From the NCBI GenBank assembly GCA_015485355.1, contig WFTQ01000114.1, positions 1 through 42,325 of the forward strand: 42,325 bases of DNA. The letters run 5' to 3'. The translations under genes were made by a program, and so were the position numbers. Source of the stretch: a bacterium. GTDB taxonomy: Bacteria; Calditrichota; Calditrichia; RBG-13-44-9; J042. The notes below the pieces were generated by a model. The model did no database searches, was not told where the DNA came from, and was given only the letters and a program-made list of their open reading frames with translations. This document shows positions 1 through 42,325 of the stretch, piece after piece. Position 1 is the first letter of the stretch; each line of letters starts with the position of its first letter.

Positions 1-712
1 AATAAGAAGGGGGAGACCCAAAAAAAGTTATAATTTTTCCAAGAGTGTCTAAAATAGCAATCTTAAATAATGCACTTTGGATAGCATAAATTTTATCATT
101 AATCAAAACCATATCGGTTTTACTTGCTTCATATGCAAGGGCTGATTTAGCTATTTTTTCATTCCTTGGAAAAAAGCTAGAAATGAACTGCCCATTACGT
201 TTGTATTTAACTATCAAGTCAGCATCACCGGGATTCTGAAAATCCTCAGAGACAGCGGTACAATATAATGCATTCATATATGGTATAACTTTTCGTGGTT
301 GAGTATGACTTGCAGAAATAAAAAAGGAGTTGAGAAAATTATACTTGGTATCAAAAAAATTGATTTTTCTTAATTTTGCATCCACTATGATAATCTCATT
401 CTCTGTAGCTGTTATACTTGAAGGAGTGATTACTTCACCAGGTCCCTTTCCTGTTTTGGCGACAATTTTTTTTAGTTTCCCATTGGAAGAAAATAAATAC
501 ACTTTCTTAGAATATGTATCACACGCAATAATATTACCCTCATTGTCAACAGCAATTCGATAAAATCCCGGGACAAAAAGTTTTCCAACTAGTTCTGTTT
601 TTGGATTTAGCCGTATTTCAGATATTAACTGAAAATACTTAGAAAAATCTTTTCCAAATACTGAAAAAACAAAAGAGAGGAAAAACAAAAAGAATAACAA
701 TTTAACCTTCAT
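1..712 (-). CDS. 6-bladed beta-propeller secreted protein, C-terminus cut by window edge
   Basis: Reading the minus strand from ATG at 712 gives an uninterrupted frame of about 237 codons that runs off the left edge. Residues 1-20 are a signal peptide (MKVKLLFFLFFLSFVFSVFG). The mature part has the repeating pattern of NHL/6-bladed beta-propeller proteins: a strand such as YRIAVDNEGNIIACD, then KKVYLFSSNGKL, then KTGKGPGEV, then ITATENEIIIVDAKLRKI, each an inner-strand/turn/outer-strand unit. GKGPGEV with a following aromatic strand is a hallmark of the Bacteroidota-type 6-bladed propellers. A good ribosome binding site (GGAG) lies 7 nt before the ATG. It lies downstream of the 61-residue peptide gene on the same strand, separated by a hairpin. 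Ligand and role are unknown. Base composition is clearly AT-richer than the rest of the window, suggesting acquisition by transfer. Confidence 0.8.
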   Translation of the reverse strand, partial: MKVKLLFFLFFLSFVFSVFGKDFSKYFQLISEIRLNPKTELVGKLFVPGFYRIAVDNEGNIIACDTYSKKVYLFSSNGKLKKIVAKTGKGPGEVITPSSITATENEIIIVDAKLRKINFFDTKYNFLNSFFISASHTQPRKVIPYMNALYCTAVSEDFQNPGDADLIVKYKRNGQFISSFFPRNEKIAKSALAYEASKTDMVLINDKIYAIQSALFKIAILDTLGKIITFFGSPPSY

Positions 713-796
713 TATTAAACTCCATTTTTAATGTTAAATCTTACATTTCAACCCCATAATTCGTTCATCTTTAATTAGAGTGGCAATCTTAATATT

Positions 797-832
797 AAGC
801 GATCCCCCCTTTGATTTCAGAGGGGATCGTTT
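797..832. terminator. Hairpin between peptide gene and propeller gene
   Basis: An inverted repeat pairs AAGCGATCCCC (797-807) with GGGGATCGTTT (822-832) around a 14-nt loop, with one G-T wobble. No long T-run follows on the minus strand, so it may act as a partial terminator or as an mRNA 3'-end stabiliser. Its position right after the minus-strand 61-residue peptide gene would let that peptide be made in excess over the propeller protein downstream. Confidence 0.5.
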
Positions 833-852
833 AAATAGTTTGCTACTCTATT

Positions 853-1038
853 CTATCTTGGGATCCACTTACACACACAATCTCCGGCAAGTACTGGACA
901 TGCACATATATCCCCATCTTTAATACCAGCTGAATAAATCGGTGGCTTTTCAGCTTTGACTTCCGATATACCCATTACAAACCATGTTATGTTTAAAATT
1001 GTAAAACTAATCAAAATAAGCTTAAATATCTTAGTCAT
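853..1038 (-). CDS. Small secreted peptide with CxC-x6-CxC tail (NVEALA-like in layout)
   Basis: A 61-residue product starts at 1038 behind a strong ribosome binding site (AAGGGG). Residues 4-24 are a hydrophobic export segment, with a plausible cleavage after VKA at residue 29. The mature ~32 residues carry four cysteines, C45, C47, C54 and C56, in a symmetric CAC...CVC arrangement near the C-terminus, suited to two disulfides or a metal site. I do not recognise the sequence as a member of a named family. Its layout, however, recalls Bacteroidota NVEALA peptides: a hydrophobic leader, a short linker, a cysteine-rich tail, and a 6-bladed beta-propeller gene next door on the same strand. It lacks the literal NVEALA motif. 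An exported signal, bacteriocin-like peptide or propeller ligand are all possible; none is shown. Confidence 0.6.
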   Translation of the reverse strand: MTKIFKLILISFTILNITWFVMGISEVKAEKPPIYSAGIKDGDICACPVLAGDCVCKWIPR

Positions 1039-1069
1039 GATAATTCCCCTTCTTTTATTTTAACTTTTT

Positions 1070-1207
1070 CTAAGATTCATCTATACAAATAACATTACCC
1101 TCCTCACCCAAACCAATCCTCCCACCCGAAATAGCCGTGGTAAACACAGAAGACCCGCCGGAGATATTCGCAACAATCCGGCGGTAGGTGAAGGTTAATG
1201 AGAACAT
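1070..1207 (-). pseudogene. Possible C-terminal remnant of a second beta-propeller gene
   Basis: On the minus strand a 45-codon frame ends at a TAG at 1070-1072, 31 nt before the start of the 61-residue peptide gene. Its last part, GGRIGLGEEGNVICID, resembles the propeller strand FYRIAVDNEGNIIACD of the truncated gene at the left edge. In-frame stop codons lie just upstream (TAA at 1220), and no ribosome binding site precedes the only ATG (1207). It could be the tail of a decayed paralogue or a chance match; a tiny active gene is less likely. Confidence 0.3.
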
Positions 1208-1256
1208 TGGTAAATACCGTTATGCCGAAACTCGGGGGGGGGAATTGGGAATTTGT

Positions 1257-1284
1257 GATTGATGATTTTCGATTGACGATTTAC
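1257..1284. repeat. Degenerate 14-bp tandem repeat
   Basis: GATTGATGATTTTC (1257-1270) is followed directly by GATTGACGATTTAC (1271-1284), 12 of 14 bases identical. This GATT-rich type of low-complexity repeat sits in non-coding DNA and makes the small open frame that crosses it uninformative. Confidence 0.7.
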
Positions 1285-1645
1285 GAGGGAAAAAGTGGAG
1301 TTAGTTCCCATTACGCGGTGGTATATGGTGCGCATAAAAAACAAGGGCAGCAAACAGATTTGATGAATCAATTGCATCATTGACTCAAATCATGTTTGAG
1401 CGTCATTGTTTTGCCATCCAGGCAGTAATTGGGTTTCAATTCTTGCGTATGTGTTACGTATAAGATAGCATATTTTGGCAATAAGTCAAGGGAAAAATGG
1501 GGAAGCGAATATCCGGGTTGACACCCATTGGACATAGTCGAAGCGATTTCGAGAAGGCTTCATCGCCTCATAATCGATGCGATCCAAAATTGAGGAACCC
1601 GATTATGAACAATCCCGCCCCAAAGGCGTAGTTAAAAGAGATTCT

Positions 1646-1667
1646 ATATTGGATTTATATTGGATTT
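1646..1667. repeat. Exact 11-bp tandem duplication
   Basis: ATATTGGATTT occurs twice head to tail (1646-1656 and 1657-1667). It is a simple slippage-type duplication in the gene-free stretch, with no evident function. Confidence 0.7.
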
Positions 1668-1871
1668 CCCGTATATTGTAGATACACAAATGGTGGTGAA
1701 CCGTAAGAAGGATTCCGTCGGGTTTTATTAGTAATGATTATCGTTGGTCTATGGATCCTGCATTGCAGTTTAATTTTGAATAAGAAACCGTAGAACCAGC
1801 GTGTTAAGCCGACCAAAGGACAGAGTCTTCAAATAGTCACGCTGGGTGTTTTCTGGTAGGTTTTGATGAAA

Positions 1872-1927
1872 ATTTAACGTTCCGTGCGGGCAAGCCCTTT
1901 GGCTGCTTCTACGCAAATCCGTTGGGA
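1872..1927 (+). other. Possible degenerate attC-like site, left side of a gene cassette
   Basis: ATTTAAC at 1872-1878 fits the integron R'' consensus RYYYAAC, and GTTGGGA at 1921-1927 fits R' GTTRRRY except for the last base. Between them is a GGGC-AA-GCCC hairpin (1888-1897) and an AAGCC...GGCTGCTT imperfect arm. The 56-bp size is at the short end for attC sites. In an integrated array the last six bases of R' come from the next cassette, so poor pairing of the outer boxes is expected. Support comes mainly from the better site at 2511-2581, which would close the same cassette. No integrase gene is visible. Confidence 0.3.
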
Positions 1928-1955
1928 CGGCGCAACACCACATCCCGGTTATGCC

Positions 1956-2498
1956 ATGGTGCGATTTCTCTCTTTCATGAGATTGGTTCTGGTGCTCACC
2001 GCATTGATGTTCGTTATCGGGTGGCTCAGTGCACTCATGCTGCCCGAAGGCGTCCTTCGTCCATATTTTTCTCGCCTGTTCTCACTGCGAGTCGAACAGT
2101 TCACATTTGAGAGAGTGCTACTGGCAAATCTGTTGCCTTTTTTCGGTATCCAGTACATGAACCTGTTTAGCGTAGGCAAGTATGCAGGCGGTTTGTATGT
2201 GTTACCTGTATTTTGGATCCTTTATGGGCTACTGCTGGGTACCAATTCCTTTGTGTTTGCCGATCAGCCCGTAGCATTTTCCATTAACGTTCTTTGGACA
2301 CGGACAGGCTTTACGGAATTGCTGGCCTATACGATGAGTTATGAAGCAACAAAAGGTTGGGCACTCTGGGAACAACAAGGTTTTTGGAAGGTGCGACGGT
2401 TTCCGGGTAGGCGTTGGAAACCGCAGGTAGAAGACTGGGTATATTGGACCGCCGCTCTACTCTTCCTGGGCATTGCCGTGGCCCGGGAGGTTTACTGA
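1956..2498 (+). CDS. Polytopic membrane protein, possibly SpoIIM/DUF95-like
   Basis: The frame opens with a GTG at 1884, but the first 24 codons would read through the attC-like site and are not protein-like, so I place the start at ATG 1956 (MVRFLSFMRLVL); ATG 1977 is an alternative. The 180-residue product has hydrophobic segments at about residues 6-28, 56-75, 80-98 and 160-177. The order of features (a first helix, an extracytoplasmic stretch, a VLLANLLPFFG helix, a GLLLGTN helix, then a T/G-x-x-E-L-L helix) resembles SpoIIM-like stage II sporulation protein M family proteins. That is a tentative match from memory. The gene is flanked by attC-like sites, starts about 30 nt after the left one and ends 13 nt before the right one, as expected for an integron cassette gene. 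No clear Shine-Dalgarno is seen. Confidence 0.55.
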   Translation: MVRFLSFMRLVLVLTALMFVIGWLSALMLPEGVLRPYFSRLFSLRVEQFTFERVLLANLLPFFGIQYMNLFSVGKYAGGLYVLPVFWILYGLLLGTNSFVFADQPVAFSINVLWTRTGFTELLAYTMSYEATKGWALWEQQGFWKVRRFPGRRWKPQVEDWVYWTAALLFLGIAVAREVY

Positions 2499-2510
2499 GC
2501 AATTAACGCC

Positions 2511-2581
2511 GCCCACAATCCGCTGGAGCCGACCTCGGCTCCGCCGGCGCTTCGACGGGCGGCTGAGCCGGGCCGTCGGGC
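2511..2581 (+). other. Degenerate attC-like recombination site
   Basis: GCCCAC (2511-2516) and GTCGGGC (2575-2581) sit 71 bp apart and each differ by one position from a matching attC pair (GCCCAAC and GTTGGGC). Inside them, GCT-GG-AGCCG (2522-2531) pairs with CGGCT-G-AGC (2560-2568), giving the L''/L' arm with an unpaired extra G typical of folded attC bottom strands. The centre holds a perfect GGAGCCGA-CC-TCGGCTCC palindrome (2525-2542). The bases TGGG at 1923-1926 are complementary to CCCA here, as the two ends of one circular cassette should be. A plain intrinsic terminator is the alternative, but there is no T-run. Confidence 0.45.
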
Positions 2582-2737
2582 ATCGTGTAAAAAGCCGGTG
2601 TTAATAAAATGTATCGTTAGCCGATATGGTATCAGCCAGGTATAGGGTTCCGGATGACCGCTTTTATTTTTGCTTCAGTGTATTGTTTATATATGAAATA
2701 AATTTAGAAATGCAAAATTCATTCAAATTTAAAAAGA

Positions 2738-3214
2738 ATGAATGCTTACACTGAGGCCATAAACGCCCTGGAATCCTTTCCGGCGGAGTTACTTAAGGAA
2801 TCAACACAAACCCACGATCTGATAACCGAGCAAACGGGCAAAACATATCTACGATTTGCTCCCAAAGAATGGGATGATTATTCCCCGTTGAAACAAGGGA
2901 AAGGTTGGACGAAAAGCGGGCGTATCCTGTTATTGGAATTCCGGAATGCTAACGATGTCTTAACTATATGGTTAGATGTCGTCCCCGGCCCCCGGGAAAT
3001 CAGGGGAAGAATACATCACTATGCAATTCAAAATCCCGGCATTTTTACACGAGCCAATAAAAACGTCCATTCAAAATGGACGTTTATTGAGAAACGCTCT
3101 GTTCTTAAACCCAATGATGATGAAACGATGGATGCATTGCCACTTCAGGAAAGGATCAGCCGGTTTGGGGATCAGTTTCCGGAAACCGATTTCCTTAGAA
3201 TTCGAATAGCTTGA
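2738..3214 (+). CDS. Orphan protein resembling the C-terminal part of PD-(D/E)XK-type nucleases
   Basis: A 158-residue soluble protein with no signal or membrane segment. The central stretch (about residues 45-120: DDYSPLKQGKGW, SGRILLLEF, LDVVPGPREIR, IHHYAIQNPGIF, SKWTFIEKRSVL) resembles what I recall of the C-terminal half of PDDEXK_4-type nuclease family proteins, where a GPGxxxIR segment is followed by an aromatic KWT strand. The nuclease core that would carry the catalytic D...ExK is missing. It is therefore either a stand-alone domain or a fragment of a larger defence nuclease. The start at 2738 has only a weak A-rich upstream (AAAAAGA). It lies after the attC-like site and before another orphan small gene. 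The family link is from memory and unverified. Confidence 0.5.
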   Translation: MNAYTEAINALESFPAELLKESTQTHDLITEQTGKTYLRFAPKEWDDYSPLKQGKGWTKSGRILLLEFRNANDVLTIWLDVVPGPREIRGRIHHYAIQNPGIFTRANKNVHSKWTFIEKRSVLKPNDDETMDALPLQERISRFGDQFPETDFLRIRIA

Positions 3215-3286
3215 ATAAGTTCTTCAAACACAATTTGTTATAGCTCCCGGCTTTAAATTTGAACTAAAGTTCAACAAGGAAAACCG

Positions 3287-3616
3287 ATGCCTTTAACCAA
3301 CGGACAAAAAGAGGCTATTGGAAAGTATGCTTTACATTTCAAAAGGGACATGAACCAAGAAGCGTTCCCGAAAGCGATGCATGAACGCAAAGAACGCCTT
3401 ACATTTTTCCAACAGGAATTAAAAAAACGGGTGGATGAATTTTCCGAAGCGGAATTTGATACAGTTATAAACTTTCTTTGGGCTTCTCGCATGTGGCTAA
3501 ATAAAATTTATTTAGCCCAAAAAATTCGTAATGTAAATGGATTAGAGAAATTAAAAGAACAGCTAAAGAACCTCGTTTCAACCTCTGACCCGGAACAGGC
3601 ATACAGCCGTTTTTGA
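3287..3616 (+). CDS. Small helical protein, possibly truncated N-terminal part of a larger protein
   Basis: The product has 109 residues, is mostly alpha-helical and charged, with no signal peptide. AAGGA lies 7 nt before ATG 3287, a good ribosome binding site, so it is probably translated. The ending (LKNLVSTSDPEQAYSRF then stop) breaks off where related-looking proteins, as I recall them, continue into a helix-hairpin-helix-like KGLGP segment; the stop falls at the border of the palindrome-rich element at 3615-3830. This suggests 3'-truncation by that element or a rearrangement, but could also be the natural end of a small protein. I cannot assign a function. It may pair with the upstream gene, 72 nt away. 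Confidence 0.5.
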   Translation: MPLTNGQKEAIGKYALHFKRDMNQEAFPKAMHERKERLTFFQQELKKRVDEFSEAEFDTVINFLWASRMWLNKIYLAQKIRNVNGLEKLKEQLKNLVSTSDPEQAYSRF

Positions 3617-3830
3617 TATCGCATCAACGCAGTCGTTGCCTACCCGAAGCTGCTCCGGGGCTGTTGAGGTGCTCCGGAGGCGGCAAGTCGTTGTGAAGAG
3701 GGAGGCTACGTACTACTTGGGCACGTAGTGTTGGTGTTTCTGCCTGCTGGGTGTGGTTTTTGGCTTGCATTGACTGCGTCAATGCCGCATCGACGCGGCC
3801 GATGCGTTTCCCAGATAGCAAGCCGATATC
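3615..3830. repeat. Palindrome-rich GC element with short terminal inverted repeats
   Basis: This 216-bp stretch begins with GATATCG (3615-3621) and ends with CGATATC (3824-3830). Inside it, GCATCAACGCAGTC (3621-3634) is inverted as GACTGCGTCAATGC (3772-3785), 12 of 14 bases. It also holds TTGCC/GGCAA (3636-3640/3672-3676), CTACGT/ACGTAG around 3705-3727, and a perfect 7-bp hairpin CGCATCG/CGATGCG (3786-3792/3800-3806). It encodes nothing protein-like. It starts at the stop of the upstream orphan gene and ends exactly at the ATG of the glycosyltransferase. A non-autonomous mobile element, a large structured leader, or a decayed repeat are the options. Confidence 0.4.
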
Positions 3831-4997
3831 ATGGAAAAAAAACGCATTAAAATCGGTTTTTTTGTCAATTACTTTGTGCCCGGGGGGATGGAAAAGGTTG
3901 TTCTCCTGTTGATAAATGCTCTGGATTTTTCCCGATTTGAACCTTTTCTGTACATTCACTATAAAAGCGACCCCCAATTCCTGAATCGGCTGCATCCGCG
4001 AGTGAAGGTGTTTCACCTGAATCGGCAGAACGGGAGGGCTCTCATCAAAATGATTCATTTAATCCGTCGGGTTCGTCACGATAAGCTTCATCTCTTGCAG
4101 GTGCACAATTGGGGAAATTTTCTGGAGGGTGCGCTCGTAAAGTTATGCTGTCCCTCTCTATTATTAATCCACGTCCAACAGGGAACGGAATACGAACAGA
4201 CCCGCAGGGCGGGCAAATTCAAAAATAAGATCCGCCGATTCCTCCGGAAAACGTTTATTCATCTATTCGATGCGGTGGTGGGGTGTTCGGTGCATGTTCA
4301 GCACTATTTGCGGGAACAGTGGGGAGCCCGCCGCACGGTGGTAATCCATAATGGGGTCGATACCCAACAGTTCTGCAATCAAGAGCGTCCATTGGTGGCG
4401 GAAGACCCCCGTCAAGCCTTCCGGGTGTGTACCGTAGGGCGCATGGTAGCGGTGAAAAACTTAAAATGCCTGTTTGAGGCCGTCGACTTGTTGCGGCAGC
4501 GCGTCCCCCAGGTGCAGTTGTACCATATTGGAGGGGATGTAGGAGATAGTGCCAGGCCCCGCACGGCGCTGGTGCAAGATTTGTATGCCTTTCGAAAGCA
4601 ACGGAAGCTGGAGGATCACATCATCTTTCTGGGCATCCGGAATGATATCCCCATGCTACTGGGGCGGTTCGACGTGTTTGTGTTGACCTCCTTTTCCGAG
4701 GGGTTGTCCCTGTCTTTGCTGGAAGCGCAGGCTTGCGGGCTGCCGGCGGTGGTCACCCGCGTGGGGGGGAATCCGGAAGTGGTGCGTCACGGGGTGAATG
4801 GCTATCTGGTGCCCTCCGATGATCCCCGGGCGGTGGCGGAATACTTGTTCCGATTGTATCGCCGTCCCGACATCCGACGCCGCATGGGACAGGCCGCCCG
4901 CAATCGAATTTTGAAACGTTTCGATATCAAAAGAATGGTGGAACGGTATCAGCAATTATATGTTCATGTATGGCGAAAACGCGAAAAAGGTGACTGA
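3831..4997 (+). CDS. GT4-family glycosyltransferase
   Basis: A 388-residue cytoplasmic or membrane-associated GT-B enzyme that would transfer a sugar from a nucleotide-sugar to a surface glycan or lipid acceptor. The N-terminal Rossmann domain has the glycine loop FVPGGMEKVV (15-24); the linker strand carries VIHNGVDT (171-178); the C-terminal nucleotide-sugar domain has VGRMVAVKN (202-210) with K209 and the EX7E motif E290...E298 in SEGLSLSLLEAQACGLP, followed by VGGNPEVV. The length is normal for retaining GT4 enzymes (GlgA/PimA type). The start directly abuts the palindrome-rich element and lacks a clear Shine-Dalgarno. No other glycan genes are adjacent, so the acceptor is unknown; it may be an orphan of an LPS or capsule locus. 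Confidence 0.88.
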   Translation: MEKKRIKIGFFVNYFVPGGMEKVVLLLINALDFSRFEPFLYIHYKSDPQFLNRLHPRVKVFHLNRQNGRALIKMIHLIRRVRHDKLHLLQVHNWGNFLEGALVKLCCPSLLLIHVQQGTEYEQTRRAGKFKNKIRRFLRKTFIHLFDAVVGCSVHVQHYLREQWGARRTVVIHNGVDTQQFCNQERPLVAEDPRQAFRVCTVGRMVAVKNLKCLFEAVDLLRQRVPQVQLYHIGGDVGDSARPRTALVQDLYAFRKQRKLEDHIIFLGIRNDIPMLLGRFDVFVLTSFSEGLSLSLLEAQACGLPAVVTRVGGNPEVVRHGVNGYLVPSDDPRAVAEYLFRLYRRPDIRRRMGQAARNRILKRFDIKRMVERYQQLYVHVWRKREKGD

Positions 4998-5036
4998 CGG
5001 AACTCGGCCCATCCCGGGGTGCTTTCCACGGTTCCA

Positions 5037-5064
5037 GGGGGGATCATTCTCCCGATCGCCCCCC
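5037..5064. terminator. Possible bidirectional hairpin between convergent genes
   Basis: GGGGGGATC (5037-5045) can pair with GAT-CG-CCCCCC (5054-5064) with a 2-nt bulge. It lies between the convergent glycosyltransferase and RND genes. No T-run follows on either strand, so intrinsic termination is doubtful. Confidence 0.35.
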
Positions 5065-5081
5065 TTAAGGCTTTCCCCGGG

Positions 5082-8000
5082 TCAACCGCTCGTTTCCTGC
5101 CCTTTGTGTGAAGGGTCGGCTTGCGGGGTGAACGGAGAGCGTTGTTGCAGCCAGCTCCATACTTTTTGCAAATAGAGATTCATGTCATCGAAAAGGGTAT
5201 ACAATACCGGCACGGCAAGCAGAGTAAGGAAAGTGCTGGTAAGCATGCCCCCGATGATGGCTCTGCCCATGGGGGCGTAAGGAACCCCCAGCAGATTGGC
5301 CGATCCCAATGCCATGGGGATGAGACCGCCGATGGTAGTGAAACTGGTCATTAGAATGGGGCGCAGGCGATGTTGCCCCGCATCCAGGATGGCCTCTGTG
5401 CGAGACAACCCTGCTTTCCGCCGCCGGTTGATCATATCGATCAGCACGATGGCATTGTTGACGACCACCCCCACCAGAATGATCATGCCAATGCCCGCCA
5501 TAATGTCCTGAGGCGTTCGGGTAAGATAGAGGGCCAAATAGGCCCCAAACAGTGACAGGGGAATAGCGATCATGACCGACAGGGGCAGAATAAACGATTC
5601 GAACAAAATCCCCATCAACAGAAAGACGAATACCACCGAAACCAGCATAGCGTTCTGGAAACTGGCGGTTTGCTGACGAAACCGCTGGAAGCGGGACCCT
5701 TTTTGCCAGCTGTACCCATACGGCAATTCGAATCCCTGCATCACCCGATCGATGGCGCGGGAAATCCGGGGTAAATCTTCCATGGTGGTTTTGGCTTTTA
5801 CTGCCAGAAAGGTTTTCCCGTTTTCCCGGGGAATCTGGCCAAACCCTTTGGTGATCGAGAAGCGGGCAATGGCGTAGAGGGGGATGGGCTTTCCGTCTCG
5901 ATTCACAAAGGTCAGATTTTTCAATTGTTCCAGATTCTGCCGATCGGCCTCTTTTAATTGAATGCGCATCTGGATTTCTTTGTCCTTTGCTTGAAACCGG
6001 GGCAGATTGATCCCCCGCAGGGCGTACATGATTGTGAAGGCCACCTGGTTCGGATTGATGCCGTTGCGTTCAACGACGGCACGATCGATTGAAATCTGAA
6101 TCTCGTCGCCTCCGGCCTCGCGATCGGTTTCGACGCTCAGGACGCCCGGTATCAGGCGCATGCGTCGCTCCACTTCCTCCGCCAGCTGCGCCAGTTTTTC
6201 GGTATCGTCCCCGTACAGCAACAGAGAAACGGTGCCTTCATCGCCCCCTTCCCCCATGCTGCGCCAGGAAGTGCGGAATTTGACCCCGGGTTTTTCGGGA
6301 AGCCGCTTTTTGACATCCGCCAGCACCTGGTTGCGGTCCAGACTGCGTTGTTGATACCGGCCCAGCCACCCGGCAATGGTGCGATAGACGGTATGGTACC
6401 ACTGATTGTTCTCCGGGGGATTCAAGAAAACCCGGATGCGCCCGAAGGTGCGCCGAAAGCGGGTGTCGATGGCCTTAATGTTGTACGTCTGAGCATGGGC
6501 AAAAAGGGTGTCCTCAACTTCCCTGAAAAAGCGATCGGTATCTTCGATGCGGTAATTTTGAGGCAGCTCGAACATCAGCCGAAAATCGCTGATGCCCCCG
6601 CTGCGAAAATCGGCCTTGGGGGTACGCGGCATCAGGAAGGCGAAGGTGACCACCATGATCGCTGCCAGAACAATGACCGTATCCAGGCGGTGGTGTAACA
6701 CAAAGGCCAGGGCGCTCTGGTAATGCCGCCGGGCCCGGGAAATCAATCGCCATTCTTTTACCGGGTGTGGCGAATACAGCCGCGTAGTGGCCAGCGGAAT
6801 CAGTACCAGAGCGACAAACAACGAACCGACCAGCGCGAAGATAACCGGCAGCCCGATGCGTTTTAAATAAAAATTAAAAAAGCCCAGTTCATCTTTAATC
6901 AGGATCATGGGCAAGAAAACCACCACGGTGGTAAGGGTGGCCATGGTTACCGCCAGCAATACTTCGCTGGTACCCCAGACGGCCGCCTCCCCGGCTTTCA
7001 GCCCTTCGTGCTGTTTGCGGTAAATGTTTTCCAGAACTACGATGGCATTGTCGACCACCATGCCCACGCTGATCATCAGACCCATCATGGTAACCGTATT
7101 CAGGGTCCAGCCGATGAAGTAGGTCACGGTTAAAGAGATCAAAACCGAGATGGGAATGGCCAGGGTCATGATGATAGTCATGCGGAAGCGGCGCAGGAAG
7201 AAATACAGGATGATGATGGCGAATAACCCTCCCCAAAGGGCGGTATCGATCAGGTTGCGAATGGAATCCCGGATCAGGTCCCCCTGCGCAAACAGAATCG
7301 TGATGTCGGCGTCCTTCAGCAGCGGATGCCGACGAATTTCCTGATCGATGACTTCTCGCAGCCGGTCGCTTAGGGCCACCGTGTTGGCCAGCGACTCTTT
7401 GAAGATTTCCAGTTTAAAAGAAGGTTTTCCATTGATACGCTGATACCAATTGCGTTTGGGGACATCGTATTTCACTTCGGCGATGTCTTTGACCCGTAAC
7501 CCTTTCTGGTTGATGGGAAGGTTTTTGATATCCTCCAGGGTTCGGAACCGCCCGATGGAGCGCACGATGAATTTTTTATCGCCTTCGTAAATCCATCCGG
7601 CGGACATGGCGAAATTTTCGCTGCGAAGGTAATTGATCAGGTCGAACAGATTCACGCCGTAGGCACGCACCCGGTCTTGGTCGATCAAAATCTCGATCAC
7701 TTTTTCCTCGGCCCCATAGATATCGATGCTGGCCACACCGTCAATGCGCTCGATGGGGCGTCGCACAAAATGGTCCACCACGTAATAGGGATCGTCCACC
7801 GATTCGGGCAAAGAAATGGAAAGGAAGATGATGGGGGCATCGTTACGACCAAATTTCCGAAGGAAATAGCGTTCTACGTCATCGGGCAGGGCGGCGCGGG
7901 CCCGCTCCATGCGATCGCGCAATTGATCGTAAGCCAGGTCCATATCGGTTCCCGAATTGAACTCCAACCACACCCAGCATCCGTTGCTGTGACTATACGA

Positions 8001-8258
8001 GGATACGCTTCGGATGCCCGGAATGGTGCGCACCTGCTCTTCCACGGGACGGGCGATTTGTTCTTCCACCTCCCGGGGGTTGGCGTTCTGGTAGGGAATC
8101 CATACCCCCAGATAAGGAGGACTGAACCCGGAGGGCAGTAATTCGATGGGGATTTGCTGGTAGGCCACGAAGCCGACCACCAGAATGGCCAGCAGGGATA
8201 CCACGATGGTGATTTGCCGTTTAATAGCCAGTTGTGGCAACAGCGATGGACGTTGCAT
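5082..8258 (-). CDS. RND efflux transporter, second pump subunit
   Basis: A 1058-residue inner-membrane proton-driven RND pump of the hydrophobe/amphiphile (AcrB/MdtBC) class. It has the usual plan: TM1 at about 14-33 (RQITIVVSLLAILVVGF), a large periplasmic porter domain, TM2-6 from about 340, a second porter domain and TM8-12. The proton-relay segment reads GMVVDNAIVVLEN with D403, where many AcrB proteins have two adjacent aspartates; here the second is N. The FLPMILI and PLSVMIAIPLSLFGAYL helices are also typical. The ATG overlaps the stop of the upstream pump gene by one base (TGATG), so translation is coupled. It is the last gene of the adaptor-pump-pump operon. Substrate unknown; no TolC-like gene is in the window. 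Confidence 0.95.
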   Translation of the reverse strand: MQRPSLLPQLAIKRQITIVVSLLAILVVGFVAYQQIPIELLPSGFSPPYLGVWIPYQNANPREVEEQIARPVEEQVRTIPGIRSVSSYSHSNGCWVWLEFNSGTDMDLAYDQLRDRMERARAALPDDVERYFLRKFGRNDAPIIFLSISLPESVDDPYYVVDHFVRRPIERIDGVASIDIYGAEEKVIEILIDQDRVRAYGVNLFDLINYLRSENFAMSAGWIYEGDKKFIVRSIGRFRTLEDIKNLPINQKGLRVKDIAEVKYDVPKRNWYQRINGKPSFKLEIFKESLANTVALSDRLREVIDQEIRRHPLLKDADITILFAQGDLIRDSIRNLIDTALWGGLFAIIILYFFLRRFRMTIIMTLAIPISVLISLTVTYFIGWTLNTVTMMGLMISVGMVVDNAIVVLENIYRKQHEGLKAGEAAVWGTSEVLLAVTMATLTTVVVFLPMILIKDELGFFNFYLKRIGLPVIFALVGSLFVALVLIPLATTRLYSPHPVKEWRLISRARRHYQSALAFVLHHRLDTVIVLAAIMVVTFAFLMPRTPKADFRSGGISDFRLMFELPQNYRIEDTDRFFREVEDTLFAHAQTYNIKAIDTRFRRTFGRIRVFLNPPENNQWYHTVYRTIAGWLGRYQQRSLDRNQVLADVKKRLPEKPGVKFRTSWRSMGEGGDEGTVSLLLYGDDTEKLAQLAEEVERRMRLIPGVLSVETDREAGGDEIQISIDRAVVERNGINPNQVAFTIMYALRGINLPRFQAKDKEIQMRIQLKEADRQNLEQLKNLTFVNRDGKPIPLYAIARFSITKGFGQIPRENGKTFLAVKAKTTMEDLPRISRAIDRVMQGFELPYGYSWQKGSRFQRFRQQTASFQNAMLVSVVFVFLLMGILFESFILPLSVMIAIPLSLFGAYLALYLTRTPQDIMAGIGMIILVGVVVNNAIVLIDMINRRRKAGLSRTEAILDAGQHRLRPILMTSFTTIGGLIPMALGSANLLGVPYAPMGRAIIGGMLTSTFLTLLAVPVLYTLFDDMNLYLQKVWSWLQQRSPFTPQADPSHKGQETSG

Positions 8259-11200
8259 CAGTCCCCCCTTTCAAATAATGCATATACGGTTGGGATCACG
8301 ATCAGGGTCAACACGGTGGCGCTGATGAGGCCGGCGATAACGGTGACGGCCATGGGGGTACGAATTTCTGCGCCGTCTCCCAGCCCCAGCGCCATGGGGA
8401 ACAATCCCAGCACGGTGGTGGCGGTGGTCATTAAAATGGGGCGCAGGCGGGCCAGACCAGCCTGCTGAATGGCTTGATTTTTCGGTAACCCCCGACGCCG
8501 CAATTGATTAATGTAATCCACCATCACAATGGCATTGTTGACCACAATGCCTGCCAGCATGATTAATCCCAGAAATACCATGATATTGAGCGGTATCTTT
8601 AGAATCCACAGCACCACCACCACTCCAATCAGGGCAAAGGGAATGGTAAACAGGATCACGAAGGGATGGAGCAGCGATTCGAACTGGGAGGCCATCACGA
8701 TATACACCATGAAAATAGCCAGGATCAGCGCCAGTTTCAGACTGTTGAGCGAAACCTCCATCTCCTTATTTTGACCGGTAATCTCCACGGTGAAGTCGGC
8801 GGGCATGTCCAGCTGCTGTAAAGCGGCATACACATCGGCACTCACACTGGCCAGGTCCCGATCGACCACATTCGCCAGAATGAGGGCCGAACGCTGCTGA
8901 TCGATACGGCGGATCTCGCTGGGCCCTTCATTGACCACCAGGTGTGCCACACTCTCCAGAGGGATGGGAATGTCCCCGTTGGGATTGACATTGATGCGTT
9001 TTAAATGGTCCAGGGAGGCCTTGTCCTCGTCTTTTAAACGAACCAGAATGTCGATGCGACGATCTTCCTGTTTAAACTGGGTGGCCACATCCCCCCGGAT
9101 TTTGTTGCGCACGATGTTGGCCACGTCCAGAATGTTCAGGCCGTAGTAGGCCAGGCGTTGACGATCATAAATGATTTGCACTTCCGGGTTTCCCGATTGA
9201 ATGTTGGACTTGACGTCGGAAATCCCCGGAATACGAGCCATGATGTCCACCGCCTGGCGACTCAGGCTGGCCAGGGTTTGCAGGTTGTACCCCTTAATTT
9301 CCACTTCAATAGGGGTTTTGAAACTGAAAAGCACCGGTCGGGAGATTTTATAGGCTATGCCGCTCAACTGGTTCAGATGCTCCCGAATGCGCGCTACCGC
9401 CGCTTCTTCGGCGACAATCCGATTGCCCTGCGGTTTCAGCGTCACCGTTATTCGGGCCGTGTGTTCCCCCGCCTCACTATCATTAATCTTGGTGACATCG
9501 ACGCCCGCCACGGTGGCGATTTTTTCTACCCGGGGGTCTTGAAGAATCATCCCTTCGATGGGGGCGAGGGATTGTACGGTAGTCTCCACCGGGGTGCCCA
9601 CGGGTAGAGTGAGGTCCACGTAAAACTCACCCTGATGAACCTCGGGAATCAGTTCGCTGCCTAACCGGGGTAACAGGAGGAAAATCACCAACAAAAAGGG
9701 CAACAACGCCCCCAGGATCACGCGGGGTTTGTTCTGCAAAGACCACTGAATGAGGTGAGGATACAAGGCGTAGATCGCCTTCATCCCCCGATGGAAACCC
9801 GTGAGAATCCAGTGCACCGGGCGCGAAAGAATCCATTGAAGCAACCCCACAAAAACTTTTAGAAACAGCCCCAGCAGAAAGAGTCCGATGGTGATGAGTT
9901 TACTGATCAGGTTCAGGATGAAAAAAATGAAAAAGCGGACCGTTATGTACAGGAACCGGATGGGCAAGCTCAGATAGCGCAATGATTTCTGTAGGGCGTT
10001 CCCTTTGTTCAGGGCAAGTTTTAAACGGCCCACTGCATCGCGAAATTGAGCAATGCTGGAAAAATGTTTCAGAAAGTCTGCAGGAGATTCGCTTACCGAT
10101 ATGGGGGTAAACTGGAAATTGCGCGAAGCCAGCATGGGGATGACGAATAGGGCCACCCCCAGCGAGGCCAGAAGGGAAAACACCACCGTCAGGGCCAGGT
10201 CTTGAAAAATTTGCCCCGCCACCCCTTTGACAAAAACGATGGGAAAAAATACGGCGATGGTGGTTAATGTAGAGGCGGTAACGGCGGCTCCCACTTCACC
10301 GGTACCCCGGATGACCGCCGTGATGAGATCGTCGCCTTCTTCCCGGCAACGAAAAATGCTTTCGGTAACCACGATGGAATTGTCCACCAGCATGCCGATG
10401 CCCAGGGCTAAACCACCCAGGGACATGATATTCAAAGAGACGTCGAACAGGCGCATGGGAGCAAAGGTGGCCACAATGGAAATCGGTATGGCCAGCGCTA
10501 CAATCAGGGTGGTACGAACGTTGTTCAGAAATAAGAACAAAACCAGAATGGCCAGTAAACCGCCCTGCAAGGCCGTCTTTTTCACCTCGTCGATGGAGCT
10601 CCGGATAAAAATCGATTGGTCCGTCAGCAGGTGGATCTGCAATCCCTCGGGGAGGTTATACCGGATAAAATTGGTCATTTCTCGCTTCAACATCTGTTCC
10701 CGGAACATCTTGCGGCGTTCTTCGCGGGTCATGCGTTGTCCCGGCTTGGGCCTGGACTCTTCGGCCTCCTTTTTCCGGAGGGCTTGCTGTTTCAGCCTGG
10801 CTGCATAGGCCTGCTGTTGCGGGGTGCCGAAGATTTTCTCCTTTACCCGGCGGGCCACTTCGACAATGTTGGCATCGCCCTCTTTGTAAATCTCCAGTTC
10901 CACGCTTTCCTGACCGTTCAACCGGGTGATAATCTGCCTGTCCTTATGGGTGCGATATATCCGGGCGATATCCTTGAGTCGCAAATCGTGTCCGCTCTGA
11001 AAACCCAAACGGATATCGGCAATCTCTTCGATGGATTTGAATTCATTCAAGGTTCGCACAATATATTCGGTTTGGCCTTCTTTTAATTCCCCTCCGGCCA
11101 GATTGACATTCTCTTGGGCCAGACGCTGGCGAATTTGTTGAATGTTGAGACCCATCAGAGTAATTTGTTGTTCATCCAGCTCCACCCGTATCTCTTCTTC

Positions 11201-11755
11201 CAGGCCGCCGATCACTTTTACCGCCGCCACGCCGTCCACGGTCTCCAGAGCCCTTTTAATGGTCTCCTCGGCCACATAACGGGTAAAAAACAGATTCGGC
11301 CCCCCGGTGAGCCCCAGACGAATAATGGGGTCCAGAGAAGGATCGTAGCGCAGAATGATGGGTTTTTCCGCATCCTGAGGCAGAAACACCAAATCCAGTT
11401 TTTCCCGGACCTCGGTCATCGCCTGGTTCATATCGGTGTCCCAGTTGAACTCCAGGATCACATCGGATTGCCCGGCCTTGGAAATGGAGCTGAGGGAGAC
11501 CAGATTTGTGACCACCCCCAACGCTTCTTCGATAGGGCGGGTGATGGTGGTTTCCACCTCTTCCGGGGCGGCACCGGGATATTCCGTGCGCACCGTTAAA
11601 GAGGGATAGGTAATATCCGGCATTAAGTTCAGGGAAAGCTGATTGTAGGAGAGCCAGCCAAAAACGAGGATGCCGGTAACGATCATGAAGATGGCCACCG
11701 GCCGGGTCGTGGTGAATGCAAAAATGCTGTTGTGAATGGATTGATGTTCTGCCAT
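8258..11755 (-). CDS. RND efflux transporter, first pump subunit, with two insertions
   Basis: A 1165-residue RND pump of the AcrB/MdtBC class, about 110 residues longer than usual. TM1 is at about 19-37; the proton-relay helix has GMLVDNSIVVTES with D458. Two extra segments explain the length: a ~50-residue charged, helical stretch (about 312-362, rich in K, R, E and Q) in the first porter domain just before TM2, and a ~100-residue region (about 547-650) between TM6 and TM7 with extra hydrophobic helices such as FLYITVRFFIFFILNLI and ITIGLFLLGLFLKVFVG. It follows the adaptor gene by 42 nt and overlaps the second pump. Two unlike RND proteins with one adaptor recall MdtABC, where the two pumps form a hetero-trimer. 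Confidence 0.95.
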   Translation of the reverse strand: MAEHQSIHNSIFAFTTTRPVAIFMIVTGILVFGWLSYNQLSLNLMPDITYPSLTVRTEYPGAAPEEVETTITRPIEEALGVVTNLVSLSSISKAGQSDVILEFNWDTDMNQAMTEVREKLDLVFLPQDAEKPIILRYDPSLDPIIRLGLTGGPNLFFTRYVAEETIKRALETVDGVAAVKVIGGLEEEIRVELDEQQITLMGLNIQQIRQRLAQENVNLAGGELKEGQTEYIVRTLNEFKSIEEIADIRLGFQSGHDLRLKDIARIYRTHKDRQIITRLNGQESVELEIYKEGDANIVEVARRVKEKIFGTPQQQAYAARLKQQALRKKEAEESRPKPGQRMTREERRKMFREQMLKREMTNFIRYNLPEGLQIHLLTDQSIFIRSSIDEVKKTALQGGLLAILVLFLFLNNVRTTLIVALAIPISIVATFAPMRLFDVSLNIMSLGGLALGIGMLVDNSIVVTESIFRCREEGDDLITAVIRGTGEVGAAVTASTLTTIAVFFPIVFVKGVAGQIFQDLALTVVFSLLASLGVALFVIPMLASRNFQFTPISVSESPADFLKHFSSIAQFRDAVGRLKLALNKGNALQKSLRYLSLPIRFLYITVRFFIFFILNLISKLITIGLFLLGLFLKVFVGLLQWILSRPVHWILTGFHRGMKAIYALYPHLIQWSLQNKPRVILGALLPFLLVIFLLLPRLGSELIPEVHQGEFYVDLTLPVGTPVETTVQSLAPIEGMILQDPRVEKIATVAGVDVTKINDSEAGEHTARITVTLKPQGNRIVAEEAAVARIREHLNQLSGIAYKISRPVLFSFKTPIEVEIKGYNLQTLASLSRQAVDIMARIPGISDVKSNIQSGNPEVQIIYDRQRLAYYGLNILDVANIVRNKIRGDVATQFKQEDRRIDILVRLKDEDKASLDHLKRINVNPNGDIPIPLESVAHLVVNEGPSEIRRIDQQRSALILANVVDRDLASVSADVYAALQQLDMPADFTVEITGQNKEMEVSLNSLKLALILAIFMVYIVMASQFESLLHPFVILFTIPFALIGVVVVLWILKIPLNIMVFLGLIMLAGIVVNNAIVMVDYINQLRRRGLPKNQAIQQAGLARLRPILMTTATTVLGLFPMALGLGDGAEIRTPMAVTVIAGLISATVLTLIVIPTVYALFERGD

Positions 11756-11797
11756 ACAGCGTTCCTGTTTTTTCAGTTCCTCCGGAAGGCAATAGGA

Positions 11798-13039
11798 TTA
11801 ACGGGGATTTTGGGTTTCGGGAGCCCTGGGACGGCCCCGGGCCTCGGGTTTGCGGGGCAGGGATGGCTTTCCCCGGGGTCCGGTGCGCCGGAAACGCTGC
11901 GCCAGCTCTTCGGGCCAGTTTTGCTGCCAGGGATAGCGGGCAATATCGATCACCCGAACGCGACTCCCATCCTTCAGGCCGTTTTGTCCCACCACAACAA
12001 TCGGCGTGCCCGGAGCAATGGGATTCATGATTTCCACCTTTTCTGCATCCTCAAATCCCCGCTGTAACAGCACTTTCGTAGCCGTGTCGTTTTTCAGGAT
12101 AAAAAAGTAACTGCGTTCATTTTCGTAAATAAGGGCTGCCTTAGGGATGATGGTGGTGTTTTTATGGGTATCCACAATCAATTGCACATTGACAAACATG
12201 CCGGGTTTTAAATCGCCTCGGGGATCTTTCACTCCCACGGTCACTTTGAAAGTACCGCTCTGGGCGTCTACGATGGGGCTGATGCGTTTGACCCAACCCG
12301 TAAATTGCTGTTCTGGAAGAACATCGCTGGTAATAACCGCCGGTTGACGGCGGTATACCTTGGCCATTTCGTTCTGGGGCACAAAAACCTTCACCACTTT
12401 TTGCGCCAAGTTGGAAATGACGAACAAATTGGTTGACGGCTGGATGCGGTCACCCAGATTGACCAGGCGTTCACCCACCACGCCGTTAATGGGCGAACGA
12501 ACAATGGTATAATCCAGATTGAGTTCCGCCTGTTTCCAGTCCAGTTCCGCCTGCTTCAGCGTTAAGCGGGCGTTGTCGTACTCTTCATCACTTAGCAGGT
12601 TCTTATGTTTTAAAGCGGTTAACCGCTGAAAATCCGCTTGTTGTTTTTCGTAGGCTACCCGGGCCTTTTCCGCAGCCAGAAGATACTCCCGCTGTTCCAG
12701 TTGCAGCAACGGCTGACCTTTCTCTACCCACTGGCCTTCCTCTACAAACAGTTTCTCAACCAACCCGGCGATTTGAGAGTAGATGTTCACGGTCTGCTCT
12801 GTTTCCAGTGTGGAACTGTACATGAGAAAACTGGAAATATCCCCCCTGACCGCGAACGTGATTTCCACCGGAATGGCCGAATTCGGCGAACCCGTTTTCC
12901 CGAACCGTTGCCGATCGCTCTTTCGGGAATCCTCCGAAGCACTCTTTCCGAAAGAAGCGTCGGACGATGCGTTCTTTCCACAGGATAAAACCAGAAAAGC
13001 CAGAAGGACCAGAACCAGAATCGCTGCTTTCTTCATCAA
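11798..13039 (-). CDS. RND periplasmic adaptor (membrane fusion lipoprotein)
   Basis: A 413-residue HlyD/AcrA-type adaptor that would join the RND pumps to an outer-membrane channel. It starts at 13039 behind AAAGGAG. Residues 5-19 form a lipoprotein signal, with lipobox LVLSC and C20 as the acylated residue. A low-complexity S/K/R linker (21-55) follows, then the biotinyl-lipoyl-like half (NIYSQIAGLV...VEEGQWVEKGQPLLQLE, about 85-115), an alpha-hairpin (116-170), the second lipoyl half (IVRSPINGVVGERLVNLGDRI), and the beta-barrel and membrane-proximal domains. The last ~35 residues are an R/P/K-rich tail not needed for the fold. It is the first gene of the operon. The strongly basic tail is unusual for this family. 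Confidence 0.93.
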   Translation of the reverse strand: MMKKAAILVLVLLAFLVLSCGKNASSDASFGKSASEDSRKSDRQRFGKTGSPNSAIPVEITFAVRGDISSFLMYSSTLETEQTVNIYSQIAGLVEKLFVEEGQWVEKGQPLLQLEQREYLLAAEKARVAYEKQQADFQRLTALKHKNLLSDEEYDNARLTLKQAELDWKQAELNLDYTIVRSPINGVVGERLVNLGDRIQPSTNLFVISNLAQKVVKVFVPQNEMAKVYRRQPAVITSDVLPEQQFTGWVKRISPIVDAQSGTFKVTVGVKDPRGDLKPGMFVNVQLIVDTHKNTTIIPKAALIYENERSYFFILKNDTATKVLLQRGFEDAEKVEIMNPIAPGTPIVVVGQNGLKDGSRVRVIDIARYPWQQNWPEELAQRFRRTGPRGKPSLPRKPEARGRPRAPETQNPR

Positions 13040-13412
13040 CCCACACTCCTTTGTTAAATCGATCCGGTAAATTTTATCCTATGCTTTACGATTAATTTAG
13101 GGGTAAGTTGCTACGATTAAAAATAAAAATACACCCGTACCGCGGGCTAAGGAGTAAAACACCCTGACCCAACGCCCTGTTTTCGATCCGTATAAATTCG
13201 ACAATTTCACAAGCTTTTTCTTTCAGGGTTTTATATATTTTGTTTTTTGGAAGGCCGGGTGGAAGGGTGAGCGGTGGAATCTGCAGCAGTAACCGATAAA
13301 CCGGAAGCAAGCAGAATGGCCGGAACCGCGTGGGGTGATGGATGGGGTGTGGGCAAGTGGGATTCCCCCCGGTTCAACACGAACCGATTTCCGGACGGAT
13401 GAGGGATTGGTT
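13040..13412. other. Divergent intergenic region
   Basis: This 370-bp stretch lies between the minus-strand efflux operon and the plus-strand lipid genes and must carry both promoters. It is AT-rich near 13080-13130 and at 13225-13245 (TATATATTTTG), but I find no -35/-10 pair with good spacing on either strand. Open frames across it are not protein-like. A regulator binding site for the efflux operon may lie here, but no clear dyad was seen. Confidence 0.4.
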
Positions 13413-14081
13413 GTGACAAAAAAGAAGTGGCTTCGGCGATTCATATTATTGGCCGCCGTGCTTTTGAGTTATCCATTGTTGCGGCTTTATTTTTCCTCCT
13501 TGCACATTCGGTTGAAGAATGGGGCGGTTATTCGGGAATTTCGGCGAAAGGGGCAACCCTTTATTCTGGCCCTGTGGCACGAAAATTTGCTCATGCCCTT
13601 GTGGGTCATGCGGGGACATCGCATTGCGGCCTTGGTCAGTCAGCATTTTGATGGGGAGGTTATTGCCCGGGTATTGGGGACGTTGGGATATGGAGCCGTT
13701 CGGGGCTCCAGCACCCGTGGAGGACGGCAGGCCTACGAACAAATGAAACGAATGTTATGGGAGAAGAGGGTTTCCATGGCTATCACCCCGGATGGCCCCA
13801 CCGGTCCGCGGAGACGGGCCAAGCTGGGCACCGTCGGCCTTTCGTCGGAAACCGGGATGCCCATCATTGCTATGGGCGTGGCGGCTTCCCGGTACCGGCG
13901 GCTCCGCAGCTGGGATCGCTTTCTGTTGATCCTGCCCTTTGCCCGGGTAACCGTGGTGTTCGATCAGCCGTTTCGGGTGCCGCCCCGTTTGCCACCTTCC
14001 CAGCTGAGAGCCTGGGGTAAGCAGCTGGAGCACCGTTTAAATCGGATGGATGAGAGGGCCCGTCATGCCCTGGTTCATTAA
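13413..14081 (+). CDS. DUF374-family lysophospholipid/lipid A acyltransferase
   Basis: I start this at GTG 13413 (MTKKKWLRRFILL), with GAGGG about 7 nt upstream; the open frame extends to 13335 but that part is not protein-like. The 222-residue product has one N-terminal membrane anchor, then FILALWHENLLMPLW, matching the DUF374 signature in which W-H-E/N replaces the HX4D catalytic pair of LpxL enzymes. Next come RGSSTRGG and AITPDGPTGPRRRAKLG, which are typical of the family. DUF374 proteins are grouped with lysophospholipid acyltransferases and are often found beside lipid A genes. Its 17-nt overlap with lpxK supports a role in lipid A or phospholipid acylation at the inner membrane. The exact acceptor is not known. 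Confidence 0.85.
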   Translation: MTKKKWLRRFILLAAVLLSYPLLRLYFSSLHIRLKNGAVIREFRRKGQPFILALWHENLLMPLWVMRGHRIAALVSQHFDGEVIARVLGTLGYGAVRGSSTRGGRQAYEQMKRMLWEKRVSMAITPDGPTGPRRRAKLGTVGLSSETGMPIIAMGVAASRYRRLRSWDRFLLILPFARVTVVFDQPFRVPPRLPPSQLRAWGKQLEHRLNRMDERARHALVH

Positions 14082-15165
14082 TATCTTGCGCTGGGTTTTG
14101 CTGCCCCTCGTATTGCCGTATCAGGGAGCCCTGATCATCCGGCACTTTCTCTACGATCGCCACTGGTTGCCCGTACACAAACTTCCCCGTCCTGTCATCA
14201 GTGTGGGGAATATTCAACTGGGGGGAACGGGAAAAACGCCGCTGGTAATGGAACTGCTCCGTTTACTGGAAGCGCGGGGATATCGAGTGGCTGTTTTGAG
14301 CCGGGGATATCGCAGACGTCGGCGAACCGGAAGCGTCATTGTAAAAGCGGGAGGCGCACCGGATGGATGTAGCTGGCGGCTGGTAGGCGATGAGCCCTGG
14401 ATGATATTCCGCCGCCTGCAGCGGGGCGTACTGGGGGTAGGGAAAAATCGCTACCGGGTAGGACTGGAGGTCCTCCGGCATCAGGAGGTGGACCTGTTCC
14501 TGTTGGATGATGGCATGCAGCATCGTCGATTGCACCGGGATGTGGAGATTTGTCTGGTCGATGTGTCCCGCTGGTCGGGAGGAAGCCTGGTTTTCCCCTT
14601 TTCCTTTTTACGGGATGTGCCCCAGGCTCTCCAACGGGCCACGGCCATTGTGTTGACCAAGTGGGAGAACCATTCGAAGAAACTGGCATCGGTGAAACAG
14701 GATTTAAGGCGCTGGACGTCCACTCCACTGCTGCAGGGGCGCATCACGCCGGTGGCGATTCGGAAATGGCCGGAGGGTGCAACGGTTTCCCGGGAAATAT
14801 TTCTGCGGGAACCCTGTGGAGCCTTCTGCGGGATCGCCAATCCCGACCATTTTCTCACCATCCTCCACAAATTGCACATTCGTCCCCGGCTGTTTGTCCC
14901 CTATCCCGATCACCATGCCTATCGGGAAAAAGACTTGCGCCGGTTGATTCGATGGGGAAAACAGCAGGGGATTCGCCATTTCCTGACCACGGAAAAAGAT
15001 ACGGTGCGAATCGATGACTACCGCCAACTTATGGAAGAAGAAACGGTGGCGTTTTATTTGGTGGAAGTTCGGTTCCAGCTGGAGCATCCGGAACGGTTCT
15101 GGCATTGGGTGGAAGCGGGATTGGGAAGACGATCCCGGATACCTGAAGGGCAAGAACGGAACTAA
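14065..15165 (+). CDS. lpxK: Tetraacyldisaccharide 4'-kinase
   Basis: LpxK phosphorylates the 4'-position of the lipid A disaccharide at the cytoplasmic face of the inner membrane, the sixth step of the Raetz pathway. The 366-residue product has an N-terminal membrane-associated helix (WFINILRWVLLPLVLPYQG), the P-loop SVGNIQLGGTGKTPLV (about 46-61), VLSRGYRRR, GDEPWMI, LDDGMQHRRL (a family hallmark), ILTK-like VLTKWE, GIANPDHF, and YPDHHAY near the C-terminus. I choose ATG 14065 because GAGAGGG lies just upstream; ATG 14050 is in the same frame and would add five residues. It overlaps the upstream acyltransferase gene, indicating co-translation. The presence of lpxK shows the organism makes lipid A. 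Confidence 0.95.
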   Translation: MPWFINILRWVLLPLVLPYQGALIIRHFLYDRHWLPVHKLPRPVISVGNIQLGGTGKTPLVMELLRLLEARGYRVAVLSRGYRRRRRTGSVIVKAGGAPDGCSWRLVGDEPWMIFRRLQRGVLGVGKNRYRVGLEVLRHQEVDLFLLDDGMQHRRLHRDVEICLVDVSRWSGGSLVFPFSFLRDVPQALQRATAIVLTKWENHSKKLASVKQDLRRWTSTPLLQGRITPVAIRKWPEGATVSREIFLREPCGAFCGIANPDHFLTILHKLHIRPRLFVPYPDHHAYREKDLRRLIRWGKQQGIRHFLTTEKDTVRIDDYRQLMEEETVAFYLVEVRFQLEHPERFWHWVEAGLGRRSRIPEGQERN

Positions 15166-15218
15166 TGGGTCGGCTTTGGGGTATACGGGCTGTGGAAAGG
15201 GCAAAAATAAAAACCCGT

Positions 15219-15247
15219 TTGACAAAACAACAGTCTCGTATTATATT
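15219..15247 (+). promoter_or_regulatory. Promoter of the initiator tRNA gene
   Basis: TTGACA (15219-15224) and TATATT (15242-15247) are spaced by exactly 17 bp, a near-consensus housekeeping-sigma promoter, 19 nt before the tRNA. The region also contains TTTG at 15218-15221 and TATATTGG, which partly fits the Bacteroidota TTTG/TAnnTTTG pattern, so the sigma preference is not settled. Confidence 0.85.
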
Positions 15248-15265
15248 GGGTACGTTTACTTGGAT

Positions 15266-15339
<74 letters not shown>

Positions 15340-15351
15340 CAACAGCAGCCG

Positions 15352-15389
15352 AAAGCGTCGAGAGGGTGGCCCGCTCTCGACGCTTTTTT
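15352..15389 (+). terminator. Rho-independent terminator after tRNA-fMet
   Basis: A perfect 13-bp stem (AAAGCGTCGAGAG at 15352-15364 with CTCTCGACGCTTT at 15374-15386) with a 9-nt loop is followed by T residues to 15389. It closes the single-gene tRNA-fMet transcript. Confidence 0.95.
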
Positions 15390-15413
15390 GATCCATGGCG
15401 GAAACGAAAGCCT

Positions 15414-15490
15414 GGCGGCGTAGCTCAGCTGGTCAGAGCAGCGGAATCATAATCCGCGTGTCCGGGGTTCGAATCCCTGCGCCGCCACCA
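15414..15490 (+). tRNA. tRNA with anticodon CAT, probably elongator Met
   Basis: A 77-nt cloverleaf with CCA encoded. The anticodon arm is GCGGA-ATCATAA-TCCGC, so the anticodon is CAT. The perfectly paired acceptor (GGCGGCG/CGCCGCC) rules out an initiator. The GGAATCATAATCC arm is the usual form of elongator tRNA-Met. A CAT-anticodon tRNA-Ile, which TilS would modify to lysidine, cannot be excluded from sequence alone, and tilS is the very next gene. Confidence 0.93.
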
Positions 15491-15508
15491 TGTTCACCTG
15501 CCGCTCCC

Positions 15509-16897
15509 ATGAACACGTCTCTCAAACATGCGTTTCTGAAATTTCTCCGGCGGTATCATCTGGTGTCTCCCGGGCAGTCGGTTCTGGTCGCCGTTAGCGG
15601 AGGCATCGATTCCGTAGTGCTGTTGCATCTTTTTTGGGAATGGCAACCGCTGTTGCAATTGAAGTTGGGAGTGGCCCATGTGCATCACGGCTTACGTGGG
15701 GCGGAGGCGGATGCCGATGCCGGTTTTGTAAAAGAATTAGCCGCCGCCCTTGGATTGCCCTTTTTCCTCCGCAAAGTGGACGTGCCGACGTTTGCACGGA
15801 ACCACCGCTATTCCTTAGAGGAGGCGGCTCGTATATTGCGGGAAGCCGAGTTGAAACATATCGCTACCCAACAGGGGTATGACCGAATTGCCACGGCCCA
15901 TCATCTGAAAGACCAGGTGGAAACGATTTTCTTGCGCTTGCTGACGGGTACCGGCTTCGAAGGATTGGCCGGTATCCGCCGGGAAAAAGGGCCTTTTATT
16001 CGACCGCTGCTCTTTGCCGCAAAAGCAGATATCGAAGCCTACGCCCGGGAAAACAAGCTGGCCTTCCGGGTGGATCAAACCAATAAAGACTTGCGCTATC
16101 TCCGAAACCGTGTACGGCATCGCCTTCTGCCCTATCTGGAAAAGGAATTTCACCTTCACCATTGGGAGCGGTTTCTGAATATGGCCTTTGTAGTGGACGA
16201 TTGGGCCCGCTACGTGGAACAGCAGGTGGAGCAGGCCTTCCGGACGCAGGTGAAAAAGGTCGGCCAAAATAAATTTCACCTTGAATTGAGCATATTCCGG
16301 GGGTATTTTACCGGAATTCAAATTCGGTTGATAGAGCGGATTGTTCGAGAGTTATCGTCAACGGAGTATCAGTTTCATTATCGGAAGTTTCGAGATTTTC
16401 TGGATTGGTTGGAACGGCGGCGGCAGGGCGGCCGTTGGCAAGTAGCAGGGGGTATTCTGGCGCGGGTGAGCAAGGATCAGCTGATCTTTGAAAGGGTGGA
16501 GAAAACGCGGGTGGTTGATCTGGACGTTTATCCGGATCGGGAATACACCCTTCCGGAATTGAACATAACATTCAGGTGTCAACAGGTCGATAAGGAAAAA
16601 GTGATTTTTAAGGACGATCAGCACATGGAATTTGTGGATGCCTCCCGATTAACCTTTCCCCTCCGGTTACGAACCTGGCAGGCGGGCGATCGTTTCCAGC
16701 CTTTGGGACTTTCGGGGTCAAAGCTGGTCAGCGATTTCCTTCAGGAACAAAAAGCGATCGGCCGGGGAAAAAGGCTTCGTCTGGTATTGTTGAATGGGGA
16801 CGAAATCGTGGCCGTTGTGGGGCATCGAATCAGTGAACGATACAAGATAACGCCTCAAACAACCAGGGTCTTAAAATTAGAGATTCGGGAATTATGA
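15509..16897 (+). CDS. tilS: tRNA(Ile)-lysidine synthase
   Basis: TilS converts C34 of the CAT-anticodon tRNA-Ile to lysidine with ATP and lysine, so that it reads AUA as Ile. The 462-residue product starts at ATG 15509 (MNTSLKHAFLKF). The N-terminal ATP-pyrophosphatase loop is VAVSGGIDSVVLLH (27-40) with SGGIDS at 30-35; the family segments VAHVHHGLRG, TAHHLKDQVET and GLAGI...RPLL follow, with the TilS C-terminal substrate-binding domains to the end (RTWQAGDRFQPLGLSGSK). The frame extends upstream to 15395, but only across the tRNA gene. Only 18 nt separate the tRNA CCA from this ATG and no Shine-Dalgarno is visible. It overlaps hpt by 4 nt (ATGA). The order tilS-hpt-ftsH is widespread in bacteria. 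Confidence 0.95.
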   Translation: MNTSLKHAFLKFLRRYHLVSPGQSVLVAVSGGIDSVVLLHLFWEWQPLLQLKLGVAHVHHGLRGAEADADAGFVKELAAALGLPFFLRKVDVPTFARNHRYSLEEAARILREAELKHIATQQGYDRIATAHHLKDQVETIFLRLLTGTGFEGLAGIRREKGPFIRPLLFAAKADIEAYARENKLAFRVDQTNKDLRYLRNRVRHRLLPYLEKEFHLHHWERFLNMAFVVDDWARYVEQQVEQAFRTQVKKVGQNKFHLELSIFRGYFTGIQIRLIERIVRELSSTEYQFHYRKFRDFLDWLERRRQGGRWQVAGGILARVSKDQLIFERVEKTRVVDLDVYPDREYTLPELNITFRCQQVDKEKVIFKDDQHMEFVDASRLTFPLRLRTWQAGDRFQPLGLSGSKLVSDFLQEQKAIGRGKRLRLVLLNGDEIVAVVGHRISERYKITPQTTRVLKLEIREL

Positions 16898-17448
16898 AAG
16901 TAGAGAAGTTTATTAAAATCGATGATTTAAGGTTTGAAATTTTGATCGATACGGAACGTTTGCAGCGACGGGTGCGGGAACTGGCTGCCGAAATTTCCCG
17001 GGATTATCGGGGACGGATTCCCATCTTGGTCGGCGTTTTAAACGGGGCATCCATTTTTTTAGCCGACCTGATCCGGGAAATGGAGATCGATTGCGAAATG
17101 GATTTCATTAAGATCTCCAGTTACGGTAACGCCCGGGTGTCTTCCGGAGAAATCACCATGATCAAAGATTTTAGTGCCGATCTTCATGGCCGGGACGTGA
17201 TTGTGGTGGAAGACATCGTGGATTCCGGTTTGTCCGTTCAATACTTGCGGCGCCGCATCAACAGCCTGAAACCATCCTCCCTCAAATTTGTATCATTATT
17301 GGTAAAGAAGGGAGCGGCAAAGGTCGAGTTAAAGATTGATTACATTGGATTTGAAATCGAAAATCGCTTTGTCATCGGATACGGATTGGACTATAAGCAA
17401 ATCAAACGGAATTTAAATGCGATTTATCAGTTAGTTGAAGAAAAATGA
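16894..17448 (+). CDS. hpt: Hypoxanthine phosphoribosyltransferase
   Basis: A 184-residue cytoplasmic type I phosphoribosyltransferase for purine salvage (hypoxanthine or guanine plus PRPP to IMP or GMP). The PRPP-binding motif is DVIVVEDIVDSG (101-112), with LVGVLNGASIFLADL (45-59) as the pyrophosphate loop region and SSYG (75-78) in the mobile loop. YIGFEIENRFVIGYGLDY is the base-binding C-terminal part. It begins inside the last codons of tilS (ATGA overlap) and ends just before ftsH. The length is normal. Confidence 0.96.
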   Translation: MKVEKFIKIDDLRFEILIDTERLQRRVRELAAEISRDYRGRIPILVGVLNGASIFLADLIREMEIDCEMDFIKISSYGNARVSSGEITMIKDFSADLHGRDVIVVEDIVDSGLSVQYLRRRINSLKPSSLKFVSLLVKKGAAKVELKIDYIGFEIENRFVIGYGLDYKQIKRNLNAIYQLVEEK

Positions 17449-17476
17449 ACGAATGCATAAGAGTCGGTGCTGTTTT

Positions 17477-19606
17477 ATGGCAGAAAACAAAAACACGTTT
17501 TTAAATAGGAAGAGTCGACCGGAAGGGCCTCCGGACAACGATGAGTTTCAGTGGAAGAAGGGATCGCGGTCGATTCTTTTTTGGATCATCTTATTGTTAG
17601 GGCTCATCTTCATTTCCACCATTCTTCCCCTGGGGAGAGAGGCGGAACGTGAGGTGCCTTATTCCCAGTATTTATATTTCCTGAATAACGGGCTTATCCT
17701 GCGGGGAAAGGTGATTATTAAGGAGAACGAGTTTATCGGATGGCTGAAGGAGCCTTTCACGGACGTGCTGCCCAGCGGAAAGAAAGTCACCTATCAGAAG
17801 TTTAAGACCATACTTCCGTTTGTGGACGAGAATAGCGTCCAATTGTGGCAGGAGAAAAACATTGACATCGAGTTTGCTCAGCCGTCCAGCCAGTGGTTGT
17901 TGATACTGGGGAATTTTCTGCCTTGGGTGCTGTTGATCGGGTTCTGGATTTTCCTGGCGCGACGGATGCAGGGCGGCGGAGCCGGACGAAACATCTTCTC
18001 CTTTGGCAAAAGCCGGGCGAAAATGCTCATGGAAAACGAGACCAAGGTAACCTTTGACGACGTTGCCGGCTGTGATGAGGCCAAGGAGGAATTGCGAGAG
18101 ATCATAGAATTTTTAAAGAATCCTGCCAAATTCAGCCGCTTGGGCGGGAAAATCCCCAAGGGGGCGTTGTTGCTGGGACCCCCGGGGACGGGCAAAACGC
18201 TTTTGGCCCGGGCGGTTGCCGGCGAAGCGGGCGTGCCGTTCTTTTCCATGAGCGGGGCCGATTTTGTGGAGATGTTTGTAGGCGTGGGGGCCAGTCGGGT
18301 GCGGGATTTGTTCGAACAAGGACGGCGGCATGCCCCCTGTATCATCTTCATTGACGAGATCGATGCCGTGGGACGGCAGCGAGGTGCCGGTTTAGGCGGA
18401 GGGCACGACGAACGGGAACAGACCCTGAATGCCCTGCTGGTGGAAATGGACGGTTTCGACACCGCCGAAGGGGTCATCATCCTGGCGGCCACCAACCGTC
18501 CCGATGTCCTGGACCCCGCCCTGTTACGACCGGGACGTTTCGATCGTCAGATTGTGGTGGATCGTCCCGATGTGCGCGGCCGTGAGGGGATCCTTCGGGT
18601 GCATACCAAAAGCATCCCCTTAGCCGAAGACGTCGATTTGAAGGTCATCGCCAAGGGAACCCCGGGATTGGCCGGTGCCGAGCTGGCCAATCTGGTGAAC
18701 GAGGCGGCCCTGTATGCCGCCAGGAACAACCGGGAAAAGGTGACCATGGAAGATTTCGAAATGGCAAAAGACAAAGTAATGATGGGCATCGAGCGGCGCA
18801 GCCTGATTATCAGCGAAGAAGAAAAACGCATCACCGCTTATCACGAAGCCGGGCATGTTCTGGTGGCCAAATTGATCCCCGGTTCAGATCCGGTGCACAA
18901 GGTCACCATCATCCCGCGAGGTCGGGCGCTGGGACTGACCGCATACCTGCCCATCGACGAACGGCATAACTACTCGAAGAGCTATCTGGAAAACATGTTG
19001 TGCCATCTGCTGGGGGGACGGGTGGCCGAAAAACTGGTATTGAACGAGCTGACCACGGGCGCCGGCAACGATCTGGAACGGGCCACCGAAATTGCCCGAA
19101 AGATGGTGTGTGAATGGGGAATGAGCGAACGGATTGGGCCGCTTACTTTTGGTAAAAAAGAGGAGGAAATCTTCCTGGGGCGGGAAATTGCCACCCATCG
19201 GGATTTTAGTGAAAAAACGGCCGAAGAAATCGATGCCGAAATTCGGCGGATTGTTTCGGATGCGGAGAAAAAGGTGGAAAAATTGATCGCAAAAAACATC
19301 GATAAACTGCATCGTCTGGCCGAGGCGCTGCTGGAGCGCGAAATTCTGGACGGCCAGGAAATTGATTGGGTGCTGGAAGGAAAACCTCTGCCCGAACGCA
19401 ACCAGACCCGAAAATCCTCCGATTGGAAGCCGAAAACGGAAAAACGGGAGTCGGGAAAAAAAGAAGAAGCCCTCGATGAGGCCTCCGAAGCGGAAACCGC
19501 CGCGGCCGCTTCGGAAGAAACCCCGGCCGAGGAAGTCCCTCAGGAAAAGTCCTCCTCGGTCGATGCCTCTCCCATTGAGCCTCCCCCCAAGCCCATGGGG
19601 AAGTAA
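17477..19606 (+). CDS. ftsH: ATP-dependent zinc metalloprotease FtsH
   Basis: Membrane-anchored AAA+ protease that degrades misfolded membrane proteins and regulators such as LpxC in many Gram-negatives. From ATG 17477 it is 709 residues. TM1 is at about 33-52 and TM2 at about 139-162, with the periplasmic domain between. Walker A is GPPGTGKT (234-241), Walker B IIFIDEID, then the second-region-of-homology [20 protein letters not shown], and the zinc site HEAGH (H456, E457, H460) with D532 as third ligand. The last ~70 residues are an E/S/P/A-rich tail, longer than in most homologues. In-frame TTG 17435 and ATG 17453 are alternative starts overlapping or following hpt; none has a strong ribosome binding site, so the start is uncertain. 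Confidence 0.96.
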
Positions 19607-19652
19607 ATTCTCGTATTTATTATAGGTTATTGAAAAAATATTTTTTATATTG

Positions 19653-19688
19653 GAATCGGGTTTGTGACAATGAACCCGATTCTTTTTT
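19653..19688 (+). terminator. Rho-independent terminator of the tilS-hpt-ftsH operon
   Basis: GAATCGGGTT (19653-19662) pairs perfectly with AACCCGATTC (19673-19682), followed by six Ts. It separates ftsH from folE. An open frame extending folE upstream to 19664 runs through this hairpin, which argues for the later folE start. Confidence 0.95.
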
Positions 19689-19714
19689 CATCGGGTGGAT
19701 CAGCAGGGAAATCC

Positions 19715-20269
19715 ATGGACCTGAAGAAGATCGAGAAAGGCGTCCGTTTGATATTGGAGGGAATTGGTGAGGATCTCCACCGCGAGGGGCTCAGGGAAAC
19801 CCCTCGCCGGGTGGCCGAAATGTGTCGGGAAATCTTTGCCGGTGTGGGAGGGCAACCGGAAGTGCCTGTGGGATTTAATGATCCCGATATTCAGGAAGAC
19901 CTGGTGGCCGTCACCAATGTCCCGTTCTATTCCGTGTGTGAACACCATCTGCTACCCTTCTTTGGAATGGTGCACCTGTTTTACTGTCCCCGTAACCACA
20001 AGGTGGCGGGGTTTTCCAGCCTGATCAAAATTGTGGAGGTGTTTTCACGGCGACCTCAAATTCAAGAGCGGTTTACCCATCAGATTGCCGATGCCCTTAT
20101 GACGGCCCTGGAGCCCCAAGGCGTTCTGGTGGTGGTGGAGGCTACCCAGTTGTGCGTGGCGATGAGGGGCTTACAAAAGGAAGGGGTGCGTACGGTTACC
20201 CAGGTCGTTCGCGGGGAAGTTCCTCTGGATAAGATCAATGTATCCCGTTACTTACAATCGGTGGATTAG
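19715..20269 (+). CDS. folE: GTP cyclohydrolase I
   Basis: FolE converts GTP to 7,8-dihydroneopterin triphosphate, the first step of folate (and queuosine) synthesis, as a homodecamer in the cytoplasm. The 184-residue product from ATG 19715 (MDLKKIEKGVRLIL) has AGGGA upstream. Zinc and catalytic residues are visible: C75 and H78 in FYSVCEHHLLPFFG and C147 in EATQLCVAMRG. ETPRRVAEM (28-36), KVAGFSSLIKIVEVFSRRPQ (substrate binding) and GVLV complete the fold. This is a type IA, zinc-dependent enzyme. The gene 9 nt downstream and folP further on suggest a folate transcription unit. Confidence 0.97.
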   Translation: MDLKKIEKGVRLILEGIGEDLHREGLRETPRRVAEMCREIFAGVGGQPEVPVGFNDPDIQEDLVAVTNVPFYSVCEHHLLPFFGMVHLFYCPRNHKVAGFSSLIKIVEVFSRRPQIQERFTHQIADALMTALEPQGVLVVVEATQLCVAMRGLQKEGVRTVTQVVRGEVPLDKINVSRYLQSVD

Positions 20270-20278
20270 CAAGCCCGG

Positions 20279-21952
20279 ATGATGATGAACGAATGGATGA
20301 AGTTGCTTTCCGGAAATGTCCCCGGTGGAGTGGGGCTTTATTTCGTGTTGTTGTTGACCATAGCATTGGTGCTCTTTTATTTCTATCGTACCAGCGAATT
20401 GTTTACCGGTAAGCATTTCCGCTGGTGGTTTGCAGGAAGCTGGTTTTTTCTGACCGCCGTTTATGGGCTTGTATGGATTCATCATCCACCGCCGCAATTG
20501 TTAAAACGATATTCCGTCGCCTTTTTTGCCCGGGAACCTCAGGATCGCTGGTTGGCCTATTTTTTGCGGGACGAAATTTCCGATCGCACCCAACCCTATC
20601 AGGGAGCCTGGTCGTATTTTTTTCCCCAGCGATGGGTTTACCTGGCCGACTTCGACGACCCCGATTCCCGGGAACTTTTCTTCACCCTGGCCCAAAAATT
20701 GTCCCTCCAGCGGTTTGTACTGGGTACTGTAGAACGTCGGGGCCGATCCGTTTCCCTGACCCTGGAATATTTTGAAGAGAACGGAAGGCGTAAAGCGGCC
20801 GAAAAGCGCCTGATGATTGATCGGCAACATCCCGGTCGACAACTGATGGAAGTGATGAAGTGGATCGATCAGTATGTTCCGCAATTGTTTTTTCAAATGG
20901 AACAAGTGATCGACGATTCCCTTTTTGCACTGGCCAGGGACGATTTTTTTCGTCGCCGGCCGCAGGAGGCCGTCCGATTGTACCAGAAATCACTGAAAAT
21001 GTTGGATGTGGATGAGCAAGCTTTGAAGTGGGTGCATTATGCGCGCATTCGCTATGCCAGGCATCTGCGCCGCCTGAGCGGAGAACGGCAAAACCCTTTT
21101 GATTTTCGACAGCGTCCCTGGGAAAAAATCAACCGCCGGGCGCGAAATCGGTTATTGCTTTTGTTACGAGAGAATCCACGATCATACATGGGCGACCCGT
21201 ATTTAAACATGATGATTGCCGAAAGCTTTATCCTGGAAAAACAATTTGGGGATGCAGAGGTCTTTTTGAAAAGCGCCTTTGCAGACAATCCCTTCGATGC
21301 GGAAATTCTGGAAAATCTCTCGCACTTGCATCCTTCCCGGTATAAAGACCTGAAATTTCGCGGAAAAAATGGAATTTTGGAAAAGATTTTAATATATTGT
21401 CCCCTGTATGAGGATATTCTGATTGAATTCGTTGAACGTTTATTGAAAATCAGTTCTTTCCATGGAGAACCTCCTGTAAAGGTAAGGGAATACCTGCAAC
21501 GTTATCTGGAGTTGAACCCGGCTTCGCCGGTGGCTTGGAATTTATTGGGGAAATTTTATTATCTAACCTTTCGGAATCCGGAGGCGTTACAGGCCTTTTT
21601 TAAGGCCGATTCCCTGGAGCCGGATAATGCGTTGGTGCAATTCAACATCGGTGTGGTCTACCATAAACTCAAAAACCTGGATGAAGCGGAGAAATACTTT
21701 AAAAAAGCCATAGCCATCAATGATTATTTAGATGCCCATCTGTATCTGGGGGAGATTTATTACGAACGGGGAGAGTACGAAAAGGCTTTAAAGGAATTCC
21801 GTTATCGGGTGGCTCATAAGACAGGCCCCGATGATGAGTATGCGCTGGAAGCGATGAAGGGAATCAGAAAATGCCTGGAAGCGCTCAACATTCCAATACC
21901 AGGAGCAGGAGCATCGAATGGTAAGGCTTCTCCGAGGGCTCAACGAGAGTGA
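20279..21952 (+). CDS. Membrane-anchored TPR protein
   Basis: A 557-residue protein with two N-terminal membrane helices (about 19-36 and 50-67), a mid-region I do not recognise (about 75-230), and a C-terminal superhelix of tetratricopeptide repeats. The clearest repeats are at about 415-510: PASPVAWNLLGKFYYLTFRN, PDNALVQFNIGVVYHKLKN, LDEAEKYFKKAI and YLDAHLYLGEIYYERGEY. The architecture suggests a scaffold on one side of the inner membrane. It sits 9 nt after folE and its last 35 nt overlap the start of folP, so it is co-transcribed with folate genes without an obvious folate role. ATG 20279 is followed by two more ATGs; the exact start is uncertain. Confidence 0.85.
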   Translation: MMMNEWMKLLSGNVPGGVGLYFVLLLTIALVLFYFYRTSELFTGKHFRWWFAGSWFFLTAVYGLVWIHHPPPQLLKRYSVAFFAREPQDRWLAYFLRDEISDRTQPYQGAWSYFFPQRWVYLADFDDPDSRELFFTLAQKLSLQRFVLGTVERRGRSVSLTLEYFEENGRRKAAEKRLMIDRQHPGRQLMEVMKWIDQYVPQLFFQMEQVIDDSLFALARDDFFRRRPQEAVRLYQKSLKMLDVDEQALKWVHYARIRYARHLRRLSGERQNPFDFRQRPWEKINRRARNRLLLLLRENPRSYMGDPYLNMMIAESFILEKQFGDAEVFLKSAFADNPFDAEILENLSHLHPSRYKDLKFRGKNGILEKILIYCPLYEDILIEFVERLLKISSFHGEPPVKVREYLQRYLELNPASPVAWNLLGKFYYLTFRNPEALQAFFKADSLEPDNALVQFNIGVVYHKLKNLDEAEKYFKKAIAINDYLDAHLYLGEIYYERGEYEKALKEFRYRVAHKTGPDDEYALEAMKGIRKCLEALNIPIPGAGASNGKASPRAQRE

Positions 21953-23108
21953 TTGGCAACTGGAGTTGCAGCAAATCGATCCCCGGATCACCCTTTCGGA
22001 CATTTCCGGTTATTTACAACCGGGAACCCTGTTTGTTAAAATTACGGCTTTTCCTTCCTCGTTGATAGAGGTTGTGCAATCCCTCTTGGTTCGGCATTGT
22101 GGGGCCATCCTGGTCCGTGGTGCGGATGGCGATACGTCGGTGCGCTTCATTTTTGCTCTGCCGGCGCTTCGGCAGCGAAATTTTTTGGAGCAGTTGAGCG
22201 GTGCCGGGGAATCGGTGCTTCAGGAGCTGGGCGCCCGGTGTAGCCGGCTTCTGGAAAATGCCCGCAAGCGGCGGTGGCACTTTCAATCGCGAGGGGTATC
22301 CATCCCCATCGATAAGCCGGTGATCATGGGGGTGTTAAATGTGACGCCGGATTCCTTCAGTGACGGGGGGCGCTATCTGGACCCCGAAGCGGCATACCGA
22401 CGGGCCTTGGAAATGCGCGAGCAGGGGGCGGAGTGGATTGATATTGGTGGGGAATCCACCCGACCGGGATCGGCAGCGGTTCCCCTTGAAGAAGAGTGGC
22501 GACGCATTGAGCCTGTCATCACCCGGTTGTCCCGGGAGAGGGATATCATTCTTTCTGTCGATACGTATAAGAGCGAAATAGCTCGCCGGGCCCTGGAGAG
22601 TGGAGCGCACATGGTCAATGATATCAGCGGATTCTCCTTTGATGCCCGTATGCGGCAGGTGGTAGCGCGGTATGGAGTCCCCGCCGTTTTAATGCATATC
22701 AAAGGGACGCCCCGGGATATGCAAAACAATCCCCGTTATACCAATTTGATGGACGAGTTGTATGGGTTTTTAGAGCAACGCATTCAGTATGCCCGTGATG
22801 GTGGGGTCGAGCAGATCATCATCGATCCCGGCATCGGCTTCGGAAAACGTTGGGAAGATAATTTTGAAATCCTGCGCCGATTGGGGGAATTCTCCTCCCT
22901 GGGATACCCCGTATTGGTGGGAACCTCCCGGAAATCGTTCATCGGCCGGTTGTTAGATGTTGCTCCGGAAGAACGGGTGGTCGGTACCATGGCTTCCATT
23001 GCGGCGGCCTATCGGGCCGGTGCGCGCATTTTTCGGGTCCATGATGTCGTAGAAACGCGGCAAACGCTGCAGGTGTTGGAGGGAATTTCCCAAAATAAAG
23101 CTATGTAA
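21918..23108 (+). CDS. folP: Dihydropteroate synthase with N-terminal extension
   Basis: FolP joins p-aminobenzoate to 6-hydroxymethyl-dihydropterin diphosphate. The TIM-barrel domain spans about 134-396: IMGVLNVTPDSFSDGG (136-151), IDIGGESTRPGS (the pterin/sulfonamide loop), SVDTYKSEIARRAL, VNDISG, MHIKGTPRDMQ, DPGIGFGK and VGTSRKSFIG, all with intact signature residues. Residues 1-130 are an extra domain not present in the ~280-residue E. coli enzyme; extended DHPS proteins of this kind are known in some lineages, but I cannot name its function. A strong ribosome binding site (AGGAGCAGGAG) precedes ATG 21918, inside the end of the TPR gene. It is followed by cdaA, a common pairing in Bacteroidota-related genomes. 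Confidence 0.95.
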   Translation: MVRLLRGLNESDWQLELQQIDPRITLSDISGYLQPGTLFVKITAFPSSLIEVVQSLLVRHCGAILVRGADGDTSVRFIFALPALRQRNFLEQLSGAGESVLQELGARCSRLLENARKRRWHFQSRGVSIPIDKPVIMGVLNVTPDSFSDGGRYLDPEAAYRRALEMREQGAEWIDIGGESTRPGSAAVPLEEEWRRIEPVITRLSRERDIILSVDTYKSEIARRALESGAHMVNDISGFSFDARMRQVVARYGVPAVLMHIKGTPRDMQNNPRYTNLMDELYGFLEQRIQYARDGGVEQIIIDPGIGFGKRWEDNFEILRRLGEFSSLGYPVLVGTSRKSFIGRLLDVAPEERVVGTMASIAAAYRAGARIFRVHDVVETRQTLQVLEGISQNKAM

Positions 23109-23166
23109 AAAAATATTAAGGTTTTAACCAAACGGTTCGATAATTGGGCAATTAAAGGGAAGGGGT

Positions 23167-23979
23167 ATGCTCTTTAAGATTGGATTTCTTTCGATTACGG
23201 TCATTGATATTCTGGATATCGCGCTTGTTTCCTATATATTTTATAAGGTCTACGAATTCATTCGCGGTAGTATGGCCGCCCGGATGATGCTGGGGCTGTT
23301 GCTCATATTGTTGTTGTCTGTATTGGCCGATATCTTAAATATGGCCGGGAGCTCGTGGATTTTTTCCAATTTAAAAACCGTATGGGTCATAGCCTTTGTC
23401 ATCATTTTTCAGCCGGAGTTTCGTCGGTTGTTGCTCTACATTGGCCAGAATCCTGTATTACAAAAGCTGGTGCATGTTGAAACGCCCCGTTTTGTGGAAG
23501 AGGTGATCAGCACGGTGATGGATTTATCGAGAAAAAATTTTGGAGCGTTGATTGTGTTATTGAGGGACACCGGAATCAAGAGCATCATCGAAACAGGCAT
23601 TCCCATTAATGCCCGGGTATCCAAACCTTTATTGCTTTCCATTTTTAATCCGCGTTCGCCCCTTCATGACGGAGCCGTAATCATCCAGGGGGACGTCATT
23701 TTAGCGGCCAAATGTCAGCTTCCTCTGACTCAAAATCCCAAGCTGGACCCTACCCTGGGAATGCGACATCGGGCGGCCCTGGGGCTGTCGGAACAGACCG
23801 ATGCCATTGTCCTGGTGGTCAGCGAAGAAACAGGGATGATCTCCATGGCCGAAACGGGCGTTTTAACTCGAGGATTGACCGAAGAAAGCTTACGAAAACG
23901 ATTGCAAGAGGCCTTTGCACCGAAAATTGAAAAAAAGAAAATGTTTAGTGAATCGTTAGGTTGGGGAGAGGAAGCCTAA
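23167..23979 (+). CDS. cdaA: Diadenylate cyclase (c-di-AMP synthase)
   Basis: CdaA (DacA) makes cyclic di-AMP from two ATP at the inner membrane; c-di-AMP controls potassium and osmotic balance and cell-wall homeostasis. The 270-residue product has three N-terminal membrane helices (about 10-28, 38-58, 66-82) and the DAC domain with the catalytic PLHDGAVII (D168-G169-A170) and GMRHRAALGLSEQTDA (RHR at 200-202). AAGGGAAGGGG lies just upstream of ATG 23167. The C-terminus is short and charged. No CdaR or GlmM gene follows, unlike in Firmicutes. Confidence 0.97.
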   Translation: MLFKIGFLSITVIDILDIALVSYIFYKVYEFIRGSMAARMMLGLLLILLLSVLADILNMAGSSWIFSNLKTVWVIAFVIIFQPEFRRLLLYIGQNPVLQKLVHVETPRFVEEVISTVMDLSRKNFGALIVLLRDTGIKSIIETGIPINARVSKPLLLSIFNPRSPLHDGAVIIQGDVILAAKCQLPLTQNPKLDPTLGMRHRAALGLSEQTDAIVLVVSEETGMISMAETGVLTRGLTEESLRKRLQEAFAPKIEKKKMFSESLGWGEEA

Positions 23980-24017
23980 TCGTTGACAATCAAATAATAA
24001 TTACTGGAGGAACGCAT

Positions 24018-27000
24018 ATGAACCGACGGGTAACATCAAACCATACAAGGCGGATCGGAATGGTGATGCCTTTGGTGCTTTTGATGATGGTGATGGCAAC
24101 CTCGGTATTTTCGCAGGCGGTGTTCCAGGCGATAGCGACGGGCAACTGGAATGACGCCAATACCTGGAATGTGGTTTCCGGCACTGATAGCGATGGCATT
24201 CCCGATGCCGACGACGATGTCACCATTGCCGGGGGATTCACGGTTACCCTGACGGGAGTAGAAGCGTGTGCATCGTTGACCATCGGTGATGCCACGAATC
24301 CGGGAACGATCGACCTGAACGGAAATACTTTAACGGTGGGCGGAAACGTTACCGTAACCAATGGGACGTTTGAGTTCAACGGCGGTAGTGCGGATGTGGC
24401 CGGGAATTTTAGTGTGGATGCCAGTGGAACGGTGCAGTCTTCGGCGGCAGCCATCTCCACCTTATTCTTAGAAGGCAATCTGACGGTGAATGGTACCTGG
24501 GCCACGACCGCCGGACGGATCAGTCCCACCTTCGACGGCACAGGCAATCAAAGCATCGATGGAACCACGAATGTGACCTTCCGGGATGTGACGATTAACA
24601 AATCGGGCGGTACCCTATCCAATACCATGACCCAGATCACCTACCGTTCGCTGACCCTGCAGGCGGGTACTTTTGCGCCCTCCAATACGTTCTCGACCAC
24701 GACGGTGAACGGCGCCACCCGAACGGTGCTGACCCTGGGTGCCGGTACCACGTTTTCCCCTCAAAGCGGAAACGTTTTCGAATTCAACATGAGCTACGAT
24801 TTCGATAATTTTGTTGCCGCTACGGTCACCATCTCCTCCTCCATCAACGCGACCTTCGAAACCATTAAAATTAACTCGCAAGGTTCCAATACCAACGTAC
24901 TGGAATTCAGCGGAACGGTTACCCTTACGATCAATACGCAGCTGGAGCAAGCCATCGAAGGCGCCCAAATTACCCTGACGAACGCCACCCTGGCTTATGG
25001 AACCACGGCGACCCTCTTATATACCTGTTCCAGCCGGACGATCGACCTTGACGAATGGCCTTCCACCAGTGGACCGAATACCGTGGAAGTCAATACCACA
25101 GGAACCATTACCTTCGGTAGCGCGGCGACCCGGTCGGTGGCCAATTTGACCCTCAACGGCGGCGGTACCTTCAACATCAATAATGCCTCGGCTTCCATCA
25201 CGGTGACGGGGACGCTGACCCGTTCCAGTGGTGCGGTGACCGTGACCAGCGGAACCTTGGCGTACGGTTCTTCCGCTACGTTGGTATACAGCGGTTCGTC
25301 GGCCCAGACCACGGGCGATGAATGGACCAATGCCCTGAATCCGCCCAATGTTACCATCAATAATGCTTCTGGCGTTACCATTACCGGTACCGGCACTGCG
25401 GGGGATCGGGAGATTAACGGCGACTTGACCTTGACCAATGGTGAGTTGTTGCATGCCGAGGCCGGTCGCACCCTGACCGTACACGGAAACATTGTTGGAG
25501 GTTCGGGTTCGTATGGCGTAACCACCCGGGGAACGATCGTTTTAAATGGCGTGAGTTCCACCAATATTACCATATCCGAAAGTTTTTCGGTGGGTAATTT
25601 GACCATCAATAAGGCCAGTGCTTCGGTCACAGTCACCGTGCAAAGTGGCGGCATCCTGAAAATGGATAAAGGGGGTGCAGCGGATAACAGCACCCTTAAC
25701 ATCACAAGCGGAACCCTGGTATTTAGTTCCAGCACCCAGTTGACCCTGGCGGGTACGGGAACGGGAACCCATGTTTTAAGCATGGGGGCCAGCGGCAAAA
25801 TGCAAACCGGGGGCGTGGATATTACCGGTTTTAATACCTACACGCTGGACGCCTCCAGCGAAATTATATTCGATGGGTCGACGAATGAGACCATTAAGAC
25901 CGGCATTACCTACGGCAATATAACGGTCAATAAGGCCGGTAGTATTGCCGCATTCGCTGCTGGCGGTGGAACGGTTACTTTGGGCACGGGGTCGGGCATT
26001 TCGGTGCAGGCGGGAACCCTGCAAATGAACGGTGCCGTTCTGAGTCTGCCGGGAAGCAATACCCTGACGGTCGCTTCGGGGGCCACCCTGGAGACCAATG
26101 GTACCTCCCTGGCCGGTTTCGGAACCTATACGGTGAACGGGAAACTGGTGTTCAATGGAACCTCCGCCGCGGAAACGATCCCCGCGGGCATAACTTCGGT
26201 TCAAGATCTGGATATCGATAACGGTTCTGGAGTTTCTCTGGGTGGCAATTTGACCGTGAACGGCACATTGACGTTTATCAATGGGGTGTTATCGGGTGCC
26301 GGTAATACTTTGACCATCGGTAGTGGGGGGGCAACGGCTGGAGCCACCAGCGCCCGATATTATTCCGGTACCATGACGAAAGACTATGCGGCCACGGGTT
26401 CGTTTGAATTTCCTGTGGGCGATGGCAGCGCCTATCGCCCGGCGACCGTGAACGTCACCGGAGGAACGGGAAGCATTACGGTAACCTATGCGACGACGGA
26501 TCCGCAGGTGGGCAATACCCCAAGCGGCATCAAAAGCGTTTCCAACAATCGGAAATGGACCATTAACCACACCTCCGGAATTACCCAGTACGACATTACT
26601 CTGGTTTATACCGATCCCGGTTTTACCATTGGTAACGAAAGTTTTATGCGCATCTTGCGCGGCACCAGCGGTTCTACGGATTGGCAGGACATTGATACCT
26701 CTCCCACCATCGACACGGCCAATGACCTGGTTACCGCCGGTGCGGTGGCCCCGGATGCCACACGGCTGAATTTTACCGTGGCCGAGGCCCAGGGTGCCTA
26801 CACCTGGGACGGCGGTGGGGCCGATAATAACGCCAGTACGGCGGCCAACTGGAACCCCGATGTGGTTCCCGGTTCGGGAGATGTGGTTACCATCGATGGC
26901 AATTATACCGTCAATATAGATGCCAGCTTTACCTGGGGAACTTTGACCATTGCCAATGGTGCGAATGTGACCATCACGACCACATCAGTGCCGGCGTTAA

Positions 27001-28976
27001 CTCTGAATGCGGGCAGCGGTACGGTGTTAGACATTTCGGGTAACGGCACTCAATTGAACGCGACGACCAACCCGAGCTCCCAGGGCCGGGTGATTGACGT
27101 GACCGGCACCGGTGCCGTGAGTGTGGGAACCGGTGCGAGCATTGCCTTTAGTGGGGCCAACAATCTGGGATTTGGAAACGGTGCCGGTGGAAGTCTGGCC
27201 ACCTCGCAGCAATCGTATGCTTCCGGATCCACTTTTAACTGGTCGGCCAATTCTCAGGGGTTTCAGGCACAAACCTACGGGAATTTGACTCTGGATCCCA
27301 TCGGTGATCTCAGCGTGGCCGGATTTACCGTGAATAACGACTTTACCAAGAATAACGCCAATACCTCTTCGGTGACGATTACCAGCGGCACATTGGGTGT
27401 GGGTGGCAATATGACCAATAACGGCGGCCTGGCTACCAGCAACACGGGCGCCATCAGCGTGACGGGGACCACTTCCAACGCAGGGGCCCTGACCCTGGGA
27501 GGCAGCGGCACCCATTCTTTTAGTACCTTCGAAAACAGTAGCACCGTGAACATCTCTGGCACGGGAACGGTGAATTTTAATGGTACTTTGACCCTGACGT
27601 CGGGTACCATCACCCCCAATTCGGCTACCCACGTCAAGGGAAATCTGGTCGGCAATGGAGGCAGCTTCAGCGGTACGGCGGGTACTGTGATTCTGGACGG
27701 CACCTCGGCACAGACCATCAGCGGCACCACTGGTATTACGTTTTACCATTTGACAGTGAATAACACCAATGGCATTACCTTGAGCCAGAATCCCAAAGTA
27801 GAGGGGACCCTTACCCTGACCGATGGTGTGATTACCACGGGATCCAATTACCTGACATTGGGGACCGCGGCAACGGTAAGTGGTGCCAGTTCCACCAGCT
27901 ATATCGAAGGGCGCATGGTGAAGGATTTTGATGCCTCGGCCACGAATGTGAGCTTTGAGTATCCTACCGGTAAGGGTGGAGAATATTTACCGGTTACCAT
28001 CCATTTCACCAGCGTCGGCAGTGCCTATTCGGTCACGGTGGAGCAATATAACGATGACCCACACACGGCTGTCGGTAGCGCCATAGATAACACCACCCTC
28101 AGCGCGATTTCCGCAGTGCGGTACTGGTTGGTGGATGGTGTCGGCGGGCCTCCCGCCAGTCCCACCATTACCCTTACCTGGAATTCCAATGATGGAATTA
28201 CCAATTTAACCGCCCTGGATGTGGCCCAGTGGAATGGAAGCCAGTGGGTGAGCATCGGCGGCGATGGCGTTGGCTCCTCATCCTCGGGGACGATTACTTC
28301 GACCACCATGGTGTCCGGGGGGAATTACTTCACCTTCGGGGACGACGCCGCAGGCGGCCAGGACAATGCCTTGCCGGTGACCCTTTCTTTGTTCGAAGCC
28401 CAGGCGGATTATGGGAAGGTGATGCTCCGCTGGGAAACCAGTTCGGAAATCAATAACGAGGGGTTTTACATCTACCGCGCCGAGGATTTGAATGGGGAAT
28501 ATGTCCAGATCAATTCGACCATTATCCCCGGAAAAGGAAACACTTCGGAAAGCTCTTCCTACGAATATGTGGATAAAGAGGTGGAAGGCGATGTAACCTA
28601 TTACTATAAATTGATTTCCCGTGACTTTACGGGTGAGATTCATGAGTATGCCACCATCGTTTCGGCAACTCCCAAGCCGTTGCCCAAGGTCTTCCAGATT
28701 GCCCAGAATTATCCCAACCCGTTTAATCCCTCCACGCGGTTTAAATTCTCGGTTGCGAAACCGAGCAAAGCGTCTCTGGTGGTTTACAACGTTCTGGGAC
28801 AGAAAGTACGCACCATTTTCGAGAACAAGTTTTTTGAGCCGGGTGTGTATGATGAATTTACCTGGGATGCCAGGGATGATTTCGGCAATTCGGTGGCGAA
28901 TGGCGTGTATTATTTTGTTTTTACGGTGAATGAATACAGCTTCCGGCAAGTACGCAAGATGATTTTTATGAAATAG
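24018..28976 (+). CDS. Giant repetitive surface protein with T9SS type A sorting domain
   Basis: ATG 24018 is chosen because GGAGG precedes it; the frame is open to 23961 inside cdaA. The 1652-residue product has a signal peptide (1-33, ending VFSQA). The body is Thr/Gly/Asn-rich beta-repeat sequence (LTVNGTLT, GSGT, NNASGVTITG) that should form a beta-helix. It has two copies of one module: TGNWNDANTW...DADDDVTI (41-70) and YTWDGGGADN...SGDVVTIDG (928 on), each closing with a conserved block (YYSGTMTKDYAATGSFEFPVG at 781; YIEGRMVKDF...FEYPTG at 1295). An FN3-like region follows (about 1449-1545), then the type A sorting domain NYPNPFNPSTRF (1564) with an NGVYYFVF FlgD-like fold. It should be exported by Sec, then across the outer membrane by T9SS, and attached or released at the surface. 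Probable adhesin or matrix protein. Confidence 0.93.
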   Translation: MNRRVTSNHTRRIGMVMPLVLLMMVMATSVFSQAVFQAIATGNWNDANTWNVVSGTDSDGIPDADDDVTIAGGFTVTLTGVEACASLTIGDATNPGTIDLNGNTLTVGGNVTVTNGTFEFNGGSADVAGNFSVDASGTVQSSAAAISTLFLEGNLTVNGTWATTAGRISPTFDGTGNQSIDGTTNVTFRDVTINKSGGTLSNTMTQITYRSLTLQAGTFAPSNTFSTTTVNGATRTVLTLGAGTTFSPQSGNVFEFNMSYDFDNFVAATVTISSSINATFETIKINSQGSNTNVLEFSGTVTLTINTQLEQAIEGAQITLTNATLAYGTTATLLYTCSSRTIDLDEWPSTSGPNTVEVNTTGTITFGSAATRSVANLTLNGGGTFNINNASASITVTGTLTRSSGAVTVTSGTLAYGSSATLVYSGSSAQTTGDEWTNALNPPNVTINNASGVTITGTGTAGDREINGDLTLTNGELLHAEAGRTLTVHGNIVGGSGSYGVTTRGTIVLNGVSSTNITISESFSVGNLTINKASASVTVTVQSGGILKMDKGGAADNSTLNITSGTLVFSSSTQLTLAGTGTGTHVLSMGASGKMQTGGVDITGFNTYTLDASSEIIFDGSTNETIKTGITYGNITVNKAGSIAAFAAGGGTVTLGTGSGISVQAGTLQMNGAVLSLPGSNTLTVASGATLETNGTSLAGFGTYTVNGKLVFNGTSAAETIPAGITSVQDLDIDNGSGVSLGGNLTVNGTLTFINGVLSGAGNTLTIGSGGATAGATSARYYSGTMTKDYAATGSFEFPVGDGSAYRPATVNVTGGTGSITVTYATTDPQVGNTPSGIKSVSNNRKWTINHTSGITQYDITLVYTDPGFTIGNESFMRILRGTSGSTDWQDIDTSPTIDTANDLVTAGAVAPDATRLNFTVAEAQGAYTWDGGGADNNASTAANWNPDVVPGSGDVVTIDGNYTVNIDASFTWGTLTIANGANVTITTTSVPALTLNAGSGTVLDISGNGTQLNATTNPSSQGRVIDVTGTGAVSVGTGASIAFSGANNLGFGNGAGGSLATSQQSYASGSTFNWSANSQGFQAQTYGNLTLDPIGDLSVAGFTVNNDFTKNNANTSSVTITSGTLGVGGNMTNNGGLATSNTGAISVTGTTSNAGALTLGGSGTHSFSTFENSSTVNISGTGTVNFNGTLTLTSGTITPNSATHVKGNLVGNGGSFSGTAGTVILDGTSAQTISGTTGITFYHLTVNNTNGITLSQNPKVEGTLTLTDGVITTGSNYLTLGTAATVSGASSTSYIEGRMVKDFDASATNVSFEYPTGKGGEYLPVTIHFTSVGSAYSVTVEQYNDDPHTAVGSAIDNTTLSAISAVRYWLVDGVGGPPASPTITLTWNSNDGITNLTALDVAQWNGSQWVSIGGDGVGSSSSGTITSTTMVSGGNYFTFGDDAAGGQDNALPVTLSLFEAQADYGKVMLRWETSSEINNEGFYIYRAEDLNGEYVQINSTIIPGKGNTSESSSYEYVDKEVEGDVTYYYKLISRDFTGEIHEYATIVSATPKPLPKVFQIAQNYPNPFNPSTRFKFSVAKPSKASLVVYNVLGQKVRTIFENKFFEPGVYDEFTWDARDDFGNSVANGVYYFVFTVNEYSFRQVRKMIFMK

Positions 28977-29000
28977 ACCGGTTTGGAAAAACGACACCAC

Positions 29001-29035
29001 AGGCGGCAATAGAGATGCTATTGCCGCCTTTTCTT
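29001..29035 (+). terminator. Rho-independent terminator after the surface protein
   Basis: AGGCGGCAATAG (29001-29012) and CTATTGCCGCCT (29018-29029) form a perfect 12-bp stem with a 5-nt loop, followed by TTTCTT. It separates the surface-protein gene from the porU operon. Confidence 0.95.
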
Positions 29036-29120
29036 AAAAAACTCATTGGGAAGGCCTCTAACCCCAATTTAAATTTGGCGGGTTCAAAACGTAACCAATA
29101 ATTTATCGGGCTGGGTTGGT

Positions 29121-32100
29121 ATGAGGAAATGGATTGTATTCTGGATGTTGCTCGTGATCGGTCGGGTAGGAGGGGCGGTAACTTCAGAATTTTATACAAT
29201 TAAGACCCAGACAACCGATAAACTGGTGATTGAATTCCACTTCCCCGACCTCCAGGTGCAAACGCTTCCCGGCGGTCAAAACAGCCGTGTCGAAATTCCA
29301 GGTCTAAATTATCATTATGAACTCAATCAACCGCTGGTACCGTTACTGGTGTTACCGCTTAATCTTCCCCGTAACGTTTCGGCACCCCTTGTAACCATCC
29401 ATCAGATTCGGCGATTCACGGGAATTTCCCCTCCGGTATACCGGAACGATAGTCTGCAGGTGGAGCCGCCGGGTACCACGGTTTTGCCCTTCCCCGGGCG
29501 CATCGTAAAGCTGGTCTACCAGGGATTGTTCCGGGACTTCCCCATTTATGCTTTGCGGGTGTATCCGGTTCAAGTGACTGCGGAAGGAATTCGTTTTTTT
29601 CAGAAATTTTCCGTGACTCTGTATCTGAAAAAACAGTCCGCCGGCCGGCAGGGAAAGTATGCCGCAAAGACCGCCGCAGAGCTCCCTTTGTTGAAGAAAT
29701 GGGTGGCCAACCAGGAACAAAGCGGTTTTGTCGAGGCCCTTGCCGCCAGCTCTATCGGTCAAACACTGAATCAGGATGAATGGAATTTTAAACCCAGAAT
29801 CCGGTTGGTCGTTGTAGAAAAAGGGGTGTATAAAGTGACGGGGGCCGATCTGGAAGAACATGGTATCGACCTGAACCGACTGGATCCGCGAACCTTCCGT
29901 TTGGTGAACCGGGGACAGGAAGTCCCTTTCCTTCTGTACGGGGAACAGGATGGTCGATTTGATCCCGACGATTATATAGAATTTCTGGGAGAGCCCAATG
30001 ATGGCACCTTTTTAAAAGAATATCCCGATATGTACAAAGACCCTTTCACCGATGAGAATGTGTATTGGTTGGAGTGGGGAGGGCATCCGGGTGTGAGAAT
30101 GGTGGAAGAGAGCGGTGGAATTGTTACCACTGATCCCACACGGTATAATCCGGCACCTTTTTACGCCCATACGGTGCATGTTGAGGAGGACAATCATTTT
30201 GAGCGCTTGGGATTTGGGAGTATTGGAAGTCTGTCTTATCAGCGGGACCTCTGGTACTTCGATACCGGAATCAAATCCATTGGAAAGAAACAGTATCCCT
30301 TTGAGCTCATTTATCCGGATTCCACTTCATTCAATCCGGTCGAAGTTAAGGTGATGTTTTCAGGAAAATCCATTGGTGGGTCTCCCCATAACGTGATGGT
30401 TTGGCTGAATAATGGCTTGATCGGAATGGCCCGGCCCGGCTGGTTCAATCAAGACACCGCCACGGTCAGCAATGTTGGGAATTCCAATATACGCACCCTT
30501 GATCTCCGGCACGGTGAAAACATTCTGGACGTCCAGCTGCCGGTAAAGCCCCCGGTGGGCACCGATATTGTATTGCTGAACTGGTTTGAGGTCACCTACG
30601 ACCGGCAGTACCGGGCCTATCGGAATCAGATCGAGTTCCGTAAACCGTCCATTGTTTTCTTTCCCAATGTAAACCTCTTCCAGTTTGAAATCGATGGGTT
30701 TACCCGATCCGATATTCAAATTTATAAAAAAGGTATCGGCAAAATCATCAATTATAAATTGGAGATTGAGGAGGTCAAGGGACGGAAAATGTATAAGGTG
30801 ATATTTCAGGATCACATCATTGCAGACGATGTTGAATATGTCGCCATTACGGAAGATTTGAAAAAAAAACCGCTGCGCATCGAACTGGACGAACCCTTTG
30901 ATCCGGAGCGTCCCGAGTTGACATTGAAAAATCCGGCCAATTCCGCCGATTATTTGATCATTACCCACCAGCGTTTTTACCGCCAGGCACTGGAGCTGAG
31001 GGACTATCGCCGTTCTCAGGGCTTGGCTGTCGAATTGGTCAGGGTTCAGGATATTTACGACGAATTCAACCATGGCATTAAATCCCCTCTGGCCATACGG
31101 GATTTTCTGCAGTACGCCTATTATCATTGGGATCAGAACCACAAATTGAAGTACGTGTTGTTATTGGGGGATGCCAATTATGACTATAAGTCCACTTCGA
31201 CCCTGTTTACCGATTTTGTGCCCACCTTTTTTCTGCAAACATTTAAATTTGGCGCCGCTGCCACGGACTATCCCTACAGTTTGCTTTCGGGGGATGATTT
31301 GATCCCCGATGTGTTCGTTGGACGTATTCCGGTAATGGTGGCCAGCGATGTTACGGTGGCCACGGAAAAAATTATCGAATATGAGCAAAATCCCATCCTG
31401 GGGCCCTGGCGGAATCAGGCGCTGTTTATCAGCGGAAATGACGCATCGACTTTTGAATTTGATTATCGAGATCGTCCTCTTTTTCGGGTGCAGAACGCCC
31501 GGATGCTGGAAGTGCTTTTGCCGCAACACCATACGGCCTTTCGTCTGAACACCGTCAAGGACCCCACCAAAGATTATGATCCCAATTTCGGCGGCACCAC
31601 CGATCTGATCGAATATTTCGATGACGGATTGTATTACATCAATTTCTTGGGCCATGGCGGCGGGGCCATCTGGGCGGATGTCAATCTATTCAATCTGCGC
31701 GATGTGGATCGTTTGAATAATAAAGGCATGTATCCGTTCATTACCAGCATGACCTGTTTTACCGGGGCCTTCGATAATCCGGGTAATATGGGCCTGGCGC
31801 AGAAACTGGTTCTGGCAAAAGACAAGGGTGCCATCGGGGTTCTGGCCTCTTCGGGACTGGGCTGGGCATATAACGATTTTGCCATGTTATGGTCGGTGGG
31901 GCAATTTTTATTTAATCCGGAATTCCGGGTAGGGGAAGCGGTTACCCTGGGAAAAATTTTCTACCTCACTTCGCAATCCAATTACTTTGTGAACGATACC
32001 CTGTTCACCGCTCCGGGGTATTTTTACTTATTCAAGGACATGGTCCATCAGTACAACCTGATTGGAGATCCTTACATCCAATTCGAGGCGGTGCCCACCG

Positions 32101-34088
32101 ATTTAACCCTGGAGCTGGACAATGCCTTACCCCAACCAGGCGACACCATACAGGTAACCCTTTCGGTACCGTTTGCCCCGGCGGAAGGCTATATCGAACT
32201 GGCCGATTATCAAAACAATGTGGTGACTCGGATGCCTGTATACACAACGGGGCAGACCGAGAGCGTTCGCCTGGTCATCCCGGAGAGTTTTCCCGAAGGC
32301 ACCGGGAGGTTAAGGGCCTATTTATCCGATGGTCAACGGGATGCCAGCAACGTTGTGCCTATCGGGATAAATTATGCGGTTCTGGATTCGATTGTGTTGC
32401 TTCCCCGTAATCCTTCGGCAGATGATAGTGTCTATTTACAACTTCACGTGCGGGACCCTTTTGGAGTTCGTCAGGTGTATGTGTTGGTGGCCAACATTCG
32501 GCAGCGCTTTTCCACCCGTGAAATCCGCTCCGGTGTTTTTCAAACCGTTCGGCCGTTGCCCCCCACGTATGCCTTGCAAACCGTCTTTTTCAGCGTATAT
32601 GTGGAAAACAATCGCGGCAACAAGAGTGTGTTCCGCAATCGAAGCTATACCATTCTGGATGATCGCCCGGATGTGTTTGTGGAACCGCGCTCCATCCGTT
32701 TCGGCGGACGAGAGCGGGTCAAGGTGACGGCGGTTCTGGGGAACAAAGGGCGCTCGGTGGCTCAAAATGTCCCGGTGCATTTCTACCAGGGGGAGACCAA
32801 CTTTAAAAACCATACCCCCTTTGCCGTGCAAACGGTGAACATCTCACCGGGGGATAGTATTCATGTGGGGGTGGATTTTCCCTTTAATTTGTCCCGGGAT
32901 CAATTTCGTTTGTACGTAGCGGCAGATCCCCAGGGTCGTTTGCCCGATTTCAATCGGAACAATAATGTGGATAGCGTTTCCCTTACGCCTACGCTCTTCA
33001 ATGTTACGCCTGAACTGGGCACCACCTATGACGGAGTGACCGGGGATACGCTGAGACTGGGGGATCGAGTGGCCCTTTACATTCCTGCTGGGGCTGTCGA
33101 TCGGCCCAGCGTCTTGTTGCTGCGATGGAAATCGGTAGAGCCTCCCCGGGATCAAAAGGGGTTGCAACTTTTGCCTGTGGTGGAGCAAGATCAGTACCAT
33201 GCGGTAGAGGTTCGGCTGCTTAATCTGGATGCCCAGACCAACCAACCCTTTTATTTGCGTATCAAACCCAGACCGATCGCGAATTACGGAACTTCTCCCT
33301 TACAGGAGGTGACCCTGTATCGGAAGGTGGGAACCTCGCAGCCCTGGGTGGCCGTGGAAACCGATGTTGAGGAGAATGAAGGATATGTGTATACCCGGAC
33401 TCATCGCGACGGGATGTTCGCTCCTTTCATTTCCGGGGATTTGCAACCCCCACGCATCGAATTGACTGTAGACGGTCGACCGTTTCAAACGCGGGCCCAG
33501 GTGTCTTCCAATCCGGTGATGCACCTGGTGATTGAGGATGAAAGCGGGGTGATTCTCAGCCCGGAACAGATCGCCATTACCATTGATGGGCAACCCTTAG
33601 CTCCGGATAAAATTTTTATTCCCGATTCGGTTCGGAAGAGCAACATCCTGGGCATTACGTTGTATCCGGAACTGGAAGTCGGCCAGCACGATCTAAAAGT
33701 GCAGGCGAAGGATGTGAACGGCAATTTGGCCGAAAAACAATACGACCTCCTGGTAAGCGATGAGTTCGATGTGCATGTGTTCGGTAATTATCCCAACCCG
33801 TTCACCGATCAAACCATTTTCGCCTATTATGTGAGTCCCGATGTGTTGGATGAATTTGAAATACGGATCTACACCGTTAGCGGGCGTTTGATTCGGGTGA
33901 TTACCGAAGATATTAATACCATTAATCAACCGCATGGAGCGCGCGCCAGCGGGTATAACGAGTTGATCTGGGATGGCACGGACGAAGAGGGCAATGAGGT
34001 GGCCAACGGGGTATATTTTGCTTTGATCCGGGCCAAGTATCAGGGGGAAGTTAAAGAAACCATTCTTAAAGTGGCCAAATTGAAATGA
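29121..34088 (+). CDS. porU: PorU-like T9SS sortase, C25 (gingipain-type) cysteine peptidase
   Basis: PorU cleaves sorting domains from T9SS cargo and links cargo to the cell surface. The 1655-residue product has a signal peptide (1-19), an N-terminal beta region, and a C25 peptidase domain at about 606-990. The catalytic pair is H845 in INFLGHGGGAIW and C879 in TSMTCFTGAFDNP, 34 residues apart, about the same as in gingipains. ADYLIITHQRF, KYVLLLGDANYDY, PDVFVGRIPV and NLIGDPYIQF are typical of the PorU/C25 family. Several Ig-like beta domains follow, and the C-terminus is a type A sorting-like domain (NYPNPFTDQTIF at 1556, NGVYFALI). It is longer than Bacteroidota PorU (about 1100-1300) mainly through extra C-terminal beta domains. 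It heads an operon with a PorV-like gene 25 nt downstream. A C25 cargo peptidase is the alternative. Confidence 0.88.
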   Translation: MRKWIVFWMLLVIGRVGGAVTSEFYTIKTQTTDKLVIEFHFPDLQVQTLPGGQNSRVEIPGLNYHYELNQPLVPLLVLPLNLPRNVSAPLVTIHQIRRFTGISPPVYRNDSLQVEPPGTTVLPFPGRIVKLVYQGLFRDFPIYALRVYPVQVTAEGIRFFQKFSVTLYLKKQSAGRQGKYAAKTAAELPLLKKWVANQEQSGFVEALAASSIGQTLNQDEWNFKPRIRLVVVEKGVYKVTGADLEEHGIDLNRLDPRTFRLVNRGQEVPFLLYGEQDGRFDPDDYIEFLGEPNDGTFLKEYPDMYKDPFTDENVYWLEWGGHPGVRMVEESGGIVTTDPTRYNPAPFYAHTVHVEEDNHFERLGFGSIGSLSYQRDLWYFDTGIKSIGKKQYPFELIYPDSTSFNPVEVKVMFSGKSIGGSPHNVMVWLNNGLIGMARPGWFNQDTATVSNVGNSNIRTLDLRHGENILDVQLPVKPPVGTDIVLLNWFEVTYDRQYRAYRNQIEFRKPSIVFFPNVNLFQFEIDGFTRSDIQIYKKGIGKIINYKLEIEEVKGRKMYKVIFQDHIIADDVEYVAITEDLKKKPLRIELDEPFDPERPELTLKNPANSADYLIITHQRFYRQALELRDYRRSQGLAVELVRVQDIYDEFNHGIKSPLAIRDFLQYAYYHWDQNHKLKYVLLLGDANYDYKSTSTLFTDFVPTFFLQTFKFGAAATDYPYSLLSGDDLIPDVFVGRIPVMVASDVTVATEKIIEYEQNPILGPWRNQALFISGNDASTFEFDYRDRPLFRVQNARMLEVLLPQHHTAFRLNTVKDPTKDYDPNFGGTTDLIEYFDDGLYYINFLGHGGGAIWADVNLFNLRDVDRLNNKGMYPFITSMTCFTGAFDNPGNMGLAQKLVLAKDKGAIGVLASSGLGWAYNDFAMLWSVGQFLFNPEFRVGEAVTLGKIFYLTSQSNYFVNDTLFTAPGYFYLFKDMVHQYNLIGDPYIQFEAVPTDLTLELDNALPQPGDTIQVTLSVPFAPAEGYIELADYQNNVVTRMPVYTTGQTESVRLVIPESFPEGTGRLRAYLSDGQRDASNVVPIGINYAVLDSIVLLPRNPSADDSVYLQLHVRDPFGVRQVYVLVANIRQRFSTREIRSGVFQTVRPLPPTYALQTVFFSVYVENNRGNKSVFRNRSYTILDDRPDVFVEPRSIRFGGRERVKVTAVLGNKGRSVAQNVPVHFYQGETNFKNHTPFAVQTVNISPGDSIHVGVDFPFNLSRDQFRLYVAADPQGRLPDFNRNNNVDSVSLTPTLFNVTPELGTTYDGVTGDTLRLGDRVALYIPAGAVDRPSVLLLRWKSVEPPRDQKGLQLLPVVEQDQYHAVEVRLLNLDAQTNQPFYLRIKPRPIANYGTSPLQEVTLYRKVGTSQPWVAVETDVEENEGYVYTRTHRDGMFAPFISGDLQPPRIELTVDGRPFQTRAQVSSNPVMHLVIEDESGVILSPEQIAITIDGQPLAPDKIFIPDSVRKSNILGITLYPELEVGQHDLKVQAKDVNGNLAEKQYDLLVSDEFDVHVFGNYPNPFTDQTIFAYYVSPDVLDEFEIRIYTVSGRLIRVITEDINTINQPHGARASGYNELIWDGTDEEGNEVANGVYFALIRAKYQGEVKETILKVAKLK

Positions 34089-34113
34089 GGAATAAAAAAC
34101 TTCGAAGGGGTAA

Positions 34114-35262
34114 ATGAGGCTGGAAATACAAACGGTTTCTGCGAAATTGAGGCGCCAGATCGACGCTTCCGGTGGGAGGGCGATCCGCCGATTCGCCCGG
34201 GCTCCCCGTTTGCGGCTTTTCCGTTGGGTGCTGATGGGCGTTGTCATGATCGCTTCTCTTCAGGCTCAGAATGGCGATTCCCGCTATGCCGGTTCGTTCC
34301 TGGAGCTGGGGATTGGGGCCCGGGGGATGGCCATGGGCGGTGCCTATGTCGCCGTGGCCGATGATGGCTCTGCTTTCTACTGGAATCCTGCCGGCGTATC
34401 CACCATGTTGCGTCCCGAGCTGTTTGGCATGTACGCTTCCATTTTTAAATCCCTGGCCAAACATTTTCACATCGGATTTTCCCGACCTTTATACGGTGCC
34501 GGAGCCATTTCCGTCAACTGGATTCGCTTTACGGTTCCATCCATTGCCAATTACGATTCCGAAAATTTAAATTTAAGCTATGGGGAGCGCATAGCCGAGA
34601 GCACCCGGGCCCAAAGCTGGCAGGAACTGCAGAATCTGGGTATTGGACTTACCGATTTGCCGCTGGGTTTTTCCGATTTTCAGAACGATGCCTTGATCAT
34701 ATCGTTATCGAAATTGAACACGGTGGATGTGGATTTCGGCTGGCAATATTTTGTTTTGCCGGTGTCCATTCCGGTGGGGATGAATTTTAAACTGATCCGG
34801 CAATCGCTTTTTCAGCGGAAGGCTTCGGGGGTAGGACTGGATGTGGGCGCCATGATGAAGTTCGGTCTGGATGATTTAATGGACGACAGCCGATTGGGGA
34901 AGTTCGCCCTCGGATACGCCGTCAAGGACGTATGGAATACCAAGATCACTTGGGATACCGATTCCCGGCGCTCGGACCGGATCCGGCGGAGTTGGTACCT
35001 GGGTGCAGCTTATTTTCAGCCCATTCCCAATGTCCGCAGTCAATTGTTGATTTCCTATACCCTGGCCTCTAAATTTGAACTCACTCATCATTTCGGGATG
35101 GAATATGTATATTATGATCGGTTGGCCATTCGGTTTGGTGTGGACAACAAGCAGTTTACCGCCGGTGTGGGATTGCGGCTTTCCATTTTTCGCTTCGATT
35201 ACGCCTTCAAAGGGCATGAGCTGGGCGGCACCCATCGAATCAGCACGGCCATACAACTATAA
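34114..35262 (+). CDS. porV: PorV/PorQ-family outer-membrane barrel
   Basis: PorV is the outer-membrane shuttle that receives T9SS cargo from the translocon and hands it to PorU. The 382-residue product has the family signature ELGIGARGMAMGGAYVAVADDGSAFYWNPAG (about 63-93), which lines the start of the FadL-like barrel, then amphipathic strands to the end (YAFKGHELGGTHRISTAIQL is a typical last strand). AAGGGG precedes ATG 34114. The signal peptide is odd: the hydrophobic core (35-49) comes after a 34-residue basic N-region. No better start with a ribosome binding site was found further down. Its place 25 nt after porU supports a PorU-PorV attachment complex; PorQ or a plain PorV paralogue cannot be excluded. 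Confidence 0.88.
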   Translation: MRLEIQTVSAKLRRQIDASGGRAIRRFARAPRLRLFRWVLMGVVMIASLQAQNGDSRYAGSFLELGIGARGMAMGGAYVAVADDGSAFYWNPAGVSTMLRPELFGMYASIFKSLAKHFHIGFSRPLYGAGAISVNWIRFTVPSIANYDSENLNLSYGERIAESTRAQSWQELQNLGIGLTDLPLGFSDFQNDALIISLSKLNTVDVDFGWQYFVLPVSIPVGMNFKLIRQSLFQRKASGVGLDVGAMMKFGLDDLMDDSRLGKFALGYAVKDVWNTKITWDTDSRRSDRIRRSWYLGAAYFQPIPNVRSQLLISYTLASKFELTHHFGMEYVYYDRLAIRFGVDNKQFTAGVGLRLSIFRFDYAFKGHELGGTHRISTAIQL

Positions 35263-35278
35263 AGGGTTGTAAATAAAT

Positions 35279-36040
35279 ATGTACCAGAAATTTAAATATT
35301 GTCTTTTGCTGTTTATTATTTTAAATTGGGTCGCTTGTGGAACAGGAGTCGAGAATCAGGATCTGCCGCCATCTCCAGTCAAGCTTGTGGAAAAGTCGGC
35401 CGAGGATGCTGTTGAAGAAAAAGGCATTGACGCGGAAGCCATACCGGGGCCGGAGGGAGACATCGCGGGAAATGGAATTGTTCTCCAGTGGTACGCCTTA
35501 CAGGAGGAAGACATCGCCGGTTATAACGTTTATCGCAGCGAGACGGATTCCTTGAGAGATTTTATTCGGATTGCTCAGGTTGAAGATACCTTTTATCTGG
35601 ATAAAGCGGTGCAACCCAATCAAAAATTTTATTACTATTACGTTACCGCTGTGGACCAGGCGGGGCAAGAGGGGGAACCCTCGGAGGTGGGAAAATATGC
35701 GTTGATCCCCTGGGCGGATTTGGTTTACCCGATCCGCGATACCGAGTTCAATGGACAGGGCGGGACTTTCGCCTGGGATTTTAGCAGCGGCTTTCCGGTG
35801 ACGTTTGTTTTCCGATTGGAAAGGGAAATTCAACCCAACATCTATGTTAATTTTTTTACTAAACATATCGTCAATATCACCGATTATGATGTAAATCAAG
35901 AATGGAGTTTGTCTCGATTGGCTGAGGAAGGGCTCTCCACCCCATTACCAACAGGGAGGTATCGTTGGCGTATTGATAATTTAGGATCGGAAGCTTATCA
36001 GGGATCCGAGTCATTATGGGAATTCTTTGTGGTAAAATAA
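35279..36040 (+). CDS. Lipoprotein with fibronectin type III-like domains
   Basis: A 253-residue lipoprotein with the lipobox NWVAC (C20). After an acidic linker (about 25-60) there is an FN3-like domain at about 62-140 (IVLQWYALQEEDIAGYNVYRS, ...FYYYYVTAVDQAGQEGEPSE) and a second beta domain at about 145-253, ending in a YRWRIDN...WEFFVV strand pair. Such domains bind proteins or glycans outside the cell. It begins 16 nt after the porV stop and is followed after 18 nt by the SLBB gene, so it is part of the same operon. I do not recognise it as a named T9SS component; a surface anchor or a T9SS accessory lipoprotein is an inference from context. Confidence 0.85.
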   Translation: MYQKFKYCLLLFIILNWVACGTGVENQDLPPSPVKLVEKSAEDAVEEKGIDAEAIPGPEGDIAGNGIVLQWYALQEEDIAGYNVYRSETDSLRDFIRIAQVEDTFYLDKAVQPNQKFYYYYVTAVDQAGQEGEPSEVGKYALIPWADLVYPIRDTEFNGQGGTFAWDFSSGFPVTFVFRLEREIQPNIYVNFFTKHIVNITDYDVNQEWSLSRLAEEGLSTPLPTGRYRWRIDNLGSEAYQGSESLWEFFVVK

Positions 36041-36058
36041 AGGTATGCAACAGAAGCT

Positions 36059-36541
36059 ATGAGGAAACATTGGAAAGTATGGGTCGGCGCGGGCATTCTG
36101 ATTGGGGTTCTTGGTCTGTTTGCTCAGGATCCTCAATGGCAGTATCCGGTTCAGTATGGGGATCGTCCGGCACAATATATTCTCGGCAGTGAAGATGTCC
36201 TTTTGATCACGGTAAACCTGTGGGGGCATGTTAAAAAGCCAGGTATCTACAGTATTCCCAGTAGTTTTGGTATTATTGATCTGCTGTCTTCCGCAGGGGG
36301 GCCGTTAAAGACGGCGCGGTTGAACGATGTCCGGATTATCCGAGAAAATCAGGAAGTGATCACCGTGAATATCGAGGAATTTATCAAGACGGGAAATCGG
36401 GATCTGCTGGTCCCTTTGCAACCTGGGGACGTGATCATTGTCTCCGGGAGCATCTCGGATATTTTTGGGCGAATCGTGGGGGTGATGCGGGATCTGGCCA
36501 TCATCGCCAACGTCATTGTTCTGGCCATGCGCATCCGATAG
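36059..36541 (+). CDS. Small SLBB-domain protein with C-terminal membrane helix
   Basis: A 160-residue protein with a signal peptide (1-22), one SLBB domain at about 48-130 (VNLWGHVKKPGIYSIPSSFGIIDLLSSAGG...LNDVRIIRENQEVITVN...VPLQPGDVIIV), and a hydrophobic C-terminal helix (about 140-158, VGVMRDLAIIANVIVLAMRI). SLBB domains occur in polysaccharide-export proteins (Wza/KpsD) and bind glycans. This one lacks the poly-export (Wza) domain that normally precedes SLBB and ends in a membrane helix, so it is not a standard export channel. It is the fourth gene of the porU operon. A partner of the next outer-membrane protein is plausible. Its role is not known. Confidence 0.85.
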   Translation: MRKHWKVWVGAGILIGVLGLFAQDPQWQYPVQYGDRPAQYILGSEDVLLITVNLWGHVKKPGIYSIPSSFGIIDLLSSAGGPLKTARLNDVRIIRENQEVITVNIEEFIKTGNRDLLVPLQPGDVIIVSGSISDIFGRIVGVMRDLAIIANVIVLAMRIR

Positions 36542-36637
36542 ATAGGGGGACGCAAGGGGTGACGGAATTGAAGCTTGCATATTTTGGGGAACATTAGTAA
36601 GTTTTATGAAATTATACAACATACGCGGAGGGCGCAT

Positions 36638-37792
36638 ATGTCTAAGTCTTACGCATTGCTCGTGGTCCTTTTGCTCATCCCATCTTTGGTGTTGGGTGCA
36701 GTATTCGGAAGCAAAAGCCTGTTACATGTACAAACGGCATCCACATTAAAACCCGGGCGATTGGAACTTCGGTCCGACATGCGGTTCTTTTCTAAGGTGG
36801 GTGATTATCTGGGACAGAATAAACCGGCGGATTTTACCGCGGTCAACTACTGGTTGGTGCAAGGGAATGCCCTATTGAGCTTTGGGGTAATGAACAATTT
36901 TGATGTAACCTTAATGACGCGCGTATATCAGGATACGCATAAAAAGAATGAATACAACAGCCCCGATGATATTTTCCTGGACATCAAAGGGGGTTCCTTT
37001 GGATTTATGAATGAACGTGTTCAGGTCGGTGGGATATTGTCCTTCCGCTTCCCTACCGGCGAAGTGCATAATTACCCCTTCGAGCCCTATACGGCGGGGG
37101 CTTTGGAATTCGGCGTCACCGGTTTGTTTTCTTTTTACAAGGATCCTTTCTTGCCCGACCGGGACATCAGTTTCCATGCCAATCTGGGGTGGTATAACCA
37201 CAACGATGCCGGAAAAGTACTCTATCAAAGGCTCAATCCCCAGGGTGAGGTGATCAAAGAATACCGGGCGGGAAATAATGCCACGGCGTTACGATTTGGC
37301 CTGGGTTTTGTTTATCCCACCGAAATGTTCGATATTAACCTGGAGTTGTGGGGAAATAATTTCATCTCTAAGCCCGACTCCATGGCCTATAGTCGGGAAA
37401 ATTACGTGTATGTTACCCCCTCGGTGCGGTTTAAACCCCGTTGGTGGATGAATTTTGATCTGGCATTGGACATTCGCGTTTCCCCGGATAAAAACGAAAC
37501 GTCTTTTGCCTTGCCGGATCCAGTGAAGAGTTTAACCCTCCCCAATTATCCCTCCTGGCGAATGACCCTGGGAATGGGATTTGTTTTGAATCCGGGAGCG
37601 GAACGATCCCGCCGGGAAGTGGGTGGTGGGGCCACCATCCGGGAAAAGGTTGACTTTTTCGAAAAATTATTGAAAGAAAAGGAAAAAGCCCGTACCATCG
37701 AAGAAGAGCTGAAACGCCTGCGTCGGGAGCGTGAACAGGCGGAAAAAGAACTGGAAGAATTGCGGCAATTGTTAGAGGAGCAGGGTAAATAA
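36638..37792 (+). CDS. Outer-membrane beta-barrel protein with C-terminal coiled coil
   Basis: ATG 36638 is chosen because GGAGGG precedes it and a signal peptide begins there (1-20, LLLIPSLVLG); the frame is open to 36575 but that part is not signal-like. The body (about 25-330) has alternating amphipathic strands (FDVTLMTRVYQ, VQVGGILSFRFPTGE, ALRFGLGFVYP, WWMNFDLALDIRVS, WRMTLGMGFVLNPG), as in porin-like barrels. Residues about 334-384 form a highly charged coiled coil (REKVDFFEKLLKEKEKAR, then heptads of E/L/R). That coil would lie in the periplasm and could oligomerise or reach the peptidoglycan. The gene is 96 nt after the SLBB gene and before a strong terminator. No family assigned. 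Confidence 0.8.
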   Translation: MSKSYALLVVLLLIPSLVLGAVFGSKSLLHVQTASTLKPGRLELRSDMRFFSKVGDYLGQNKPADFTAVNYWLVQGNALLSFGVMNNFDVTLMTRVYQDTHKKNEYNSPDDIFLDIKGGSFGFMNERVQVGGILSFRFPTGEVHNYPFEPYTAGALEFGVTGLFSFYKDPFLPDRDISFHANLGWYNHNDAGKVLYQRLNPQGEVIKEYRAGNNATALRFGLGFVYPTEMFDINLELWGNNFISKPDSMAYSRENYVYVTPSVRFKPRWWMNFDLALDIRVSPDKNETSFALPDPVKSLTLPNYPSWRMTLGMGFVLNPGAERSRREVGGGATIREKVDFFEKLLKEKEKARTIEEELKRLRREREQAEKELEELRQLLEEQGK

Positions 37793-37826
37793 CCGTACGA
37801 TTGAACATTGATATCGGCATGGTCAT

Positions 37827-37861
37827 AAAAAATCCCTCACTGTGTTGAGGGATTTTTTTTT
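37827..37861 (+). terminator. Rho-independent terminator of the T9SS-envelope operon
   Basis: A 13-bp stem, AAAAAATCCCTCA (37827-37839) with TGAGGGATTTTTT (37846-37858), has a 6-nt loop and is followed by further Ts to 37861. The A-run before the stem allows use on the other strand too. It ends the block that starts with porU. Confidence 0.95.
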
Positions 37862-37881
37862 AAAAAACAGTGAGGGGATGA

Positions 37882-38271
37882 ATGGATGCGATTATCCGAA
37901 AATTGCAAACCCTAAAAAAGCAAGCCTTGGCCGAATATTCCCATTTCCATGTGGCTGCCATCCTGGTTACTCGAGAGGGACAGGAAATCAGCGGGTTTAA
38001 CATCGAAAGCAGTTCCTATAGCCTCACCATTTGTGCCGAACGGGTAGCCCTGTTCAAGGCGTTGTCCGAAGGATACCGGGAATTTAAGGAAATTTATATC
38101 ATGAGCGACGATGAGCGGCCTTGCCCGCCTTGTGGCGCCTGTCGTCAGGTTCTGTTGGATTATGCCCCGGATATCCAGGTCGTCATGGTCGGCGCTTCGG
38201 GTGAAATGCAAAAGGTTCCCTTACGCGATCTGCTCCCTTACGCTTTCGATAAACAACGTCTTATCCGTTAA
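37882..38271 (+). CDS. cdd: Cytidine deaminase
   Basis: A 129-residue homotetrameric-type cytidine deaminase for pyrimidine salvage (cytidine or deoxycytidine to uridine or deoxyuridine). The zinc site is complete: C51 and catalytic E53 in TICAERVALFKAL, and C84 and C87 in CPPCGACRQVL. YSHFHVAAILV and SGFNIESSSYSLTICAERVA are typical of the T-CDA family; the usual N-terminal FxVGAA reads HFHVAA here. GAGGGG lies 7 nt before ATG 37882. It stands alone after the terminator, followed by a small regulator-type gene. Confidence 0.96.
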   Translation: MDAIIRKLQTLKKQALAEYSHFHVAAILVTREGQEISGFNIESSSYSLTICAERVALFKALSEGYREFKEIYIMSDDERPCPPCGACRQVLLDYAPDIQVVMVGASGEMQKVPLRDLLPYAFDKQRLIR

Positions 38272-38346
38272 TTCGATCCCTCCGGATTTTTTATTGCATA
38301 TCCCTTCAATCCCCTTGTATTTTCTTTAAAAATGGAGGGCGGTGCC

Positions 38347-38586
38347 ATGAAAGTCCAGGCGTACGTCTTATTCCGCATGTATCCCAATAAGATTAAGGAA
38401 GTTGTTCAGCATGTGCAAAAAATGAAAGGGGTTTTGCAGGCCCATGCGGTGACGGGTCCCTTCGATGGCATTGCGTATGTAGAAGCCGGTGATATCAAAG
38501 AATTGGGCCGGCTGATCCTTTCCGAAATCCAAAATCTGGACGGGGTACGGGATACAACCACTTGTCTGGTAGTTGATATTGAATAG
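38347..38586 (+). CDS. Stand-alone Lrp/AsnC ligand-binding (RAM) domain protein
   Basis: The start is ATG 38347 with GGAGGGCGG just upstream; ATG 38332 is in frame but overlaps that ribosome binding site. The 79-residue product is an alpha/beta sandwich typical of the Lrp C-terminal ligand-binding domain: MKVQAYVLFRMYPNK, VVQHVQKMKGVLQAHAVTGPFDGIAYVEA, LGRLILSEIQNLDGVRDTTTCLVV. No DNA-binding helix-turn-helix is attached. Stand-alone RAM proteins are known to form ring-shaped oligomers that bind amino acids, and some may modulate full-length Lrp proteins. The effector is not known. A methionine-type PLP enzyme lies beyond the downstream gap on the other strand, which is weak context. Confidence 0.88.
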   Translation: MKVQAYVLFRMYPNKIKEVVQHVQKMKGVLQAHAVTGPFDGIAYVEAGDIKELGRLILSEIQNLDGVRDTTTCLVVDIE

Positions 38587-38995
38587 CGTCTTCAGTCATT
38601 TCCAGGCAGATCACCTTCGCTATGTCGTCCAGTTTCGGAAAGACTACCGCCGTGGAATTTTTCCCATGGCGGACGGTGTTGAAAACTTGACCGTCAGGTG
38701 CGGCGATACAAATGTTTTTCACAAATCGAATGACGGCGAGGTTGGGTCGGCACCGGTATTGTCATCCAATCCCCGCCTTACCCGATTCAATGGGCGGAGA
38801 CCCGATTTTTCCTTCTGAACGCGGCGGCACAGGCGATAGAGTCACCCCCTGCCTTTCCATGATTACCGTACCACCATTCGACCCCCGCGGTTGATGGAGT
38901 TGTTCGACTGCTCGCTCGTTGTTTATGCGGTTGAATATTTTCGTATATCGGGTGACCGGCGATCCCCATCGATTTACCGGTCGGATGAACAGCCG
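38587..38995. other. Gene-free stretch, possible gene remnant
   Basis: This ~410-bp interval between the plus-strand RAM gene and the minus-strand PLP enzyme has no frame with a convincing start and ribosome binding site. A minus-strand frame of about 57 codons (roughly 38757-38587) has protein-like composition, for example VKNICIAAPDGQVF, and may be a remnant of a decayed gene, but its mirror frame on the plus strand looks equally plausible. No terminator with a T-run was seen. Confidence 0.35.
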
Positions 38996-40189
38996 TTAAA
39001 TTTTGCTCAGTGCCTGTTTCAGGTCCTCAATCAAGTCGACGGGGTCTTCCAGCCCCACCGATAAACGGATCAATCCTTCGGTGATGCCCACTTCGGTCAG
39101 CTCCTCTTTGCTGTAGGTGGAATGGGTCATGGACGCCGGGTGTTCAATCAAGCTGTCGCAGTCGCCCAGGCTGACGGCCAGGGTGATCAAACCCACATTG
39201 TCGATGAGCTTTTCTCCTGCGTGTCGTCCTCCCTTAACTTCGAAAGCGATCATCCCTCCAAAGTTGCTCATTTGCCGCTTGGCCAGCTCATGATGGGGAT
39301 GGGTGGTCAGGCCAGGGTAACGAACCCAGTTGACCCGGGGATGAAATGACAGGAATTTGGCGATTTCCAGAGCGTTGCTGCAATGGCGGTCCATCCTGAC
39401 GGGTAGTGTTTTTAAGCCTCTTAGCAGCAACCAGGCATTCAGGGGGCTGATAACACCGCCCAGGTCTCTCAGTATGCGCGACCGTAATTCATCGATAAAA
39501 TCCTTTTTGCCGATAACCACACCGGCGACGGTATCGCCATGGCCACCGATGTATTTGGTTGCACTGTGGACGATGATATCCGCCCCCATTTCCAAAGGCC
39601 GTTGCAAGTATGGCGTGGCAAAGGTGTTGTCTACCACCAGAGGAATATGATGACGATGGGCGATTTCCGCGCATCGAGCGATGTCGACTATATCCAGGGT
39701 GGGATTCGCCGGGGTTTCGATGAGGATCAACCGGGTTTTATTATCGATGGCTTCCTCGATACGGTTGGGGTTGGTGGCGTCCACCTCGCGGGCCTCGATG
39801 CCCCATAACGGAAGCGATTCCTTGTACAGGTTATGAGTGCCGCCATAGATGGTATTCCCCGAGACCAGATTATCACCGCAACGGCAAAGATTCAGAATGA
39901 TCCCGGCAATGGCCGCCATGCCCGAGGAAAAGGCTAAAGCCGCCTCCCCGCCTTCCAGGAAGGCCATCTCCCGTTCAAGAGCGGCCTGCGTGGGGTTCCC
40001 TAACCGGGTGTACACATACCCATCGCCTTCGCCTTGAAACAACATGGCGCCATGTTTGGCGCTTTTAAAAGCAAAGGTCGAGCTCTGGTAAATAGGTGTG
40101 GAAAGTGCCCCGGTTTGCGGGTCGACCCCTCCGGAACCATGTACACAAAGTGTGGCGAAACGGGCCTTGGTCAAGTCAAACTTGGCCAT
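38996..40189 (-). CDS. PLP-dependent trans-sulfuration family enzyme (methionine gamma-lyase or cystathionine gamma-synthase/lyase type)
   Basis: The start is ATG 40189, preceded by AAGGAGG; the frame is open to 40252 but that part is not conserved-looking. The 397-residue product is a Cys/Met-metabolism PLP enzyme (fold type I): ALSTPIYQSSTFAF (28-41), GYVYTRLGNPTQAALE with Y60 and R62, SSGMAAIAG (88-96) for phosphate binding, D187 in VVDNTFATPYLQ, and the PLP lysine K212 in HSATKYIGGHGD. The position of the MGL-specific cysteine (C116 in Pseudomonas) is a glycine here (IYGGTHNLY), as in many other members, so the reaction (gamma-elimination of methionine, cystathionine synthesis or cleavage, or O-acetylhomoserine sulfhydrylation) cannot be set from sequence. 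No riboswitch-like leader was recognised. Confidence 0.9.
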   Translation of the reverse strand: MAKFDLTKARFATLCVHGSGGVDPQTGALSTPIYQSSTFAFKSAKHGAMLFQGEGDGYVYTRLGNPTQAALEREMAFLEGGEAALAFSSGMAAIAGIILNLCRCGDNLVSGNTIYGGTHNLYKESLPLWGIEAREVDATNPNRIEEAIDNKTRLILIETPANPTLDIVDIARCAEIAHRHHIPLVVDNTFATPYLQRPLEMGADIIVHSATKYIGGHGDTVAGVVIGKKDFIDELRSRILRDLGGVISPLNAWLLLRGLKTLPVRMDRHCSNALEIAKFLSFHPRVNWVRYPGLTTHPHHELAKRQMSNFGGMIAFEVKGGRHAGEKLIDNVGLITLAVSLGDCDSLIEHPASMTHSTYSKEELTEVGITEGLIRLSVGLEDPVDLIEDLKQALSKI

Positions 40190-42247
<2,058 letters not shown>

Positions 42248-42273
42248 TTGCGAAAAAAATAAAGGAAGCTTAT

Positions 42274-42325
42274 ATGTACTATCGGTCGACTTTTGGGTTT
42301 ATGGGCATGGGGCCGGGAGTGAAAA
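42274..42325 (+). CDS. Start of a rhomboid-like intramembrane protease, cut by window edge
   Basis: Seventeen codons (MYYRSTFGFMGMGPGVK) follow AAAGGA and run off the right edge. The opening MYYRSTFGF followed by a glycine-rich turn and VK is, as I recall, the usual start of rhomboid family serine proteases in Bacteroidota-related genomes, just before the first membrane helix. The match rests on 17 residues only. Confidence 0.45.
   Translation, partial: MYYRSTFGFMGMGPGVK

Follow-up and report, generated by a model that had tools for sequence, protein, structure and literature searches.

A 61-residue reading frame next to a beta-propeller gene, at the very edge of a Calditrichota contig, raises two questions: is it a gene, and if so, why should a small cysteine-rich peptide be made beside a propeller? 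The window analysed here is this contig in its entirety (WFTQ01000114.1, 42,325 nucleotides). The reading frame (853-1038, minus strand) starts with ATG, is preceded by the Shine-Dalgarno-like sequence GAAGGGG 7 nt 5' of the start codon (1046-1052, minus strand) and encodes MTKIFKLILISFTILNITWFVMGISEVKAEKPPIYSAGIKDGDICACPVLAGDCVCKWIPR. All features of the exported four-cysteine peptide proposed by the sequence-only reading were present: a hydrophobic leader, which signal peptidase I likely cleaves near EVKA-EKPP, is followed by a mature part with cysteines at 45, 47, 54 and 56. The mature part reads Y-x-A-G and then C-x-C-P-V-L-x-G-D-C-x-C. The motif CxC-x(4-8)-CxC occurred in just one of the 225 window ORFs of 40-100 aa, namely this one. 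A Pfam search yielded no family match for the peptide. The AF2 model, of low-to-medium confidence, showed a leader helix at residues 2-24 and short strands at 35-40 and 43-48.

The neighbouring gene (2-712, minus strand) encodes an exported DUF5128 propeller, of which the first 237 residues are covered before the gene leaves the contig. Its assignment is based on a match to PF17170 '6-bladed beta-propeller' (E=1.9e-10, 40.9 bits, above the cut-off of 22.9), on its homologue and on the tree described below. A Shine-Dalgarno-like GGAG lies 7 nt 5' of its ATG (720-723, minus strand), which in turn lies about 140 bases 3' of the peptide gene on the same strand. The N-terminus is hydrophobic, without a lipobox cysteine. 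Thus a peptide gene sits directly upstream of a propeller gene with a signal-type start, as had been read from the sequence, the propeller gene being cut at the contig end. The AF2 model of this fragment had a pLDDT of 43 and was left out of the fold search. A collapsed repeat as the cause of the contig end was rejected, as window positions 1-400 have no second copy in the genome. The surmised AT-rich island is real, with 32.1% G+C at 1-1060 versus 52.0% at 3801-42325. A suspected remnant of another propeller at 1070-1207 had to be dropped: it matched nothing in Pfam, and in BLAST it resembled none of the propellers compared, its best match (E=3.4) being to a non-propeller. Next to the island, 1884-2498 (plus strand) encodes a probable membrane protein of 204 aa that matches no Pfam family. 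Further away, at 29121-34088 (plus strand), lies a gene for a 1655-aa protein with a Peptidase C25 (gingipain-type) domain (E=4e-88), perhaps a PorU-like protein of type IX secretion; it is preceded by a 1671-aa protein without Pfam match.

If the peptide is genuine it should recur with its propeller. A Calditrichales MAG of the same class (G022, WGCN01000167.1) carries two tandem peptide homologues, containing ICHCPIIQGDCMC and RCSCPVLYGDCYC, directly 5' of a homologous propeller. Both fit the pattern CxCP[VI][LI]xGDCxC; identity of these homologues (locus L034) is 36-40% and that of the propellers 32%. The three peptides agree in thirteen alignment columns, including Y35, A37, G38, all four cysteines, P48, G52 and D53. 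In a search of 40 genomes of the class there was no copy of this peptide type beyond the window and G022. A match in G026 was discarded as chance because it runs antisense within a larger gene; weak matches in many relatives (E 0.01-1), some of which were examined, were likewise taken as chance. Other peptide types occur in the class. Whole-genome searches placed the copies at propeller loci in 3/3 cases for the window type, 6/6 for the Caldithrix type and 2/2 for the G001 type. G001, which belongs to the window's own genus, lacks the window type and has another type with two cysteines only, so the distribution is patchy. In tandem copies of the Caldithrix type (G017) the leader is conserved and the mature part divergent; the G017 genes encode 91-94 aa, with a putative signal cleavage site near EAYA-T. 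Peptides of different subgroups share the leader only, at weak significance, a likeness that does not show common descent of all peptide types.

For a quantitative assessment PF17170 matches were collected with their surroundings from 40 Calditrichota genomes; 59 rows (58 ORFs, the window's being counted twice) matched the profile of the propeller group. A uniform test asked for an upstream ORF of 45-115 aa with a basic-hydrophobic leader and at least two cysteines after it, at a distance of up to 700 nt, on the same strand and not within a large ORF. Within the window's group 7 of 10 propellers had such an ORF, versus 0 of 48 other propellers and 2 of 200 other genes. The Fisher probabilities of 4e-7 (propellers only) and 3e-10 (all) are to be read with the criterion having been set after examples were seen and the group partly picked on the same data. 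An eighth member of the group has a peptide as well, the third G017 copy, whose leader is apparently frameshifted. Because of the post hoc criterion and the partly overlapping choice of the group the tree is the fairer check. There all ten peptide-linked propellers, two of them from outside the class, lay among the 17 rows on one side of a split supported at 100/98, compared to 0/46 on the other side. Long branches make the fine branching inside the clade uncertain; the peptide link requires five changes on the tree and the peptide is missing at two G001 propellers and at the second propeller of G117. Judged by these sequence comparisons, pairing with a small peptide is general in one propeller clade. 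Thus the linkage that the sequence-only reading had chosen as its touchstone was found in G022, with other peptide types and in the 40-genome survey. A chance ORF beside a propeller would explain its shortness and the missing family match. Yet, given the homologues, the linkage statistics and the conservation in two families of the class, we regard this as most improbable.

The sequence-only reading had also placed a hairpin between the two genes. It lies between peptide stop and propeller start (800-829, minus strand) and has an 11 bp stem with a weak T-rich tail, resembling an attenuator. The window gap folded with z=-4.95 and none of the shuffles folded equally well. A stable hairpin shortly 3' of the peptide stop was present in all 8 peptide-propeller gaps, with unrelated sequences and in some cases a U run behind it. 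A stable hairpin is also present in about one third of the 47 gaps used as controls, which separate genes on the same strand, so a hairpin by itself is common, yet eight out of eight is unusual. The hairpins of the eight gaps were stronger than the controls (Mann-Whitney p=1e-4 on z, one of the eight also being among the 47). It is a reasonable inference from the sequence that the hairpin is a leaky terminator which could give a peptide-rich ratio. Several strong gap hairpins were also seen in another conserved Calditrichota pair, a gene for a probable cytochrome of about 205 aa ('GSAHDFS') followed by a propeller (L048 3685-5498; L052 6192-8014; L057; L065; L071; L077).

An exported peptide, a cognate partner and a hairpin that could favour the peptide are what one would look for in a peptide signal with the propeller as its receptor, the function first suggested for this locus. 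Yet, at the loci examined the pairs have no recurrent neighbour that is a sensor kinase, a sigma/anti-sigma pair or another transduction gene, and the propeller has no recognised signalling domain. We consider a signalling role rather unlikely.

Further hints came from the neighbour genes. At related loci a thioredoxin-like protein with an NxCxxC motif, a MauE/DoxX redox membrane protein and an RND pump with its adaptor recur. Counted by propellers, which are not independent loci, an RND permease on the same strand within 6 kb was found at 9 of 12 clade members versus 1 of 46 others, a thioredoxin-like gene within 6 kb at 6 of 12 versus 0 of 46 and MauE at 5 of 12 versus 0 of 46. By genome the RND link comprises G001, G017, G024, G002 and the window. 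In G017 the MauE gene (PF07291, E=1e-24) twice overlaps the start of the peptide ORF by 8 bases. G002 has a thioredoxin-like gene, a propeller, a MauE-like gene and another propeller in this order, MauE-like being called from position, a CGCGLFG motif and a BLAST seed; the thioredoxin-like proteins were called from their NxCxxC motif together with profile matches in the PDB (E=3.4e-4 and 2.1e-3). Outside the phylum G117, the single genome of its phylum in the set compared, has peptide, propeller, a thioredoxin-like NDCMSC protein, RND permease and adaptor in a row, the pump being 46% identical to that of G001. Neither a MauE nor a thioredoxin-like gene was found in the window, where the contig ends inside the propeller, or on the short G022 contig. 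The window does encode two RND permeases (5082-8258 and 8258-11755, minus strand, PF00873) and a HlyD/CusB-type adaptor (11798-13039, minus strand, PF16576). Because they lie upstream of the pair, 4.4 kb away with plus-strand genes in between and on the opposite side from the relatives' pumps, and because they are only distantly related to those, they were not counted in the unit; that they are part of the system is possible but doubtful.

CusB-like adaptors invite the idea that the peptide is a thiol-rich metal ligand and that the metal or the complex is removed by adaptor and RND pump. The CxC...CxC of the peptide and the match of the adaptor to the HlyD_D23/CusB domain fit. However, the pumps got their best scores from multidrug RND permease models, without reaching any curated cut-off and not specifically from CusA/CzcA, the redox partners favour disulfides and the G001 peptides have just two cysteines. 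Metal handling thus seems very unlikely.

The redox genes in turn recall the mau cluster, in which a small disulfide-rich exported subunit, a propeller, MauE and a thioredoxin-like protein occur together. The relatives' gene set mirrors MauA/B/E/D, and MauE is speculated to aid disulfide formation in the small subunit of methylamine dehydrogenase (as cited in PMC7794033). The peptide and propeller might then be two subunits of an envelope protein of this kind, made by MauE and a MauD-like thioredoxin. Against this, the propeller profile matched NHL propellers and not the heavy chain in the PDB search, by which membership in methylamine dehydrogenase was rejected, and the peptides lack the two conserved Trp that a quinone cofactor would need. 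A two-subunit protein is therefore improbable, albeit less so than metal handling.

MauE and MauD homologues also occur in candidate RiPP clusters with Cys-rich precursors of at least 8 Cys (PMC7794033). A RiPP-like antagonistic peptide with the propeller for self-protection or maturation would agree with the tandem peptide copies, conserved in the leader and divergent in the mature part, and with G260, where related propellers follow a radical-SAM/SPASM enzyme, an ABC exporter and a Cys-rich ORF of 54 aa. On the other hand, no RiPP modifying enzyme lies near the peptides of the window, G001, G017 or G022, the leaders are of Sec type and not RiPP leaders, and no defence family matched (PADLOC found no model of anti-phage defence). 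The downstream side of the window propeller is off the contig, and within the window no modifying enzyme was seen by the peptide; at relatives the enzymes that could serve are MauE in G017 and G002 and the radical SAM in G260. Likewise, the ABC exporter and radical-SAM context belongs to the G260 propellers, the window contig ending inside its own. Of the alternatives we take this one most seriously, still as an unlikely one. In G260 itself, clade propellers follow an ABC exporter at L111 2455-6944 and L106 5651-9231; with the radical-SAM/SPASM enzyme, a 97-aa ORF and the 54-aa Cys-rich ORF at L111 these loci have the look of a RiPP cluster not described before that includes a propeller lipoprotein.

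Base composition sets the clade apart, too. All 12 clade propellers were 9-27 G+C points below the large genes around them versus a median of -0.7 for 45 others (p=1e-7), and the G117 module is likewise AT-rich (30 vs 57% G+C). This favours a mobile or constrained module history over a local accident of the window. Because of the conserved leader with divergent mature part in the Caldithrix type, the AT-richness and the patchy distribution, the analysis suggests a mobile, fast-evolving partner pair as with secreted signalling or competition peptides. G017 also contains a row of MauE-peptide-propeller modules in tandem, with signs of decay (L044 2964-8813): a MauE is broken and a leader frameshifted before 7725, and another broken peptide lies at record position 481695.

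Taken together, we tentatively prefer, at somewhat less than an even chance, a small Cys-rich peptide with a cognate envelope propeller. The peptide would be exported by Sec and cleaved near EVKA-E, and its cysteines would be oxidised in the periplasm, a step that in relatives would fall to the linked MauE/thioredoxin-like proteins; disulfides are the best guess because of these redox neighbours. The mature peptide would then be bound by the propeller, which is the likely binding partner because of the close pairing and would itself be periplasmic here and a lipoprotein in the majority of relatives. In relatives the linked RND-adaptor pump might move the peptide or its product out of the cell. 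The hairpin, as leaky terminator or 3' stabiliser, would keep peptide mRNA in excess of propeller mRNA and so set the ratio of the partners. With few genomes and the key contig end cut, the comparisons indicate that the pair is real and conserved, a variant of an uncharacterised peptide/propeller kind.

How does this compare with known systems? Other Calditrichota NHL/DUF5128 propellers are of the same Pfam family or superfamily, many in cytochrome clusters, yet they occupy a separate side of the tree and have no peptide, normal G+C and no RND or redox neighbours. The candidate decRiPPter clusters of Streptomyces similarly place a small Cys-rich precursor by MauE/MauD homologues, whereas the window itself shows no MauE; their precursors have at least 8 Cys, and the parts of PMC7794033 used here describe no propeller pairing. 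Our literature search retrieved nothing else of relevance on MauE with propellers and no paper using the names NVEALA or DUF5128.

The closest layout is that of the NVEALA peptides (PF14055), whose pairs with 6-bladed propeller/BF3164 lipoproteins are already annotated in gut Bacteroidales records. The parallel drawn by the sequence-only reading stood for gene order and failed for family membership. The window peptide lacks the NVEALA motif, as had been noted, and belongs to a different phylum; PF14055 matched nothing in any of the 40 Calditrichota genomes, and hhalign profile comparison gave no homology signal, so that by sequence membership was rejected. Caldithrix-type leaders end in NIFVPEAYA, which by eye slightly resembles NVEALA, but hhalign lends this no support. 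Strong hairpins are absent from the NVEALA gaps of Phocaeicola dorei, unlike the Calditrichota gaps. What is common is a small peptide with hydrophobic leader, the NVEALA tail being variable and Cys-rich, directly upstream of a DUF5128-type propeller. In P. dorei plasmid pBdorCL06T03-4 (NZ_CP072250.1) NVEALA is followed by a propeller, a 176-aa NCYPC protein and a second propeller, i.e. a thioredoxin-like gene follows the propeller as in the window's relatives; elsewhere in P. dorei an NVEALA gene lies 5' of a BF3164 lipoprotein. Since the pairing is conserved and genes for disulfide handling and efflux pumps frequently lie next to it, an uncharacterised secreted-peptide system is indicated, with a layout like that of one in gut Bacteroides. 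It is conceivable, though we would not count on it, that Calditrichota, the candidate phylum of G117 and Bacteroidota share an undescribed envelope system of which NVEALA is one branch. In it dedicated MauE/thioredoxin-like proteins would fold a Sec-exported Cys-rich peptide, a cognate propeller lipoprotein would bind it and a linked RND pump would handle it. The shared layout, found in Calditrichota with unrelated peptides and together with redox and pump genes, provides a testable model of an oxidised secreted peptide and its cognate propeller.
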